DNA of 64,000 bases from Pelagibius sp. (GTDB lineage Bacteria; Pseudomonadota; Alphaproteobacteria; Kiloniellales; Kiloniellaceae), in assembly GCF_028289705.1 (NCBI RefSeq), contig NZ_JANQOI010000087.1:62001-126000 (forward strand), written 5' to 3'. Positions 1-64,000 of this stretch are shown here, piece by piece. How positions within the stretch are numbered: position 1 is the stretch's first letter; every line of letters begins with the position of its first letter. Made by a program: the position numbers and the translations under genes. A model generated the notes under the pieces. It saw nothing but the letters and a program-made list of their open reading frames with translations, did no database searches and was not told where the DNA came from.

Positions 1-306
1 GAAGCGGTGGTTCAGGATCGTTGGGAGCCGCACCTGCGGATCATGATGGACTTCTGGTCCTCGGTGATGCTGATGAGCGGGCGCTTCAAGGGCCAGCCGA
101 TGCAGAGGCATCAGGCCTTGCGGGCCCTGCGGCCGGAGCACTTCCAGACCTGGCTGGCGCTGTTTAGCAGCAGCGCGAATGAGATCTGCCCGCCGGATAT
201 CGCCGCGCTGTTTGTGGACCGCGCCGAGCGCATCGCCCGGAGCCTGCAACTCGGCATGTTCGGCCCCCCGGAACTGAGCCTCGCGCGACGAAAGGAGGCG
301 CCGTGA
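1..306 (+). CDS. group III truncated haemoglobin, 3' part only
   Basis: The reading frame is open from the left window edge, so the N-terminus and true start lie outside. The visible ~101 residues match the C-terminal two thirds of group III (P) truncated haemoglobins: a DFWSSVML helix followed by GRFKGQPMQRHQAL, then a PEHFQTWLALF segment and a C-terminal VDRAERIARSLQLGMF helix. Family members are small haem proteins linked to oxygen or NO chemistry. The stop codon overlaps the next gene by 4 nt (GTGA), so the two are probably co-translated. Family is confident; ligand and role are inference. Confidence 0.82.
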   Translation, partial: EAVVQDRWEPHLRIMMDFWSSVMLMSGRFKGQPMQRHQALRALRPEHFQTWLALFSSSANEICPPDIAALFVDRAERIARSLQLGMFGPPELSLARRKEAP

Positions 307-575
307 ACACCCTGCCGCCATCGGTCAAAGCCTACCACCGGACAGCCGTCTTCACGGAGACGACGGTGCCGAAGGGCCTGTTGCAGGACCATCGGACCAA
401 GCAGGGCGTCTGGGGTGTCATCACCGTTCTGTCGGGACGCCTGCGCTACACCGTGCCGTCGACCGGCGAAGTGAGGGTCCTTGAGGCCGGCCGCCCGGGG
501 ATCGTCGAACCCACGGTGGCTCATCGGGTGAAACCCCTGGGTCCCGTCGAATTCTTCGTGGAGTTCCACCGCTAG
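303..575 (+). CDS. DUF1971 / YeaR-TehB-like cupin protein
   Basis: A 90-residue single-domain beta-rich protein that starts with GTG inside the stop codon of the truncated haemoglobin gene. The stretch from about residue 10 (YHRTAVFTETTVPKGL) to the end (VEFFVEFHR) follows the DUF1971 pattern found in E. coli YeaR and at the N-terminus of some TehB-type tellurite-resistance proteins. E. coli yeaR is known to be nitrate/NO-responsive. Pairing with a globin supports a nitrosative-stress role, but the biochemical function of the family is not established. Confidence 0.75.
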   Translation: MNTLPPSVKAYHRTAVFTETTVPKGLLQDHRTKQGVWGVITVLSGRLRYTVPSTGEVRVLEAGRPGIVEPTVAHRVKPLGPVEFFVEFHR

Positions 576-594
576 CTGTTTCGCTCCTGCGTGT

Positions 595-618
595 GATGGT
601 ACGGTAACACCGACCATC
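595..618. other. imperfect palindrome/hairpin upstream of hypF
   Basis: GATGGT and ACCATC form outer arms and CGGT/ACCG form inner arms around an AAC loop, with one bulged A. It lies in the 116-nt gap between the DUF1971 gene and hypF. There is no T-run, so it is not an obvious intrinsic terminator; an operator or mRNA hairpin at the head of the hyp operon is possible. The function is unknown. Confidence 0.4.
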
Positions 619-691
619 GACAAGGATGCGCTTTGGGACAGGGACTTCACGGCAACGCCGACAACCGCGTGGTGATCAGGGACCTGGTGCC

Positions 692-3052
692 GTGAGGGGC
701 GAGGCCATCACCATCCGCGGGCAGGTCCAAGGCGTCGGCTTCCGGCCGACGGTTTGGCGCATCGCCACGGAACTGGGGCTCACCGGCGACGTGCGCAACA
801 TTGGTGAGGGCGTGGAGATCCGCCTCTGGGGGGCGGCGCTGGAGCGGTTCGCCGAGCGTCTCGAAGCCGAGGTGCCCGCCCTGGCGCGCATCGAGCAGAT
901 GCAGCGGAGGCCCCTGGACGCACCGGCGCCGCCGGCCTTCGAGATCGCCCCCTCCGCAAGCGGGCGCCTGCGCGCGGTGGTGACGCCGGACGCCGCGACC
1001 TGTGCCGACTGTCTCGCCGAGGTGCGCGACCCCTTCGCCGCCCGCTACCGCTATCCCTTTGCCAACTGCACGAACTGCGGGCCGCGCTTTTCCATCGTCG
1101 AAGGCGCGCCCTACGACCGCGACAAGACGACCATGCGGGGCTTCGCGCTCTGCGATGATTGCCGCGGCGAGTACGAGAACCCGGACGATCGGCGCTTTCA
1201 TGCCCAGCCCGTCGCCTGCCATGCCTGCGGGCCGCGGGCCTGGATCGAAAGTCTGGGCGGCGGCACCGTCAACCGCGAAGCCCCTTCCATGCTGGACGAC
1301 GTCGATGCGGCGGGCGGCCTGTTGATGACGGGTCACATCGTGGCCATCAAGGGCATCGGCGGCTTCCACCTGGCCTGCGACGCCACCCAGGCGGCGGCGG
1401 TCGCCCGCCTGCGCGCACGCAAAGGCCGCCGCCGCAAGGCCTTCGCCCTGATGGCTAGGGATCTCGATGTGATCCGCCGCTACTGCGCGGTTTCCGAGGA
1501 AGAGGCGGCGCTGCTCGCCAGCCCGGCCGCGCCCATCGTTCTCCTCACGCTGCGGGGCGAAGCCTTGCCGCAGGCCCTAGCACCCGGGCTCGACCGCCTG
1601 GGCTTCATGCTGCCCTACACGCCGCTGCATCACCTGCTGCTGCGCCGCATGGAGCGGCCCGTGGTGATGACCAGCGGCAACATTTCCGGCCGGCCTCAAT
1701 GCACTGGGAACGCGCAGGCGCGCGCGGAACTGGCAGGCGTTGCCGACGTTGCCCTGATGAACGATCGGGAGATCGCCAACCGCATCGACGATTCTGTGGT
1801 GCGCGTCGACCTCGGCCGTCCGCGGCTGCTGCGCCGCGCGCGCGGCTACGCGCCTGCGCCCATCGCGCTGCCGGAAGGCTTCGACGGCGCCGCGCAGGTC
1901 CTGGCCCTCGGCGGCGAGCTCAAGAACACCTTCTGTCTGGTGAAGGACGGGCAGGCGATCCTGAGCCAGCATATGGGCGACCTGGAGGACGCGGCGACCG
2001 CCGAGGACGTCGCCCACAATCTGGCGCTCTACCGCGGGCTCTACGCGCACGAGCCCGAGTTGATCGCCGTCGACCGTCACCCCGACTATCTCTCGACCAA
2101 GCGCGGGCAGGTGATGGCGGAGGAAGGCGGTCTGCCCCTGGTGGAGGTGCAGCATCACCACGCCCATGTTGCCGCCTGCATGGCCGAGAACGGCTGGCCG
2201 CTGCGCGGCGGCTCCGTGCTCGGCATCGCCCTGGACGGCCTCGGCTTCGGTGCCGACGGCACGGTCTGGGGCGGCGAGTTCCTCGGTTGCACCTACACCG
2301 GGTTCGAGCGTCTCGCCTGCTTGAAGCCGGTGGCCCTGCCCGGCGGGACTGCCGCGGTGCGGGAGCCCTGGCGCAACGCCTATGCCCATCTGATGGCGGA
2401 GATGGGCTGGGCCGAATTCGCCAAAAACTTCGCTCATCTTGATCTCTATCAACGGCTGGAGGCCGCCCCCCGTGCGACCCTGGACGCCATGATCGCCAAA
2501 GGCATCAATTCTCCGCTTTCTTCCTCTTGTGGCCGGCTCTTCGACGCGGCGGCCGCGCTCTGCGGTCTGGCCTGGGAGGCCCAGGCCTACGAAGGCGAGG
2601 CGGCGATGTGCTTCGAGGCGGCCATCGATCCCCAGGCACTGAACGAGTCCGAGGATCTGGCCTATCCCTTCGTCCTCCCGCGACTCCTCGGCAAGGGGTT
2701 GCCTTACATCGAGCCGGCGGCTGCTTGGCGCGCGTTCCTGGAGGATCTGCTCCGCGAGACCTCGCTGGGGGTGATCGCGGCGCGGTTCCACCGCGGCTTG
2801 GCCAATGCCATCGTCGCCATGACGGCGCGGCTTTCCGGCGAGGAGAGGCTTTATCCGACGGTTGCCCTGACCGGCGGCTGCTTCCAGAACGCCACCCTGT
2901 TCGAATTGGTTCATGAAGGCCTGGAACGGCGGGGGTTCAGGGTTCTCAGTCACGAACGGGTGCCGGCCAACGACGGCGGCCTGGCCTTGGGACAAGCCGC
3001 CGTGGCGCTGGCCACCCGGCAGGAAACCCTCAGGAGAGATCCATGTGCCTAG
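692..3052 (+). CDS. hypF: carbamoyltransferase HypF
   Basis: HypF uses carbamoyl phosphate and ATP to make the thiocarboxamide on HypE that becomes the cyanide ligands of [NiFe]-hydrogenase. The order of domains is clear: an acylphosphatase-like domain (GQVQGVGFRPTVWRIA), paired zinc-finger motifs (CADC, CTNC, CDDC, CHAC), a YrdC-like domain (MTSGNISG) and a Kae1-like C-terminal domain (VQHHHAHVAACMAENG, GGCFQNATL). The frame is open from an ATG at 626, but the first 22 codons are low-complexity and basic. The GTG at 692 puts the family-typical N-terminus directly at the start and has AGGGA about 9 nt upstream. First gene of hypFCDEAB. Confidence 0.93.
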   Translation: MRGEAITIRGQVQGVGFRPTVWRIATELGLTGDVRNIGEGVEIRLWGAALERFAERLEAEVPALARIEQMQRRPLDAPAPPAFEIAPSASGRLRAVVTPDAATCADCLAEVRDPFAARYRYPFANCTNCGPRFSIVEGAPYDRDKTTMRGFALCDDCRGEYENPDDRRFHAQPVACHACGPRAWIESLGGGTVNREAPSMLDDVDAAGGLLMTGHIVAIKGIGGFHLACDATQAAAVARLRARKGRRRKAFALMARDLDVIRRYCAVSEEEAALLASPAAPIVLLTLRGEALPQALAPGLDRLGFMLPYTPLHHLLLRRMERPVVMTSGNISGRPQCTGNAQARAELAGVADVALMNDREIANRIDDSVVRVDLGRPRLLRRARGYAPAPIALPEGFDGAAQVLALGGELKNTFCLVKDGQAILSQHMGDLEDAATAEDVAHNLALYRGLYAHEPELIAVDRHPDYLSTKRGQVMAEEGGLPLVEVQHHHAHVAACMAENGWPLRGGSVLGIALDGLGFGADGTVWGGEFLGCTYTGFERLACLKPVALPGGTAAVREPWRNAYAHLMAEMGWAEFAKNFAHLDLYQRLEAAPRATLDAMIAKGINSPLSSSCGRLFDAAAALCGLAWEAQAYEGEAAMCFEAAIDPQALNESEDLAYPFVLPRLLGKGLPYIEPAAAWRAFLEDLLRETSLGVIAARFHRGLANAIVAMTARLSGEERLYPTVALTGGCFQNATLFELVHEGLERRGFRVLSHERVPANDGGLALGQAAVALATRQETLRRDPCA

Positions 3053-3324
3053 GGATACCGGGACGGATCGTCGAGATCAGCGACGCCGCGAACAAGCTGG
3101 CGACGGTCGAAATCGGCGGCGTCAGGCGCCCGGTGAACATCGCCTGCATCGTCGACGAGGAGTATCCGGTGGAGCGCTGCCTCGGCGACTGGGTCCTGGT
3201 TCACGTGGGCTTCGCCATGAGCCGCATCGATGAGGAACAGGCCGCCCGGACCCTGGAGGCCCTGACCGAGCTTGGCGAAGTCCAGGCAGAACTGGCGGCC
3301 ATGCGCGGCTCCGGCGGAGGCTGA
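3043..3324 (+). CDS. hypC: hydrogenase assembly chaperone HypC/HupF
   Basis: A 93-residue protein starting MCLGIPGRI, the invariant HypC N-terminus whose Cys2 (exposed after Met removal) binds the Fe(CN)2CO precursor together with HypD. It overlaps the end of hypF by 10 nt and is followed by hypD after 6 nt, as expected for partners. Length matches the HypC/HybG/HupF family. It shuttles the iron unit between HypD and the hydrogenase large subunit. Confidence 0.95.
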   Translation: MCLGIPGRIVEISDAANKLATVEIGGVRRPVNIACIVDEEYPVERCLGDWVLVHVGFAMSRIDEEQAARTLEALTELGEVQAELAAMRGSGGG

Positions 3325-3330
3325 TCGGTC

Positions 3331-4473
3331 ATGAAGTACGTCGACGAATTCCGCGATCCCGAGAAGGCCAAAGCGCTGTTCCGCGAGATCGAAGCCCTGG
3401 CGCAGCGGATCGAAACCAAGGACGGAAAACCGCTGCAGGTCATGGAAGTCTGCGGCGGCCACACCCATTCGATCTTCCGCTACGGCCTGGAGGCCATGCT
3501 GCCGGAGAAGATCGAGTTGGTGCACGGCCCCGGCTGTCCGGTCTGCGTGCTGCCCATGGGGCGGGTCGACGACTGCCTGGCCCTGGCCGAACGGCCGGAG
3601 GTCATCTTCACCACCTTCGGCGACGCCATGCGGGTGCCGGGCTCGCGCAAGAGCCTGATGCAGGCCAAGGCCGAGGGCGCCGACGTGCGCATGGTCTATT
3701 CGCCGCTGGACGCCCTGGCGCTGGCCCGCGACAACCCGGAGCGCGAGGTGGTGTTTTTCGCCCTCGGCTTCGAGACCACCATGCCCAGCACGGCGCTGAC
3801 GGTGTTGCAGGCCGAGGCGGAGGGCATCGCCAATTTCTCCCTGTTCTGCAACCACATCACCATCATCCCCACCATCAAGGCGATCCTCGACTCGCCGGAC
3901 CTGCGGGTCGACGGGTTTCTGGGGCCCGGTCATGTCTCCATGGTGATCGGCAACCGGCCCTACGACTTCATCGCCCGGCACTACCGCCGCCCCTTGGTCA
4001 TCGCCGGTTTCGAGCCGCTGGATATCCTCCATGCGCTCTGGATGCTCTTGACGCAGTTCGCCGAAGGGCGCTGTGAAATCGAGAACCAGTACGACCGCAT
4101 CGTTGACGGCGAGGGCAACCGTCAGGCCCTGGAGGCCGTCGCGAAGGTCTTCGAGCTGCGCGAGTTCTTCGAGTGGCGCGGCCTCGGCTCCATCGACCAC
4201 TCGGGGCTGCGGATGCGCGAGGCCTATGCCCGCTTCGACGCCGAGCGCCGCTTCCCGGTGCCCCAGGTGAAGATCGCCGATCCCGCGTCCTGCCAGTGCG
4301 GCGAGGTGCTGAAGGGCGTCATCAAGCCCTGGCAGTGCAAGGTCTTCGGCACCGCCTGCACGCCGGAAACCCCCGTCGGCGCGCTCATGGTCTCCAGCGA
4401 AGGGTCCTGCGCCGCCTACTACCAGTACGGCGGCGGATCGCGGGAACGCGCGCCGGTGGAGGCGGCGGAATGA
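3331..4473 (+). CDS. hypD: hydrogenase formation protein HypD
   Basis: A 380-residue iron-sulfur protein that with HypC assembles the Fe(CN)2CO moiety. Family signatures are present in order: EVCGGHTHSIFRYGL near residue 37, HGPGCPVCVLP near 66, the FFALGFETTMP segment in the middle, and the C-terminal Cys-rich part (CQCGEVLKG, KPWQCKVFG, SSEGSC) that holds the [4Fe-4S] cluster. Full length for the family. The ATGA stop/start overlap with hypE supports translational coupling. Confidence 0.95.
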   Translation: MKYVDEFRDPEKAKALFREIEALAQRIETKDGKPLQVMEVCGGHTHSIFRYGLEAMLPEKIELVHGPGCPVCVLPMGRVDDCLALAERPEVIFTTFGDAMRVPGSRKSLMQAKAEGADVRMVYSPLDALALARDNPEREVVFFALGFETTMPSTALTVLQAEAEGIANFSLFCNHITIIPTIKAILDSPDLRVDGFLGPGHVSMVIGNRPYDFIARHYRRPLVIAGFEPLDILHALWMLLTQFAEGRCEIENQYDRIVDGEGNRQALEAVAKVFELREFFEWRGLGSIDHSGLRMREAYARFDAERRFPVPQVKIADPASCQCGEVLKGVIKPWQCKVFGTACTPETPVGALMVSSEGSCAAYYQYGGGSRERAPVEAAE

Positions 4474-5534
4474 ACGTAATGACTCCTGCCAACTCGCCCA
4501 GCGGCCGCCTGCGCGCCGAGCGTGTCACCTTGGCCCACGGCGGCGGCGGCAAGGCTATGCGTGACCTGATCGAGGACGTCTTCGTCGCCGCCTTCCGCAA
4601 TCCGGAGATGGGCGAGATGGAGGACCAGGCGCGGCTGACCTCCGCGGCGCTGGCGGAACCCGGCGCGCGGCTCGCCTTCACCACCGACAGCTTCGTCGTC
4701 GACCCGCTGGAGTTTCCCGGCGGCGACATCGGCAAGATCGCGGTCTGCGGCACGGTGAACGATCTGGCGGTCGGCGGCGCACGCCCGCTCTGGCTCTCGG
4801 CGGCCTTCATCATCGAAGAGGGGGTTGAGGTGGCCCTGCTGCGCCGGATCGCGGAGTCTATGCGCGGCGCCGCGGAGGAGGCCGGTGTGGTGATCGTCAC
4901 CGGGGATACCAAGGTGGTGGGCCGCGGCGCGGCGGACAAGCTCTTCGTCACCACCTCCGGCCTCGGGGTGATTCCCGCGGAGCGACATTTGGCGGCCAGC
5001 CGGGTTCAAGCCGGCGATGTGGCCATCGTCAACGGTGTCCTCGGCGATCACGGCGCGGCGATCCTGGCGGCGCGGGGCGATCTGGCGCTGAGCGGCGACA
5101 TCCCCTCCGACTGCCGGTCTTTGAACGGTCTGATGGAGGCGGTGATCGCGGCGGCGCCCGCTGTGCGTGCTGCCCGCGATGCCACCCGCGGCGGTCTGGC
5201 ATCGGCGCTCAATGAGATCGCCCAGGCTGCCGAGGTCGGCATTGAGATCGACGAAGCGGTCCTGCCCCTGCGCAGCGAAGTCAAAGGCGTCTGCGAGATC
5301 CTCGGCCTCGATCCGCTCTATCTGGCGAACGAGGGGACTCTCGTGCTCTTCGTCCCGGAGCCGCAGGCCGAGGCGGCGCTGGCGGCGATGCGTGCCCACC
5401 CGGCCGGCGAAGGGGCGGTCGTCATCGGCAGGGCCGTGGAGGCCCACCCCGCGACAGTGGTGATGAAGACCCTCTTCGGCGGGCAGCGCATCGTCGACAT
5501 GCTGGTCGGCGAGCAGCTGCCGCGGATTTGTTGA
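4470..5534 (+). CDS. hypE: hydrogenase maturation factor HypE
   Basis: HypE is an ATP-dependent dehydratase that turns its own C-terminal Cys-thiocarboxamide into thiocyanate, the CN donor. The 354-residue protein has the PurM/AIR-synthase-like fold signatures (LAHGGGGKAM near the start, TDSFVVDPLEFPGGDIGK, TGDTKVV) and ends in PRIC, the modified C-terminal cysteine motif. The same frame is open about 300 nt upstream inside hypD, but the family N-terminus and the 4-nt overlap fix the start at ATG 4470. Confidence 0.95.
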   Translation: MNVMTPANSPSGRLRAERVTLAHGGGGKAMRDLIEDVFVAAFRNPEMGEMEDQARLTSAALAEPGARLAFTTDSFVVDPLEFPGGDIGKIAVCGTVNDLAVGGARPLWLSAAFIIEEGVEVALLRRIAESMRGAAEEAGVVIVTGDTKVVGRGAADKLFVTTSGLGVIPAERHLAASRVQAGDVAIVNGVLGDHGAAILAARGDLALSGDIPSDCRSLNGLMEAVIAAAPAVRAARDATRGGLASALNEIAQAAEVGIEIDEAVLPLRSEVKGVCEILGLDPLYLANEGTLVLFVPEPQAEAALAAMRAHPAGEGAVVIGRAVEAHPATVVMKTLFGGQRIVDMLVGEQLPRIC

Positions 5535-5545
5535 GGAGCCCGCGG

Positions 5546-5788
5546 ATGCACGAACTGGGCCTGACGCGCAACATCGTCGCCATCGTGTCCGAGCACGCCG
5601 GCGCGCGCCGGGTGCGGCGGGTGCGCCTCGCCATCGGGCCCTGGGCCTGCGTAGAGCGCGAGGCCCTCAGCTTCTGCTTCGGTATCGCTGCGGAGGGGAC
5701 GGTGCTCGCCGGCGCCGCCCTCGAGTTCCTCGAAGCCGAAGGCGATGCCTTTCTGATCAAGGATTTCGAAGTCGAGGAGGCGGCCTGA
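5546..5788 (+). CDS. hypA: HypA nickel chaperone lacking the zinc-ribbon domain
   Basis: The start MHELGLTRNIV is the HypA N-terminus (Met1-His2-Glu3 bind nickel) and the central VRLAIGPWACVEREALSFCFGI matches the family core. HypA is normally about 113-118 residues with two CxxC pairs that bind structural zinc. This protein has only 80 residues and neither pair: LEFLEAEGDAFLIKDFEVEE joins the residues before the zinc ribbon straight to the normal C-terminal 'IK.(L/F)EVE' strand. The frame is clean, so this looks like an in-frame domain loss rather than a frameshift. Position between hypE and hypB (TGATG overlap) argues that it is expressed. Confidence 0.85.
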   Translation: MHELGLTRNIVAIVSEHAGARRVRRVRLAIGPWACVEREALSFCFGIAAEGTVLAGAALEFLEAEGDAFLIKDFEVEEAA

Positions 5789-6621
5789 TGTGCGGTACCT
5801 GTGGATGCTCCGATCCGGCCAATGCCGTGAGCCTCACCGATCCTGAGAGCGGCGCGCAATCGCTACTCCGCCAGCGCGCGGCGCCCGGCCACGCCCACAG
5901 CCATGCACACGGTCATGACCATGATCATGACGAACCCCATGTGCATGGTCCGCACGGCGAGGTGATCTCCCTGGAACAGGCGGTGCTGGCCAGGAACGAC
6001 GAGATCGCGGCGCGCAACCGCAGTTGGTTCGAGGGGCGGGGTATCCTGGCCCTGAACCTGGTGAGTTCGCCCGGCGCCGGCAAGACCACGCTGCTGGAAC
6101 GGACGATCGAGGCAGTAGCGGGGAAGATCGAGATCGCCGTCATTGAAGGCGACCAGATGACGGCGAACGATGCCGAGCGCATCCGCGCCGCCGGCGCCCG
6201 CGCGATCCAGATCAACACCGGGGCCGGCTGCCATCTGGAGGCCGATATGGTGGCGGAGGCGGTGAAGAAGCTGGACCCGCCAGCGGGTTCCATCCTGATG
6301 ATCGAGAACGTCGGCAATCTGGTCTGTCCGGCCATGTTCGACCTGGGCGAACGCATGAAGGTGGCGGTGATCTCGACCCCGGAGGGCGAGGACAAGCCGC
6401 TGAAGTATCCGCACATGTTCCGCGCCGCGGAACTGGTGCTGATCAACAAGATCGACCTGGCGCCCCATGTCGGCTTCGACCAGGCGCGCTGCCAAGAGAA
6501 CATCCGCAGCGTCCACCCGGAGGCCGCGGTGATGGCCCTCTCCGCGCGCACCGGCGAGGGCATGACGGACTGGCTCGCCTTCCTCCGGCGCCAACGGAAA
6601 GGAGCGGCGGCCCGCGCTTAG
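5788..6621 (+). CDS. hypB: hydrogenase nickel incorporation GTPase HypB
   Basis: A 277-residue SIMIBI-class GTPase that works with HypA to insert nickel. The N-terminus MCGTCGC is the high-affinity nickel motif, followed at about 30-52 by a His-rich metal-storage stretch (HAHSHAHGHDHDHDEPH). The GTPase motifs are SSPGAGKTT (P-loop), EGDQMTAND, and NKIDLAPH (base recognition); the second metal site residues are in GAGCHLE. With HypA missing its zinc ribbon, HypB may carry more of the nickel-handling load here. Last gene of the hyp operon. Confidence 0.95.
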   Translation: MCGTCGCSDPANAVSLTDPESGAQSLLRQRAAPGHAHSHAHGHDHDHDEPHVHGPHGEVISLEQAVLARNDEIAARNRSWFEGRGILALNLVSSPGAGKTTLLERTIEAVAGKIEIAVIEGDQMTANDAERIRAAGARAIQINTGAGCHLEADMVAEAVKKLDPPAGSILMIENVGNLVCPAMFDLGERMKVAVISTPEGEDKPLKYPHMFRAAELVLINKIDLAPHVGFDQARCQENIRSVHPEAAVMALSARTGEGMTDWLAFLRRQRKGAAARA

Positions 6622-6803
6622 GCGGAGGGCTGGTCGGTTTCGGGTTGCATTGCAGCGGCTCCTTGCGGTAGGCACGAGGGCAGCGCGTTCGGGGACGCGC
6701 CCTGTCCACGGAAAGAGCGGCCTCACCCCGTCTTCAAAGATATGACTCCGTCTTCTTTTCCTGCCCTCCCGGTGGACACAGGGTGTTGAGGAGAAGAGAC
6801 GCC

Positions 6804-8378
6804 ATGACCGAAACTTCCCTGAATCCCGCCGACCCGCGCTCCCTTGACGACGCCAAGAGGGCGGCCAAGCGCCTTCGAAAGCAGCTCCACGACGGCGATG
6901 CGGATGCGCTCGCCCGTTTTCGCAGCGTCTTTGCCGACCGCCGCGATCCGGCGGCGGCAACCCACGCCGACTGCCTGCACGTCATCGCCCGGGAGGCGGG
7001 GGCGGAGAGCTGGCCGCGGCTGAAGCTGGCTGTCGAGACGGCAGCCCTGACCCAGGAGCAGCGCATCAGGCAGCTCGGGCGCGCCGTCACCAACGGCAAC
7101 TTCCATCTGGTCGACCGCCTGCTGTCCCTCGATCCCGGGCTGCCCGACGCGCAGTTCGGCCTGCAGCTCGCCTTCGCGCGAAAAGACGCTGCGCTGGCGG
7201 CACTGGCCCGCGATCCAGCGCTGGCGACCACTCCCATCGGCGAGCGTCTGCCCATCCACGTGCTCTGCGCCTCCAAGATCCATCACCGTTCGCCGGAGGC
7301 CGTGGACGCCATGATCGATCTGCTGGAGGCGCTGCTGGCGGCGGGTGCTGAGGTGAACCAGGGCTTTCCGGCCGAACCGGGCGAGGAGCACGAACTCTCG
7401 CCGCTCTACTGTGCCCTCGGCCATGCGGGCAACCTGCGCCTGGCGGAGGCCTTGTTACGGCACGGCGCCGATCCCAACGACAACGAGTCGCTCTATCACG
7501 CCACCGAACTGCCAACCTTGGAGGGTGTCGAACTGCTGTTCAGGCATGGTGCCGAAGTGGGCACCACCAACGCCTTCCTGCGCATGCTGGACCGGGAAAG
7601 CCCCGAGGGCGTCCGGCTGTTTCTGGCCAACGGCGCCGATCCCAACGCGCCGCCCTATCGCCATCCGTCGCCCACGCCGGCCGACGACCGCAACGCCCTG
7701 CATCATGCCATCCTGCGCGGCCGCTCCGGCGAGATCGGGGCGCTGCTGCTGGACCACGGCGTCGATCCGGCGGCGCGTCATGACGGGCGCACGGCCTATG
7801 CCCTGGCGGTAATCTCCGGCAACCGCGCCATGGCCGAGATGCTGGCCGCGCGCGGCTTGGACACCGAGCTAACTCCTGCGGAGCGCTTTCTCGCGGCCAT
7901 TGCCGATGGGGACGGAGCGGAGGCCAAACGCCTGCTAAGCGACACCCCGTCTCTTTGGAACGATCTCACTGACAAGGATCTGCAGCGGCCGACCGAGTTG
8001 GCCATGAACCGGGACAGCCTCCCGGTCCTGCGCCTGCTGGCCGAACTGGGCTTCGACCCCGACCGCAAGGGCGAATCCGACATGCCGCCGATCCATGCGG
8101 CGGCCTGGTGGGGCCACGCCGAGATCGTTGAGATGTACATCGGGCTGGGCGTTGACCTGGAGTCCCGGAACATGTTCGGCGGTACCGCCCTCGGCACGGC
8201 AATCCACGGCTCCATGAACTGTCCGGGCGCGGAGGAGGGCGACTATCTGCGCTGCCTGCGCGCCCTGGTGGCGGCCGGCGCCAAGATCCTTCCCGAACAC
8301 GGCCATCTGGAAATGGGTTCTGAAGAGGTCACGCTCTTCCTGGAGGAGCATCTGGAAGAACTTCAACCGCACGAATGA
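6804..8378 (+). CDS. ankyrin-repeat protein
   Basis: A 524-residue soluble protein without a signal peptide. After an N-terminal helical region, ankyrin-type units of about 33 residues can be picked out, for example ALGHAGNLRLAEALLRHGAD, ALHHAILRGRSGEIGALLLD, AYALAVISGNRAMAEMLAAR and IHAAAWWGHAEIVEMYIGLG. Such proteins act as protein-binding scaffolds; the partner is not evident. The ATG at 6804 is preferred because GAGGAGAAGAGA precedes it; a GTG at 6783 would add seven basic residues. It stands alone between hypB and the Pot-type operon. Confidence 0.8.
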   Translation: MTETSLNPADPRSLDDAKRAAKRLRKQLHDGDADALARFRSVFADRRDPAAATHADCLHVIAREAGAESWPRLKLAVETAALTQEQRIRQLGRAVTNGNFHLVDRLLSLDPGLPDAQFGLQLAFARKDAALAALARDPALATTPIGERLPIHVLCASKIHHRSPEAVDAMIDLLEALLAAGAEVNQGFPAEPGEEHELSPLYCALGHAGNLRLAEALLRHGADPNDNESLYHATELPTLEGVELLFRHGAEVGTTNAFLRMLDRESPEGVRLFLANGADPNAPPYRHPSPTPADDRNALHHAILRGRSGEIGALLLDHGVDPAARHDGRTAYALAVISGNRAMAEMLAARGLDTELTPAERFLAAIADGDGAEAKRLLSDTPSLWNDLTDKDLQRPTELAMNRDSLPVLRLLAELGFDPDRKGESDMPPIHAAAWWGHAEIVEMYIGLGVDLESRNMFGGTALGTAIHGSMNCPGAEEGDYLRCLRALVAAGAKILPEHGHLEMGSEEVTLFLEEHLEELQPHE

Positions 8379-8558
8379 TCGCTGTGCGATGCTTTCGGGG
8401 CTGCCGTAGCGCGGTGATTCGGCAAGCCCCTTGATCGCGGCTTCGCCCAGCCCCTACTCTGGGCCCCGGCGCGGTCGAGGGCGCTGTCGGACAGGCAGGG
8501 GAAGACGCCGGCACGGCCGCTCAAGAACAGACGACACCCCTTAAGGGAGGAAAGAACA

Positions 8559-9644
8559 ATGGACGGAACTGGCCATCTCTCACGACGCGCGCTTCTCGGC
8601 GCCGCGGCGCTCACCCTGGCGGTCGGACTGGCCGGGGCCGGCACGGCGGCTGCAGCCGAGACCATCCGGGTTCTCAACTGGCAGGGCTACGGCACCGACG
8701 AGGCCTGGGCGGTGGAGGCTTTTACCGCCAAGACCGGCATCGAGGTGGTGCATGAGTACTTCTCCTCAGAGCAGGAGATGCTGACCAAGCTGCGCACCAA
8801 CCCCGGTGCCTACGACGTGGTGCTGATCAACTCCTCCTTCACCTCCCAGGCGGCGCAGGAAAAGCTGATTCAACCCATCGACACCGGCGACATGAAGAAC
8901 GTCGGCGATCTCTCTCCCGGCATGGGCGACAACAAGAACCTGGTGATCGACGGCCAGGTCTACGGCGTCGCCTGGGTCTGGGGCCTCACGTCTTTTGCGG
9001 TCAACAGCGAACGCTTTCCGAGCCCGCCGGATTCCATCGAGGCGCTCTGGGACCCGGCCAACGCCGGCCGGGTGGGCTGGCGCGACGACGCCGTGGAGGC
9101 GGTGCAGCTCGCCGCCATCGCCCTGGGCCAGGACATGAACAATCCCTCCGATCTCGGCGCGATCCGCGAGAAGCTGCGGGCCCTGAAGCCGCAGATCCGC
9201 ACCTTCTGGGGCTCCGAGAACGAGTGGAACCAGTTCCTCTCCGCCGGTGAGTTCGATCTGGCGACCTACTGGAGCGGTTCGGCCTCCCGCGCCAAGACCG
9301 CTTTCAACCTGCCGGTGGAGTTCATCATCCCGAAGGAAGGGGCCATCGGCTGGCTCGACGGCCTCTCGATCCAGACCGGCGCCAAGAACGTGAAGGAGGC
9401 CAAGGCCTTCATCGACTGGATGATCGACCCCGAGTTCTACGTGAAGTGGGATACGGAGGTGGGCGCGCCGGCCTCCGCCAATGCCGCCGCCAATGCGCAG
9501 CTCCCGGGCGACGCCTTCAACCGCACGGTCCTGGGCAATCCGGAGAAGGTGGCCAAGGTGCAGTTCATGGGCCCCATCGCCGAGCCCCTGCGCAAGCAGA
9601 TGCTGGAGCTCTGGCAGGAGACCAAGACCTACATGCAGCAGTAG
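8559..9644 (+). CDS. PotD-type ABC substrate-binding protein
   Basis: A 361-residue periplasmic binding protein of the spermidine/putrescine family. The N-terminus carries a twin-arginine-like SRRALLG motif and an Ala-rich signal peptide ending near AAAAETI. The mature part starts IRVLNWQGYGTDE, typical of PotD/PotF relatives, and contains VLINSSF, GVAWVWGLTSFAVN and DLATYWSG segments. A strong GGGAGGAAAG ribosome site precedes ATG 8559. It heads an operon with two permeases, an ATPase, a hydrolase and a glycosidase. The real ligand is not shown by sequence; polyamine is only the family default. Confidence 0.85.
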   Translation: MDGTGHLSRRALLGAAALTLAVGLAGAGTAAAAETIRVLNWQGYGTDEAWAVEAFTAKTGIEVVHEYFSSEQEMLTKLRTNPGAYDVVLINSSFTSQAAQEKLIQPIDTGDMKNVGDLSPGMGDNKNLVIDGQVYGVAWVWGLTSFAVNSERFPSPPDSIEALWDPANAGRVGWRDDAVEAVQLAAIALGQDMNNPSDLGAIREKLRALKPQIRTFWGSENEWNQFLSAGEFDLATYWSGSASRAKTAFNLPVEFIIPKEGAIGWLDGLSIQTGAKNVKEAKAFIDWMIDPEFYVKWDTEVGAPASANAAANAQLPGDAFNRTVLGNPEKVAKVQFMGPIAEPLRKQMLELWQETKTYMQQ

Positions 9645-9674
9645 GCCGTCGCGGTGGTGACGTGACGGCTGCGC

Positions 9675-9944
9675 TAGGGCCTGTTGAGGTTCACTTCGCC
9701 GTTGTGGTCCGAGCGGATTTGGCCCTCGGTTAGGAGCGACGAGGAAGGACATGCTCAAGCATATTCGACGAGGAGCGACGCGGCCGCGGGTCAAATGCGC
9801 CGGATCCCTTCGGGACGGGGCAGATATACGCCAGGGCCGCGTCGCGGACGCCTTGTGGGGGACCACCCCACGGCGCCGCCCGCTTCTAACCCTGGCGAAT
9901 ATCTGCTCCCGCCACGACGGCGAAATGAACCTCAACAGGCCCTA
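9675..9944. repeat. 270-bp MITE-like inverted-repeat element, copy 1
   Basis: Starts TAGGGCCTGTTGAGG and ends with the inverse CCTCAACAGGCCCTA. The terminal inverted repeats (9676-9707 and 9912-9943) are 32 bp with two mismatches. A second copy of identical length lies at 44237-44506; by eye I count 22 substitutions and no indels between them. Both ends abut TA, as expected for TA-target insertion (IS630/Tc1-like), but no transposase is encoded. Internal inverted repeats suggest extensive RNA or cruciform structure. It fills most of the 305-nt gap between the binding protein and the first permease, ending 5 nt before the permease start. Confidence 0.85.
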
Positions 9945-9949
9945 GGCCG

Positions 9950-10846
9950 GTGACGGTCAGGACAGCATCCGAGACCGCGGGGGAGGGGACGGCCGAGCGC
10001 CGCCCCCCGAACCGCGCCCTGCCGGCCATGCTAGGGCCCGCCTATCTCTGGCTGGCGGTGACGATTTTCCTGCCGCTCTCGGCCATGCTCTACTTCAGCC
10101 TGCTGACGGAAACCCCCTTCGGCGAGCGGGTCGCGGCTTTCACGGTTCAGCACTACCTCGACTTCTTCCAGAAGGACTTCTACCAGACCCTGATGTTGCG
10201 CTCCTTCCGCCTCGGTGCGGAGGTGACGCTCTACTGCCTGCTGCTCGGCTTTCCTTGCGCCTACGTGCTGGCCAAAACCATCAAGGGGCGCTGGCGGGAG
10301 GCGCTCTTCCTGCTGATCATTCTGCCGTTCTGGAGCAACGCGCTGGTGCGCGTCTTCTCCTGGACCATGGTGCTGCGCGGCAACGGCGTTCTGGAGACGG
10401 CGGTGAACTGGGTCTTCCCGGACTTCGGCTCCCTCGGCCTGATGTTCACCTATCCGGCCATCATCATCGGGCTGGTGCACTCCTATCTGCCCTACATGAT
10501 CCTCACCACCTACATCTCCCTGCAGGCCATCGACGACAGCCTGATCGAGGCGGCGCGTTCGCTGGGGGCGGGGCGCCTCACCACCCTGCGGCGGGTGGTG
10601 ATCCCGCTGGCGCTGCCGGGCATGGCGGCGGGCTCGATCCTGATCTTCGTGCCGGTGGTCGGCTCCTTCATGGAGCCGCGCATTCTGGGTGGCCGGCAGG
10701 GCACCTTTATCGGCACGGTGATCGAGGATCAGTTCACCGCCGTCTTCAACTGGCCCCTGGGGGCGGCGCTCTCCTTCATCATGCTGGGTTTCGTGCTGCT
10801 GATCTTCGCGCTCTCGGCGCCGGTCCTGCGGAGGGCGGGATCGTGA
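9950..10846 (+). CDS. PotB-type ABC permease
   Basis: A 298-residue inner-membrane protein with six predicted hydrophobic segments, the first at LWLAVTIFLPLSAMLYFSLL. The cytoplasmic EAA loop reads LIEAARSLGAGRLTTLRRVVIPLALPG, diagnostic of binding-protein-dependent permeases. The start is taken as GTG 9950, just after the repeat element; an in-frame ATG at 10029 would remove only a polar tail. No good ribosome site precedes GTG 9950, so the element may influence translation. Couples to the next permease by a GTGA overlap. Confidence 0.87.
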   Translation: MTVRTASETAGEGTAERRPPNRALPAMLGPAYLWLAVTIFLPLSAMLYFSLLTETPFGERVAAFTVQHYLDFFQKDFYQTLMLRSFRLGAEVTLYCLLLGFPCAYVLAKTIKGRWREALFLLIILPFWSNALVRVFSWTMVLRGNGVLETAVNWVFPDFGSLGLMFTYPAIIIGLVHSYLPYMILTTYISLQAIDDSLIEAARSLGAGRLTTLRRVVIPLALPGMAAGSILIFVPVVGSFMEPRILGGRQGTFIGTVIEDQFTAVFNWPLGAALSFIMLGFVLLIFALSAPVLRRAGS

Positions 10847-11646
10847 GCCGAACCATGAGCCGACGCCGCCTGCCGCTGACCTCCCTGGGCCGGGTCTACC
10901 TCGGGGCGGTGCTGCTGTTTCTCTACGTCCCGATCATTGTCATGGCGGTGATGTCCTTCAACGCCTCACAGCTCTACCGCCTGCCCATCGAGTGGAGCGG
11001 CGTGTGGTACGAGCGGCTGGCCGGCAACGCCAAGCTGATCGACGCCGGCCTCAACAGCCTCGGCGTGGCGCTGGTAACCACGGTGATCGCCAGCGCTCTC
11101 GGCACCCTGGCGGCCATCGCCTTCTTCCGCTACGACTTCCGCGGCAAGAAGCTGCTGCAGATCCTGCTGTTTCCGCCCATCGCCATTCCCTGGCTGATCA
11201 TCGGCACTTCCATGCTGATCTTCTTCTTCTGGATCGGCATCGGCCGCGGCCTCCATGCCATGGTGCTGGGCCATGTCGCCCTGGCGCTGCCCTATGTGAT
11301 CATCGTCGTCTCGGCGCGCCTAAAGGCCTTCGATCCGCATCTGGAGGAGGCCGCGCGGTCCCTGGGCGCCAGCCAGTGGCAGACGCTGCGCTATGTCACC
11401 CTGCCGTTCCTGGCGCCGGGGGTGATCGCCGCCGCGCTCTTCGCTTTTGCCGTCTCCTTCGACCAGTTCGTGATTTCTTACTTCCTCGCCGTGCCCGGCG
11501 TCTCGACCCTGCCGGTGGAGATCTACACGGCGATCCGCAAGGGCTTCACGCCGGAGATCAACGCCATCTCCACCATCATCATCTGTCTCTCCATGGCGGT
11601 GCTGCTGGGCGTCGCGCGCTTCTACAAGTTCGGGGGGGAACGCTGA
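10843..11646 (+). CDS. PotC-type ABC permease
   Basis: Second permease, 267 residues, starting with GTG that overlaps the previous stop (ATG 10855 is an alternative). It has an N-terminal segment VYLGAVLLFLYVPIIVMAVMSF and the EAA motif LEEAARSLGASQWQTLRYVTLP. Together with the preceding permease it would form the transmembrane channel of a Pot-type importer. Its stop overlaps the start of the ATPase gene (TGATG). Confidence 0.88.
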   Translation: MSRTMSRRRLPLTSLGRVYLGAVLLFLYVPIIVMAVMSFNASQLYRLPIEWSGVWYERLAGNAKLIDAGLNSLGVALVTTVIASALGTLAAIAFFRYDFRGKKLLQILLFPPIAIPWLIIGTSMLIFFFWIGIGRGLHAMVLGHVALALPYVIIVVSARLKAFDPHLEEAARSLGASQWQTLRYVTLPFLAPGVIAAALFAFAVSFDQFVISYFLAVPGVSTLPVEIYTAIRKGFTPEINAISTIIICLSMAVLLGVARFYKFGGER

Positions 11647-12698
11647 TGGCCGCCATCGCCGTCCGCGAGGTGAGCAAGCACTTCGGCAGCTTCACCGCCC
11701 TCGACCGGGTCTCCATCGACTTTCCCGACGGCGGCTTCTACGCCCTGCTGGGACCCTCCGGCAGCGGCAAGACCACCCTGCTGCGCATCATCGCCGGCTT
11801 CGAGTTTCCCGACAGCGGCCATGTCACCGTCGACCGGGAGCCGGTGGAGAGTGTGCCGGTGGAAAAGCGCGACGTCGGCATGATGTTCCAGAACTACGCG
11901 CTGTTTCCCAATATGACCGTCTTCGACAACGTGGCCTTCGGCCTGACGGTGCGCCACCTGGCCAGTGACGAGATCCGGCGCCGCGTGGGCGAGGTGCTGG
12001 AGCTGGTGCGGCTTACCGGGCTGGAGGGCCGCAAGCCCCATCAGCTCTCCGGCGGGCAGAAGCAGCGGGTCGCCCTGGCCCGCGCCATCGTCATCGAGCC
12101 CCGGGTGATGCTGCTGGACGAGCCGCTCAGCGCGCTGGACAAGGCCTTGCGTGTCGAGATGCAGGTGGAACTGCGCCGCATCCAGCGGGAGGTCGGCATC
12201 ACCACAATCTTCGTCACCCACGATCAGGAAGAGGCACTGACCCTCAGCGACCGCATCGGCATGCTGCGCGACGGCGCCCTCGTACAAGAGGGCGCGCCCG
12301 GCGAGATCTACGAGCGGCCAAGCAGCGTCTTCGCCGCCACCTTCCTGGGTGATGCCAACATCTTTCAGGGCACGGCGGAGGCGGGAGGCTTGCGGCTTGC
12401 GGACGGGACTCTTCTGGCCGTCTCGGACAATGCCGGAGCCGCACAGTCCCAGCTCGCCGTGCGGCCGGAGAAGATGTGGCTGCAGCGCAGCGACGACACG
12501 CCCGCCGAAGGCACGAACGTCATCGAAGCGCAGGTCTCCCAGCACATCTTCGCCGGCAGCAGCGTCACCTACCTGCTGGACTGGCAGGACCAGACCCTGA
12601 AGGTCTTCGCCCAGAACCGGGGGGAGGGGGTGCTGCCGCTGGGTGAGCGCGTGCGGATCTGCTGGTCGCCGGCGCATTCCGTGCCGGTAGAGCCGTGA
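11646..12698 (+). CDS. PotA-type ABC transporter ATPase
   Basis: A 350-residue ATPase with Walker A GPSGSGKTT, Q-loop FQNYALFPNMTVFDN, signature LSGGQKQRVALARA, Walker B VMLLDEPLSALD and switch His in FVTHDQEEA. The C-terminal ~100 residues form a TOBE-like domain (VRPEKMWLQ), as in PotA and related importers of polyamines and other cations. It energises the two preceding permeases. GTGA overlap to the following hydrolase gene. Confidence 0.92.
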   Translation: MAAIAVREVSKHFGSFTALDRVSIDFPDGGFYALLGPSGSGKTTLLRIIAGFEFPDSGHVTVDREPVESVPVEKRDVGMMFQNYALFPNMTVFDNVAFGLTVRHLASDEIRRRVGEVLELVRLTGLEGRKPHQLSGGQKQRVALARAIVIEPRVMLLDEPLSALDKALRVEMQVELRRIQREVGITTIFVTHDQEEALTLSDRIGMLRDGALVQEGAPGEIYERPSSVFAATFLGDANIFQGTAEAGGLRLADGTLLAVSDNAGAAQSQLAVRPEKMWLQRSDDTPAEGTNVIEAQVSQHIFAGSSVTYLLDWQDQTLKVFAQNRGEGVLPLGERVRICWSPAHSVPVEP

Positions 12699-13303
12699 GC
12701 GTGCTGCCCTTCGGGCCGCTGGACGGCGAGGCCTGGCACCTCTGCATCGATATGCAGCGGCTGTTTCTGGAGCCCGGCGAATGGTTCTGCCCGGCGGGGC
12801 TGGAGATCCTGCCGGCCATCGTGCGCCTGACGGGCCATGCCCCTGACCGCAGCGCCTTCACCCGCTTCATCACGCCGATGACCGCCGAGGAGGCGCCGGG
12901 GCGCTGGCGGCACTACTACAAGCGCTGGTCCTCGGTGACCCGCGCGGAGATCGGGGACGCTGCGATGGACCTGCACGCCGATCTGCAATCCCTCGCGAAG
13001 CCGGGGCTGGTCTTCGACAAGGCGACCCACAACGGTTTCGACAGCGAAGCGCTCGCCGCCTTCCTTGAGGAGCAGGCGCCCAGCGCCCTGGTGCTCACCG
13101 GGATCGAGACCGATGTCTGCGTGCTGGCCACCGCCCTTTCGGCGGTCGACCGCGGCATCCGGGTGGTGATCGCGAGCGACGCCGTGGCCAGTTCCGACAG
13201 CGCCGCTCACCGCGCCTGCCTGGAGTTGGTCTACCCCCGCTTCGACCAGCAGATCGAACAGACGACCTGCGCGGCTCTGCTGGCTTCGGAGTGGCCGCGG
13301 TGA
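12695..13303 (+). CDS. isochorismatase-family cysteine hydrolase
   Basis: A 202-residue cysteine hydrolase. The Asp-Lys-Cys triad is visible: D19 in HLCIDMQRLF, K109 in GLVFDKATHNGF and C142 in IETDVCVLATALSA. Family members cleave amides such as nicotinamide, N-carbamoyl compounds or ureidoacrylate, or isochorismate. Translational coupling to a Pot-type transporter and a glycosidase suggests that it acts on the imported compound or a product of it, probably an amide. The substrate cannot be read from sequence. Confidence 0.85.
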   Translation: MSVLPFGPLDGEAWHLCIDMQRLFLEPGEWFCPAGLEILPAIVRLTGHAPDRSAFTRFITPMTAEEAPGRWRHYYKRWSSVTRAEIGDAAMDLHADLQSLAKPGLVFDKATHNGFDSEALAAFLEEQAPSALVLTGIETDVCVLATALSAVDRGIRVVIASDAVASSDSAAHRACLELVYPRFDQQIEQTTCAALLASEWPR

Positions 13304-15474
13304 GTCCCGCCGGATGGTCCACCTGGAACCCCGAACGGCCGGCGGAACTCTGGAACCCAGAGACGGGATTTCGAGTGGTGCCGGCGCTCTATTCGGCCAA
13401 GGCAAACCACTTCCTGGCAACGCCCAGACAGGTCGGCCTCTTTCTTGGCGCCCGCGCCATCGATGGGCGCGCCATCCATTTCGACATCGATCATTACCAG
13501 ACCCGCCTGCGTTGGCGCTTTCGGCTCGAGCCCGAGGGTCCGCTGATCGAGTGGGTGACGCAAAGCCACGGCGAATGGGGTCTGCGGTTCTGGGTGATCC
13601 TCTGTGTTTCCGGACCCGAGGGCTCCCGATTGACCTACGATCAGGCCAGCGGCGTTCTCCAAGGCTTCGATGGTGCGGGTGAACTGAAGCTCCATATCGC
13701 GGCCGCCAAGGACCCTTTGCTCGTCACTTTCCATGAGAGTTTAGACGCGCTCGCCAAGGAATTGGAAAACAAAGGATATTTTTATCTGGATTCCCGGGGA
13801 ACCGAAGGGCGCTTCGCGGCCCTGCGCTTCAATCTCGAGGAAGCCCCGGCCCTGCGCGTCGCGGTCTCCTCGGGGACGGTCGCCCGGCCCGATCTGCCGG
13901 AGAGCGCCGATGAACTGGCGTTCCTGGAGCCGAAGGGCCCGCAGCAAGCCTGCCTGCAGGCGATCCACGACGTCATGGCCTGGAACCATGCCTTCGACAG
14001 CGTCAACCGGCGCCCCTATACGCTGCTGACCCGCAACTGGAACAGCCGCAAGTTCGGCGGCTTCGGCGTCTGGCTGAACGACGTGCTCTACAACGCGCTG
14101 CTGTGGAGCCTCTTCGATCCGGTGAAGGCGCGGCAGAACCTGGAGGCGGTCTTCGCCTGGCAGACGGAGGAGGGGAACTTCCCCTGCCTGGTCACCGGCA
14201 ACGACGCCTGGATCGACCGCTCCCAGCCGCCCATCGCCGCCTTCGTGGTCTGGTCGCTCTACGCCCGCTCTGGCGACCGCGATCTTCTGGACTGGGCCTT
14301 CCCGAAGATCCTGCGGAACTACGACTGGTGGTGGCGCCGGCGGCATCTTGCGGAGAGCGGCCTGGTGGCCTACGGCACCAGCCCGGACGTCGGCACCGGG
14401 CTCTACAAGGGGACCAAGCTGGGGGCGAAGAACGAGTCCTCCATGGACAATTCGCCGCTCCACGATCCGGCGCCCTTCGACCCCGAGAGTGGCTTGCTGC
14501 TGTCGGCGGACGTGGGCCTGAACAGTCTTCTGGCCCTCGACGGGGAGATCCTGGCGCTCATAGCGCGGGCTTTGGGTCGCACTGACGAGGCCGCGCGTCT
14601 CGAAGCGCAGGTGGCCACCCACAAGGCGCGCATCGGCGAACAGCTTTGGGACGCCGAGCGCGGTGTCTTCGCCAACCGCCTGCTGGACGGCGTCTTCATC
14701 GACTCCCTCGCGCCCACCTCCTTCTTTCCGCTGGCCGCCGGCATCGCGACGCCGGAGCAGAGCGAGAGCATGATCAGCCGCTATCTGCTGGCGCCGGAGA
14801 AGTTCGGCGGGCCCATCGGCCTGCCCTCGGTGACCCGCGACGACCCGGCCTATCCGGACAACGTCTACTGGCGTGGCCGGGTTTGGCCGCCGCTGAACTT
14901 CTGGACCTACCTGGGCCTGCGCCGGGCCGGCCGCGACGACGAGGCTGCAAAGCTCGCGGTCATCAGCGCCGGTCTCTTCGCTCGGAGCTGGAAAGCCCGG
15001 CACTGCGGCGAGAACTTCAACGCCGAGAGCGGCGCCATCCTCGATCAGGCCGACAGCGATGCCTTCTACTCCTGGGGCGCCCTGCTGCCGGCGCTGGCGC
15101 TTTCCGAGGTGATCGACCTCTCGCCCTGGAGCGGCCTGTCACTGGCGCCTGCCCAGGTCGAAGGGGAGGTGGGGCCGCTGCACACGCCCCTCGGCGCCAT
15201 GACCATCCTGCGAGATGGCGAGGCCTGGTCCCTGTTGCGGAACGGCGAAGCGTTCCTGGCCAGCGACCTTACCGGCCGGATAAGCCAGCTTTCATTGTCG
15301 GCCGACGGCTTTGCCGCGGTGCTGCCGGCGGGTGAGGGCGGGGCCTGGCTGCGTTTCGAAGGCCGAAGGATCGCCGGGGCGACTCTCGATGGCGTTCCGC
15401 TGTCTGTCACCGATGACCGGATCGATCTGCCGCCGCGTGCCGAGAAAGCCCGGCTCGAAGTCCACTTCGGTTAG
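13300..15474 (+). CDS. MGH1/GH63-like glycoside hydrolase
   Basis: A 724-residue cytoplasmic protein with no signal peptide. The central part is an (alpha/alpha)6-barrel of the GH63/mannosylglycerate-hydrolase type, with motifs GGFGVWLNDVLYNALLW, ESSMDNSPLHD (candidate acid Asp near 383), YWRGRVWPPLNFWTYLGLR and ENFNAESG (candidate base Glu near 576). N- and C-terminal beta-rich regions flank it. GTG 13300 is preferred since it forms the 4-nt overlap seen throughout this operon; GTG 13291 is also in frame. Substrate unknown; relatives act on trehalose, mannosyl- or glucosylglycerate and alpha-glucans. Confidence 0.78.
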   Translation: MSPAGWSTWNPERPAELWNPETGFRVVPALYSAKANHFLATPRQVGLFLGARAIDGRAIHFDIDHYQTRLRWRFRLEPEGPLIEWVTQSHGEWGLRFWVILCVSGPEGSRLTYDQASGVLQGFDGAGELKLHIAAAKDPLLVTFHESLDALAKELENKGYFYLDSRGTEGRFAALRFNLEEAPALRVAVSSGTVARPDLPESADELAFLEPKGPQQACLQAIHDVMAWNHAFDSVNRRPYTLLTRNWNSRKFGGFGVWLNDVLYNALLWSLFDPVKARQNLEAVFAWQTEEGNFPCLVTGNDAWIDRSQPPIAAFVVWSLYARSGDRDLLDWAFPKILRNYDWWWRRRHLAESGLVAYGTSPDVGTGLYKGTKLGAKNESSMDNSPLHDPAPFDPESGLLLSADVGLNSLLALDGEILALIARALGRTDEAARLEAQVATHKARIGEQLWDAERGVFANRLLDGVFIDSLAPTSFFPLAAGIATPEQSESMISRYLLAPEKFGGPIGLPSVTRDDPAYPDNVYWRGRVWPPLNFWTYLGLRRAGRDDEAAKLAVISAGLFARSWKARHCGENFNAESGAILDQADSDAFYSWGALLPALALSEVIDLSPWSGLSLAPAQVEGEVGPLHTPLGAMTILRDGEAWSLLRNGEAFLASDLTGRISQLSLSADGFAAVLPAGEGGAWLRFEGRRIAGATLDGVPLSVTDDRIDLPPRAEKARLEVHFG

Positions 15475-15486
15475 CGGCTTATTGGA

Positions 15487-16524
15487 TCAGCGCGTCGGCG
15501 CCGGCCCCGTCGACTCACGGACGATGAGGGAGGTTTCGATCTCCAGGGCGCGGGGGGTGTCCTTGCCGCTCAGCAGGGCCAGCAGCATGTCGGCGGCGCG
15601 GCACCACATCTCCTGGGTCGGCACCCGGATGGTGGTGAGCGAGGGCTTCAGGTGGCGTGACAGCACCAGATCGTCGAAGCCCACCACCGAGACTTCTTCG
15701 GGAATGCGGATGCCGCTGTGCTGGGCTTCCAGGATGGCGCCGAAGCCCTGGACGTCGTTGCCGCAGAGCACCGCCGTCGGCGGCTCGGCCCGGCGCATCA
15801 AGGTGCGGAAGGCCGCGCGGCTCTCGGCGATGTCGTAGCGGCATTCCAGCACCCGTTCGTCGGGCAGCTCCAGGCCGTTGGCTGCAAGCTCCGCGCGCAC
15901 GCCGCGCAGCCGACCGATGGCGCGGTCGTTGTCGGTGGTGATTCCGGCGATCATGGCAAAGCGCTCGTGGCCGAGCTGCAGCAGGTAGCGCACCGCGGTC
16001 GCCGCGACGCCTGCGTTGTCGAAGCCGACGCAGGGGTAGGGGCGGTCCGGCGAGTAGACGCCGGTGTTCACGAAGGGCGTCGCATAGCGCTCCAGCACCG
16101 CCAGACAGTCCGGGCTATGGGTCTCCCCCATCATGATGACGCCCGCCGCGTGCTGCTCCAGAAAGCTGCGGCAGACCTGGTACTCCTCCTCGGGGTCGTA
16201 GTTGCTGGAGCCGATCAGCAGGTGGTAGCCGCGCTCGCTCAGATGGGTCTGCAGCGCTTCGACCCCGGCGGCGAAAATCGAGTTGTCGATGGAGGGGATG
16301 ATGGCGCCGATGATGCGGCTGGAGCGGCTGGAGAGGGAGCGGGCGGCGCCGCTGGGGATGTAGCCCAGGGCGGCGATGGCCTCCTCCACCGCCTTGCGCG
16401 TCGCCGGCTTCACGTAGTCGGCCTTGTTGAGCACCCGCGAAACCGTGGCCGTGGAGACCTGCGCCGCCGCGGCCACGTCAGCCACGCTGGCGCGTCCGCC
16501 GGATGCCTGTAATCGCTTTCTCAT
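15487..16524 (-). CDS. LacI-family transcriptional repressor
   Basis: A 345-residue regulator with an N-terminal HTH (VADVAAAAQVSTATVSRVLN) and hinge (YIPSGAARSLSS), followed by a periplasmic-binding-like sugar domain (IIGAIIPSIDNSIFAAGVEAL to VSVVGFDDLVLSRHLKPSLT). The start at 16524 places the HTH at the usual distance; an upstream ATG at 16551 adds nine residues. It is divergent from the SDR/TRAP operon and convergent with the glycosidase gene. Two LacI-type operators lie at 16508-16521 and 16614-16627, so it probably represses the operon and itself. Confidence 0.9.
   Translation of the reverse strand: MRKRLQASGGRASVADVAAAAQVSTATVSRVLNKADYVKPATRKAVEEAIAALGYIPSGAARSLSSRSSRIIGAIIPSIDNSIFAAGVEALQTHLSERGYHLLIGSSNYDPEEEYQVCRSFLEQHAAGVIMMGETHSPDCLAVLERYATPFVNTGVYSPDRPYPCVGFDNAGVAATAVRYLLQLGHERFAMIAGITTDNDRAIGRLRGVRAELAANGLELPDERVLECRYDIAESRAAFRTLMRRAEPPTAVLCGNDVQGFGAILEAQHSGIRIPEEVSVVGFDDLVLSRHLKPSLTTIRVPTQEMWCRAADMLLALLSGKDTPRALEIETSLIVRESTGPAPTR
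16508..16521. promoter_or_regulatory. candidate LacI-family operator inside the lacI-type gene start
   Basis: TGTAATCGCTTTCT matches the common LacI/GalR-family palindrome TGNAANCGNTTNCA at every fixed position except the last. It covers the first codons of the repressor gene on the minus strand. Its centre is 106 bp from the stronger operator at 16614-16627, close to ten helical turns, which would suit repression by looping. Confidence 0.5.
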
Positions 16525-16613
16525 ATCCGCCGCATGAGCCCGTAAGGGCATCCAGTCATATGCACAAATCTAAGCATACTGCCGGATTTAGGGTTGCGGC
16601 AAGGCTCATGATA

Positions 16614-16627
16614 TGTAATCGATTGCA
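16614..16627. promoter_or_regulatory. LacI-family operator upstream of the SDR/TRAP operon
   Basis: TGTAATCGATTGCA fits the LacI/GalR-family consensus TGNAANCGNTTNCA fully, with the central CG that these repressors require. It lies 62 nt before the SDR start codon in the divergent region, so binding could block transcription of the catabolic operon. Direct sequence match; regulator assignment by proximity. Confidence 0.75.
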
Positions 16628-16688
16628 GAACGAGTGGTTCAGGCACCAGACCAGCCGCGCCAAGGACCACTTTGGGGACGGCACGGAC

Positions 16689-17405
16689 ATGACCGAACAG
16701 CAGGGCACCATCGCGATTACCGGCGCCGCCGGCGGCATCGGCCGGGCCCTCTGCACGGTCCTGGCCGAGGTGGGCAGCCGGCTGCACCTGATCGACCGCG
16801 AGGACAGCGAGGTCCTGCAGTTCGCCCAACAGATCGGCGCCACGGCGAGCGTACAACCCGTGACCTGCGCTGAGACGGCCCGGGCGGCCCTGGCGCCGGT
16901 GGGCGGAGCGATCGGCGGCTTCGTGCATCTCGCCGGCTCCATGGAGGACGACCCGGATCTCGGCGACGATCCCGCGGTCTGGGAGCGCACCATGGCCAAC
17001 AACCTGCGCAACGCTTACGACTTCGCCACCGCCATGAGCGAGCGGCTGCCGGAGGAGGGCATGGGTCGCCTGGTCTTCACCTCGTCCCTGGCCTTTCGCC
17101 GCGGCGCCGTCGACAGCGTCGCCTATTCCGCCGCCAAGGCCGGGCTGGTGGGGATCACCCGCTCCCTGGCGCGGCGCTTCCGCGAACGGGCCACGGTCAA
17201 CGCCGTCGCGCCGGGGATCATCCTGACCCGCATGCCGGAGCGGGTGATCGAGCGCCGCCGCGATAGGCTGCTGCAGGAAATCCCGCTGGGCCGCTTCGGC
17301 GCGCCGCGCGAAGTCGCCACCGTGATTCGATTCTTGCTGAGCGAGGACGCCAGCTACATCACCGGCCAGTGCATCAACGTCGATGGTGGTCAGGTGATGA
17401 CCTGA
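16689..17405 (+). CDS. short-chain dehydrogenase/reductase
   Basis: A 238-residue classical SDR: cofactor motif TGAAGGIG at residues 11-18, NNLRNAYDF, the catalytic Ser in FTSSLAF and Tyr-Lys in AYSAAKAG, and a C-terminal VDGGQVMT tail. It uses NAD(H) or NADP(H) to interconvert an alcohol and a carbonyl. As the first gene under LacI control in an isomerase-kinase-aldolase operon, it may oxidise the incoming sugar or reduce/oxidise the aldehyde released by the aldolase. The start at ATG 16689 follows a weak GGGGACGG site. Confidence 0.87.
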   Translation: MTEQQGTIAITGAAGGIGRALCTVLAEVGSRLHLIDREDSEVLQFAQQIGATASVQPVTCAETARAALAPVGGAIGGFVHLAGSMEDDPDLGDDPAVWERTMANNLRNAYDFATAMSERLPEEGMGRLVFTSSLAFRRGAVDSVAYSAAKAGLVGITRSLARRFRERATVNAVAPGIILTRMPERVIERRRDRLLQEIPLGRFGAPREVATVIRFLLSEDASYITGQCINVDGGQVMT

Positions 17406-17457
17406 TAGGCTGCTGGAGACGCGCCGGAGAAGCGCCGACCCGCAGGGGAGGAAGTGA

Positions 17458-18090
17458 ATGATCGCAGTGCTGTCACATGGTGTGGTCTTTTTGCGCAGCG
17501 TCAATCGCGCGATCGAGAGCGTGCTGCGTCCGGTGATCACCGTCACCATGGTGGCCATGCTGGTGACCGTCGTCTGGACCGTCACCGCGCGGCTTTCGGG
17601 GATCAGCGCGCCCTGGACCGAAAAGGTGATGCTGATCCTGCTTCCCGCCCTGGCCTTCCTGGTGGCGCCCATCGCCTATCGGCGCGCCGGCAACGTCGCC
17701 CTGGAGATGCTGCACGACGCCCTGCCCGGCGTTCTGCAGCGCCTGCACTCTTTGCTGCTGCACCTCCTGATTCTCGCCCTGCTGCTGATCGCGCTGGATC
17801 TCACGCTGCGCAAGATCGGCCTGAAGTGGGATGCCATGACCGCGGTGCTGGACGGCATCTTCGGCCTCGATCTCAATTCCATCCGCCCCTTCAAGGCGAA
17901 GATCAAGATCCCGGTCCTGGGCATCGAGTGGCGCTACGTCTTCATGCTGCTGCCGGTCTGCGTCACCCTGATGGTCATTGCCAACATCGAGATGCTGCTG
18001 CGCTACCTCATCGGCCTTTTCGACGCGGATCACCCGCATTTCCGCGCGGTGCGGTCCTTCGAGGAAGTCGACGCCGAGACGGGGGACTAG
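17458..18090 (+). CDS. TRAP transporter small permease (DctQ type)
   Basis: A 210-residue membrane protein with four hydrophobic segments (ITVTMVAMLVTVVWTVTA, VMLILLPALAFLVAPIAY, LLLHLLILALLLIAL, VFMLLPVCVTLMVIANIE), the DctQ layout. It is somewhat longer than most family members because of a ~60-residue polar stretch between segments 3 and 4. A strong GGGGAGGAA ribosome site precedes ATG 17458. Partner of the large permease that follows after 4 nt. Confidence 0.83.
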   Translation: MIAVLSHGVVFLRSVNRAIESVLRPVITVTMVAMLVTVVWTVTARLSGISAPWTEKVMLILLPALAFLVAPIAYRRAGNVALEMLHDALPGVLQRLHSLLLHLLILALLLIALDLTLRKIGLKWDAMTAVLDGIFGLDLNSIRPFKAKIKIPVLGIEWRYVFMLLPVCVTLMVIANIEMLLRYLIGLFDADHPHFRAVRSFEEVDAETGD

Positions 18091-18094
18091 ACCG

Positions 18095-19396
18095 ATGCAG
18101 ACAGCCTTTCTCTGGCTCTTCCTCGCCTCGCTCGCCCTCTCGATCCCGGTGGTCTTCGGCCTCCTCGGCGCCTCCGGCATCGTCGTCGCCAACGACCTCG
18201 GCCGCGACTTCAACCCGCGCGACCTGAACTCGCTGCTCAGCCAGGTCTTCTCCGGCATGTCCTCTGTGCCGCTGATGGCGCTGCCGCTGTTCATCCTGGC
18301 CGGCGAGCTGATGAACGCCGGCGGCATCACCGAGCGCCTGGTGCGCTTCAGCCAGTCGCTGATCGGCCACTTCCGCGGCGGTCTCGCCCAGGTCAACATC
18401 CTGAGCTCGATCCTCTTCGCCGGGCTCTCCGGCTCCGCCGTCGCCGACACCTCGGCGCTGGGCTCCATGCTGATCCCGGCGATGGAGAAGCAGGGCTATA
18501 CCCGGCGCTTCGCGGCGGCGGTCACGGCGGCCTCCAGCGTCATCGGTCCGATCATTCCGCCCTCGGGCATCATGATCATCTATGCCTTCATCATGGGGGT
18601 GAGCCCGGCGGCGCTCTTCGCTGGCGGCATCGTGCCGGGGCTGCTGATCGGCAGCGGCCTGATGTTCGTCACCTGGCGGCTCGCCATTAAGTACGACTTC
18701 CCGGTGGCCAGCCGGCGGGCCAGCGCCCGCGAGGTGGTGAGCGCGGGGCGGGAGACCTTCTGGCCGCTGTTGACCCCCATCATCCTGCTGGGCGGCATCC
18801 TCACCGGCTTCTTCACGCCCACCGAGGCCGCGGGCGTGGCCGCCTTCTACGCGCTCATCGTCTCGGTGATCGTGATCCGCGCCCTCAGCCTGCGCGACCT
18901 TCCGGCCACCTTCTACCGCGCCGCCGTCGCCTCGGGCATCATCCTGATGCTGATCGGCGCCTCCAAGTCCTTCTCCTGGGTGGCCGACCAGGTGGGCGCG
19001 GCGCAGATGCTGGCAGACTTCGTGCTGTCGCTGACCGACAACCGCTACCTGCTGCTGTTTCTGGTCAACCTGATGCTCTTCGTGGTCGGCATGTTCCTGG
19101 ATGCCGGACCGGCGATCCTCATTCTGGGGCCGATCCTCTCCGAGGTCTTCGTCGAACACATCGGCCTCGATCCGGTCCACTTCGCCATCATCATGTGCGT
19201 CAACGTAACCGTCGGCCTGGCGACGCCGCCCATGGGCCTGGTGCTCTTTGTCGCCTCCTCGGTATCGCGCGAGCGGGTCGAGGTCATCGCCAAGGCGATG
19301 CTGCCGTTCCTCGCGGTGGAGGCCGGGGTGATCTTCCTGATCACCTTCTTCGAGGATCTGGTGCTTTTCCTGCCCCGCGCCATGGGGCTTCACTGA
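18095..19396 (+). CDS. TRAP transporter large permease (DctM type)
   Basis: A 433-residue protein with about 12 membrane segments. Typical DctM patches are FSGMSSVPLMALPLFILAGE near 45, LFAGLSGSAVADTSALGSML near 110, IGPIIPPSGIMIIYA near 150, and GFFTPTEAAGVAAFYAL near 240. It forms the sodium-coupled transport channel with DctQ. TRAP systems usually carry organic acids, including sugar acids and sulfonates, so the substrate of this cluster is probably anionic. Confidence 0.92.
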   Translation: MQTAFLWLFLASLALSIPVVFGLLGASGIVVANDLGRDFNPRDLNSLLSQVFSGMSSVPLMALPLFILAGELMNAGGITERLVRFSQSLIGHFRGGLAQVNILSSILFAGLSGSAVADTSALGSMLIPAMEKQGYTRRFAAAVTAASSVIGPIIPPSGIMIIYAFIMGVSPAALFAGGIVPGLLIGSGLMFVTWRLAIKYDFPVASRRASAREVVSAGRETFWPLLTPIILLGGILTGFFTPTEAAGVAAFYALIVSVIVIRALSLRDLPATFYRAAVASGIILMLIGASKSFSWVADQVGAAQMLADFVLSLTDNRYLLLFLVNLMLFVVGMFLDAGPAILILGPILSEVFVEHIGLDPVHFAIIMCVNVTVGLATPPMGLVLFVASSVSRERVEVIAKAMLPFLAVEAGVIFLITFFEDLVLFLPRAMGLH

Positions 19397-19438
19397 TGCA
19401 GGGTTTAACCGAACGATAACGTGAACAAGGAGGAAAAC

Positions 19439-20488
19439 ATGACTTTCTGGAAAACGCTTGCCGCCGGCGCCGCCGCCGTGGGGCTGATCGCCGGGGCGGG
19501 TAGTGCCCTGGCCGCAGACACGACGTTGAAGATCGCATTCCTGGGCTCGGAGGACGACGAGGATTACGACGGCTCGCTGGTGCTGAAGAACTACGTGGAG
19601 GCGGCATCCAACGGCGCCCTGGCGGTGGAGATCTATCCCAACGGGCGCTTCTGCTCCAACGCCGACGAATGCTCCGAGGCGCTGCTCGACGGCCGCCTGG
19701 ACATCTACATCACCACCAACGGCGGTCTCGCCGGCTGGTATCCCCCGGCGCAGTTCCTCGACCTGCCCTATCTCTTCCCCAGCGACCGGGTTGCCGAGTG
19801 CGTCTTCGACGGACCGCTCACCGCCAAGATCCGTCAAGCGGTTCTTGAGGACGTCGGGGCGGCGCGCCTGATGGCGGTCTCCAACACCGGCGGCTGGCGC
19901 AACATCGCCACCACCTCGAAGCAGGTGAAGAGCCCGGACGACGTGAAGGGCCTGAAGCTCAGGACCATCGGCGCCGACATTCAGATCGAGCTGGTCAAGG
20001 CCCTGGGCGGCTCGCCGACCCCCATCGCCTGGCCTGAGGTCTACACCTCCCTGGGCACCGGTGTGGTCGAGGGCACCAAGAACGGTATCACCGACATCGT
20101 CAACATGAAGTTCCAGGACCACCTCAAGTACATCTCCCTGGATGGCCATGCCTACATGGGCGCGCTGTGGTGGATGAACGAGGACATCTTCCAGAGCCTC
20201 AGCGCCGATCAGCAGCGCATCGTCTACGACGGCTTCCAGGAACTGAAGATGACCGCCCGCGTGCTGCCCAAGCGCAAGGCGGTCGATGCCTTCAAGGCCT
20301 TCACCGATGCCGGCGGCACGATCTATTCGCCGACTGCCGAGGAAAAGGCCGCCTTCCAGGCCGCCGCCAGGCCGGTCTGGGATTGGTACGAAGAGAACTT
20401 CGGGGCGGAGTGGATCGAGGCGGCGCAGAGTGCTGTTGCGGCCTGCGAAACCTCGCTTGAAGCCGAGTTCAAGGCGGCGGCCGAATAA
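19439..20488 (+). CDS. TRAP transporter substrate-binding protein (DctP type)
   Basis: A 349-residue periplasmic protein with a Sec signal peptide ending at GSALAADTT. Internal DctP features include the TIGADIQIELVKALGGSPTPI stretch with its ligand-carboxylate Arg region just before (GLKLRT), and WPEVYTSLGTGVVEGTKN. ATG 19439 is chosen because AAGGAGGA precedes it; a GTG at 19421 would place that ribosome site inside the gene. Cys pairs (CSNADEC) may form a disulfide. Ligand unknown. Confidence 0.9.
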   Translation: MTFWKTLAAGAAAVGLIAGAGSALAADTTLKIAFLGSEDDEDYDGSLVLKNYVEAASNGALAVEIYPNGRFCSNADECSEALLDGRLDIYITTNGGLAGWYPPAQFLDLPYLFPSDRVAECVFDGPLTAKIRQAVLEDVGAARLMAVSNTGGWRNIATTSKQVKSPDDVKGLKLRTIGADIQIELVKALGGSPTPIAWPEVYTSLGTGVVEGTKNGITDIVNMKFQDHLKYISLDGHAYMGALWWMNEDIFQSLSADQQRIVYDGFQELKMTARVLPKRKAVDAFKAFTDAGGTIYSPTAEEKAAFQAAARPVWDWYEENFGAEWIEAAQSAVAACETSLEAEFKAAAE

Positions 20489-20510
20489 AGCGTCCGCAGT
20501 GTCCCACGTC

Positions 20511-20550
20511 GGCGGCGGCCCGGGCAGCGGTGGCAACCCGGTCCGCCGCC
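20511..20550 (+). terminator. intercistronic GC hairpin after dctP
   Basis: GGCGGCGGCCCGGG (20511-20524) pairs with CCCGGTCCGCCGCC (20537-20550) with one mismatch across a 12-nt loop. There is only a weak T-rich tail. It lies between the binding-protein gene and the dehydrogenase gene, a usual place for an mRNA-stabilising or partly terminating hairpin that keeps binding-protein levels high. Confidence 0.55.
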
Positions 20551-20593
20551 GCACTTTGTATGTCTGTTTGCTTTTGTGTTTTCCGGAGACGGC

Positions 20594-21514
20594 ATGGCAC
20601 AGCCGACCGTTGTCATATCCGAGTTCATGAGCGAGGCGGCGGTCGCCCGCCTATCGCAAGCCCATGCGACCGCCTACGAGCCGGACCTGGTGGACCGGCC
20701 CGAGGCGCTGCAGGCGGCGGTGGCCGGCGCACGGGCGTTGATCGTGCGCAATCGCACCCAGGTGGGCGGCGCCCTGCTGACGGCGGCCCCGGCGCTGGAA
20801 GTGGTCGGCCGGCTCGGGGTCGGGCTCGACAACATCGACGTGGCGGACTGTGAGGCCCGCGGCATCGCGGTGCGCCCGGCCCGCGGCGCCAACGCCGATG
20901 CGGTGGCCGAGTACGTCATGGCCGCCGCCCTGCAACTCATCCGCGGCCGCGCGTTCTTCGCCACCGAGGCCGTGCGTGCGGGCGTGTGGCCGCGCGGCGA
21001 TTGTCAGGGCCGGGAACTGGCCGGCCGTACCTTGGGACTCTTGGGCTACGGCGACATCGCCCGGCGCTGTGCGCGGCGCGCCGAAGCCATGGGCATGGCC
21101 ATCGTCGCCCACGACCCCCTGGTGGAACGGGCGGAGGGCGCGCGCCTGCTGACCCTCGAGGAGTTGCTCGCCACAGCCGACGTCCTGAGCCTCCATGTGC
21201 CCCTGACGGAGTCCGCCCGGGGCCTGCTGAACGCCGCCCGCCTGGCCTGCATGAAACCGGACGCCATCCTGATCAACACCGCGCGCGGCGGCATCGTCGA
21301 CGAGGCGGCCCTGGCGGAAGCCTTGAAGGGTGAAAAGCTGGGCGGCGCGGCTCTCGACGTCTTCGCGGTGGAGCCGTTGGACGGCGCGGCCGCCGAGGTC
21401 TTTCAGGGGGTGCCGAACCTGATCCTGACGCCGCATATCGCCGGGGTGACCGAAGAATCCAACGAGCGTGTCAGCGCCATGATCGCCGAGGCAGTCCTGG
21501 AGGTGCTGGGGTGA
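20594..21514 (+). CDS. D-isomer-type 2-hydroxyacid dehydrogenase
   Basis: A 306-residue NAD-dependent dehydrogenase of the SerA/2-hydroxyacid family. The nucleotide motif is LGLLGYGDIARR near 144-155; the catalytic trio is Arg in NTARGGIVDEAAL, Glu in DVFAVEPL and His in LTPHIAGVTEES. It oxidises a 2-hydroxyacid (or reduces a 2-oxoacid); relatives include phosphoglycerate and (S)-sulfolactate dehydrogenases. ATG 20594 gives the usual N-terminus. Its GTGA overlap with the kinase gene ties it to the sugar pathway, perhaps acting on the non-DHAP aldolase product after oxidation. Confidence 0.87.
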   Translation: MAQPTVVISEFMSEAAVARLSQAHATAYEPDLVDRPEALQAAVAGARALIVRNRTQVGGALLTAAPALEVVGRLGVGLDNIDVADCEARGIAVRPARGANADAVAEYVMAAALQLIRGRAFFATEAVRAGVWPRGDCQGRELAGRTLGLLGYGDIARRCARRAEAMGMAIVAHDPLVERAEGARLLTLEELLATADVLSLHVPLTESARGLLNAARLACMKPDAILINTARGGIVDEAALAEALKGEKLGGAALDVFAVEPLDGAAAEVFQGVPNLILTPHIAGVTEESNERVSAMIAEAVLEVLG

Positions 21515-22425
21515 CCGCGACGGTGGTCTGTGTCGGCATCGCCGTGCTGGATCTGATCTTCGAGGTGGACGCCATTCCGGCGGCGGCGAGCAAGTATCCC
21601 GCCCGCTCCTGCCGGGAGGTGGCCGGCGGCATCGCCGCCAACGCGGCCATGGCGGTGGCGCGCCTTGGCGGCCGGGCGCGGCTGGTCAGCCGCCTCGGCG
21701 ACGACGGGGCCGGCCGCAGCCTGCGCGCCGCGCTGGAGGCGGCGGGGGTTGACGGCTCGGCGCTGGAAACGCGGGGACCGCGCAACGGCGCTGGTGGAGG
21801 CCATACCTCCACCTCGGCGGTGATGGTCGACCCGCGGGGCGAACGCATGCTGGTCAACCACAAGGACCCGGGTCTCTTCGACGGCCTGCCGAGCGAAGCG
21901 GCCTTCGAGGGCGCCGATGCGGTGATGTGCGACCTGCGCTGGCCGGCGGCGGCCCGGGCCGCGCTGGCGGCCGCCGCCGCGAGCGGGGTGCCGGGCGTCC
22001 TGGACTACGACATCTCGCCGGAAGACGGCGGCGCGCTGCTGCCCCTGGCCAGCCACGTGATCTTCGCTGAAGAGGCCCTGCGTGCGCTGCAGGGCGATGG
22101 GGATCTGCGGGCGGCGCTGGCGGCTGTGGCGCGGCGCCATCCCGAGGTCGCCTTCGCGGTCACCGCCGGGGCCGAGGGCGCCTTTTGGAACGCACGCGGC
22201 GAACGCGGCCATGTGCCCGCCGTGCCAGTGCGTGCCGTCGATACCCTGGGCGCCGGCGATGTGTTTCATGGTGTGGCGGCGCTCGGCCTCGCGGAAGGGC
22301 TTTCCTTTCCGGAGGCTCTGGCCTTTGCCGCTGCCGCCGCCGCATTCAAGGTGTCCCGGCCCAGCGGGCCGGGCGCCTTTCCCACACGAGAGGATGTGAA
22401 GACGTTGATGGAGTTGAGAGGATGA
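21511..22425 (+). CDS. PfkB-family carbohydrate kinase
   Basis: A 304-residue ribokinase-type kinase. Signatures are the N-terminal GGIAANAAMAVARLGG and the C-terminal DTLGAGDVFHG that carries the catalytic Asp and anion hole. It transfers phosphate from ATP to a sugar, most likely a ketose, just before the aldolase step. Starts at GTG overlapping the previous stop; its own stop overlaps the aldolase start. YihV (sulfofructose kinase), fructokinase and KDG kinase are in the same superfamily, so the sugar is not fixed by sequence. Confidence 0.9.
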   Translation: MTATVVCVGIAVLDLIFEVDAIPAAASKYPARSCREVAGGIAANAAMAVARLGGRARLVSRLGDDGAGRSLRAALEAAGVDGSALETRGPRNGAGGGHTSTSAVMVDPRGERMLVNHKDPGLFDGLPSEAAFEGADAVMCDLRWPAAARAALAAAAASGVPGVLDYDISPEDGGALLPLASHVIFAEEALRALQGDGDLRAALAAVARRHPEVAFAVTAGAEGAFWNARGERGHVPAVPVRAVDTLGAGDVFHGVAALGLAEGLSFPEALAFAAAAAAFKVSRPSGPGAFPTREDVKTLMELRG

Positions 22426-23450
22426 CGCCTGGCAAGTTCTGGGGCCTGCGCCGCATGGCGGATGCGCAGGGGCGCTTCAAGATGCTGGCGGTGGACCAGC
22501 GCCCGCCGATCAAGACCAAGGTGGCCGAGGCGCGCGGCGAGGCGGAGCCGCTCTATGCCGATGTGCGCGCGGTCAAGCGGGCCCTGATGGAAGATCTGGC
22601 GCCCCAGGCGACCGCCGTGCTGGCCGATCCCACCTACGCGCTCTGCGATGCGCTGACGATCCTCTCCCCCGGCCACGGACTGGTGGTGACGTTGGAGGAT
22701 TCCCGGTTCGGAGAGGGTGCCGACGGGCGTCTGTCCAAGGCCATCGACGACTGGTCGGTCTCCAAGATCAAGCGGATCGGCGGCGACGGCGTGAAGGTAC
22801 TCACCTGGTACCACCCGGAACAGGATGGAGCCTCGCGTCAGGCGCAGCACGACTTCACCAAGCGCGTGGGTGAGGCCTGCGCCCGCCACGACATCTCCTT
22901 CGTCCTGGAGATGCTGCTCTATCCGCTGGCCGGCGATGCCGAGCAGACCAAGGACTATGTGGAGCAGAGCGGCAAGCGCGCCGACCATGTGCTGAAAACC
23001 GTGGAGGAATTTGCGGCGCCGGACTACGGCGTCGACCTCTTCAAGCTGGAGAGCCCGCTGCCGGCCAAGGAGGTGCCGCCGCCGGGCGACGGCGAGACCG
23101 CAACGCTCTTCGCCGAGATGGGCCGCCTCGCCGGCCGGCCCTGGGTGATGCTCTCGGCCGGGGCGACCCAGGAGGCCTTCCGCAACGTGCTGCACTATGC
23201 CTTCGGCGCCGGTGCCAGCGGCTATCTGGCCGGCCGCGCCATCTGGTGGCAGGCTTTCCAGCACTTCCCCGACATGGCGGCAATGCGCGCCGACCTGCGC
23301 GGCCCGGCAACGGCCTACATGGCGGAACTGAACGCATTGACCGACGAAAAGGCGCAGCCTTGGACCGCTTGGTTCACCGACCCGCGGCCGCTGGGATCGG
23401 ACAGCGAGTGGATGCAGGGCGGCTATACGGACCTGGAGGGGAGGGCCTGA
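22422..23450 (+). CDS. LacD/YihT-type class I aldolase
   Basis: A 342-residue protein of the tagatose-1,6-bisphosphate aldolase (LacD) family, which also contains the sulfofructose-phosphate aldolase YihT. The Schiff-base lysine is K208 in YGVDLFKLESPL; other family segments are MLAVDQRPPI near 21, VKVLTWYHPEQD near 124 and the C-terminal phosphate loop region AFGAGASGYLAGRAIW. It should split a ketose (bis)phosphate to DHAP or another triose plus an aldehyde. Overlaps both neighbours (ATGA, TGATG). Substrate undetermined. Confidence 0.87.
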   Translation: MTPGKFWGLRRMADAQGRFKMLAVDQRPPIKTKVAEARGEAEPLYADVRAVKRALMEDLAPQATAVLADPTYALCDALTILSPGHGLVVTLEDSRFGEGADGRLSKAIDDWSVSKIKRIGGDGVKVLTWYHPEQDGASRQAQHDFTKRVGEACARHDISFVLEMLLYPLAGDAEQTKDYVEQSGKRADHVLKTVEEFAAPDYGVDLFKLESPLPAKEVPPPGDGETATLFAEMGRLAGRPWVMLSAGATQEAFRNVLHYAFGAGASGYLAGRAIWWQAFQHFPDMAAMRADLRGPATAYMAELNALTDEKAQPWTAWFTDPRPLGSDSEWMQGGYTDLEGRA

Positions 23451-24814
23451 TGCGCCTCGCGGTTTTCTGCCTGGCGCGGCCGACCTTCGATGTGGATCTG
23501 GCCGCCGAGACGGCTCAGGCCGCCGTCGCGTCCTTGCGTAAGGCCGGGGCCGAGGTCCTGGGCGATGCGACGCTGTTGTTGGATGCAGAGGCTGTGACGC
23601 AACGCCTTGAGGCGCTGAAGGATCAACCGCTCGACGGCGTCCTGATCGTGCAGGCCACCTTCTGCGATGCGGCCATGACCGCCACCATCGGCGGGACCCT
23701 GGCCGCACCCATCGCCATCTGGGCCTTTCCCGAACCGCGCGATGGCGGCCGCCTGCGGCTGAACTCCTTCTGCGGCCTCAGCTTGGCCTCCCATGCCCTG
23801 GGCAAGATCGGCCGGCGCTGCGGCTGGTTCCATGCGCCGGCAAATGAGGCCCTGGACCTCGGCGCCCTCTTCGGACAGGCGGGAACCGCACCGGCGACCC
23901 GCCCGGCAAAGTCCGGTGGAGAGGCGGTTCCCTTCGCCTCGCGCATCGGGCTGGTGGGCGAGCACCCCGCCGGCTTCGACACCTGCGGGTTCGATCAGAA
24001 TGACCTGAAAGCGCGCTTCAATGTCGATGTCGAGCGCATTGACTTGAAAGACTTCTTCTCGGCGGCGGAGTCGGCTGAGACCGCGCGCATCGATCAGCTT
24101 CGTAACGATGCTGCCGGGCGTCTGGAAGGGCTGGGCGGCCTCGATGGCGATCAGGTGGACAAGTCCCTGCGCTGCTATGCGGCGCTGCGCGACATGGCCG
24201 ACAGCCGCCGGCTCGACGGCTTTGCCGTGCGCTGCTGGCCGGAGACCTTCACCGAATACGGCTGCGCCGTCTGCGGGGCCATGGCGACCCTGAACGGCGA
24301 GCGCATTCCCGCCTCCTGCGAGGCTGACATGCTGGGCACCCTGGGCTCGCGCCTGCTGCAGGATCTCGCCGATGCCCCGGCCATGCTGACCGACATCGTC
24401 GACGTGGATGCCGGCGACGACACGGCGGTGCTCTGGCACTGCGGACTCGCACCGTTGGATTTCTGCGACCCGGACGTCGCGCCGCGGGCGACCATTCACA
24501 CCAACCGCCGCATGCCGCTGTTGCACGAGTTCCCCATGAAGCCGGGGCGGGTGACCGTCGCCCGCATCAGCCAGGCACAGTCCGAGATGAAGATGGTGAT
24601 CGGGCGCGGTGAGATCCTCAAACGGCCGATGTCCTTCACCGGCACTTCCGGCGTCATCCGTTTCGACTGCGGCGCGGCGGCGGCGCGGCGCGTCCTGATC
24701 GACGCGCAGCTCGAACATCACGTCTCCCTCGTCTACGGCGATGTGAAGGCGGGGCTGGAGGCGGCGGCCGCGGCGGCCGGTCTGCCGGTGCTGGACCTCG
24801 ACGAGGCGCGCTGA
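23450..24814 (+). CDS. L-fucose/arabinose isomerase-like protein
   Basis: A 454-residue protein with the fold signatures of the L-fucose isomerase superfamily: an N-terminal Rossmann-like part (GVLIVQATFCD), RCWPETFTEYGCAVCGAMA and ASCEADMLGTLG with likely metal-binding Glu and Asp, and a FucI C-terminal-like part (ARISQAQSEMKMVIGRGEIL). Expected chemistry is Mn2+-dependent aldose-ketose isomerisation, which would feed the PfkB kinase. It is distant from true FucI, so a novel substrate is likely. Immediately overlaps the aldolase gene. Confidence 0.75.
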   Translation: MRLAVFCLARPTFDVDLAAETAQAAVASLRKAGAEVLGDATLLLDAEAVTQRLEALKDQPLDGVLIVQATFCDAAMTATIGGTLAAPIAIWAFPEPRDGGRLRLNSFCGLSLASHALGKIGRRCGWFHAPANEALDLGALFGQAGTAPATRPAKSGGEAVPFASRIGLVGEHPAGFDTCGFDQNDLKARFNVDVERIDLKDFFSAAESAETARIDQLRNDAAGRLEGLGGLDGDQVDKSLRCYAALRDMADSRRLDGFAVRCWPETFTEYGCAVCGAMATLNGERIPASCEADMLGTLGSRLLQDLADAPAMLTDIVDVDAGDDTAVLWHCGLAPLDFCDPDVAPRATIHTNRRMPLLHEFPMKPGRVTVARISQAQSEMKMVIGRGEILKRPMSFTGTSGVIRFDCGAAAARRVLIDAQLEHHVSLVYGDVKAGLEAAAAAAGLPVLDLDEAR

Positions 24815-24816
24815 CC

Positions 24817-25899
24817 GTGGAGACCCTGCGCTACGGCCTCATCGGCGGCGGCATGATGGGGCGCGAGCACATCGCCAATCTGGCGCTGATCCCCGGATCG
24901 GTGGTCACGGCCATCGCCGAGCCCGACCCGGAACAGCAGCGGCTGAGCGCCGCGGCGGCCCCGGATGCCACTGTCCTGGCCGACGCCGAGGCCCTGATCG
25001 CCCGCGACGACGTCGATGCTATCGTCGTCGCCAGCCCCAACCACACCCACCTGGAGGTGCTGCAGCGGGTCTTCGCGGGGCCACCGCGCCCGCTGCTGGT
25101 GGAGAAGCCGGTGGTGATCTCGCCGCAGGAGGGCGCCCGGCTGACGGCGCTCGCCGAGGCCTGGCCGGCGCCCCTCTGGGTGGCCATGGAGTACCGCTAC
25201 ATGCCGCCGGTCGCCGCCCTGCTGGCGGAAGTCTGCGCCGGGACCGCGGGGCCGCTGAAGATGCTGACCATCCGCGAGCACCGCTATCCCTTCCTGGACA
25301 AGGTGGGCCAGTGGAACCGCTTCAATGCCACCTCCGGCGGCACCCTCGTCGAAAAGTGCTGCCACTTCTTCGATCTCATGAGCCTCATCCTGCAGGACGA
25401 ACCGCAGCGGATCTTCGCCAGCGGCGGCGCCGACGTGAACCACCTGGAGGAGCGCTACGAGGGCCGCCGGCCCGACATCCTTGACAATGCCTATGTGGTG
25501 GTGGACTTCGCCGGTGGCGCCCGGGCGATGCTGGACCTCTGCATGTTCGCCGAGGGCGCAGAGTTCCAGGAAGAGATTACCGCCACCGGCGACCGCGGAC
25601 GGGTTGCCTGCTACGTGCCGGGGCCCTTGCGCCTGCGCGGTGGGGAGGAGCGGGAGGCCTTTCTGGAAATCAGCCCCCGCAGCCCGGCGAACCCGCAGCG
25701 CAGGCCGGTGCCCATCGACGCGGCGGTGCTGCGGGCCGGCGATCACCACGGCTCCACCTATTTCCAGCACCTGAAGTTCCGCGAAGCGGCCCTGGGCCGC
25801 GGTCCGGTGGAGGTCAGCCTGGCCGACGGCCTGAAGGCCGTGGCCATGGGCGCTGCGGCCGAGCGCTCGGTGGCGGAGGGCCGGCCAGTCGAGCTTTAG
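24817..25899 (+). CDS. Gfo/Idh/MocA-family oxidoreductase
   Basis: A 360-residue NAD(P)-dependent oxidoreductase. The N-terminal Rossmann motif is GLIGGGMMGREH, followed by VASPNHTHLEVL and the family VEKPVVI motif whose Lys lies in the active site; the C-terminal half is a beta-sheet substrate domain. It starts at GTG 2 nt after the isomerase stop and ends the operon. Likely role: oxidising or epimerising the sugar before or after import. Substrate unknown. Confidence 0.87.
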   Translation: METLRYGLIGGGMMGREHIANLALIPGSVVTAIAEPDPEQQRLSAAAAPDATVLADAEALIARDDVDAIVVASPNHTHLEVLQRVFAGPPRPLLVEKPVVISPQEGARLTALAEAWPAPLWVAMEYRYMPPVAALLAEVCAGTAGPLKMLTIREHRYPFLDKVGQWNRFNATSGGTLVEKCCHFFDLMSLILQDEPQRIFASGGADVNHLEERYEGRRPDILDNAYVVVDFAGGARAMLDLCMFAEGAEFQEEITATGDRGRVACYVPGPLRLRGGEEREAFLEISPRSPANPQRRPVPIDAAVLRAGDHHGSTYFQHLKFREAALGRGPVEVSLADGLKAVAMGAAAERSVAEGRPVEL

Positions 25900-25946
25900 C
25901 GCGCCAATCCTCCCGCCTTGTCGGTTCCGGAAGAATCAGCGTAGAA

Positions 25947-25960
25947 TGCATAAAAATGCA
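25947..25960. promoter_or_regulatory. palindrome upstream of tupB
   Basis: TGCAT-AAAA-ATGCA is a perfect inverted repeat with a 4-nt spacer, 33 nt before the likely tupB start, in an AT-rich patch of otherwise GC-rich DNA. Position and symmetry suggest an operator, possibly for the HTH/binding-domain regulator encoded at 28456-29349. Confidence 0.45.
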
Positions 25961-25992
25961 CAGTTACGCAGTCACCGGACACGAGGGTTTTC

Positions 25993-26700
25993 TTGCAGGA
26001 CTTTGGGGCCGCGTTCGTCGAGGCATTCGCGCTGATCGTCAACTTTGACGCACAGCTAGCCGAAATCATTGGACTTTCTCTGCGCGTCACCCTGTCGGCC
26101 GTGGTGATCGCCTGCGTCATCGGCCTGCCGCTGGGGGCCCTCCTGGCCGTGACCCGCTTTCCGGGCCGCGGGCTCGTGGTGGCGGTGATCAGCGGCCTCA
26201 TGGGTCTGCCGCCGGTGGTGGTGGGCCTTGGAGTCTATCTGCTTCTGTCCAGCGCCGGTCCCTTGGGTGTGCTGCAGCTTCTCTACACGCCAACGGCGAT
26301 GATCATCGCCCAGGCGATTCTGGTGACGCCCATCGTCGCGGCGCTGACCCGCCAGGTCATTGACGACCTCCATATCGAATACGACGAACTGCTGCGCTCC
26401 CTCGGCAGCAGCCGCATGGAGACGGTCGCGACCCTGCTCTGGGATGCCCGCTACTCGCTGCTTACCGCGGCCCTCGCTGGGCTCGGCCGCGCCTTCGCCG
26501 AGGTGGGGGCGGTGATGATCGTCGGCGGCAACATCAACCACGTGACCCGGGTGATGACCACCGCCATCGCCCTGGAGACCTCGAAGGGCGCTTTGGCGCT
26601 AGCGCTGGGGCTCGGGATCATCCTGGTCTGCCTCTCCGTCCTGATCAACGCCGGGCTCATGGGGCTGCGTCGCACGGCGGAGCGCATGGCCTATGCCTGA
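25993..26700 (+). CDS. tupB: tungstate ABC transporter permease TupB
   Basis: A 235-residue inner-membrane permease with five to six hydrophobic segments and TupB-type patches (GLPPVVVGLGVYLLLS, TPTAMIIAQAILVTPIV, EYDELLRSLGSSRMETVATL as the EAA loop, and FAEVGAVMIVGGNI). The start appears to be TTG 25993 with GAGGG upstream; upstream ATGs are out of frame. It overlaps the ATPase gene by 8 nt. With tupC and tupA it forms a high-affinity tungstate importer. Confidence 0.88.
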   Translation: MQDFGAAFVEAFALIVNFDAQLAEIIGLSLRVTLSAVVIACVIGLPLGALLAVTRFPGRGLVVAVISGLMGLPPVVVGLGVYLLLSSAGPLGVLQLLYTPTAMIIAQAILVTPIVAALTRQVIDDLHIEYDELLRSLGSSRMETVATLLWDARYSLLTAALAGLGRAFAEVGAVMIVGGNINHVTRVMTTAIALETSKGALALALGLGIILVCLSVLINAGLMGLRRTAERMAYA

Positions 26701-27439
26701 GGTGCTGGCCATGGATTTCGCCGAAGAAATCGAGACGGAACCGGCCATCGTCCTCGAGGACCTGGTCTTCGCGCGGGGCGGCCGGCGTTTGGTCGATCGC
26801 CTTTCCATGACCCTCGGCCCGGCGGGCGTCACCGCGCTCATGGGTCCCAATGGGGCGGGCAAGAGTCTCACCCTGCGGCTCATCGCGGGACTGATCGAAC
26901 CGGATCGGGGGCAGGTCCGCTTCGCCGGCGGGGACCCGGCGCCGCAGGAGATGGCGCTGGTGTTTCAGAAACCGGTTCTGCTGCGCCGCTCGGTGCGGGC
27001 CAATCTCGACCACGCGCTGAAGACTTACGGGGTGCCGCGGCGAGAGCGTGCCGGCCGTCTGGCTGAACTGCTGGCACTCGGCCAACTGGAGAGCCTGGCG
27101 GAGCGCCCTGCGCGGGTGCTCTCCGGCGGCGAGCAGCAGCGGGTCGCCATGGTCCGCGCCCTGGTGGCCGGACCGCGCTATCTGCTGCTGGACGAGCCGA
27201 CGGTCAGCCTCGATCCCCAGGCGACCGCCGCCATCGAGGCCCTGGTGAGCCGCGCCGTCGCCGATGGCGCGCGGGTCATTCTGGTAACCCACGACCGCGG
27301 TCAGGCACAGCGTCTGGCCGACGACATCCGCTTCCTGCATAAGGGCCGCCTGGTGGAGGCCGCCTCGGCGGCCCGCTTCTTCCGCGCGCCTCAGTCCGCC
27401 GAAGCGCGGGCCTACCTGGCCGGCGAGCTCTTGCTCTGA
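26693..27439 (+). CDS. tupC: tungstate ABC transporter ATPase TupC
   Basis: A 248-residue ABC ATPase: Walker A GPNGAGKSLT, Q-loop FQKPVLLRRSVRAN, signature LSGGEQQRVAMVRA, Walker B YLLLDEPTVSLD and switch His in LVTHDRGQ. The short form with no C-terminal molybdate-binding domain fits TupC rather than ModC. It is translationally coupled to tupB and precedes tupA by 42 nt. Confidence 0.88.
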   Translation: MPEVLAMDFAEEIETEPAIVLEDLVFARGGRRLVDRLSMTLGPAGVTALMGPNGAGKSLTLRLIAGLIEPDRGQVRFAGGDPAPQEMALVFQKPVLLRRSVRANLDHALKTYGVPRRERAGRLAELLALGQLESLAERPARVLSGGEQQRVAMVRALVAGPRYLLLDEPTVSLDPQATAAIEALVSRAVADGARVILVTHDRGQAQRLADDIRFLHKGRLVEAASAARFFRAPQSAEARAYLAGELLL

Positions 27440-27481
27440 GGCCGACACCAACCGAAGAAACAACGAGGAGGTGACAAGCAC

Positions 27482-28315
27482 ATGCATGCCAAAGCTCTGA
27501 GATCCGTGGTTCCGGCGCTCCTGGTGGCGGCCCTCGTTTTGGCGCCGGAGCGCGCGACGGCGGAGGACTTCATCATCGTCCAGTCGACCACCTCGACCCA
27601 GAACTCCGGGCTCTACGACCACCTGCTGCCGCAGTTCCGGGAGAAGACCGGGATCGAGGTGCGGGTGGTCGCCGTCGGCACCGGCCAGGCGATCAAGAAC
27701 GCGCAGAACTGTGACGGCGACGTGCTGCTGGTGCACGCCAAGGCGGCGGAAGAGAGGTTCGTGGCCGAGGGTTACGGGGTCAGCCGCTCCGATGTCATGT
27801 ACAACGACTTCGTCCTCGTCGGCCCGGCGGCCGATGACGCCGCCATTGCCGGCGGCAAGGACGTCACGGCGGCGCTCGCGAAGATCGAAGCGGCGGCCGC
27901 GCCCTTCGCCTCGCGGGGCGACGACTCCGGCACCCACAAGAAGGAACTGGCGCTCTGGACGGCGGCGGGGATCGACCCGCTGGGCGCCAGCGGTACCTGG
28001 TACCGGGAAACCGGCTCCGGCATGGGGGCGACCCTGAACATCGCCGTCGGCATGGGCGCCTATGCCATGACCGACCGCGCCACCTGGATCGCCTTTGGCA
28101 ACAAGGCCGGCCACAGAATTCTCGTCGAGGGCGACGAGCGGCTGTTCAATCAGTACGGCATCATCCTGGTGAACCCTGAGCGCTGCGCCAACGTGAAAGC
28201 GGAGCAGGGCCAGCGCTTCATCGATTGGATCCTGTCAGACGAAGGCCAGTCCGCCATCGCCGACTACAGACGCGACGGCAAGCAGCTCTTCTTCCCCAAC
28301 GCCCGGATCAGTTAG
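27482..28315 (+). CDS. tupA: tungstate-binding protein TupA
   Basis: A 277-residue periplasmic protein with a signal peptide (about residues 1-27, ending ATAEDF). The ligand loops TTSTQNSGLYDHLLP and SRGDDSGTHKKE are characteristic of TupA and distinguish it from ModA and PstS. It delivers tungstate (or molybdate) to TupBC, presumably for a W- or Mo-containing enzyme such as a formate dehydrogenase encoded elsewhere. GAGGAGGTGA provides a strong ribosome site. Confidence 0.92.
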   Translation: MHAKALRSVVPALLVAALVLAPERATAEDFIIVQSTTSTQNSGLYDHLLPQFREKTGIEVRVVAVGTGQAIKNAQNCDGDVLLVHAKAAEERFVAEGYGVSRSDVMYNDFVLVGPAADDAAIAGGKDVTAALAKIEAAAAPFASRGDDSGTHKKELALWTAAGIDPLGASGTWYRETGSGMGATLNIAVGMGAYAMTDRATWIAFGNKAGHRILVEGDERLFNQYGIILVNPERCANVKAEQGQRFIDWILSDEGQSAIADYRRDGKQLFFPNARIS

Positions 28316-28340
28316 CGGGGGCAGAAACACCCAGTCCACC

Positions 28341-28455
28341 GCCTGACCTCGTGCTTCGAGACGGTCGCTTTGCGACCTCCTCAGCATGAGGTCAGGCAAG
28401 CCATCGCGGTGCCTCACCCTGAGGAGGCCTGAAAGGCCGTCTCGAAGGGCGAGGC
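28341..28455. repeat. paired palindromic repeats between convergent genes
   Basis: Two hairpins: 28341-28397 (arms GCCTGACCTCGTGC and GCATGAGGTCAGGC) and 28411-28455 (arms GCCTCACCCT and AGGGCGAGGC). Their inner parts are inverted copies of one another (TTCGAGACGG...CCTCCTCA versus TGAGGAGG...CCGTCTCGAA). This is the familiar REP-like palindrome of many alphaproteobacteria. It fills the gap between convergent tupA and the regulator and probably acts as a two-way terminator. Confidence 0.75.
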
Positions 28456-29349
28456 TCAGGCGCCGTTCCATTGGACGGCGCCCAGTGCCGAGATGTCGTA
28501 GCCGCCGAGGGCCTGGGCCTTTTCCGCGAAGGCCGACGTGCGGCTGAAGGCGAGGAGCGCCTGCAGCGGCGCCTCGAACCAGCTTCGGCGGTCGACGATC
28601 AGGTCGAAGCGCTCCTCGATGGCGGGGACGAAGGGCAGCCCGAACTGCCGGGCCATGGCCTCCAGGCCGAGGGCCGCGTCGGCCTCGCCGGCGGCCACCG
28701 ACGCGGCGGCCTCGGTCTCGGTGCGGGCCAGTGCTGGCAGCAGGGTGATGTCTTCCCGGGTGAGGCCGGCTTGCTTCAACAGGTGGTCCAGCAACAGGGC
28801 GCTGCCGGCCGTCGCTTGGCGTTGCACGAGGCGCCGCCCGCTGAGGTCGGCCAGGGAGCTGACCTGGCCCGCCAAGGCCGGCTGCAGCACGAAGCCGCGC
28901 TGGCGTTTCGCCCATTCCACCAGCACCACATCCTGGCCGGCCAGCTTGCCGGCCACGTGATTGCGGTTCCAGTCGTCGCGGGCCGGCTCGAACACATGCA
29001 GGCCGGCGGCGATCGCCTCTGCCATGGCGACACGCTCCAGGCCGTCCAGGGAACCGTCGAAGAAGGTTGCCAGGCCGGAGCCGGACTCGCGGATCGCCCA
29101 GTCGAGCAGCGGGTCGTGACTGCCCGCCACCACGTTGGGGCGGACGGTCTTGGGTTCTGCCTTGGATGCGGCGGAGCCAGCCAGCCAGGCTTCCAGCTCC
29201 AGGCGCGGGAACAGCAGCTTGCCGGTCAGGCGTCGGCAGGGGATCTCCCCCTCCGCCGCGAGGTCGTAGACCTTGCGCTCCTTCACGCGGAGCAGGGCCG
29301 CCACCTCCTTGGTGGTCAGAAAGGGCGGCGGGTCCTGGTCCGGGCTCAT
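28456..29349 (-). CDS. HTH regulator with molybdate/tungstate-type binding domain
   Basis: A 297-residue protein. Residues 10-55 form an excisionase/MerR-like HTH (FLTTKEVAALLRVKERKVYDLAAEGEIPCRRL), and the rest is a periplasmic-binding-like domain without signal peptide (VVAGSHDPLLDWAIRESGSG, RLVQRQATAGSALLLDHLL, AAASVAAGEADAALGLEAMA). The architecture matches cytoplasmic oxyanion-responsive regulators. Convergent position next to tupBCA suggests tungstate-dependent control of that operon; the TGCAT-AAAA-ATGCA palindrome is a candidate site. Confidence 0.8.
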   Translation of the reverse strand: MSPDQDPPPFLTTKEVAALLRVKERKVYDLAAEGEIPCRRLTGKLLFPRLELEAWLAGSAASKAEPKTVRPNVVAGSHDPLLDWAIRESGSGLATFFDGSLDGLERVAMAEAIAAGLHVFEPARDDWNRNHVAGKLAGQDVVLVEWAKRQRGFVLQPALAGQVSSLADLSGRRLVQRQATAGSALLLDHLLKQAGLTREDITLLPALARTETEAAASVAAGEADAALGLEAMARQFGLPFVPAIEERFDLIVDRRSWFEAPLQALLAFSRTSAFAEKAQALGGYDISALGAVQWNGA

Positions 29350-29408
29350 CCCAGAGCCTTAGCCTGATCCGGTGCGGAAGGGAAGGGGGCGGTCGGGCCG
29401 GCGGTCCG

Positions 29409-29996
29409 TCAGGCCTCGTCCGCCTTGGCGTAGTAGCCGACCACATCGCCCTCGGTGGTGACCCCCAGGCCGTTCAGCAGGCGGTTCACGTAGTTGAAGT
29501 AGCCGATGATCTGGTTGGCCTCCAGGATCTGGCCGTCGTCCAGCCCGGCGTCGCGCATGACGGTCACGTCGGCTTCGGTCATCTCGCCCGGCGCGCGGGT
29601 CAGCTTGCGGGCATAGCGTAGCAGGGCCAGTTCGGCGCCCTCGAAAGCCTGCTCCGGCGCGTCGGCCTGTAGCGCCGCCTCGATGGCATCGGCGCGCGCG
29701 TCGTCGCCGATCAGGTGGCGGGCATTGGCCCAGTGGTTGGCCAGGGAGTAGGGGCAGTCGTTGAGGATCGAAACGTAGGAAGAGATCGTCTCCTGGAGCC
29801 AGGTCGGCAGGCTGTTGGCCTCGTCGTGGAGAGCCGCCCGGTAGAGGATCACATGGCCGCGCATGGTGTTGGGCCGCAGGGAGTGGACCCGCATCACGTT
29901 GTCGACGGTGCCGTGGGGCGTGCGCGCCAGGGACAGCGCGTCCAGAAGGTCGTCGTCGGCTTCTGCGTCCGAGAGCATTTTGATCCAGGCTGACAT
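29409..29996 (-). CDS. AhpD-like / peroxidase-related protein
   Basis: A 195-residue all-helical protein of the carboxymuconolactone decarboxylase/AhpD superfamily. The core motif reads SILNDCPYSLANHW: Cys81 and His88 are present, but the second cysteine of the usual CxxC pair is Ser84. AhpD-type disulfide peroxidase activity would need both cysteines, so the activity may differ. It lies just upstream of no operon partner; recQ is on the same strand 63 nt before it, and co-transcription is possible. Confidence 0.78.
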   Translation of the reverse strand: MSAWIKMLSDAEADDDLLDALSLARTPHGTVDNVMRVHSLRPNTMRGHVILYRAALHDEANSLPTWLQETISSYVSILNDCPYSLANHWANARHLIGDDARADAIEAALQADAPEQAFEGAELALLRYARKLTRAPGEMTEADVTVMRDAGLDDGQILEANQIIGYFNYVNRLLNGLGVTTEGDVVGYYAKADEA

Positions 29997-30059
29997 GGCG
30001 GCTTGGCGTCCTTTCGTGGCTGGTGGAGGGCGGGTGTGGTTCCGGTCGGGGACCGGATC

Positions 30060-31865
30060 TTAGCCGGCGTCGGCGATCTCACCAAGGAAGACCTCGGCGA
30101 AGTCGCGCAGCTTGGCGGCACCGACGCCGTTCACCGCGGCGAACTCGTCGTGGTTTGCCGGGCGGCGCCGGGCCATGTCGATGAGGGCGCGGTCGGGAAA
30201 GATCACGTAGGCGGGCACGCCGCGTTCCTTGGCCAGGCGCAGCCGCAGTTCCTTCAGTCGGGCCAGCAGCAGCGACTGGGCTTCGGTCATCTCTTCGGCC
30301 GGCTGGGCCGACTCGCGGCGGGTTTTCGCTTTGGCCGGCGTGGCGATCCGGTCGGGCCGGTAGTGAAACGGCTCTTCGCCGCGCAGCAGGGCGCGGCCCT
30401 TGGCCGTGATGGTCAGCGCGCCATAGCCTTCGATGTCGAGGCGCAGAAAACCGGCGGCGACCAGTTGGCGGATGAAGGACCGCCAGGTCTCCTTCTTGCC
30501 GTCGGCGCCGCTGCCGAAGGCGGCGAGACGATCATGTCCGGCCTTCACCGCCTTCTCGCTGGAGGTGCCGCGCAGCACGTCGATGACATGGGCGACGCCG
30601 AAGCGCTGCCCGGTCTGCTCGATGACGGCGAGGATCGTCCGGCCCTCTGCGGTGCCGTCGCTCAGTTCGACGGGGGAGCGGCAGAGATCGCAGTTGCCGC
30701 AGTGCTCCATGGCTTCGCCAAAGTAATCGAGCAGGATGCGCCGGCGGCAGGAGGGCGACTCGCAGTAGCCGATCAGGGCGTCGAGGCGCTGATGCTCGCG
30801 GCGCCGGCGATCCTCGCCGCCGTCTTCCTGGGCGATGAACAGGCGGCGCATGCGGATGTCGTCCAGCCCGTAGAGCATCTGCGCTTCGGCGGGTAGGCCG
30901 TCGCGGCCGGCACGGCCGATCTCCTGGTAGTAGGCCTCCACCGAGGCGGGCAGGTCGCAGTGAAAGACGAAGCGGACGTCCGGCTTGTCGATCCCCATGC
31001 CGAAGGCGATGGTCGCCACCATGACCACGCCGTCGTCGGTCATGAAGGCGTTCTGGTTGGCCTCGCGGGCCTGCTTGTCCATGCCGGCGTGGTAGGGCAG
31101 GGCCTTGATGCCGTTCTCGGCGAGAAAGGCCGCGGCCTCTTCGGTCTTGCGCCGCGACAGGCAGTAGACGATGCCGCTGGCGCCGGCATGGCGCTGCAGG
31201 AAGGCGAGCAATTGGCTCTTCCAGTTGCGCTTGATCTCGACGGAGAGCTGCAGGTTCGGCCGGTCGAAGCCCAGCACGAAGCTCTCCGCCCGGCCGGCGA
31301 AGAGCTTGTCGACGATGTCGTTGCGGGTCGTCCCGTCGGCGGTGGCGGTCAGGGCGGCGATGGGCACGCCGGGAAAGACCTCGCGCAGGCGGGCCAGATC
31401 CTCGTATTCCGGGCGGAAGGCAGGCCCCCATTGGGAGATGCAGTGGGCTTCGTCGACGGCGATGAGCCGGACGTCCAGGCCCTTTAGGGCGGCCAGCATG
31501 CGCTCGGTCATGAGGCGTTCCGGTGCCAGATAGAGCAGGCGGGTTTCGCCCGCCGCGACCCGCCGCCAGGAGGCCACGTTGTCGTCGCGGGCGCGCGAGG
31601 AGTTGATGGTTTCCGCGGCGACCCCGGCCAGCCGCAGCGCGGCCACCTGGTCCTGCATCAGGGCCACGAGGGGAGAGACCACGACCGTCAAGCCGCCGAG
31701 CGCCAGCGCCGGCACCTGAAAGCAGAGCGACTTGCCGGCGCCGGTCGGCATCACCGCCAGGGCCGAGCGGCCGGCCATCAGGCTGGCGATGACCTCCGCC
31801 TGTCCCGGGCGAAAGCCGTCGAACCCGAAGACCTCTGAGAGGATGCGCCTTGCAGGGTCGGTCAT
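30060..31865 (-). CDS. recQ: ATP-dependent DNA helicase RecQ
   Basis: A 601-residue 3'-5' helicase for recombination and fork repair. The order is: helicase motif 0 (GFDGFRPGQAE), Walker A (MPTGAGKS), VSPLVALMQDQ, DEAHCISQWG, ALTATAD, motif V-VI (AFGMGIDKPDVRF, YQEIGRAGRDG), RQC zinc Cys (YCESPSCRR, CGNCDLC), winged helix, and a C-terminal HRDC domain (LRLRLAKERGVPAYVIF). ATG 31865 gives the family N-terminus; the frame stays open to ATG 31961, but those 32 residues are unlike RecQ. Confidence 0.93.
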   Translation of the reverse strand: MTDPARRILSEVFGFDGFRPGQAEVIASLMAGRSALAVMPTGAGKSLCFQVPALALGGLTVVVSPLVALMQDQVAALRLAGVAAETINSSRARDDNVASWRRVAAGETRLLYLAPERLMTERMLAALKGLDVRLIAVDEAHCISQWGPAFRPEYEDLARLREVFPGVPIAALTATADGTTRNDIVDKLFAGRAESFVLGFDRPNLQLSVEIKRNWKSQLLAFLQRHAGASGIVYCLSRRKTEEAAAFLAENGIKALPYHAGMDKQAREANQNAFMTDDGVVMVATIAFGMGIDKPDVRFVFHCDLPASVEAYYQEIGRAGRDGLPAEAQMLYGLDDIRMRRLFIAQEDGGEDRRRREHQRLDALIGYCESPSCRRRILLDYFGEAMEHCGNCDLCRSPVELSDGTAEGRTILAVIEQTGQRFGVAHVIDVLRGTSSEKAVKAGHDRLAAFGSGADGKKETWRSFIRQLVAAGFLRLDIEGYGALTITAKGRALLRGEEPFHYRPDRIATPAKAKTRRESAQPAEEMTEAQSLLLARLKELRLRLAKERGVPAYVIFPDRALIDMARRRPANHDEFAAVNGVGAAKLRDFAEVFLGEIADAG

Positions 31866-32115
31866 CGCGGGCGCGGCATTTCGGCTGACGGTCCGGTCAC
31901 GCAGGCTGGCTCCCAGGCTCGGGATCATGGCGGAGGGCGACTCGGACGAGGAAGCCGCCATGCAGGCGAAGACCTCATGCCATTCCCCGGCGCGGCCTTC
32001 AAGCCCGCCGGGCGCGCGAGGGTTGCCAGTGCTGTGGAAAAAGAACCGGATGCCTTAGAGATTGCCCCGAAATGAGTGGCTTGATTTCAATGCTTTGCTA
32101 TTGGAATCCCGCCCC

Positions 32116-32206
32116 CCATCGTCACCCTCGGGCTTGTCCCGAGGGTCCATGGAAGGACCGAGACCGGGACCCCGATGGATTGCCGGAACAAGCCCGGCAA
32201 TGACAA
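32116..32206. repeat. REP-like palindromic repeat pair
   Basis: Two hairpins in the ~400-nt gap between recQ and the response-regulator gene: CCCTCGGG-CTTGT-CCCGAGGG (32125-32145) and TTGCCGG-AACAAG-CCCGGCAA (about 32180-32200). This pairing of GTCACCCTCGGGC and GCCCGGCAATGAC modules is a widespread intergenic repeat in alphaproteobacteria. I see no other feature in 31866-32265. Confidence 0.75.
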
Positions 32207-32265
32207 CGTGGGAGGCTGAGGCATGGGAATTCCTTGACGGTTAAGGCCTCATCTCGGGTCTGGGT

Positions 32266-33456
32266 CTAGTCCGCCTCGCCGGGCTCTGCCTCTTCGTCGG
32301 CGATTTCGGTCACCGAGAGCGGCATCTTGAGCTTCTTGAGTTTGTGATACTGGCGCAGCTTCTCGATCATCGGCCGGGACAAGCGATGGCCGCCAGCGAG
32401 CACCAGCACGCCCGCCTCGGTCACAACGTCGGCGGCCAGTTTGTGGCGCTCCGTCAGTTCATGGAGCTGAACCTTCTGGATTTCCTCGCCCGCCTCGGCG
32501 CTCTCCTCGCCTTCGCCGGGCGTCAGGCAGCTTCGCGCCGCCTTCAGGATCGCCAGATCGTAGGGTTTGCCGGCCTTGTCCAGCCGGTCGAAGACGGCGA
32601 CGCTGGGCTGCTCCCTGGGTGAGGCTTCGGCGAGGTCGGTGAGGATGCGCAGGATGCGGGATTCCACCGGCAGGTCGTCGCCCTTGGTGCCGTCGCCGGG
32701 AAAGCCGCTGCCGTCATAACCGGCGGCCTGGTAGTAGACCGCCCGGGCCACCGGTTCTAGCCGTGGGATGTTCTTGATCAGGTCGCGCGCGGTCTCCGGC
32801 GTGCGCGCCACCAGTTCGGCCTCCACCTTGTCCAGCTCCTCGCCGGCGCGCAGTTTCTGCGTAAGGTCGCCGGGCAGGGTGATGCGGCCGATCCCGTGCA
32901 GCATGATCGTCATGTTCAGGGCCCAGGCATCCTGCAGGCCGATGGCCTTGGCCAGTTTCTGGCCCCAGCGCTGCAGCCGCGCGCCTTCCTTGAAGGCCTC
33001 GGGATCGTTGAGGGAGAGGACGTCGACCAGGACCTTCACGCTGCCGGCGAGGGTCTTTTCCAGAAGCTCGCGCTCGGCGGCGATCAGGCGGTGATGCTGC
33101 TGTGCCGCCTCCACGGCCACCGCCAACTCCTCCGGCCCGCAGGGCTTGGTGAGAAAGCGGAAGATGTGGCCTTCGTTGACGGCGTCCATGGCCGTCTTCT
33201 GGTCCGCGTTGCCGGTCAGCATCATGCGCACCGTCATGGGCGATTTCTGCTTCACCTGGCGCAGGAAGGCGATGCCGTCCATCTCCGGCATCTGCTGGTC
33301 GCTGACCACCACGGCGAAGGGGCCGTCCTGTTGCAGGGTCTCTAGCCCGGCGGCGCCGCCTTCGGCGGTTTTCAGGTCGAAGCGCTTGCGCAGGCCGCGC
33401 TTGAAGGCGCTCAGGATCTGCGGGTCGTCGTCGACGAAGAGGACTTTCTCGGTCAC
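32266..33456 (-). CDS. response regulator with degenerate HD-GYP domain (HnoD-like)
   Basis: A 396-residue protein. Residues 1-120 are a receiver domain with phospho-acceptor D53 (VVVSDQQMPEMDG) and Lys in LTKPCG. The rest aligns with HD-GYP phosphodiesterases, but the HD pair reads MLHGIGRI (Asp lost), the later HHE reads YQA, and a mid-domain His reads T, while DGSGFP is kept. It therefore should not hydrolyse c-di-GMP. A degenerate HD-GYP response regulator (HnoD) in the known H-NOX/HnoK network acts as an allosteric modulator. The start overlaps the previous gene (ATGA). Confidence 0.82.
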   Translation of the reverse strand: MTEKVLFVDDDPQILSAFKRGLRKRFDLKTAEGGAAGLETLQQDGPFAVVVSDQQMPEMDGIAFLRQVKQKSPMTVRMMLTGNADQKTAMDAVNEGHIFRFLTKPCGPEELAVAVEAAQQHHRLIAAERELLEKTLAGSVKVLVDVLSLNDPEAFKEGARLQRWGQKLAKAIGLQDAWALNMTIMLHGIGRITLPGDLTQKLRAGEELDKVEAELVARTPETARDLIKNIPRLEPVARAVYYQAAGYDGSGFPGDGTKGDDLPVESRILRILTDLAEASPREQPSVAVFDRLDKAGKPYDLAILKAARSCLTPGEGEESAEAGEEIQKVQLHELTERHKLAADVVTEAGVLVLAGGHRLSRPMIEKLRQYHKLKKLKMPLSVTEIADEEAEPGEAD

Positions 33457-34661
33457 GCCGCCGCCTCCTTGTCGCGCCAGCGGTCGACCCAGCCGTCGAT
33501 TTCTCCGGCGCAGTTCTGCCGTTCCAGATAGGTTCGATCCAGCGCATCCGCAGTGGCCGCTTTCGGGTCCTCCGCTTGAAGGCCGGCCACGATGGCCAGG
33601 GCGCTGTGGCTCGCGAGCAGCGCCGTCTGACCGTCCTCGGGCAGTTGGGCTTCGCCCGGGTGCTGCAGATGCCCGATGGCGCCGACGACGTTCGCCGGCA
33701 GACCCCAGATCTGCGCCAGGTAAGCACCGAAGACCGCATGCGGCTGTCCGAATTGATCGATCTCGGCAGCGTCAAGGGCTTGACCGCCGGACGCGCGCTC
33801 CAGAACCTTCGCGTAGTCTCCGGGCGCCTGATAGCACAGCAGCAGACGGCCGAGATTGTGGAGCAGCCCGGCCAGCCGCGCCTCGGCGATTGCGCTGTCG
33901 GAGGCTTGGCGCTGTTCGGCGATCCAGCCGGCAAGCTCAGACACCTCACGGGCCTTGTCGATGGCCTGTTCGTAGAAGTCCCGGCAGGGCCCCTCGGCAT
34001 AGACGCAGGTCAGGTCGTGATCCTGCAGCAGCCGTCTCAGCACCTCCCAGCCCAGCAAGTTGACGGCGTCCTTCGGGCTGCAGACCGGATCGCCGATGCC
34101 GAAGTAGGCGGAGTTGGCCAGCTGCATCACCTTTGCCGCCAGGCCCGGTTCGCCGGCAAAGAGGTCGCCGACCCGTTCCATCGGGGCGGAGGCGCTCTCG
34201 ATCAGGGTGCCCAGCTCCTCGAAGCTGGCCCGCGTCGCGGCCAGACAGGCGATGGAGGTGACCCAGGTCTGTTGTGTGGCGTCGGTCAGGGGCTCGCGCA
34301 GGGCGAGGCCGGCCTTGACGGTTTCGATCAGCCGCTCGCTGTTGGATGGCTTCGGAAGAAACTGGTGGCTGGTCTTGACGGTGCGAAAGGTCGCTTCCGT
34401 GTCGGCCTCGCCGGAGAGGATCAGACGCAGCGAGCCGGGATAGAGCGTCGCGACCTGGTCGAGCAGCTCGGCGCCATTCATGCCCGGCATTTTCATATCC
34501 GTGACCACCACGTCGGCGGCCTGTTCGGCGAGCATGGACAGGGCCATCTCGCCGCCCTCGGCGAAGTCCATGTCCCAGTCGTTGCGCATGCTGCGCAGCA
34601 GCCGGCGCAGCCCCTGCAGAATGTTCTTCTCGTCGTCGACGAACAGCAGCCGCGGCTTCAT
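33453..34661 (-). CDS. response regulator with HDOD output domain
   Basis: A 402-residue protein. The receiver domain (residues 1-125) has the acidic pocket FVDDE and phospho-acceptor D55 in VVTDMKMPGMNG. An HDOD domain follows (EPGLAAKVMQLANSAYFGIG, AVNLLGWEVLRRLL, RLAGLLHNLGRLLLCY, LLGWE). HDOD domains are non-catalytic HD relatives used for protein interactions in signalling. It sits one nucleotide from the histidine kinase stop and overlaps the following regulator gene, so both are likely phosphorylated by that kinase. Confidence 0.85.
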   Translation of the reverse strand: MKPRLLFVDDEKNILQGLRRLLRSMRNDWDMDFAEGGEMALSMLAEQAADVVVTDMKMPGMNGAELLDQVATLYPGSLRLILSGEADTEATFRTVKTSHQFLPKPSNSERLIETVKAGLALREPLTDATQQTWVTSIACLAATRASFEELGTLIESASAPMERVGDLFAGEPGLAAKVMQLANSAYFGIGDPVCSPKDAVNLLGWEVLRRLLQDHDLTCVYAEGPCRDFYEQAIDKAREVSELAGWIAEQRQASDSAIAEARLAGLLHNLGRLLLCYQAPGDYAKVLERASGGQALDAAEIDQFGQPHAVFGAYLAQIWGLPANVVGAIGHLQHPGEAQLPEDGQTALLASHSALAIVAGLQAEDPKAATADALDRTYLERQNCAGEIDGWVDRWRDKEAAA

Positions 34662-34662
34662 T

Positions 34663-36036
34663 CTAGACCGCTTCCTTTAAGTTGGTTTCGTCGGGCAGGG
34701 GCAGGCGGATGGTGAAGGTGGTGCCGACGTCCGGCGTCGAGTCGACCGAGATGGTGCCGCCGTGCTTCTGGGTGATGCTGGCATAGGCGATGGAGAGGCC
34801 CTGGCCGGTGCCCTTGCCTACGCCCTTGGTGGTGAAGAAAGGGTCGAAGATCTGCTTCTTGTGCTCCGGGGAGATCCCGCAGCCGCTGTCCGAAATGCTG
34901 ATCTCGGCCATGCGCTCGCGCTGGGCGGTCTTGATGGTGATCTTGCCCAGCGCTTCTTCCTTCTTGCTCTCGATGGCATGAGCGGCGTTGATCACCATGT
35001 TCAGAATGACCTGATTGAACTCGCCCGGCAGACAGGGAACCGGCGGCAAGGCGTCGTCGAAATCCGTCTCCACCTCGGCCAGGTACTTCCATTCGTTGCG
35101 GGCCACGGTCAGGGTGGTCTCGATCGCCTTGTTCAGATCGACAAGGCTCTTTTCGGCGGTCCCCGGATGGGAGAACTCCTTGACCGCGGTGACGATCTTG
35201 CTGACCCGCGAGACGCCGTCCAGTGTTTGCTCGATGGAGCTTGGGACTTCCTCCTTCAGGAAATCGAGGTCGGCCTCGTCCTGTGACTTGCGCACCTTGG
35301 CCACCGCCTCGGAGAGAACGCCCGCTGCTTCGGCAGCCTCGAGGAGATCGTTCTGGGCGGCAAGCACGGCGACCAGATCTGCAAAGGCATCCCTCAGGAA
35401 GTGGCAGTTGTCGCTGACGTACTGGACCGGCGTGTTGATTTCGTGGGCGATGCCGCTGGCCAGGGTTCCCAGGGATTCGAGCTTTTGCGACTGGGCAAGC
35501 TCGCGTTCCAGCTTGGCCCGCTCCTCTTCGGCCTGCTTGCGGGAGGAGACGTCCTTGCAGATCCACACGGTGAAGCTGCTGCCGTCCAGATCGAGTTCGG
35601 TGGCCGCCAGTTCCATGGGAAAGGTGGCGCCGCCTTTTCGCTGCCCGGTCAGTTCGATGGTCTTGTCGGAGGTGTTCATCTCCTGATTCAGTTCCGAGAC
35701 GGCATCGCACTTGCGCGCGGCCTCCCGGGCGTCGGCGCTGAACAGCTCGAAGAGGTTCATGCCGAGCAGATCGTCCATCGCCGTCTCGAAGGTGAGCTCG
35801 GCGATACGGTTGGCGCGGATGATCTGCTCGTTTTCGTCGACCAGGAAGATCGCGGCCATGGCGTGGTCGAGCACGGCCTGGACCTGCTGCGATTGGGCCT
35901 TGATCTGCTGCGCCGACTTGGTGACCTGTTCGCTGGCGAGAAAGAGATCGCGGCTCTTCGTCTCGAGCAGGGATTCGGCCTGCCGGCGCGCGATCTTCTC
36001 GCGGGCCAGGCGTTTTTTCAGAACGTCTGCGTCCAT
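34663..36036 (-). CDS. PAS-containing sensor histidine kinase (H-NOX-associated)
   Basis: A 457-residue cytoplasmic kinase with no membrane segment. An N-terminal coiled coil (~1-55) precedes a PAS domain (VLDHAMAAIFLVDENEQIIR to TVWICKDVSSRK). The dimerisation box has H198 in LASGIAHEINTPVQYV, and the ATPase domain has the N box NMVINAAHAIES, G1 ISDSGCGIS, F box FDPFFTTK and G2 KGTGQGLSIAYA. It starts 4 nt after the H-NOX gene stop, so H-NOX is almost certainly its NO-sensing input. Known HnoK kinases are inhibited by NO-bound H-NOX. Confidence 0.9.
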   Translation of the reverse strand: MDADVLKKRLAREKIARRQAESLLETKSRDLFLASEQVTKSAQQIKAQSQQVQAVLDHAMAAIFLVDENEQIIRANRIAELTFETAMDDLLGMNLFELFSADAREAARKCDAVSELNQEMNTSDKTIELTGQRKGGATFPMELAATELDLDGSSFTVWICKDVSSRKQAEEERAKLERELAQSQKLESLGTLASGIAHEINTPVQYVSDNCHFLRDAFADLVAVLAAQNDLLEAAEAAGVLSEAVAKVRKSQDEADLDFLKEEVPSSIEQTLDGVSRVSKIVTAVKEFSHPGTAEKSLVDLNKAIETTLTVARNEWKYLAEVETDFDDALPPVPCLPGEFNQVILNMVINAAHAIESKKEEALGKITIKTAQRERMAEISISDSGCGISPEHKKQIFDPFFTTKGVGKGTGQGLSIAYASITQKHGGTISVDSTPDVGTTFTIRLPLPDETNLKEAV

Positions 36037-36040
36037 GGGG

Positions 36041-36586
36041 TCAGGCCTGCTTGGTCAGGAGGAAACGCACCCGCTGTCCGGACTCGTCCTCTGCATCTTC
36101 CTGCCGCACATCGATTTCCTCGCCGAAGTAGTCGATGCAGCCCAGCAGCAGCCCGTGCGCCGCGTCGGCGAGGCAGCGCTCCGACTCGTAAAGCACTTCC
36201 ATCCGCTGCTCTCCGTCGCGCGTGCAGATGATGCGCGGCGGCTTGGCGTCGCTGTAGAGCTTGCGCACTTCCTGGTGCACGATGGTCTCGAGGCCCTCCA
36301 GGAAGGTGAAGGCATCCTTGATGCCGGAGAGAAAGCGCGGATAGGCCCGCACCAGCCGCTCGAAGAGATAGAAGCCGTAGGTGCGCACGAGATCGGGCAC
36401 ATTGGTGCCGGTCTCCTTGCTCAGCTCGACGACAAGCTGCACCAGCTCGCGATGATCGTAGGTGCCGATGGTGGTGTAGGCGCAGCCCGAGGGGACGTTC
36501 GCGCGCTCGATGATCCGTTCCGTCGTTTCCGGGGTGAACTTCGTGTCCACCATCTCCAGGAACTCGGTGAAAATGATGCCCTTCAT
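36041..36586 (-). CDS. H-NOX haem nitric oxide sensor
   Basis: A 181-residue haem-NO/oxygen-binding protein, full length for stand-alone H-NOX. The proximal haem ligand is H104 in LETIVHQEVRKLY. The porphyrin-propionate motif YxSxR is Y133-E-S135-E-R137, at the same 29-residue spacing as H102/Y131 of the Thermoanaerobacter protein. At the position of the distal Tyr that stabilises O2 (Y140 there) there is Ala, so it is probably an NO sensor that excludes O2. It heads a tight operon with a kinase and two regulators. AGGAGG precedes the start. Confidence 0.92.
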   Translation of the reverse strand: MKGIIFTEFLEMVDTKFTPETTERIIERANVPSGCAYTTIGTYDHRELVQLVVELSKETGTNVPDLVRTYGFYLFERLVRAYPRFLSGIKDAFTFLEGLETIVHQEVRKLYSDAKPPRIICTRDGEQRMEVLYESERCLADAAHGLLLGCIDYFGEEIDVRQEDAEDESGQRVRFLLTKQA

Positions 36587-36737
36587 GCTGGAGGCCTCCT
36601 CGCGATTGCCTGATCACAGGGGGGCTGCGTGGTGACGCAGAGCGGCCTTCGTCCATGCGCCCTCGGGGCCCCAGTCTTTCCACCAATGCGGCGGAAACCA
36701 GGGCTTTTGGCCGATTTCGGCTCATCCGGCTGAAACT

Positions 36738-36756
36738 TCTAGATACAAAATCTAGA
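36738..36756. promoter_or_regulatory. inverted repeat upstream of the H-NOX operon
   Basis: TCTAGAT-ACAAA-ATCTAGA is a perfect 7-bp inverted repeat in the AT-rich part of the 218-nt gap between lysR and the H-NOX gene, about 150 nt before the H-NOX start. It could be an operator or promoter element for the H-NOX operon, or part of the lysR 3' end. There is no U-tract typical of a terminator. Confidence 0.4.
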
Positions 36757-36804
36757 TAAAACGTTAATTACCGATGATTGAATTCTCGACGATGCCGTGC
36801 CGTA

Positions 36805-37695
36805 TCAGCGTTGTGGGGCGGAGGCCTTGCCGGCGTAGACGCGGCGCAGTTCTTCGGCCAGCAAGGACACGAGATGGCTCTTGGCCGAGTCGCCGCGCCG
36901 TTCCACCACGAGATGGCGCAGAATGGGCGGAGAGCCCAGGGGGAGGGAACGGATTTCTTTCGGAAAGGCCCGGCCGCCGGCATTCAGGGGAACGATGGAG
37001 ACGCCCAGGCCGCTTTGCACCAGGGAGATCACCGCATCGAGGGTGTCGATCTCCATGCGGGAGGCCACCGTGATGTTTCGCCGCCGCAGTTCCCCTTCGA
37101 TCAGGCGGGCCACCCGCGCCTGGCGGCTGAAGCGAACGTAGGGCTGGGAGGCGAGGATCTTTCCGATGTCGCGCCCCCTGGCGGTCTTCGGGGCGATCAG
37201 CACCAGCGGCTCGCTGGCGATGCGCTCGGCGACCAGATCCGGGTCTTCCGGTTCGGCTTCGGTCACCACGGCGCAGTCGATCATGCGCCGCTTCAACTGG
37301 TCTTCCAGATCGTGGGAGAGGCCCGTTGCCAGGCGCACCGAGAGGTCGGGGTAGGCGGCCTGCAGCCGCAGCAGGGCCGCCGGCATGGCCGCGGCAACGG
37401 TGGTGTGGACCGCGCCGACCCTGAGGCTGCCCCGGGCGGGACTGCGCGACAGGCTGTCGCTCAGGGCTTCCCACTGGGCGATGACGGCGCGGGCGCGTTC
37501 GACGAAGGCGCGGCCCTCTTCGGTCAACAGCGGCGGGCGCTTGCGCCGGTCGAACAGGCTGAGGCCGGTCTCGGTTTCCAGCGCCCGGAGCTGGTGGCTG
37601 ACGGCGGACAACGAGATGCCGAGACTCGCGCCGGCTTCGGCGAAGCTGCCGCAGTCGGCGGCGGCGACCAGCGTGTAGAGCGACTTCACATCCAT
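36805..37695 (-). CDS. LysR-family regulator
   Basis: A 296-residue regulator with the N-terminal HTH (LYTLVAAADCGSFAEAGASLGISLSAVSHQLRALE, given here only as the segment at residues 6-40) and a LysR substrate-binding domain (LRVGAVHTTVAAAMPAALLR to VISLVQSGLGVSIVPL). It is divergent from the ThDP/succinate-dehydrogenase-like operon across 118 bp, the usual layout for a LysR activator of the neighbouring operon. The intergenic region has an AT-rich TTCAGAAAATTTCAA stretch that could be its site. Confidence 0.9.
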   Translation of the reverse strand: MDVKSLYTLVAAADCGSFAEAGASLGISLSAVSHQLRALETETGLSLFDRRKRPPLLTEEGRAFVERARAVIAQWEALSDSLSRSPARGSLRVGAVHTTVAAAMPAALLRLQAAYPDLSVRLATGLSHDLEDQLKRRMIDCAVVTEAEPEDPDLVAERIASEPLVLIAPKTARGRDIGKILASQPYVRFSRQARVARLIEGELRRRNITVASRMEIDTLDAVISLVQSGLGVSIVPLNAGGRAFPKEIRSLPLGSPPILRHLVVERRGDSAKSHLVSLLAEELRRVYAGKASAPQR

Positions 37696-37813
37696 CTTGA
37701 ACGAGACGCGGATATAACTTCAGAAAATTTCAACTTACATATCACTTGCTTGAGGAGATTAGAAGCATATACTGGCCGTCAATCACAAAAGGTGGATCTA
37801 GGAGCGGACCTTC

Positions 37814-39442
37814 ATGCGCGGTGCGGATCATCTGGCGAACGCCATGGCGAGCGCCGGCGTCGACGTGGTTTTTTCGCTCTCCGGCAACCAGATCATGCCG
37901 CTCTACGATGCCCTGATCGATCCGGGCATCCGCATCGTGCACAGCCGCCACGAAGCCGCGGCTGTATTCATGGCCGATGCCTATGCCCAGGTTTGCGGGC
38001 GCTCCGGTGTGGCCCTGGTGACGGCGGGCCCCGGCTTCGGCAACGCGCTGGGAGCGCTCTACACGGCGGCCATGTCGGAGAGTCCGGTGATCCTTCTCTC
38101 CGGGGACTCGCCCGTAGGGCTGGACGGACAGGGGGCCTTTCAGGAGTTTCCGCAGGAAGCGGCGGCCCTTCCCTTCGTCAAGGCGAGTGAGCGTGTGCGT
38201 TCGGCGGCGGACTTGCCGGAGGCCTTTGCGCGGGCGGTGCGCCTCGCCCATGCCGGCCGCCCCGGCCCGGTGCATCTGGCCCTGCCGGCGGACGTGCTCA
38301 CCGCCGAAGCCGCGCCCTCGGCGCCCCTGTCGTCGGATGCCTTTGCGCCGCCCTGGCTGGCCACCGACCAGGGCGCCATCGATACCGTCGTAACCCAGCT
38401 CGCGCGCTTTCAGAGACCGCTTCTCTTGACCGGACCCTGCCTGGGGCCGTCGCGGGGCGGTGACCGGCTGGCGCGGCTCGCCGCGGCGCTCGATCTGCCG
38501 GCCGTTTTCCTGGAAAGCCCCCGCGGTCTGCGCGACCCGGCGCTCGGCGCTTTCGCCGATGTGCTGGCCGAGGCCGACGGTCTGGTCTTTCTCGGCAAGG
38601 CCGTGGACTTCATGTCGGGCTTTGCCGGCGCCAGCAAGGCCTCGACGGCGGAGGTCCTGCTGTTGGATCCCGATCCGGCGGTGCTCGCCCAGGCCCGGAC
38701 GGCGCTCGGCGAACGGCTGCTGTTCGCCGCGCAGGCCGATATGACCGCGGCGGCCGACCTGCTGATCTCAGCCGGCTCCGGTGGCAACGCGCGCGCCGGC
38801 TGGCGTGACGAAGTGGCAAGGGCGCTTGCCTGCCGGACCGAAGCGCAGGGGAGCGGCGGTATCCTCGCCCAGCAGGTGGGCGCTGCCGTGCAGGCCGAAC
38901 TCGACAAGGACGGGGAAACCATCCTGATCTGCGATGGCGGTGAATTCGGCCAATGGGTCCAGGCGACCACCCGGGCCGCGACACGGATCATCAACGGGCC
39001 CTCCGGCGCCATCGGCGCGGCGCTGCCCTACGCCATCGGTGCCAAGCTCGCCCGCCCGGGCGCGCGGGTCATCGCCCTGATGGGCGACGGCACGGCCGGC
39101 TTTCACCTGGCCGAGTTCGAGACCGCGGCACGGGAAGCGACGGATTGCGTGGTCATCGTCGGTAACGACGCGCGCTGGAATGCCGAGCAGGTGATCCAGA
39201 TCCGCGACTTCGGGCCCGAGCGCAAGATCGGCTGCGACCTGAACCCGGACGCCCGCTACGACCTGGCGGCAGCCGCGCTCGGCTGCCGGGGATTCCATGT
39301 CACCGAAGCCGCGGATCTTGCCGCGGTGCTGGCCGAGGCACTGGCGACAGAGGGCCCGGCCTGCATCGACGTGGCCATCGAGTCCCGCGCCGCCCCGACG
39401 GTGACCCGCAAGACGGCAGCGGCAGCGGAGGTGCCGGCATGA
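37814..39442 (+). CDS. thiamine-diphosphate-dependent enzyme (acetolactate synthase-like)
   Basis: A 542-residue three-domain ThDP enzyme. E47 in SRHEAAAVFMADAYAQ is the cofactor-activating Glu; TAGPGFGNALGALYTA follows; the central domain starts near RPLLLTGPCLG; the ThDP/Mg motif is MGDGTAGFHLAEFETA ending with VIVGNDARWN. Relatives include acetolactate synthase, benzoylformate and oxalyl-CoA decarboxylases and sulfopyruvate decarboxylase. AGGAGCGG precedes ATG 37814. It overlaps the iron-sulfur subunit gene (ATGA), so it probably produces or uses a 2-oxo acid connected to the dehydrogenase substrate. Reaction unknown. Confidence 0.82.
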   Translation: MRGADHLANAMASAGVDVVFSLSGNQIMPLYDALIDPGIRIVHSRHEAAAVFMADAYAQVCGRSGVALVTAGPGFGNALGALYTAAMSESPVILLSGDSPVGLDGQGAFQEFPQEAAALPFVKASERVRSAADLPEAFARAVRLAHAGRPGPVHLALPADVLTAEAAPSAPLSSDAFAPPWLATDQGAIDTVVTQLARFQRPLLLTGPCLGPSRGGDRLARLAAALDLPAVFLESPRGLRDPALGAFADVLAEADGLVFLGKAVDFMSGFAGASKASTAEVLLLDPDPAVLAQARTALGERLLFAAQADMTAAADLLISAGSGGNARAGWRDEVARALACRTEAQGSGGILAQQVGAAVQAELDKDGETILICDGGEFGQWVQATTRAATRIINGPSGAIGAALPYAIGAKLARPGARVIALMGDGTAGFHLAEFETAAREATDCVVIVGNDARWNAEQVIQIRDFGPERKIGCDLNPDARYDLAAAALGCRGFHVTEAADLAAVLAEALATEGPACIDVAIESRAAPTVTRKTAAAAEVPA

Positions 39443-40173
39443 ACAGCGACCATGTCGGTCTGCTGACCGTGCGCGTCTGGCGCGGCCGGGAGGAGGGGCG
39501 TTTCGAGACTTATCGGGTGCCGGCCCGCGCCAACCAGACGGTGCTGGATGTGGTGACCGAGGTGCAACGTTCCCAGGAGCCGGCCCTGGCCTACCGTTTC
39601 GCCTGCCGGGTCGGGGTCTGCGGCTCCTGCGCCATGACCGTGAACGACCGGCCGCGCTGGACCTGCCGCACCCATGTCGCGCGGGTCCGCGAGGAGGGGA
39701 TCCTGACCATCGAACCGCTGCGCAACATGCCGCGGATCAAGGATCTGGCCTGCGACCTCACGCCCTTCTTCGAGAAGTGGCAGAAGGCCGGCGGGCGCCA
39801 CGTCGCCACGGCCAGCCGCCGCGACCCGCTGCAGAAGATCGACCCGCGGTCCAAGCCGCGCCTGGCGGCCTCGGCGGCCATCGAGTGCATCAACTGCGCG
39901 GTCTGCTACAGCGCCTGCGACGTGGTCTCCTGGAACGCCGGCTATCTAGGGCCCGCCGCACTTAACCGCGCCTGGACCCTGGTAAACGACGCCCGCCATG
40001 GCGCGCGCCATGAAACGCTGGACCGGGCTTTCGCCGACGGCGGCTGCGCCTCCTGCCACAGCCAGGGCAACTGCACCCGTCACTGCCCGGTCGAGCTGAG
40101 CCCGTCGGAGTCCATCGCTGGACTGAAGCGCAGCGCGCTCTTCGGGGCGCCGAAGCTGAGGGAACCGGCATGA
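39439..40173 (+). CDS. succinate dehydrogenase/fumarate reductase-like iron-sulfur subunit
   Basis: A 244-residue SdhB/FrdB homologue with all three cluster motifs: [2Fe-2S] FACRVGVCGSCAM plus a later Cys in RWTCRTHV, [4Fe-4S] CINCAVCYSAC, and the [3Fe-4S] region CASCHSQGNCTRHCPVEL. It would pass electrons from the flavoprotein to quinone in the membrane anchors. The gene order B-C-D-A, with the flavoprotein last, differs from the usual sdhCDAB. Confidence 0.87.
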   Translation: MNSDHVGLLTVRVWRGREEGRFETYRVPARANQTVLDVVTEVQRSQEPALAYRFACRVGVCGSCAMTVNDRPRWTCRTHVARVREEGILTIEPLRNMPRIKDLACDLTPFFEKWQKAGGRHVATASRRDPLQKIDPRSKPRLAASAAIECINCAVCYSACDVVSWNAGYLGPAALNRAWTLVNDARHGARHETLDRAFADGGCASCHSQGNCTRHCPVELSPSESIAGLKRSALFGAPKLREPA

Positions 40174-40499
40174 TGGAACGCCGCTTCTTCCTGCTGCAGC
40201 GGCTGAGCGCGCTGGTTTTGGCGCCGCTGGTTCTGGTTCATTTGATCCTGATCCTCTACGCCGTCCGCAACGGCCTGACGGCCGACGAGATCCTGGGCCG
40301 CACCCAGGGCAGCCTCGCCTGGGCGCTGTTCTACGGGCTCTTCGTGGTCGCTGCCGCCGTTCATGCGCCCCTGGGCCTGCGCAACATCCTGCGGGAGTGG
40401 ACCGCCCTCGGCGACAGAGCGGCCGCCGGGTTGGCCGCGGCCTTCGCGCTGGTCCTCCTGCTTCTGGGGCTGCGCGCTGTCGTCGCCGTGGTGGGCTGA
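40170..40499 (+). CDS. succinate dehydrogenase-like membrane anchor 1
   Basis: A 109-residue protein with three hydrophobic helices (LSALVLAPLVLVHLILILYA, LAWALFYGLFVVAAAVHA, AAAGLAAAFALVLLLLGLRA). His residues near the first two helices (VHLIL, AAVHAPLGLR) could ligate haem b. The position between the iron-sulfur and flavoprotein genes and the ATGA overlap identify it as a complex II-type anchor rather than a stand-alone protein. Confidence 0.75.
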   Translation: MMERRFFLLQRLSALVLAPLVLVHLILILYAVRNGLTADEILGRTQGSLAWALFYGLFVVAAAVHAPLGLRNILREWTALGDRAAAGLAAAFALVLLLLGLRAVVAVVG

Positions 40500-40502
40500 G
40501 CC

Positions 40503-40850
40503 ATGCATCCGCTGCGCGGCCACCGCTCCTACCTGGCCTTTCTCGGCCACCGCCTCTCGGGCCTCGCCCTGGCGGTCTTCCTGCCGTGTCACTTCCTCGC
40601 TCTGGGGCTGGCGCTGGAGGGCGCCGAGGCGCTCGACCGCTTTCTCATCTTCGCTGAACTGCCCCTGGTGAAGGCGGCGGAGTGGGGCCTCGTGGTGCTG
40701 CTGGCGCTGCACCTCTTCTTCGGCCTGCGCGTCTTGGCACTGGAGTTCACGCCCTGGCCCAGCCGGACGGACCCGCGCCTCGCTTGGATCGTTCCCGGCG
40801 GCGCGGCGGCCCTGGTGGTCGGGCTGGTGTTTCTGGTGCAGGTGGTCTGA
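40503..40850 (+). CDS. succinate dehydrogenase-like membrane anchor 2
   Basis: A 115-residue SdhC-like protein with three membrane helices. The start RGHRSYLAFLGHRLSGLALAVFLPCHFL resembles the SdhC HRxSG motif (residues 5-32; Ser and Arg near quinone) with His in helix I and LALHLFFGLRVL in helix II as likely haem ligands. Two anchors, each with His in helices I-II, leave room for up to two haems. Confidence 0.77.
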   Translation: MHPLRGHRSYLAFLGHRLSGLALAVFLPCHFLALGLALEGAEALDRFLIFAELPLVKAAEWGLVVLLALHLFFGLRVLALEFTPWPSRTDPRLAWIVPGGAAALVVGLVFLVQVV

Positions 40851-40853
40851 GCC

Positions 40854-42602
40854 ATGGAGATCGAGCGCCACAAGACCGACATCCTGATCCTGGGCACCGG
40901 CGGCGCGGGCCTCTTCGCGGCGCTGCACGCCAAGCAGGCGAACCCGGAGCTGGACGTCACCATCGCCGCCAAGGGGCTGCTCGGCAAGTCCGGCTGCACC
41001 CGCATGGTGCAGGGCGGCTACAACGTGGCGCTGGCGCCGGGTGATTCCGTAGAGCGCCACTTCATGGACACCATCGTCGGCGGCAAGTGGCTGCCGCGCC
41101 AGGACCTCGCCTGGAAGCTCTGCGAGACAGCGGTGGAACGCATTCGCGAGTTGGAGAACGAAATCGGCTGCTTCTTCGACCGCAATCCCGACGGCTCGCT
41201 GCACCAGAAGGCCTTCGCCGGCCAGAGCTTCGACCGCACGGTCCACAAGGGCGATCTCACCGGTATCGAGATCATCAACCGGCTCATGGAGCAGGTCTGG
41301 GCCCTCGACGTCACCAAGCTGGAAGAGCATCGCGCCATCGAACTGGTGCCGGCGCGCGACGGTTCCGGCATCGCGGGCGTGCTCCTAGTCGATATCCGTA
41401 CGGGTGGCTATCGCTTCGTGCAGGCCAAGGCGGTGCTGCTGGCCACCGGCGCGGGGCCGACCATGTACCTCTACCACACGCCCTCCGGCGACAAGAGCTG
41501 TGACGGCCTGGCCATGGCGCTGCGCTACGGCCTCGGCCTCAGGGATATGGAGATGGTGCAGTTCCATCCCACCGGACTGCTGGGTGGCCCTGACACACGC
41601 ATGACCGGTACTGTCTTGGAGGAGGGGCTGCGCGGTGCCGGGGGCATCCTGCTGAACGGCGCCGGCGAGCGCTTTATGGCCGGGCTGGACCCCGCCGCCG
41701 AGCGGGCGACCCGCGACATCGTCTCCCGCGGCATCTACGCGGAGATGCGCGCCGGCCGGACCAGCCCCATGGGCGGCGTCTTCATCGAGATGTGCCACCT
41801 GGGCGAAGACAACGTGCGCCGGCAGTTTCCGGGCATGGTGAAGCGCTGCGCCGACTGCGGCTTCGACCTGGCGGGCGGGCGTGTCGAGGTGGTGCCCACC
41901 GCGCACTACATGATGGGCGGGGTGGAGTTCGAGATCGACTGTTCGACCGATTCCCCCGGGCTCTTCGCGGCGGGGGAGGACTGCGGCGGCGTCCACGGCG
42001 CCAACAGGCTGGGCGGCAACGGTGTTGCCAACGCCACCGTCTTCGGCGGCATCGCCGGCGAGTCGATGGCGGTCTACGTGCAGCATCAAAGCGCCTGGCG
42101 GGAGCCCGACGAGACGGTGATCGAGGCCGGCCTTGCGCGGGCCGAGCGGCCCTTCGCCCTGGCCCCGGGCGATCTCGGCGCGCTCCGTGAAACCCTTTGG
42201 CAGGAGATGTGGGACCAGGTCGGGGTGATGCGCACCGAGCCGAGCCTCCAGCGCGGGCTCGCGGCCATCGATCGGGTGACGGCGGCGCTGCGGTCGACGG
42301 GCTTGGCCGATGGCGACCGGGCGTTCAATCTCACCTGGCACGACTGGCTGAACCTGGACAGCCTGCTGTCGATCAGCGCGGTCATCGCCCGGGCGGCGCT
42401 GGCGCGGGAGGATTCCCGCGGCGCCCACTTCCGGGAGGATTTCCCCGAGACCGGCGATCTGCACGGCACCGCGTTCACAAGAATAAGCCGGCAGGGTGAG
42501 GACCTGAAGACGGAGATGGTGCCCGTGACCTTCGAGCGGGTGAAGCCCGGCGAATCGCTGATCGACGACCGGATCGGCGCCCCGCCCGCAGCGGTGATGT
42601 AA
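40854..42602 (+). CDS. succinate dehydrogenase/fumarate reductase-like flavoprotein
   Basis: A 582-residue SdhA/FrdA homologue: FAD motif ILGTGGAGLFAALHA (13-27), substrate-site His in VQFHPTGLLG, Arg in RATRDIVSRG, His in PTAHYMMGGV, and LFAAGEDCGGVHGANRLGGN. In SdhA a His in SHTVAAQGG carries covalent FAD; here the aligned stretch is GCTRMVQGG, with C48 in that place. FAD is therefore either non-covalent or linked through Cys. The unusual site, gene order and ThDP/fumarase neighbours suggest a dedicated dicarboxylate dehydrogenase rather than the respiratory enzyme. Confidence 0.87.
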   Translation: MEIERHKTDILILGTGGAGLFAALHAKQANPELDVTIAAKGLLGKSGCTRMVQGGYNVALAPGDSVERHFMDTIVGGKWLPRQDLAWKLCETAVERIRELENEIGCFFDRNPDGSLHQKAFAGQSFDRTVHKGDLTGIEIINRLMEQVWALDVTKLEEHRAIELVPARDGSGIAGVLLVDIRTGGYRFVQAKAVLLATGAGPTMYLYHTPSGDKSCDGLAMALRYGLGLRDMEMVQFHPTGLLGGPDTRMTGTVLEEGLRGAGGILLNGAGERFMAGLDPAAERATRDIVSRGIYAEMRAGRTSPMGGVFIEMCHLGEDNVRRQFPGMVKRCADCGFDLAGGRVEVVPTAHYMMGGVEFEIDCSTDSPGLFAAGEDCGGVHGANRLGGNGVANATVFGGIAGESMAVYVQHQSAWREPDETVIEAGLARAERPFALAPGDLGALRETLWQEMWDQVGVMRTEPSLQRGLAAIDRVTAALRSTGLADGDRAFNLTWHDWLNLDSLLSISAVIARAALAREDSRGAHFREDFPETGDLHGTAFTRISRQGEDLKTEMVPVTFERVKPGESLIDDRIGAPPAAVM

Positions 42603-42612
42603 GGAGAGACCA

Positions 42613-43578
42613 ATGATCGAGAACGCAGCCATCGAGGAGGCGGCCTATGAGATCATGCGCAAGGCGGCGATCGACATCCCCGAGGACTACCTGAACGGCA
42701 TCAAGGGCATGATCGACGTGGAGAGCGGCGATCTCTCCGCCTTCGTGCTGCAGTCCATGGTGGAGAACTGGGAGGCCGCCAGCGAGGACCGCCGGCCCAT
42801 GTGCGCCGACACCGGCCTGCCGCGTTACTACGTGAAGGTCGGCGACCGGGCCACATTCACCGGCGGCTTCACCGGGATCGAGCGGGCGCTGCGCAGTGCC
42901 ACCGCGCGCGCCACCCACGACGTGCCGCTCAGGCCCAACCGGGTGCATCCCCTCTGGCGCAGCGAGCACAACAACAACGTCGGCATCAACGCGCCGGAGA
43001 TCGAGTGGAGCTTCGAGCCGGAGGCCGACTGGATCGACATCACCACGGTGCACAAGGGCGGGCTCTTCGGTTCCGACTATCGCATGCTCTTTCCCGGCGA
43101 CGGCATCGACGGCATCAAGCGTTTCCTGCTGGACACCCTCATCGCCTTCGGCAAGCGGGGCCTGGCCTGCCAGCCGGCCATCGTTGGCGTCGGCATCGGC
43201 GGCTCCAAGGACATCTGCATGGTGTTGGGCAAGCAGGCGGCCTGCCTGCGCGTCGTCGGCGACCGCAACCCGGACCCGAAGATCGCCGCCCTGGAGCTGG
43301 AGCTGAAGGAGCTGGGCAATTCCATCGGCATGGGGGCCATGGGTTTCGTCGGCTCCTCCATGGTGGTCGATTGCCATATCGAGGTAGGCTACACCCACAC
43401 CGGCGGCATGCCGGTCTCAGTCCACACTTTCTGTCTGTCCTCGCGCCGGGCAACAGCACGCCTCGCGGCGGACGGCACCGTGAGTTACCGGACCGACCCC
43501 CTCTGGTTCACCCCTTACATGCGCAGGGAGACGGTGGAATGGCCGAGCCAGGACGCAAGCTTAAACAGGTCCGCCTAG
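42613..43578 (+). CDS. class I fumarase/tartrate-dehydratase-type alpha subunit
   Basis: A 321-residue iron-sulfur hydratase subunit. Cluster Cys are in RRPMCADTGLPRYYV, GGSKDICMVLGKQA and VDCHIEVGYTHTGGMPVS. Class I hydro-lyases of this two-subunit type act on fumarate, L-tartrate or mesaconate. It follows the flavoprotein after 10 nt with a GGAGAGA ribosome site. An operon-coupled 'succinate' dehydrogenase would make the alkene it hydrates. Substrate not resolved. Confidence 0.87.
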   Translation: MIENAAIEEAAYEIMRKAAIDIPEDYLNGIKGMIDVESGDLSAFVLQSMVENWEAASEDRRPMCADTGLPRYYVKVGDRATFTGGFTGIERALRSATARATHDVPLRPNRVHPLWRSEHNNNVGINAPEIEWSFEPEADWIDITTVHKGGLFGSDYRMLFPGDGIDGIKRFLLDTLIAFGKRGLACQPAIVGVGIGGSKDICMVLGKQAACLRVVGDRNPDPKIAALELELKELGNSIGMGAMGFVGSSMVVDCHIEVGYTHTGGMPVSVHTFCLSSRRATARLAADGTVSYRTDPLWFTPYMRRETVEWPSQDASLNRSA

Positions 43579-44219
43579 ACCTTCCGGCCAAGGCGGAGGA
43601 CATCGCCGCGCTGGAACTCGGCTCCGTCGTCTTCCTCAGCGGCCTTGTCTACACCGCGCGCGAAGGCGTCTATAACCGCGTGCTAGTGGAGGGCCACAGC
43701 CTGCCGCCCGGGCTGACCGAGGCGAGTAACGTGAACTTCCACTGCTCACCGGCGGCCGCTCCCCAGGACAACGGCAGCTATGCGATCGGCGGCGTCACCG
43801 CGACGGCGAGCTTTCGCTTCTCCAAGTACCTGGGCGACTGGCTGGACCGCACCGACACCAAGATCGTCATCGGCAAGGGCGGCATGCCGCGGGACGACTA
43901 CACGCAGGTCCTGGCGCCACGCGGCGCGGTCTATCTCACCACCGTCGGCTACGGTACCGGGGCCCTGCTGGGGCGCGGCGTGAAGGCGGTGCGCGAAGTC
44001 CACTGGCTGGAGGAACTGGGCATCGCCCAGGCGCTCTGGCTGTTCGAGGTGGAGAATTTCGGCCCCTTCATTGTCGACAGCGACTGCGCGGGCAACTCGC
44101 TCTTCGCCCAGCAGGGCGACCAGGTGAACCAAGGCATCGCCAAGCTCTACGAGGGCCTGAAGGCCCCGGCGCTGCACCGCTTCGGCGAAACCGACGACCG
44201 CAAGGACGAGGTGATGTGA
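43539..44219 (+). CDS. class I fumarase/tartrate-dehydratase-type beta subunit
   Basis: A 226-residue protein matching the beta domain of class I fumarases: VVFLSGLVYTAREGVYNR, GPFIVDSDCAGNSLFAQ (DSDxxGNSLF) and KIVIGKGGM near the active site. It overlaps the alpha gene by 40 nt in another frame, so the subunits are co-translated. A fused single-chain fumarase would be about 500 residues; here the halves are split, as in TtdAB-like enzymes. Confidence 0.85.
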   Translation: MAEPGRKLKQVRLDLPAKAEDIAALELGSVVFLSGLVYTAREGVYNRVLVEGHSLPPGLTEASNVNFHCSPAAAPQDNGSYAIGGVTATASFRFSKYLGDWLDRTDTKIVIGKGGMPRDDYTQVLAPRGAVYLTTVGYGTGALLGRGVKAVREVHWLEELGIAQALWLFEVENFGPFIVDSDCAGNSLFAQQGDQVNQGIAKLYEGLKAPALHRFGETDDRKDEVM

Positions 44220-44236
44220 GGTTGGTCCTGCGGGAC

Positions 44237-44506
44237 TAGGGCCTGTCGACATTCATTTCGCCTTCGTGGTCCGAGCGCACTTGGCCCGCGGTTAGGAGCG
44301 ACGAGGAAGGACATGCCTAAGCATATTCGACGAGAAGCGACGCGGCCGCGGGCCAAATGCGCCGGATCCCTCCGGGACGAGGCAGATATGCGCCAGGGCC
44401 GCGTCGCGGACGCCTTGTGGGGGATCACCCCACGGCGCCGCCCGCTCCTAACCCTGGCGCATATCTGCTCCCGCCACGACGGCGAAATGAATGTCGACAG
44501 GCCCTA
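44237..44506. repeat. 270-bp MITE-like inverted-repeat element, copy 2
   Basis: Begins TAGGGCCTGTCGACATTC and ends GAATGTCGACAGGCCCTA. Terminal inverted repeats are 44238-44269 and 44474-44505. Internal inverted pairs: 44281-44291 with 44346-44356 (TTGGCCCGCGG), 44290-44300 with 44443-44453 (GGTTAGGAGCG), 44382-44398 with 44452-44468 (GCAGATATGCGCCAGGG), and a GTGGGG-GATCA-CCCCAC hairpin at 44417-44433. The second pair overlaps arms of the first and third, so alternative folds are possible. Right end supplies the TAG stop of the convergent nitroreductase gene. Confidence 0.85.
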
Positions 44507-45343
44507 ATCCAGTTTGAAGCCCTTGCGGCGGACGAAGGCGCCGAAACCGGCGCGCTCCGGCTTGGAATACTGCCGCGCCTTGTCTTCCGACCAGCCGTAG
44601 GCCGGGTCCTCGCCGTAGTCCTCGACGAAGCGTTGCGTCCGATAGCGGCGGCAGGGGTCGTAGGACGCAATGGCCGCCTCGATGCCGGCCTCGCTGAAGC
44701 GGTTCTCGTGCAGGGTGACGGCCAGCGGCAGGCGCGGACTGATCCTTGGGGTCTCGGCAGGCCAGCCGAGACCGAGCCCGGCGACGGGAAAGACGTGGTC
44801 CGGCAGCCCCAGGAGGTCGCTCACCGTCTCGGCGTCGTTGCGGATGGCGCTGATGGGACAGCAGCCCAGGCCCAGGGCCTCCGCCGCCATGACACAGGCG
44901 GCGAGCGCGATCCCGGCGTCGACGGCGGCGTTAAAGAAGGCATCCAGATGGTCATTGGCGAAAGGCCGGCCGCGCAGCGCGTGGATCTGGCGTTGGCGCC
45001 GGTTGTTGCCGCAGAAGATGAGGAGGGCAGGGGCCTCCGCCGTCCATGGCTGGTCGCCGATGTGGGCGTTGATCCGTTGCCGCAGATCGGGGTCGCTCAC
45101 GGCCACGATATCGCGCTGTTGCAGGTCGCTCTTGGTCGGCGAGGAGAGCGCGAGCGCGGCCAGCAACCGCAGCAGACCGGGTTCGACCGGCTCTGTCCGG
45201 AAGTACCGGCAGGAGCCGCGGCCCGCAAGCACCGCCAGCGCATCGGTGGCATCACCCGCCAGCCCGCTTTCGAGATCCGCTCCATCGCTGAAGCGCGCTG
45301 CCAGCGCCTCGCCAAGGGCCGTGGGGCCGTTCGACTCCGTCAT
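44504..45343 (-). CDS. nitroreductase-family flavoprotein
   Basis: A 279-residue FMN-dependent oxidoreductase of the nitroreductase fold: VLAGRGSCRYFRTEPVEP (FMN phosphate-binding Arg region near 40-57), LSSPTKSDLQQRDIV, FFNAAVDAGIALAACVMAAEALGLGCCPISAIRND and GLGLGWPAE. The C-terminal extension (about residues 225-279) resembles NfsA-like members. The stop codon lies in the right terminus of the 270-bp element, so insertion of the element probably set the present C-terminal end. Substrate unknown. Confidence 0.83.
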   Translation of the reverse strand: MTESNGPTALGEALAARFSDGADLESGLAGDATDALAVLAGRGSCRYFRTEPVEPGLLRLLAALALSSPTKSDLQQRDIVAVSDPDLRQRINAHIGDQPWTAEAPALLIFCGNNRRQRQIHALRGRPFANDHLDAFFNAAVDAGIALAACVMAAEALGLGCCPISAIRNDAETVSDLLGLPDHVFPVAGLGLGWPAETPRISPRLPLAVTLHENRFSEAGIEAAIASYDPCRRYRTQRFVEDYGEDPAYGWSEDKARQYSKPERAGFGAFVRRKGFKLD

Positions 45344-45420
45344 TCCCGCTCTCCCGTCTCTCGCGTGTTCAGGCTGGTTATAGAGAGAGGAGTCGCGGCT
45401 CGCAAAGCTGCCGGGCGCTC

Positions 45421-46290
45421 TCAGGCGCTGCGCCGGGTGTTTGCAAGAAGGCCGTCGCGCAGATGCCTGGCGACTTCAAGCGCGGCCGGGCTCGGCTCGG
45501 GGCGGCGGTGCAGGTTGATGGCGAAGCTGGGGAGCTCCGGCAGGCCGGAGTCCCGTCCCAGAACCTCAAGGTCCGAAGGGATCGTCGAGGCCAGCAGCGC
45601 CGTCACGGCGAGGTCGGCCCGCACGGTGGTCAGCGTGGCTTCGATGGTGCCGTTCTCGAACACGGTGCGCCAGGCCATGCGCTTCTTGCGCAGCGCTTCG
45701 AAGATCGCGGGACGGAAGGCACAGTCCTCGCTCACGATCGAAAGGGGCAGGGGCCGCTTGCCCAAGGCCCGTCCGTTGCGCGCGCCGATCCACAGCAGAC
45801 GCTCCACGCAGAGGCACTCGCCGGCGCTTCTGCCCAAGGGCTCTTCGACCAGGGCCAGATCGATGTCACCCCCACCGAGCCGGCGCAGCAGTTCCGGGGA
45901 GGTGGCCGAGACCAGCGAGACCTCGATCTGCGGATTGGCTTCGACGAAGCCCTCCAGAACCGGCGGCAGGAAGGGGGCGATCAGGTCGACAGGCATGCCG
46001 AGGCGCACAGTCCCGCGGATTGCCGGCGCCGTCATCTCCCGCCAGATCTCGTCGTTGAGGTCCAGCAGCCGCTTCGCGGGGCCGAGCAGCGCCTCGCCGC
46101 TGCGGGTCAGCGTCAGTCCGCGCCGCGTCCGGTCGAAGAGCATGCACTGGAACGCCTCTTCCAGCCGCTTGATCTGCTGGCTGACGGCGCCCTGGGTCAG
46201 GTTCAGCCTGGCCGCGGCCGTCGTCATGTTGCCGCTGTCGGCGACTGCCAGGAAAGCACGGGCAAGCCCGATGTCGAGATTACGGCTCAT
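45421..46290 (-). CDS. LysR-family regulator
   Basis: A 289-residue LysR regulator: HTH at residues 5-40 (FLAVADSGNMTTAAARLNLT, AVSQQIKRLEEAF) and a substrate domain starting GTVRLGMPVDLIAPFLPPVL. It is divergent from the LysE-type exporter gene over 100 bp of AT-rich DNA, so it probably activates that exporter in response to an amino acid or related effector. Confidence 0.88.
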   Translation of the reverse strand: MSRNLDIGLARAFLAVADSGNMTTAAARLNLTQGAVSQQIKRLEEAFQCMLFDRTRRGLTLTRSGEALLGPAKRLLDLNDEIWREMTAPAIRGTVRLGMPVDLIAPFLPPVLEGFVEANPQIEVSLVSATSPELLRRLGGGDIDLALVEEPLGRSAGECLCVERLLWIGARNGRALGKRPLPLSIVSEDCAFRPAIFEALRKKRMAWRTVFENGTIEATLTTVRADLAVTALLASTIPSDLEVLGRDSGLPELPSFAINLHRRPEPSPAALEVARHLRDGLLANTRRSA

Positions 46291-46390
46291 ATCAAGAAAT
46301 TAAGATCACTAATGTTTATGATAAGGAGAATTTCATTCCATAATAGCGGAATTCGGCTCAAGTGTGAAGTCCCAGTCGGAGGATTTCGCA

Positions 46391-46990
46391 ATGTCGGACC
46401 TGCTCGCTTCGCTCGTTCTCTTCGCGGTGGTCGCGACCATCACGCCAGGCGGCGCCACCACCCTGGCGACGGCTTCCGGCATTCAATTCGGCTTTCGCCG
46501 CAGTGTTCCACTGCTGCTCGGCATCGCCGCTGGGTTGGCTGGACTGGCCGCCGCTGCGGCCTCGGGCCTGGCCGTCCTTCTGCAGAGCCTTCCGATGTTG
46601 GAGGTGACGTTGAAACTCGCCGGCACGGCCTATCTGCTATGGCTGGCCTATCGGATCGCCTGCGCCGGCGCGCCGGACCAAGGGGCCGGGGCGACGGCGG
46701 CCCCCTTCGGGTTCATCGCCGGCGCCCTGCTGCTTCTGATCAATCCCAAGGCCTGGGCCATGGTGCTGGGCGCCGTCGCGTCCTTTGCTGCCCTGTCCGG
46801 CAGCCCCTCGCAGCTCGCTTTGATCATGGCGGCCACCTTCGGCTCTGCGGCGATTGGCTCGCTCACTCTATGGTGCGCCGGCGGCATGGCCGTCGCGCGG
46901 ATACTGCGCAGCGAAAGGCAATGGCGTCTGGTCAACGCCCTTCTGGGCCTGTTGCTGGCCGCCTCGATCCTGCCGATCTGGCTGGCTTGA
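46391..46990 (+). CDS. LysE/RhtB-family exporter
   Basis: A 199-residue inner-membrane protein with about six hydrophobic helices (LLASLVLFAVVATITPGGAT, SVPLLLGIAAGLAGLAAAAA, VTLKLAGTAYLLWLAYRIA, GFIAGALLLLINPKAWAMVL and two more). The TITPGG and NPKAW motifs are typical of LysE/RhtB amino-acid exporters. ATG 46391 with GGAGG 8 nt upstream is preferred to the GTG at 46364. Divergent LysR gene suggests effector-induced export. Confidence 0.87.
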   Translation: MSDLLASLVLFAVVATITPGGATTLATASGIQFGFRRSVPLLLGIAAGLAGLAAAAASGLAVLLQSLPMLEVTLKLAGTAYLLWLAYRIACAGAPDQGAGATAAPFGFIAGALLLLINPKAWAMVLGAVASFAALSGSPSQLALIMAATFGSAAIGSLTLWCAGGMAVARILRSERQWRLVNALLGLLLAASILPIWLA

Positions 46991-47095
46991 CGCAGGGGCG
47001 ATGTTCCTCCGGCGGGTCGACGTGTGCTTGTGTTGTCCTCCCAGGTTCGATGAAATCGGGTCCGATGACGGACCAGACAAATCAGGGGCCAGTGC

Positions 47096-48373
47096 ATGGG
47101 TGAGGCGGGGACCGGGAGCAATCTTTGGGCGGCGACGGCGGGCCAGCCACTCGCTGCGCCGGTGCTTTCGGAAAGCGTGGTTGCCGACGTTGTCATCATC
47201 GGCGGCGGGTTTACCGGCTGTTGCGCCGCCTTGCATCTGGCCGAAGCGGGCCTCACGGTGCGCCTGTTGGAGGCCGAGACCATCGGCTTCGGCGGCTCGG
47301 GGCGCAACGTCGGCCTGGTGAATGCCGGGCTCTGGCTGGCACCGGAAGCGGTGCAGGCGATTCTCGGGCAGGACGAGGGGCGCCGGCTCAACGAGCGCCT
47401 GGCCGCCGGTCCCGATCTGGTGTTCGCCCTGATCGATCGCCTGGGCATCGAATGCGAGGCGACCCGGGCGGGCACCCTGCACTGTGCCCATGCGCCGAAA
47501 GCGCTCGCCGGCCTCGAGGAGCGGCTGCGCCAACTCCGCGAGCAGGCCGCGCCTGTGGAGCTGCTGAGCGCGGCGGAGACGGCGGCGCGGACTGGAACCT
47601 CGGCCTTTCATGGCGCGCTGCTGGACCGGCGCGCCGGCACCATCCAACCCCTGGCCTACTGCCGTGGCCTCGCCCGGGCGGCGCTAGGGGCGGGGGCCGT
47701 GATCCACGAGAAATCGCTGGCCCTGGCGGTGGAAAGAGAGGGCGAGGGCTGGTTGGTGAAGACGGCGGGTGGCAGCGTCTCCGCCGGTGCCTTGCTGCTG
47801 GCTGTGAATGCCTATGGCCGGCCGGTGGAGGGCGTGAGCGACCCCGCCTATGTTCCGCTGCACTACTTTCAGATCGCCACCCGGCCGCTGAGCGACAACC
47901 TGCTGAAGACAATCCTGCCGCAGCGCGAGGGCTGCTGGGACACGGCGACGGTGATGTCGTCATTTCGCCTGGATCGGGCCGGGCGTCTGCTGGTCGGCGC
48001 CATGGGATCGCTGGAGAGTCGCGGCGCGTCGTTTCATCGCGCCTGGGCCGGACGCAAGATCGCCGCCCTGTTTCCCGCGCTCGCCGATATCGACCTGGAG
48101 CACGCCTGGTTCGGCCGCATCGCCATGACCGGCGATCACCTGCCGAAGATCGTGCGGCTGGGGGAGCGCGCACTCTCGGTCTTCGGGTTCAGCGGCCGCG
48201 GGATCGCCCCGGGTACGGTCTTCGGCAAGGCGCTGGCCGACTTTCTGGTCTCCGGCGATCCGGCGGTCCTGCCGGTCGCGCCGGTGGACGGCCACCGCGA
48301 GCGGTTGGCCGGAACCAAGCGGGCCTACTACGAGTTCGGCGCCTCTGTGATGCACGCCATCGACTGCCGGTGA
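47096..48373 (+). CDS. FAD-dependent DAO-family oxidoreductase
   Basis: A 425-residue flavoprotein of the D-amino-acid oxidase/PuuB type: FAD motif VVIIGGGFTGCCAALHLAEAG near 32-52, GSGRNVGLVNAG, and C-terminal FGFSGRGIAPGTVFGKALAD. It would oxidise an amine or amino acid with O2 or a quinone. No Cys or His at the usual covalent FAD site can be assigned with certainty. Stands between the exporter and a convergent LacI gene; a 105-nt gap separates it from the exporter, so co-transcription is possible. Confidence 0.83.
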   Translation: MGEAGTGSNLWAATAGQPLAAPVLSESVVADVVIIGGGFTGCCAALHLAEAGLTVRLLEAETIGFGGSGRNVGLVNAGLWLAPEAVQAILGQDEGRRLNERLAAGPDLVFALIDRLGIECEATRAGTLHCAHAPKALAGLEERLRQLREQAAPVELLSAAETAARTGTSAFHGALLDRRAGTIQPLAYCRGLARAALGAGAVIHEKSLALAVEREGEGWLVKTAGGSVSAGALLLAVNAYGRPVEGVSDPAYVPLHYFQIATRPLSDNLLKTILPQREGCWDTATVMSSFRLDRAGRLLVGAMGSLESRGASFHRAWAGRKIAALFPALADIDLEHAWFGRIAMTGDHLPKIVRLGERALSVFGFSGRGIAPGTVFGKALADFLVSGDPAVLPVAPVDGHRERLAGTKRAYYEFGASVMHAIDCR

Positions 48374-48400
48374 ACGCCGGCGGCGGCTGAGTTGGGGGCG

Positions 48401-49420
48401 TCAGACCGTCGAGCCGGGCACCAGGTGGAACTCGACGTCCACCTTGTCGGGCACGGGGTTGCCGTGAATGCGGTTCAGGATGTTCTCCGCCGCGACCTTG
48501 CCGATCTTCAGCCGGTAGCTGCTGGTGGTGGTCAGGCGCTTGGGCAGGATGGCCGTGATGTCCATGCTGCCCCAGCCCGCAATGCCGATGTCCTTCGGCA
48601 CGTCCAGCCCGCGGGACTGGCAGTACATCAGCCCGCCGGCGGCCATGTTGTCGTTGAGGTAGTAGATCAGATCGAGGTCGGGCTGGCGCGAAAGGATGTG
48701 CTCGGTGCCGTAGAAGCCGGCATAGAAGGAGGAGGTGTCCTTCAGCAGTTGCCGGGTGGGCAGGTCCTTGCCGGCATCTTTCAGGGCCTTGCAGAAACCG
48801 TCCAGGCGGGCGGCGCCCATCATGGTCTGCTCCAGATCGACGCCGACGTAGCCGAAGCGCTGGTAGCGCTTGGTCGCCACCAGCCGGCCCATCTCATAGC
48901 CGGCATCGAAGTGGCTGAAGCCTACGCACATGTCCAAGGGCTTCGAGTTCAGATCCCAGATTTCCACCAGCGGCACCGCCGCCTGCTTCAGCATGTCGAT
49001 GGTCCGCGCCGAGCGCTGCCGGCCGGTGAGGATCAGCCCCGCCGGGCGCCAGGCGAGGATGGCTTCGACCCAGGTCTCCTCGGCTTCCAGGGAATGCTCC
49101 GAAGCGCCGACAACGGTCTGGTACCCGAAGCGGCCCAATGCGCGGTCGATGCCTTCCAGGATTCGGGCGAAGGTCTCGCTGCCGAGCTGCGGGACGTTGA
49201 CGCCGATCAGGGTGGAGGCGGCATCGGAGGCGAAGGCGGCGGCGATCTTGTTGGGCACATAGCCCAGGCGCTCGACTTCCCGCAGCACCTTCAGGCGGGT
49301 GGCCTCGGAAAAGCCCGTCGCATTGCGCAGCACGCGGGAGGCGGTCATCTTGCTGACGCCTGCCGCCTTGGCGACCTCGGCCAGGCTGACCGGGCCGGTG
49401 CTGCGTTTCTTCTCAGCCAT
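48401..49420 (-). CDS. LacI-family repressor of the sugar ABC operon
   Basis: A 339-residue GntR-type LacI regulator: HTH VSLAEVAKAAGVSKMTASRVL at 11-31, hinge YVPNKIAAAF, and effector domain IGVNVPQLGSETFARILEG to DIGIAGWGSMDITAILP. It is divergent from the ABC transporter genes, with palindromes at 49540-49557 in between, which supports local repression relieved by a sugar ligand. Confidence 0.9.
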   Translation of the reverse strand: MAEKKRSTGPVSLAEVAKAAGVSKMTASRVLRNATGFSEATRLKVLREVERLGYVPNKIAAAFASDAASTLIGVNVPQLGSETFARILEGIDRALGRFGYQTVVGASEHSLEAEETWVEAILAWRPAGLILTGRQRSARTIDMLKQAAVPLVEIWDLNSKPLDMCVGFSHFDAGYEMGRLVATKRYQRFGYVGVDLEQTMMGAARLDGFCKALKDAGKDLPTRQLLKDTSSFYAGFYGTEHILSRQPDLDLIYYLNDNMAAGGLMYCQSRGLDVPKDIGIAGWGSMDITAILPKRLTTTSSYRLKIGKVAAENILNRIHGNPVPDKVDVEFHLVPGSTV

Positions 49421-49539
49421 GACGGCACGCTCTCACGATCCGAAACTCCGCTCGAAACTCGGGCCGACACTCTGGGCCCGGAGCCCTGTTGCCAAGAGGT
49501 TTCTTGACTCGCCCCCGGTCATTGCCCACCCTACCGTTG

Positions 49540-49557
49540 CGTTACCGGTAACGTTAC
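49540..49557. promoter_or_regulatory. overlapping palindromes, candidate LacI-family operator
   Basis: CGTTACCGGTAACG (49540-49553) and GTAACGTTAC (49548-49557) are perfect palindromes that overlap. The second has the central CG expected for LacI-type repressors and the first the GTTACCGGTAAC form used by several gluconate/sugar repressors. They lie 49 nt before the ATPase start, in the divergent region between repressor and transporter. Confidence 0.7.
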
Positions 49558-49605
49558 GTACCAGGCGGCCATTCAACAAGCCTAAACCGGTGGGGAGGAA
49601 GCAAG

Positions 49606-51111
49606 GTGCAGCGTGCCGCGTCGGACGGCCTGTTCTTCGACTCGATTGTGAAGTCCTTCGGCGGAACCGAGGCCCTGAAAGGGGTTTCGCTGGCGGTCGG
49701 CCACGGCGAAATCGTCGCCCTGCTGGGCGAGAACGGCGCCGGCAAATCCACGCTGATCAAGATCCTTGGCGGCATCCATCAAGCCGATGCGGGGCGGGTG
49801 CTCATCGGTGGAGAGCCTTACACCCACAAACCCGGACAGTTGAACGAACGCCAGCGGGTCGCCTTCATCCACCAGGATCTGGGCCTCATCGAATGGATGA
49901 CCATCGCCGAGAACATGGCGCTGGCTCAGGGCTTCGCCCGGCGGGCCGGGTTCATCGACTGGCGCTCCTCGGAAGCCATCGCCGCCGAGGCCCTGGCCAG
50001 GATCGATTGCGACTTCCATCCGACGACAAGGGTCCAGTCGCTCTCCCGGACCGAGAAGTCGCTGGTCGCCATCGCCCGCGCCCTGGCGGTGGACTGCGAC
50101 TTCCTGGTGCTCGATGAGCCCACGGCCAGCCTGCCCGCCGACGAGGTGGAGCGGCTCTTCGCCGCCCTGCGGCCGCTGCGCGACAAGGGCGTGGGCATGA
50201 TCTTCGTCTCTCACCGTTTGGACGAGGTCTTCCGCATCGCCGACCGCGTGGCGGTCCTGCGCGACGGGGAGATGGTGGGGGTCCGCGACACGGCCCACAC
50301 CGATGCCGACGAACTGGTGAACCTGATCGTCGGGCGCCAGACCCGGGAGATCGTGAAGCTCGCTTCCCAGGAAGGCGCCGACCTGCTGACCGTGGACGAG
50401 CTGACGGTCGGCGAGGTGGGCCCGCTGTCCTTCACCCTGAAGAAGGGCGAGCTCCTGGGGCTGGTGGGGCTGCGCGGCGCCGGACAGGAGGAGATCGGGC
50501 GCTGCCTCTTCGGCGCTCTGGAGCATGACGGCGCCATTCGCCTCGACGGGCAGGCACCGGACCTGACCTCACCGAAGAGCGCCATGGAGTCCGGCATCGG
50601 GCTGGTGGCACGGGACCGGGTCGTCGAGTCGGTGGCGCCGGCGCTCTCGGTTCGCGAGAACGTGTTCCTCAATCCCGCCGGTTTCGGGCGCGGCATCTTC
50701 GCTTTCCAGACACCCGGCAAGGAAGCGCGGCAGTCGGTGGAGATCGGCCGCGACGTGGGCCTCAGCCCCAACGACCCGGCCATGGCCATCGAGGCCCTCT
50801 CCGGTGGCAATCAGCAGAAGGTGGTCATCGGCCGCTGGCTGGCGACCCGCCGCAAGCTCCTGATCGCCGAAGACCCCACGGCCGGGGTCGATGTCGGCGC
50901 CAAGGCGGAGATCTACGCCCTCATCAACCGGGCCCTGGGCACTGGCATGGGGGTGCTGATCGTCTCCACCGACTTCGAGGAGGTCGCCAACATCTGCCAC
51001 CGCGCTCTGGTGTTCAGCCGCGGCAAGCTGGTGGCGGACCTCTCGGGCGTCAACCTCACCATCGAAACGCTCATTCAGGCGGCCTCGGCCGGCGACAGCC
51101 AGGCCGCCTAG
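49606..51111 (+). CDS. ribose-type sugar ABC transporter ATPase (RbsA-like)
   Basis: A 501-residue double ATPase. First half: Walker A LLGENGAGKST, signature QSLSRTEKSLVAIARAL (degenerate LSRTE in place of LSGGQ), Walker B LVLDEPTASL, switch His FVSHRLDE. Second half has a degenerate P-loop (GLRGAGQEE), a good LSGGNQQKVVIGRWLA signature and EDPTAGVD. The GTG start follows GGGGAGGAAG. It powers import of a monosaccharide-like ligand by the next two proteins. Confidence 0.9.
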   Translation: MQRAASDGLFFDSIVKSFGGTEALKGVSLAVGHGEIVALLGENGAGKSTLIKILGGIHQADAGRVLIGGEPYTHKPGQLNERQRVAFIHQDLGLIEWMTIAENMALAQGFARRAGFIDWRSSEAIAAEALARIDCDFHPTTRVQSLSRTEKSLVAIARALAVDCDFLVLDEPTASLPADEVERLFAALRPLRDKGVGMIFVSHRLDEVFRIADRVAVLRDGEMVGVRDTAHTDADELVNLIVGRQTREIVKLASQEGADLLTVDELTVGEVGPLSFTLKKGELLGLVGLRGAGQEEIGRCLFGALEHDGAIRLDGQAPDLTSPKSAMESGIGLVARDRVVESVAPALSVRENVFLNPAGFGRGIFAFQTPGKEARQSVEIGRDVGLSPNDPAMAIEALSGGNQQKVVIGRWLATRRKLLIAEDPTAGVDVGAKAEIYALINRALGTGMGVLIVSTDFEEVANICHRALVFSRGKLVADLSGVNLTIETLIQAASAGDSQAA

Positions 51112-51134
51112 ACAAGAGGCAGCGGAACCACGCC

Positions 51135-52154
51135 ATGCAATCCATCGAATCCAACGCGCTGGAGCCGACCAAGGGCGAACTCTCGGGGTTGTCGCTGGCC
51201 GGCCGCTTGATCCGCCTGCTGCCGGCCTACGGCTTGGTCCTGCTGACCGTTTTCCTCATTCTGCTGTTCTCCCTGATGCTGCCGGAAACCTTTCCGACGC
51301 TGCTCAACCTGCGGGCCATCGTCTCCGACAAGGCGATCATCGCGCTGCTGAGCCTCGGGGCCATGATCCCCATGGTGGCCGGGCGCATCGACCTCACCGT
51401 CGGCTACGGCATCGTGCTCTGGCACATCCTGGCGATCTCCCTGCAGACCCTCTACGGCTTTCCCTGGCCGGTGGCCGTCATCACCGTGCTGCTGCTCGGC
51501 GCCTTCGTCGGCTTCTGCAACGGCCTGCTGGTCGAGGTCGCGCGCATCGACAGCTTCATCGCCACCCTGGGCACCGGCACCGTGCTCTACGCTCTGGCGC
51601 TCTGGCACACCGGCGGACGGCAGGTGGTCGGCGTGGTGCCCGACGGCTTCTATGCCATCAACGGCACCTTCGTCATGGGGATACCCATTGCCGGCTTCTA
51701 CGTGCTGGCGATCTCGATCCTGATGTGGATCGTCCTCGAATACCTGCCCATCGGGCGCTACCTCTATGCCATCGGCGCCAACCCGCGCGCCGCCCAGCTC
51801 AACGGCATTCCGACCCGCAAGTACGTGATCGGCGCCTTCGTCACCTCTGGGCTGATGACCGCGCTGACCGGCGTGCTGCTGGCCTCCAAGCTGCGCATCG
51901 GCCAGGCCAGTGTCGGGCTGGAGTACCTGCTGCCGGCGCTGGTCGGCGCCTTCCTCGGCTCCACCACCATCAAGCCGGGCCGGGTCAACGTCTGGGGCAC
52001 CATCGTCGGCGTCGCCATCCTGGCGGTGGGCATTTCCGGCATCCAGCAGTTCGGCGGCTCCTTCTGGGTCGAGCCCATGTTCAACGGCGTCACTCTGCTG
52101 ATCGCCATCGGCATCGCCGGCTACGCGCAGCGGCGCCGCGGCGGCAAGACATGA
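51135..52154 (+). CDS. ribose-type sugar ABC transporter permease (RbsC-like)
   Basis: A 339-residue membrane protein with eight to ten hydrophobic segments. The RbsC-type patches are NLRAIVSDKAIIALLSLGAM, MVAGRIDLTVGYGI, GFCNGLLVE, and LPIGRYLYAIGANPRAAQLNGI. It follows the ATPase gene after 23 nt and forms the channel. There is no catabolic gene in the operon, so the sugar cannot be inferred from context. Confidence 0.9.
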   Translation: MQSIESNALEPTKGELSGLSLAGRLIRLLPAYGLVLLTVFLILLFSLMLPETFPTLLNLRAIVSDKAIIALLSLGAMIPMVAGRIDLTVGYGIVLWHILAISLQTLYGFPWPVAVITVLLLGAFVGFCNGLLVEVARIDSFIATLGTGTVLYALALWHTGGRQVVGVVPDGFYAINGTFVMGIPIAGFYVLAISILMWIVLEYLPIGRYLYAIGANPRAAQLNGIPTRKYVIGAFVTSGLMTALTGVLLASKLRIGQASVGLEYLLPALVGAFLGSTTIKPGRVNVWGTIVGVAILAVGISGIQQFGGSFWVEPMFNGVTLLIAIGIAGYAQRRRGGKT

Positions 52155-52197
52155 ACCCTAAATCCCAAATCGAGATCCAAGCAGACGGGAGGACATC

Positions 52198-53301
52198 ATG
52201 CTGAGACGAACGGTTGTAACGACGACGGCTGCAGCCCTTGTCGCGTCCCTGGCCATGCCCCTCACGGCATCCGCCGACGACGTCAAGGAGGCCATGGCCC
52301 TGGTCGAGAAGTTCGCCGGGCGCAAGACCGCCTGGGACGGGCCCACCAGCGGCCCCAAGGCGGCGTCGGACAAGACAGTGGTGGTGGTCGCCGCGGATAT
52401 GAAAAACGGCGGCATCCTGGGCGTCACCAACGGCATTGAGGAGGCGGTGGAGGCCATCGGCTGGAACCTGCGGGTGATCGACGGCGCCGGCACCATCTCC
52501 GGGCGCTCGGCGGCCTTCGGCCAGGCCCTGGCGCTGAAGCCCGACGGCATCATCATCAACGGCCTGGACATCGTCGAGCAGAAGACCAGCGTGGAGTCCG
52601 CCAAGGCCGCCGGCATCCCCATGGTCGCCTGGCATGCCGCCCCCTCGGTGGGCCCGGTGCCGGAGCTGGGGGTGGCGGCCAACGTCACCACCGATGCCAT
52701 GGACGTCTCGGCGGCGGCGGCAAGCTGGGCCTTCGCCGATGCCGGCGGCAAGCCCAAGGTGGTGATCTTCACCGACTCCACCTACTCGATTGCCATCGCC
52801 AAGGCCGACCGCATGAAGGAGGTGATCGAGCAGTTGGGCGGCGAGGTGCTGGAGTACGTCGACACGCCCATCGCCGATACCTCCAACCGCATGCCGACCC
52901 TGACCACGGCTCTGCTGCAGCGCTACGGCGCCAAGTGGACCCACAGCCTCGCCATCAACGACATCTACTTCGACTTCATGGGACCCTCTCTGGCGGCGGC
53001 CGGCATCTCGGGGGATGGCGCACCGAAGTCCGTGGCCGCCGGCGACGGTTCGGAATCCGCCTACCAGCGGGTGCGCGCCAATCAGTACCAGGCGGTCACC
53101 GTGGCCGAGCCTCTGAACCTCCAGGGCTGGCAGCTCGTCGACGAGCTGAACCGGGCCATGCAGGGCGAGGGCTGGTCCGGCTATGTGTCCCCCCTCCACG
53201 TGGTGACGCCGGAAAACATCGCCTACGACGGCGGGCCGAAGAACCTCTTCGACCCCGAGAACGGCTACCGGGAGGAGTACCGGAAGATCTGGGGCAGGTA
53301 G
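52198..53301 (+). CDS. ribose-type sugar-binding protein
   Basis: A 367-residue periplasmic protein with signal peptide ending TASADDV. Type I binding-protein features: VVVVAADMKNGGILGVTNGIEE near 60, ALKPDGIIINGLDI, the hinge AAGIPMVAWHAAP, and a C-terminal VTPENIAY segment. It is larger and more divergent than RbsB and carries an extra N-terminal helix, so the ligand could be an unusual sugar or a furanose. Confidence 0.87.
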   Translation: MLRRTVVTTTAAALVASLAMPLTASADDVKEAMALVEKFAGRKTAWDGPTSGPKAASDKTVVVVAADMKNGGILGVTNGIEEAVEAIGWNLRVIDGAGTISGRSAAFGQALALKPDGIIINGLDIVEQKTSVESAKAAGIPMVAWHAAPSVGPVPELGVAANVTTDAMDVSAAAASWAFADAGGKPKVVIFTDSTYSIAIAKADRMKEVIEQLGGEVLEYVDTPIADTSNRMPTLTTALLQRYGAKWTHSLAINDIYFDFMGPSLAAAGISGDGAPKSVAAGDGSESAYQRVRANQYQAVTVAEPLNLQGWQLVDELNRAMQGEGWSGYVSPLHVVTPENIAYDGGPKNLFDPENGYREEYRKIWGR

Positions 53302-53569
53302 GGGCTCCGCCTCCTTTTCCGGGCCTGCCTCTCTCTGGCGGAACCGCGCCGAACGCGGTATATCCTTGGGCCAAGCACGGCAGGTCACAAGGCCGGTCCC
53401 GCCAGCGGGCGGGGGCAGGGGAGAGTTCGACAGAGATCATCCAGCGTGTCCCTGCGCCACCGCCGACAGGCGCGGCCCGCAGCCTTGCGGTGCCTGTGAC
53501 AGCTAGGAAAGCGCGGCCCCGGCCTGGATATCTCATGGGGGTCGGTAAGGAAGAACAGGAGGGAGGAGC

Positions 53570-54718
53570 ATGAATAGAGGATTGCGGAGCCTGACGCTCG
53601 GCGTCGCCGGCCTGTTGGCCGGCCTTGGCGGGGCTCAGGCCGAAGAGCTGAAGATCGGCATGATCACCACACTGTCCGGCGGCGGATCGAGCCTGGGGAT
53701 CGACGTGCGCGACGGCTTCCTGCTGGCGGTGAAGCAGGCCGGCGCCGGCGACGTCGAGGTTCTGGTGGAGGACGACGCCCGCAAGCCGGACCTCGCCAAG
53801 CAGATCGCCGACAAGTTCATCCAGCGTGACAAGGTGGACATCCTGACCGGCATCATCTGGTCGAACCTGGCCATGGCCGTGGTGCCGGCCAGCGTGCGCC
53901 AGGGGGTCTTCTACATCAGTCCCAATGCCGGGCCTTCGGCCCTGGCCGGCAAGGGCTGCCACGAGAACTACTTCAACGTCGCCTGGCAGAACGACAACCT
54001 GCACGAGGCCATGGGCGGCTATGTGCAGTCCAACGGCTTCAAGGCGCCCTTCATCCTGGCGCCCAACTACCCGGCGGGCAAAGACGCGCTCACCGGCTTC
54101 AAGCGCTACTACAAGGGCACGGTTTCCGGCGAGATCTACACGAAGCTGGGCCAGAAGGACTATGCCGCGGAGATCGCCCAGATCCGCGAAGCCAAGCCGG
54201 ACTCGATCTTCTTTTTCCTGCCCGGCGGCATGGGCATCGCCTTCATGAAGCAGTACGCCCAGTCCGGCCTCGACATCCCGGTCTTCGGGCCGGCCTTCTC
54301 CTTCGACCAGGGCATCCTGAAGGCGGTCGGCGATGCGGCCCTGGGGGTGAAGAACACCTCCCAATGGTCCAAGGACATCGACAATCCGGCCAACAAGGCC
54401 TTCGTCGACGCCTTCCAGGCGGAGTACGGGCGCCTGCCGTCGCTCTATGCCAGCCAGGGCTATGACGCGGCGAACCTGATTCTGGCGGCCAAGGCCAAGG
54501 CCGGTGGGACCGGCGATGCCGCGGCCTTCCGGGCCGCCCTGCAGGAGGCCGACTTCGCATCGGTGCGCGGCGCCTTCAAGTTCGCCAGCAATCACCATCC
54601 GATCCAGGACATCTACGTCCGGGAGGTGGTGAAGGAGGGCGAGGTGCTGACCAACAAGATCGTCGGCGTCGGCCTCACCGGGCACGCCAATGCTTATGTC
54701 GGCGACTGCAAGATGTAG
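53570..54718 (+). CDS. Liv-type ABC substrate-binding protein
   Basis: A 382-residue periplasmic protein with signal peptide ending GGAQAEEL. Type I (LivJ/LivK-like) features: [49 protein letters not shown] and [20 protein letters not shown]. This group often binds aromatic or other carboxylates instead of leucine. A GGAGGGAGGA site precedes the ATG. The preceding 268 nt hold no gene I can support, only a short ACCGCG/CGCGGT hairpin at 53343-53359. Confidence 0.9.
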
Positions 54719-54739
54719 TCCGAAGCAGACGAACGCCTC

Positions 54740-54768
54740 GGGGGTCGCCGCTTGGCGGCCCCCTTTTC
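54740..54768 (+). terminator. rho-independent terminator/attenuating hairpin after the liv binding protein
   Basis: GGGGGTCGCC (54740-54749) pairs with GGCGGCCCCC (54754-54763, one G-U pair) across a 4-nt loop, followed by TTTTCCTTT. It lies between the binding-protein gene and the permease gene, so it likely lowers expression of the membrane components compared with the binding protein. Confidence 0.75.
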
Positions 54769-54795
54769 CTTTGTGCCCAGCGTGACCATCGTCCC

Positions 54796-55716
54796 GTGTC
54801 TCTCGCTTTCCTCATCGAACAGCTTCTGAACGGCCTGCAGTTCGGCGTCATGCTCTTCCTGATGGCCGCCGGGCTGACCCTGGTCTTCGGGGTCATGGGG
54901 CTGATCAATCTGGCCCATGGCTCGCTCTTCATGATCGGCGCCTTCTTCTGCTCCTGGATCGGGGAGGTCAGCGGCTCCTTCTGGGTCGGCCTCGGCGGCG
55001 GGCTGCTGGCGGCGGCGCTGGCCGGCGCCGTGATCGAAATCGTGGTCATCCGGCGGCTCTACGACCGCGATCACCTGGACCAGGTGCTCGCCACCTTCGC
55101 CCTGATCCTCATCCTCTCGGAGGTGACGCGCTGGATCTTCGGCGACCAGCCGCTTTATCTGGACGTGCCGCCGCTGCTGGCCGGGGCCCTGCCGCTGCCC
55201 GGCGGCGGGGGCTATCCCATCTACCGCCTCGCCATCATCGTCGTCGGCCTGGCCACGGCCTACGGCCTCTACCTGCTGATCACCCGGACCCGCCTCGGCA
55301 TGCGCATCCGCGCCGGGGAGTCGGACCGGGAGATGATCGGCGCGCTGGGCGTCGACATCCGTACCCTCTACACCGCGATCTTCGCCCTCGGCGCGGCCCT
55401 GGCCGGACTCGCCGGGGGCATGGTGGGCGTCCTGCAGTCGGTGCAGGTGGGCATGGGCGAGCCGGTGCTGATTCTCGCCTTCGTGGTCATCGTCATCGGC
55501 GGCATCGGCTCGGTGAAGGGCGCCCTGGTGGGCTCGATCCTGGTGGGCCTCACCGACACCCTTGGCCGGGTCTTCCTGCCGCGGCTCTTCGCCCTGATGC
55601 TGCCCACCGCCGAAGCAACCGCCGTCGGCTCGGCGCTCGCCTCCGTCACCATCTATCTCCTGATGGCGGCCATTCTCGTGTGGCGCCCCCGGGGCCTGTT
55701 CCCGGTGGGCGCGTGA
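54796..55716 (+). CDS. Liv-type ABC permease (LivH-like)
   Basis: A 306-residue permease with eight hydrophobic segments. LLNGLQFGVMLFLMAAGLTLVFGVMGLINLAHG at residues 9-41 is the LivH hallmark; TRLGMRIRAGESDREMIGALGVD is the cytoplasmic loop that contacts the ATPase, and VIVIGGIGSVKGALVGSI follows. It starts at GTG 54796, after the attenuating hairpin. Confidence 0.9.
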   Translation: MSLAFLIEQLLNGLQFGVMLFLMAAGLTLVFGVMGLINLAHGSLFMIGAFFCSWIGEVSGSFWVGLGGGLLAAALAGAVIEIVVIRRLYDRDHLDQVLATFALILILSEVTRWIFGDQPLYLDVPPLLAGALPLPGGGGYPIYRLAIIVVGLATAYGLYLLITRTRLGMRIRAGESDREMIGALGVDIRTLYTAIFALGAALAGLAGGMVGVLQSVQVGMGEPVLILAFVVIVIGGIGSVKGALVGSILVGLTDTLGRVFLPRLFALMLPTAEATAVGSALASVTIYLLMAAILVWRPRGLFPVGA

Positions 55717-55723
55717 GGCCGCC

Positions 55724-56708
55724 ATGACGAACGGACTCTCCCGAGAGCAGGTAGTGAACGGCAGCCTCCTGGCGCTGCTGCTGGCCGCGCCGCTGATCGC
55801 CGCCGCGCTGGACGAGCCCTTCTACGTCTCCCTGGCCACCCGCGTCGCCATCCTGGCGCTGGCCGGGGTCGGGCTGAACCTCGCCCTCGGCTACGGCGGC
55901 ATGGTGAGCTTCGGCCACGCCGCCTTCTTCGGGCTGGGCGGCTATGTCGCCGGCATCGCCGCCTTCCACGCCTTCGAGGAGAGTGCTTTCCTCACCTGGC
56001 CCTTCACTATCGGCGGCAGCGACCAGCTTCTGGTCGTCTGGACCGTCACGGCCCTGGTGGTGGCCCTGGTGGCGCTGGCCATCGGCGCGGTCTCCCTGCG
56101 CACGTCGGGCGTCTACTTCATCATGATCACCCTGGCCTTCGCACAGATGATCTACTACCTCGCCATCTCGCTGCCCACCTACGGTGGCGAGGACGGGCTC
56201 TCCATCTATCTGCGCAATCAGTTGCCGATGGGCGACAGCGCCGAGCCGCTGACGTTCTTCTTCGTCTGCTACGGGCTGCTGCTGCTGGCGCTGTTCGTCT
56301 CGGCGCGGCTGGTGGCCTCACGCTTCGGCGCGGCCCTGCAGTGCGCGCGGATGAACGAGGTACGCCTGGCCACCCTCGGCATCGCGCCCTTTCCGGTGAA
56401 GCTGACCGCCTTCGTGCTCTCCGCCGTCATCACCGGCATCGCCGGCGCCCTCTTCGCCGACCTCAACGGCTTCGTCGGCCCCTCCATGCTGTCCTGGCAT
56501 CGCTCGGGGGAGATCATGATCTTCGTCATCCTGGGCGGGGTCGGGCGGCTCTTCGGGCCGCTGGCCGGGGCAGCCCTGTTCATCCTTCTGGAGAGCTTCG
56601 TCGGCGGTTTCACCGACCGCTGGCAGCTCATCCTCGGTGCCGTTCTCCTGGCCGTGGTGCTTTTCGCGCGGGGCGGACTCATCGGCCTCTTGGCAGGGAA
56701 GCTGCGCC

Positions 56709-56716
<8 letters not shown>
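55724..56716 (+). CDS. Liv-type ABC permease (LivM-like)
   Basis: A 330-residue permease, second membrane component. LivM features: ILALAGVGLNLALGYGGMVSFGHAAFF near 44-70, GVYFIMITLAFAQMIYY, LVASRFGAALQCARMNEVRLATLGI as the coupling loop, and a final GGVGRLFGPLAGAALFILLE. Eight nucleotides overlap with the following ATPase gene. Confidence 0.9.
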
Positions 56717-57458
<742 letters not shown>

Positions 57459-57480
57459 GCCGGGCCCATGGGGAGCAGTC

Positions 57481-58167
57481 ATGCTAGCGGTGCGCGATCT
57501 CGAGGCCTTCTACGGCCCCTCCCAGGCGCTCTTCGGCGTCGACTTCGCAGTCGGCGAGGGTGAGATGGTGGCGCTGCTGGGCCGCAACGGCATGGGCAAG
57601 ACCACCACCATCCGCGCCATCTGCGGCCTGACCCCGCCGCGTGGCGGCAGCGTTTCGTTCCTTGGCCGGGACCTGAGGGGCCTGCCGGCCTTTCGCGTCG
57701 CCCGCCTCGGAATCGGGCTGGTGCCGGAGGGGCGCCGCTGCTTTCCCAACTTGACGGTGCGCGAGAACCTGCTGGCCACGGCGCGCGACGGCGCCTGGGA
57801 CCGCACGCGGACCGAAGCCCTGTTCCCGCGCTTGGGCGAGCGGGCGGACCAGTCGGCGCGCACCCTCTCCGGCGGGGAGCAGCAGATGCTGGCCATCGGC
57901 CGTGCCCTGATGACCAACCCGCGTCTCCTGATCCTCGACGAGGCGACGGAGGGCCTCGCGCCGGTGATCCGCCAGGAGATCTGGGCGGCGATCCGTGCGG
58001 TGAAGGGCAGCGGTCAGGCGATCCTCATCGTCGACAAGAACCTGAAGGACCTGCTGCCGCTCTCCGACGCCTGCGTGATCCTGGAGAAGGGCCACTCGGT
58101 CTGGCACGGCACCGCCGATGCCCTGGCGGCGGACGCCGGCCTGCAGGATCGGTTTTTGGGCGTTTGA
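57481..58167 (+). CDS. Liv-type ABC ATPase (LivF-like)
   Basis: A 228-residue ATPase: Walker A GRNGMGKTTT, GLVPEGRRCFPNLTVRENL (LivF signature), LSGGEQQMLAIGRAL, Walker B LLILDEATEGLAP. The H-loop region reads IVDKNLKDLL instead of the more common VEQN. ATG 57481 with GGGGAG upstream is chosen; an in-frame ATG at 57454 overlaps the previous stop. Last gene of the liv operon, which converges on the marR-like gene. Confidence 0.9.
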   Translation: MLAVRDLEAFYGPSQALFGVDFAVGEGEMVALLGRNGMGKTTTIRAICGLTPPRGGSVSFLGRDLRGLPAFRVARLGIGLVPEGRRCFPNLTVRENLLATARDGAWDRTRTEALFPRLGERADQSARTLSGGEQQMLAIGRALMTNPRLLILDEATEGLAPVIRQEIWAAIRAVKGSGQAILIVDKNLKDLLPLSDACVILEKGHSVWHGTADALAADAGLQDRFLGV

Positions 58168-58174
58168 GTGCGCG

Positions 58175-58666
58175 CTAGGCCACGCGCTGCTTCGATTCTA
58201 GGTCGCCCGATTTGATTTGCTGTGGACCACGGTTGCGGATTCCCATGGCGCGCTCCAGGGCCGCAAGGCCCGTGGCCAGGGCCTTCTGCTCGGCTGGACT
58301 GAGCCTTTGCAGCAGGTCTTCCTCGAAGGCCAGCATCTTGGGCGCCAGGCGCTTGTAGGCGGCGGTTCCCGCTGCCGAGAGCGAAAGGTGTTCGATCCGC
58401 CGGTCCCGCGCGTCGCTGTGGCGCACCAGCCAGCGGCGTTTCTGCAAGGCCGAGACCGCCCGGCTGACCTTGGTTTTGTGCATCGCCGAATGGGCGCCGA
58501 TCTCCTTGGCCGTTGCCGTGCCGAACTGGCCAAGGGTCGCCAGGGTGCGCCACTCCGGCACCGTCAGCCCGAACTCGTCACGATAGATGGCGGAAAATTG
58601 ACGGCTCGACACCGCCGCGGCACGATTCAGCCGATAGGGCAGAAACGTCTCGAGTCTTAAGTTCAT
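58175..58666 (-). CDS. MarR-family regulator of homogentisate catabolism
   Basis: A 163-residue winged-helix regulator: dimerisation helix LETFLPYRLNRAAAVSSRQFS, HTH TVPEWRTLATLGQFGTATAK with recognition helix HKTKVSRAVSALQKRRWL, and wing DARDRRIEHLSLSAAG. The start is ATG 58666; the frame extends upstream to 58828 but covers the operator region. It is divergent from hmgA with the palindrome 58717-58740 between them, as expected for an HmgR-like repressor released by a homogentisate-pathway metabolite. Confidence 0.88.
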   Translation of the reverse strand: MNLRLETFLPYRLNRAAAVSSRQFSAIYRDEFGLTVPEWRTLATLGQFGTATAKEIGAHSAMHKTKVSRAVSALQKRRWLVRHSDARDRRIEHLSLSAAGTAAYKRLAPKMLAFEEDLLQRLSPAEQKALATGLAALERAMGIRNRGPQQIKSGDLESKQRVA

Positions 58667-58716
58667 TGCCCAGCATACCTCCGCCTGCGCATCCGGGGCC
58701 GGTTGCAGGCCATGCT

Positions 58717-58740
58717 TGATAGTTACATTTGCAACTATCA
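58717..58740. promoter_or_regulatory. palindromic MarR-type operator between marR-like gene and hmgA
   Basis: TGATAGTT-ACATTTGC-AACTATCA: perfect 8-bp arms, 24 bp in total, in the 160-nt divergent region. The form and size suit a dimeric MarR repressor that controls both its own gene and hmgA-fahA. Confidence 0.8.
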
Positions 58741-58826
58741 CATAGGGAGTGTGGGGCGCAAGATCCGCGCGTCGGCGATTGACGGGCCGGGGGCCGGCAG
58801 AAGGAGTGAGCCGTGGAGATTCAGTC

Positions 58827-60125
58827 ATGGCGCTGAGCTATCTATCGGGGTTTGGCAACGAGTTTGAGACGGAAGCGCTGCCCGGCGCCCTGCCGGTGGG
58901 GCAGAACTCGCCGCAGCGCTGTCCCTATGGGCTCTATGCCGAACAGTTGAGCGGGACCGCCTTCACCGCGCCGCGTGCCGAGAACGCACGCTCCTGGCTC
59001 TACCGGATTCGTCCGTCGGTGAAACACATCGCCCGCTTCGAGCACGTGGAGATGCCGCTCTGGCTGACGGCTCCTTCCACCGCTTCGAACGGCCTGGCGC
59101 TTGGCCCGCTGCGCTGGGGGCCGCCGCCGATGCCCAACGAGGCGCTGACCTTCGTCACCGGCATGCGCAGCGTGACCACGGCCGGCGACGCGCGGGTCCA
59201 CAGCGGCATGGCGGCCCATCTCTACTTCGTCACCCAGTCGATGGAGCGGGACTATTTCTACAACGCCGACGGCGAACTGCTGGTGGTCCCGCAGCAGGCC
59301 CCGCTGCGCTTCGTCACCGAGTTCGGGCTGCTGGACGTGGCGCCCGGGGAGATCTGCGTCATTCCACGGGGCGTGAAGTTTCGTGTCGAACTGCTTGAAG
59401 GGCCCTCGAAAGGCTATGTCTGTGAGAACTACGGGCAGAGCTTCGCCCTGCCAAACCTCGGGCCCATCGGCGCCAACGGCCTGGCCAATCCGCGGGACTT
59501 TCTGAGCCCGATGGCCGCCTTCGAGGATCTGGCGGAGGAGGGCAGCCTGACGGTGAAATGGGGCGGGGACTTTCACCGCTGTGCGCTCACCCACTCGCCG
59601 CTGGATGTGGTCGCCTGGCATGGCAACTACGCGCCCTACAAGTATGATCTGAAACGATTCTCACCCGTTGGCTCGGTGCTGTTCGACCATCCGGACCCGT
59701 CCATCTTCACGGTGCTGTCGGCGCCCTCGTCGACGCCCGGCACCGCCAATGTGGACTTCGTCATTTTCCCGGACCGCTGGATGGTGGCGGAGGGGACCTT
59801 CCGTCCGCCCTGGTACCACATGAACGTGATGTCGGAGTTCATGGGTCTGATCTACGGCGTCTACGACGCCAAGCCTGACGGATTCCAGCCCGGCGGCATG
59901 AGTCTGCACAATGCCATGCTGCCCCACGGCCCGGACCACAACGCCTTCGCGCAGGCGAGTGGCGAAGACCTGGCCCCGGTCAAACAGAGCGGCACCCTGG
60001 CCTTCATGTTCGAGACCGGCTTTCCCCAGCAGGTCACGGACTATGCCGCCGGGCTCGAAACCCGCGATACGGCCTATGCGGATTGCTGGGCGGGTCTCCA
60101 GAAACACTTCGATGGCAACCCCTGA
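58827..60125 (+). CDS. hmgA: homogentisate 1,2-dioxygenase
   Basis: A 432-residue non-haem iron dioxygenase that opens homogentisate to maleylacetoacetate in tyrosine/phenylalanine degradation. N-terminus [20 protein letters not shown] is a family hallmark. Iron ligands are His and Glu in [16 protein letters not shown] and His in [11 protein letters not shown]. The frame is open from 58749, but the family N-terminus and GGAG site fix ATG 58827. It is divergent from a MarR gene and followed by fahA. Confidence 0.95.
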
Positions 60126-60158
60126 GCGGCGGCGCCACCCGACAGGACTGGGCATGCA

Positions 60159-61187
60159 ATGAAGCTTGCGACCTTGAAAGACGGCAGCCGGGACGGGCGC
60201 CTGGCCATCGTGTCCCGCGATCTTACCCGGGCGGTGAAGGCGGAAACCGCCCCCACCCTGCAAGCCGCTCTGGACGACTGGACGGCGGCGCTGCCGGGGC
60301 TGAAAGAGGAGGCGGCGGCCCTGGAGAGCGGCGCACGCGGCGACGGCGGCGACAGTTTTCCCTTCGATTCCGCGGGCTGCCACGCGCCCTTGCCGCGGGC
60401 CTATCAGTGGGCCGACGGCTCGGCCTACGTGAACCACGTCGAGCTGGTGCGCAAGGCACGGGGCGCCGAGATGCCGGAGAGCTTCTGGACCGACCCGCTG
60501 ATGTATCAGGGCGGGTCGGACTCTTTTCTCGGGCCCCGCGACCCCATCCCGCTGGTTGATCCGGCCTGGGGCCTGGACCTGGAGGGCGAGGTGGCGGTGA
60601 TCGTCGGCGATCTGCCGCTGGGCGCCGGCCCGGAGCAGGCGGCGGCGGCGATTCGCCTGGTCATGCTGGTGAACGACGTCAGCCTGCGCGGGCTCATCCC
60701 CGGCGAGTTGGCCAAGGGCTTCGGCTTCTTCCAGTCGAAGCCCTCCTCAGCCTTCTCGCCGGTGGCGGTGACCCCGGACGAACTGGGGGACGCCTGGGAC
60801 GGGGCGAAGCTGAGCCTGCCGCTGCTTGTGGACCTCAACGGCCAACCCTTCGGCCGGGCCGAGGCGGGGGAGGACATGACCTTCGATTTCCCGCGGCTGA
60901 TCGCCCATGCCGCCCGCTCCCGCCCGCTGGCGGCGGGAACCATCGTCGGCTCCGGGACCGTGTCCAACCGCGATGCCGACGGCGGGCCGGGCCGGCCGGT
61001 GTCTGCCGGGGGCCGGGGTTACTCCTGTATCGCCGAGGTCCGCATGGTGGAAACCCTGCTGGAAGGCGCCCCGAAGACAGCATTTCTTGCGGCGGGGGAC
61101 GTCGTCCGCATCGAGATGAAAGACGCCCGGGGCGACAGCCTGTTCGGCGCCATCGAGCAGCGGGTTGAGCCGGCCGTGCGCTCTTGA
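60159..61187 (+). CDS. fahA: fumarylacetoacetate hydrolase family protein
   Basis: A 342-residue FAH-family enzyme, expected to split fumarylacetoacetate to fumarate and acetoacetate after HmgA (and a maleylacetoacetate isomerase, which is not in the window). Metal-binding Glu residues lie in DLEGEVAVIVGD; the VMLVNDVSLRGLIP, KGFGFFQSKPSSAFSP and IVGSGTVSNRD segments are typical. It follows hmgA by 33 nt, which supports the specific role. Confidence 0.9.
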   Translation: MKLATLKDGSRDGRLAIVSRDLTRAVKAETAPTLQAALDDWTAALPGLKEEAAALESGARGDGGDSFPFDSAGCHAPLPRAYQWADGSAYVNHVELVRKARGAEMPESFWTDPLMYQGGSDSFLGPRDPIPLVDPAWGLDLEGEVAVIVGDLPLGAGPEQAAAAIRLVMLVNDVSLRGLIPGELAKGFGFFQSKPSSAFSPVAVTPDELGDAWDGAKLSLPLLVDLNGQPFGRAEAGEDMTFDFPRLIAHAARSRPLAAGTIVGSGTVSNRDADGGPGRPVSAGGRGYSCIAEVRMVETLLEGAPKTAFLAAGDVVRIEMKDARGDSLFGAIEQRVEPAVRS

Positions 61188-61208
61188 AGCCTCCCTCTAG
61201 CGTAAGTT

Positions 61209-61237
61209 TTGCTAAATATAGTCTTCAAATATACTGA
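61209..61237 (+). promoter_or_regulatory. candidate sigma-70-like promoter for proX
   Basis: TTGCTA (61209-61214), 17-nt spacer, TACTGA (61232-61237), in an AT-rich patch of about 50 nt. No gene lies in the 274-nt gap. The predicted start would leave an untranslated leader of about 215 nt before proX, long enough to hold a regulatory RNA structure, but I recognise no known riboswitch. Confidence 0.45.
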
Positions 61238-61461
61238 ATAAGCATCCTGGCGGTTCGACTTTCGCCGGGCAGTCGTCAAACTGTCATCCGGGTTCGTGGG
61301 AGGCGGCTTGGCAGTCGCGGGTATGTCCGGCGGGTTTCTGAAGTTCAGGCAGACCCGGCCAATGGGCAGCGGCAGGACGGCAGCGGCGATCCCAGAAAAC
61401 ACCGGCCCGGCGGAAGGGCCGTACCGAAAAACAGGGCAAAGCGAACAAGGAGCGTTTCACG

Positions 61462-62421
61462 ATGAGGAAATCAACCGGGATTCTCGGCGCGTGCGTCGTG
61501 TCGATGGGGGCCTTCGCCGGCGCGGCGCAGGCCGCCGATGTGGTCATCGGCGTGCCCAACTGGCCGTCGGTCAATGCGACGGCGCATATCCTGAAAGTCG
61601 CCATCGAAGAAAACCTCGGCCTTTCGGTCGAACTGCAGAACGGCACCAACCCCATCGTCTTCGAGGCGATGGACAAGGGCTCGATGCACGCCCATCCGGA
61701 GGTCTGGCTGCCGAACCAGCAGAACCTCCACGACACCTACGTCAAGGACAAGGGCACGGTGGTCAAGAACCCGAACGGCGTCGCCGCCTTCCAGGGCATG
61801 TGCGTGCCGAAGTTCGTGGCCGACGAGCACGGCGTGAAGTCCATCACCGACCTGACCGACCCGGCCAAGGCCGCGCTCTTCGACTCCGATGGCGACGGCA
61901 AGGGCGAAGTCTGGATCGGCGCGCCGGGCTGGGCCTCCACCAACGTGGAAAAGGTCCGGGCCAAGTCTTACGGCTATGCCGAGACCATGGTGCAGACCGA
62001 GATGGACGAGACCCTGGCCTACGCCAACCTCGACAACGCCATCAAGGCGAAGAAGCCCTGGGTTGGCTTCTGCTACACGCCGCATTATGTCTTCGCGCTG
62101 CATGAACTGCATGCCCTCGAAGAGCCGGCCTACGACGCGTCCAAGTGGAACGTGCTGCAGCCGACCGACGATCCGGCCTGGCTGGAGAAGTCTTCGGCGG
62201 CGGTGGCCTGGGATACGGCCTACCTGCACCTCCACTACGCCAAGTCCCTGGAGAACGATCATCCGGAAGTGGCGACGATCATGGCCAATATGCAGCTGAC
62301 CACCGAAGAGGTCAGTGCCATGACCTTTGCGCTCGTGATCGAGAAGCAAGAGGCCCTCGCCTACGCACAGACCTGGGTGAAGGAGAACGAAGATCGGGTT
62401 CTTGGCTGGCTGAGCCAGTAA
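61462..62421 (+). CDS. proX: ProX/OpuAC-type glycine betaine-binding protein
   Basis: A 319-residue periplasmic protein with signal peptide ending GAAQAADV. The mature part starts VVIGVPNWPSVNATAHILKV, typical of the type II betaine/choline-binding family, and has HPEVWLPNQQNL and WVGFCYTPHYVFALHEL with Trp residues that could form the quaternary-ammonium cage. It is followed by an ATPase and a permease gene. Glycine betaine, proline betaine or choline is likely. Confidence 0.87.
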   Translation: MRKSTGILGACVVSMGAFAGAAQAADVVIGVPNWPSVNATAHILKVAIEENLGLSVELQNGTNPIVFEAMDKGSMHAHPEVWLPNQQNLHDTYVKDKGTVVKNPNGVAAFQGMCVPKFVADEHGVKSITDLTDPAKAALFDSDGDGKGEVWIGAPGWASTNVEKVRAKSYGYAETMVQTEMDETLAYANLDNAIKAKKPWVGFCYTPHYVFALHELHALEEPAYDASKWNVLQPTDDPAWLEKSSAAVAWDTAYLHLHYAKSLENDHPEVATIMANMQLTTEEVSAMTFALVIEKQEALAYAQTWVKENEDRVLGWLSQ

Positions 62422-62432
62422 TCGATCCGGTA

Positions 62433-62459
62433 GCGGCCGCCAAGTTTCTTGGCGGCCGC
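62433..62459 (+). terminator. strong hairpin between proX and proV
   Basis: GCGGCCGCCAAG-TTT-CTTGGCGGCCGC is a perfect 12-bp stem with a 3-nt loop. The following ATCTCCTTTAC is only moderately T-rich, so it likely gives partial termination or mRNA protection that keeps the binding protein in excess over proV and proW. Confidence 0.7.
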
Positions 62460-62485
62460 ATCTCCTTTACAAAACAGGTGATGCT

Positions 62486-63520
62486 ATGAGCGACCCCGCC
62501 GTAAAACTATCCGGGGTGTGGAAGGTATTCGGCCCCCGAGCCGATGAAGCCATGGCTGCCATCAAGGCCGAAGGCCTGACCAAGCCCGAGGTGCTGGAGC
62601 GCTTCGGCTGTGTGGTCGGCGTTCAGGATGCCAGCTTCGAAGTTCCCCGTGGTGAGATCTTCTGCATCATGGGGCTTTCCGGATCGGGCAAGTCCACCCT
62701 TGTCCGCCACGTCAACCGCCTCATCGAGCCGACGGCGGGTACCATCGAGCTGCTGGGCAATGACGTCAGCGCCATGTCGCAGAGCGAACTGCGCCAGGTG
62801 CGGGCCCAGACCATCGGAATGGTGTTCCAGCACATGGCGCTGATGCCGCACCGTTCGGTGCGCGACAACGTTGCCTACCCGCTGGAGATCCGCAAGGTCA
62901 CCAAGTCCAAACGCTGGGCGATCTCCGACCATGCGCTGGCCCTCGTCGACCTTGTGGGCTACGAGGACCGCCTGCCGCGGGAGCTCTCCGGCGGCATGCA
63001 GCAGCGTGTCGGCATCGCCCGCGCGCTGGCATCGGACCCCGCTATCCTGCTGATGGACGAGCCCTTCTCGGCCCTCGACCCGCTGATCCGCATGCAGCTT
63101 CAGGATCAGTTCAAGGCGCTGGTGGCCCAACTCCAGAAGACGACCCTCTTCATCACCCACGATTTGGACGAGGCCATCCGCATCGGCCACCGCATCGCCA
63201 TCATGAAGGACGGCGTCATCGTTCAGATCGGAACCGCCGAAGAGATCGTGACCAATCCCGCGGACGACTATGTCCGCGACTTCGTCCAGGGCATCTCCAA
63301 GCTGAAGCTGGTCAAGGCGCATACCATCATGGAGCCGATCGAAGGCTTCAACGGTGCGCTGGAGGGCGCCCCCAGGGCCGACGAGGGGGCCGATCTCGAT
63401 CAGCTCATCGACCTTTCGGTCGGCACCGACATCCCGGTGGTCATCACAGCAGAAGGCCGTGAGATCGGCGTGGTGACCAAGGCGCGCCTCTTGCGCGGAA
63501 TTCAGGGAGGCAAGGAATGA
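62486..63520 (+). CDS. proV: ProV-type betaine ABC ATPase
   Basis: A 344-residue ATPase with the N-terminal extension of ProV/OpuAA (KLSGVWKVFG..., residues 7-45), Walker A GLSGSGKST, FQHMALMPHRSVRDN, signature LSGGMQQRVGIARAL, Walker B ILLMDEPFSALDP and switch FITHDLDEA. The C-terminal part is shorter than a full tandem CBS pair (PVVITAEGREIGVVTKARLL). ATGA overlap with the permease gene. Confidence 0.9.
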   Translation: MSDPAVKLSGVWKVFGPRADEAMAAIKAEGLTKPEVLERFGCVVGVQDASFEVPRGEIFCIMGLSGSGKSTLVRHVNRLIEPTAGTIELLGNDVSAMSQSELRQVRAQTIGMVFQHMALMPHRSVRDNVAYPLEIRKVTKSKRWAISDHALALVDLVGYEDRLPRELSGGMQQRVGIARALASDPAILLMDEPFSALDPLIRMQLQDQFKALVAQLQKTTLFITHDLDEAIRIGHRIAIMKDGVIVQIGTAEEIVTNPADDYVRDFVQGISKLKLVKAHTIMEPIEGFNGALEGAPRADEGADLDQLIDLSVGTDIPVVITAEGREIGVVTKARLLRGIQGGKE

Positions 63521-64000
63521 CCGACGTAACGGTAACAGCCGCGTCCGATATCGAGGTCGATCGCGAAGCCTTGGATGCCTCGATCGCGGAGTTCGCCGGC
63601 AAGAATGCCGACTACTACGCGGCGGCCTTTCACAAGATCCACGAATCCTCCGGATTGATGCCGCAGACCTTCAATCTGGCGGCGGCCCTGCTTGGGCCGA
63701 TCTGGGCGGCGATGCGCGGCGTCTGGGGGTTCTTCTGGGGCTTCTTGCTGCTGGAGATGATCGCCTGGGTGCAGATCGGCAGAGGGGCCTGGGGCGATCT
63801 CGGCGCCGACGCCTTCGAGCGGGCCGAACGGCAGCGCGAGCGCGCGGCCGGCTTTCTGGATCGCGCCGAGCAGGCCCGTCAGGCCGGCGAGGACCCGGCA
63901 CGTTTCGAAACCCTGGCGGCCAACCTGCAAAAGGCCGCGGACAACAGCCAGGCGGCCGCCGATGCGGCCCAGGCGGAGGCCCTGACCATCCTGCTCTTCG
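63517..64000 (+). CDS. proW: ProW-type betaine ABC permease, 5' part
   Basis: Starts at ATG 63517 overlapping the proV stop and runs off the right edge (161 codons seen). The visible part does not yet reach the typical transport core. It has a hydrophobic pair of helices (AALLGPIWAAMRGVWGFFWG, FLLLEMIAW) and then a long charged Ala/Glu/Arg-rich helix, about residues 85-150, that looks like a coiled coil. This long N-terminal region is unlike E. coli ProW. Assignment rests mainly on position after proX-proV. Confidence 0.7.
   Translation, partial: MTDVTVTAASDIEVDREALDASIAEFAGKNADYYAAAFHKIHESSGLMPQTFNLAAALLGPIWAAMRGVWGFFWGFLLLEMIAWVQIGRGAWGDLGADAFERAERQRERAAGFLDRAEQARQAGEDPARFETLAANLQKAADNSQAAADAAQAEALTILLF

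Follow-up and report, generated by a model that had tools for sequence, protein, structure and literature searches.

An H-NOX operon of Pelagibius sp. that couples a predicted NO sensor and its kinase to an HDOD and a degenerate HD-GYP response regulator

Introduction

H-NOX pathways are presented in reviews mainly as systems for controlling c-di-GMP turnover. In the Hno network of Shewanella oneidensis (HnoX-HnoK-HnoB/HnoC/HnoD), an H-NOX-controlled kinase branches to several regulators, one of which is a degenerate HD-GYP protein (PMC6335343, PMC8846402). HnoK is activated by HnoX as long as NO is absent and inhibited by it when NO is present (PMC8846402), and HnoD, which is devoid of phosphodiesterase (PDE) activity, restrains HnoB by binding to it (PMC6335343). 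In the NosP-NosK-NosR system of Burkholderia, NosR, a regulator with a degenerate HD-GYP domain, is phosphorylated by the kinase NosK (PMC12570481). Another degenerate HD-GYP protein, DvhD of Desulfovibrio vulgaris, carries SQ in place of HD, is non-hydrolytic and binds c-di-GMP through R650 and Y652/R653 (PMC13090378).

HDOD domains are also found as response regulator outputs. HDOD regulators that have no PDE activity influence motility or attachment (PMC4114195, PMC6543031), and GsmR, as cited in PMC4114195, has neither phosphatase nor PDE activity and controls motility genes. The MmoQ response regulator of Methylococcus capsulatus is paired with the sensor kinase MmoS and has been proposed to take part in the copper-switch control of methane monooxygenase (PMC7994243). 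Here we describe an operon in which an H-NOX protein, a kinase, an HDOD regulator and a degenerate HD-GYP regulator are encoded together, located in a window of 64,000 nucleotides from the assembly of a marine bacterium, Pelagibius sp. (5.4 Mb, 193 contigs, 97% complete).

The H-NOX operon of Pelagibius sp.

The features of the locus, all read on the minus strand, are the following:

36587..36804 (-): intergenic region 5' of H-NOX, 218 nt, expected site of the operon promoter
36041..36586 (-): H-NOX (HNOB), free-standing NO sensor of the haem type, 181 aa (Pfam HNOB, E 1.6e-38)
34663..36036 (-): histidine kinase with PAS, DHp (HEINTPVQY) and HATPase_c, 457 aa (Pfam, H-box, tree)
33453..34661 (-): REC-HDOD response regulator with HN for HD, 402 aa (Pfam, alignment, genome search, model)
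32266..33456 (-): REC-degenerate HD-GYP response regulator, GTG start, 396 aa (Pfam, alignments, model)

Coordinates, Pfam assignments and spacing all agree with an earlier note on this DNA, made from its letters, which had described four tightly spaced genes in this order: 4 nt separate the H-NOX stop from the kinase ATG, 1 nt separates the kinase stop from the HDOD ATG, and the HDOD stop overlaps the HD-GYP start by 4 nt (GTGA). An AGGAGG ribosome-binding site precedes the H-NOX ATG. No consensus match to a sigma-70 promoter was present in the 218-nt intergenic region, and scans for sigma-70 promoters and intrinsic terminators gave nothing beyond chance. No EAL or GGDEF gene linked to the operon was found, so that the absence of an operon EAL, also asserted earlier, holds for the neighbourhood as well.

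The four-gene operon is real, and chance is ruled out because the same four genes occur in the same order in seven relatives of two genera. These seven genomes, all from the family of the window's genome (G002, G003 and G004 in one genus group; G016, G018, G020 and G021 in the other), encode proteins of 43-79% identity, and within a genus the context is kept, with LysR upstream and RecQ downstream. A horizontal island within the genus was rejected on account of these conserved flanks and of the GC content (0.65 versus 0.68).

The H-NOX protein, the only one in the genome, belongs to its family by an HNOB domain well above the curated Pfam cut-off (132.6 versus 25.5 bits), by the proximal haem ligand His104 and by the YxSxR motif (Y133/S135/R137). 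Ala142 occupies what we take, from H-NOX numbering, to be the position of the O2-stabilising distal Tyr; NO-selective binding through the haem is predicted. The nearest named relatives are from Rhodospirillales, Pelagibius and Kiloniellaceae assemblies. The kinase gene adjoins the H-NOX gene (4-nt gap), as in an Hno network. Pfam assigns PAS and HATPase_c to the kinase, scores HisKA below threshold (20.1 versus a cut-off of 26.9 bits) and assigns no further sensor domain beyond PAS.

The two output domains

The output of the REC-HDOD protein, the only HDOD protein recovered in the genome search, is a clear member of its family, with a Pfam E of 3e-32 (112 bits versus a cut-off of 22.9) and an HDOD fold in the predicted model (pLDDT 94). 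The best PDB match of the model is MmoQ (3p3q); the crystallised part of MmoQ is thus the closest solved structure, and both regulators are paired with a kinase, but identity is low (25-26%) and the MmoQ-MmoS system has no H-NOX. In the alignment, HN stands in place of HD. The HDOD part evolves fast, with 21-50% identity between operons, and HD is retained in some planctomycete copies, for which non-catalysis is therefore less certain. An output of this kind resembles GsmR, DVU0330 and SadB, HDOD proteins linked to motility or biofilm and without demonstrated c-di-GMP PDE activity; in contrast to the present operon, the accessible parts of PMC4114195 and PMC6543031 connect none of them with H-NOX or with a partner of the degenerate HD-GYP type.

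The second output, recognised by Pfam as HD_5 (E 5e-32), retains the HD-GYP fold in its predicted model and has lost the motifs expected of an HD-GYP phosphodiesterase: by alignment, HD has become HG, the next metal His T, HHE YQA and GYP GFP. In addition, the segment that carries the RPY[KR] motif in intact HD-GYP domains is shortened and replaced. Two of these losses are general: HD is missing from 16 of the 16 HD-GYP proteins of the clade and RPY[KR] is deleted or replaced in all members. The model (pLDDT 87) places the HD-GYP part close to 4mcw (Z 19.4, 2.9 A, 176 residues), with further matches to PA4781 (4r8z, Z 18.6) and DvhD (9rbz, Z 18.6). A phmmer search of this part alone against the PDB returned no real homologue, and the fold match came from the model. 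The genome's other HD_5 protein (on contig C109) combines PAS with HD and has no receiver.

The suggestion that neither output is obviously catalytic is borne out by these alignments. An unrecognised hydrolase activity kept by one or both proteins is very improbable in this operon: HD-keeping HDOD proteins can show weak activity on bis-pNPP (DVU0330, PMC4114195), and some planctomycete copies do keep HD, but the HDOD protein of the window carries HN and its HD-GYP partner has none of the HD, HHE and GYP ligands.

One or both outputs might be c-di-GMP receptors that integrate phosphorylation with c-di-GMP, the operon then coupling NO to the c-di-GMP level by sensing it and neither making nor breaking the messenger. 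We regard this reading as unlikely on the whole, and the evidence differs between the two proteins. The HDOD protein could still be such a receptor, as SadB, an HDOD protein that the model also matches in fold (9qzk), binds c-di-GMP (PMC6543031), but this binding may lie in either the YbaK or the HDOD domain of SadB. In the case of the HD-GYP protein, the likeness to DvhD, a degenerate domain of the non-hydrolytic type that binds c-di-GMP, speaks for a receptor. However, DvhD is a membrane PAS-HD-GYP receptor that keeps its c-di-GMP-binding residues, and RPY[KR] probably corresponds to R650/Y652/R653 of DvhD; the loss of this motif argues against the HD-GYP protein being a c-di-GMP receptor.

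Relation to the Hno and Nos systems

The operon resembles Hno in combining H-NOX, a kinase and several regulators that include a degenerate HD-GYP protein. It differs in that it has no EAL (HnoB) or DNA-binding (HnoC) regulator and has an additional REC-HDOD protein. In the trees, gammaproteobacterial H-NOX loci (L177-L179), which encode H-NOX, a kinase, a REC-degenerate HD-GYP and a REC-AAA-HTH protein (confirmed by Pfam for L177 and for the HD-GYP protein of L178), stood in for the Hno proteins of S. oneidensis. The kinases of such loci, with the H-box HEINNP-x-G-F/Y, group with two planctomycete kinases (100/99), and the HEINTPxQY type of the window falls away from them. Likewise, a single clade (96-97/99-100) unites the 16 HD-GYP proteins of the set, whether or not H-NOX accompanies them; the HnoD-like proteins separate (99-100/99) and Burkholderia NosR also lies outside. 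Orthology of the kinase and HD-GYP protein to HnoK and HnoD is thus rejected by the trees, within the limits of stand-ins for the S. oneidensis proteins, and the equation of this operon with the HnoK/HnoD network, made in the earlier note, is not supported.

The NosP-NosK-NosR system shares with the operon an NO haem sensor, a kinase, a REC-degenerate HD-GYP protein and the lack of an operon EAL. It differs in its sensor, the FIST protein NosP instead of H-NOX, in having no HDOD regulator, and in the HG-GTP motif of NosR, which is HG-GFP in the window. NF053512 (nitric_RR_NosR) is by far the best NCBIfam match of the HD-GYP protein (245.7 bits, E 9e-73), and this score remains below the family cut-off of 400; the Burkholderia protein reaches 562 bits, gammaproteobacterial proteins 318-422 and the set of the window 196-246. 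By sequence, this set is a sister group of the NosR family and not a member of it.

What had been proposed as a different type of NO output stands in part. An NO sensor with a kinase and a degenerate HD-GYP protein, and no operon EAL, is already known from NosRPK (PMC12570481). New are the pairing of H-NOX with HDOD, the paired, putatively non-enzymatic outputs, and the recurrence of the set with exchangeable sensors in Pseudomonadota, Planctomycetota and Rhodothermota. No paper mentioning H-NOX together with HDOD, or H-NOX together with Rhodopirellula, was found among the open-access papers searched, which is weak evidence of novelty because most subscription journals lie outside that scope.

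Receivers and candidate partners of the kinase

Both receiver domains are well recognised by Pfam (E 4e-18 in REC-HDOD, 7e-20 in REC-HD-GYP) and keep the acidic pair, the phospho-accepting Asp, the Ser/Thr and the Lys, which makes both predicted phospho-acceptors for the kinase. A profile of the operon receivers matched 51 receivers in the genome (E<=0.01), with the two operon receivers at 1e-52 and 2e-49 and the next at 6e-21, a ranking that is partly built in, as the profile contains the operon's own receivers. This large gap is what one would expect if the kinase had two partners of its own. That one of the two regulators is a phosphate sink or decoy, and only the other has an output, deserves little credence: a lone kinase with two receivers from the same subfamily would suit such an arrangement, but both output domains persist in different phyla, and conservation of the HD-GYP protein in the family is high (62-78% identity).

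A standard Hno-type network would require an EAL partner elsewhere. The genome encodes four clear EAL and seven GGDEF proteins, and a single protein, on contig C30, joins a receiver to an EAL domain (REC-GGDEF-EAL). The kinase might also phosphorylate this protein, with the degenerate HD-GYP regulator tuning its enzyme as HnoD tunes HnoB; in support, receivers of the same family are fused to EAL beside REC-HDOD in other genomes (L259 and L261, with EAL confirmed by Pfam for L259). However, the C30 receiver is absent from the 51 profile matches and is 23% identical to the operon receivers over part of its length only, and its gene lies on a separate contig beside other signalling genes. The receiver ranking gives no support to an unlinked REC-EAL partner, so the genome check put forward with the earlier note, for an EAL protein served by the same kinase, turned up one candidate with an unrelated receiver and no linked HnoB-type regulator. 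Since the genome is 97% complete, an unseen REC-EAL gene is possible. We consider an Hno-type network quite unlikely, slightly more so than the receptor reading.

In the neighbouring kin genus, the operon has next to it a REC regulator and another kinase of the HEINTP type (L030/L031/L035). As for an HnoC-like DNA-binding partner, a protein search of the window's genome recovered no full-length orthologue of this REC regulator.

Proposed mechanism

We favour output through protein interaction as the likeliest mechanism, and we lean, by a small degree, towards an NO-responsive two-component module with two phospho-switched, non-enzymatic regulators that act by protein binding. H-NOX would bind the kinase, and NO-bound H-NOX would lower its autophosphorylation, as for HnoX and HnoK. 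The kinase would phosphorylate both REC-HDOD and REC-HD-GYP, and phosphorylation would change the dimer state of the HDOD and HD-GYP domains or the face that they expose; these domains would then bind other proteins, possibly each other, without hydrolysis. The likeliest targets may be unlinked c-di-GMP enzymes or regulators of motility and biofilm. If true, a recurring H-NOX circuit with non-enzymatic outputs would uncouple NO sensing from c-di-GMP turnover; moreover, the little-understood HDOD domain would gain an upstream signal of known identity and a constant partner, making its mechanism testable.

Distribution of the gene set with and without H-NOX

Beyond the family, H-NOX accompanies the set in Cohaesibacter (L113), in the alphaproteobacterium G714 (L197), in Rhodopirellula baltica (L091, where one more kinase is present), in a further planctomycete (L125) and in a Rhodothermaceae MAG (L119). 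We considered whether the solved R. baltica receiver 3kcn belongs to the module of that species; it is similar, yet a different protein. Partial sets also occur, with an H-NOX-kinase pair followed by REC-HDOD alone in G477 (L189) or by HD-GYP alone (L100, L108). Profiles were run over about 125 H-NOX loci, a sample biased towards relatives of the H-NOX of the window. Within 5 kb, about 20 of these loci have HDOD and/or HD-GYP, EAL is present at 18, and at none of the loci does HDOD or HD-GYP occur together with EAL.

In an even sample of 385 genomes from the class of the window, H-NOX is present in 18 genomes and strong HDOD matches in 10, and both are found in two (the window's and G004). Among the remaining eight HDOD genomes, REC-HDOD shares its locus with a HEINTP kinase in six and with a REC-degenerate HD-GYP protein in four. 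The kinase, REC-HDOD and REC-degenerate HD-GYP genes, with a kinase of the HEINTPxQ type, are thus a clustered trio. This trio looks like a module open to reuse, and less like an isolated case, because it recurs in distant bacteria with or without H-NOX. The idea that HDOD had simply replaced the EAL enzyme of an Hno network was accordingly abandoned, as the same set exists without H-NOX. At L259 and L261, REC-HDOD stands beside REC-EAL and a REC-HTH-like regulator; these combinations, together with the trio without H-NOX, point to one receiver family that is combined with a limited range of outputs, and to an exchangeable sensor.

The trio therefore looks like a reusable output cassette with H-NOX as one plugged-in sensor. 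Like NosP, H-NOX would then be a plug-in sensor on a modular toolbox of kinases and regulators with HDOD, degenerate HD-GYP, EAL and HTH-like outputs. The broadest version of the proposal, in which H-NOX would signal NO through a phospho-controlled pair of HDOD and degenerate HD-GYP proteins that works through protein binding alone, needs no c-di-GMP enzyme of its own and forms a cassette shared between sensors and across at least three phyla, is offered tentatively and held to be less likely than not. The kinases of the sets without H-NOX carry PAS or CHASE-PAS inputs, and in one of these sets (L253) the HDOD gene is interrupted.

Additional signalling proteins

The only other HD_5 protein of the genome is a PAS-HD protein without a receiver (locus L191 on contig C109 of G000, 2745-4841), which keeps GYP and, because SQIGK stands at the HD position of its sequence, may also be non-catalytic.

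In relatives, the H-NOX operon is adjoined by a second kinase of HAMP-PAS type with the HEINTP H-box of the window's kinase, as seen in a second genus of the same family (L030, 1473-6908; L031; L035) and in Cohaesibacter (L113, 14181-16112). In the second genus, a REC-HisKA-HATPase protein is also encoded next to the operon, together with a REC regulator whose C-terminus, without an assigned domain, appears HTH-like by eye. HnoS is a second input to HnoK, and by analogy these extra genes possibly provide a second input.

Two loci without H-NOX (L259, 4012-9771; L261, 6319-12026) cluster REC-HDOD with a HEINTP kinase, REC-EAL and a REC-HTH-like regulator, adjoining the gene of a molybdopterin-binding oxidoreductase domain protein, a possible sensor. 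Each of two Sedimentisphaerales/Phycisphaerae H-NOX loci (L068, 7252-14142; L095, 7601-15315) has two kinases, upstream receivers (three and two, respectively) and a REC-HD-GYP protein in which HD is kept but the motifs HHE and GYP are lost; L095 additionally encodes an HDOD protein without a receiver. In Massilia (L070, L094, L102), similar GGDEF-EAL-REC genes flank H-NOX on either side in a tandem arrangement.

Flanking regions

Divergent to the LysR gene, and syntenic within the genus, lie a TPP-dependent enzyme gene and then succinate dehydrogenase/fumarate reductase-like genes (37814-42602; assigned by eye), which may be the target of the LysR regulator. The gap that separates recQ from the HD-GYP gene (31962-32265) contains a long palindromic, GC-rich element, with a GGACCCTCGGGACAAGCCCGAGGGTGACGA-like sequence and TTGCCGG...CCGGCAA, that looks like a dispersed intergenic repeat.
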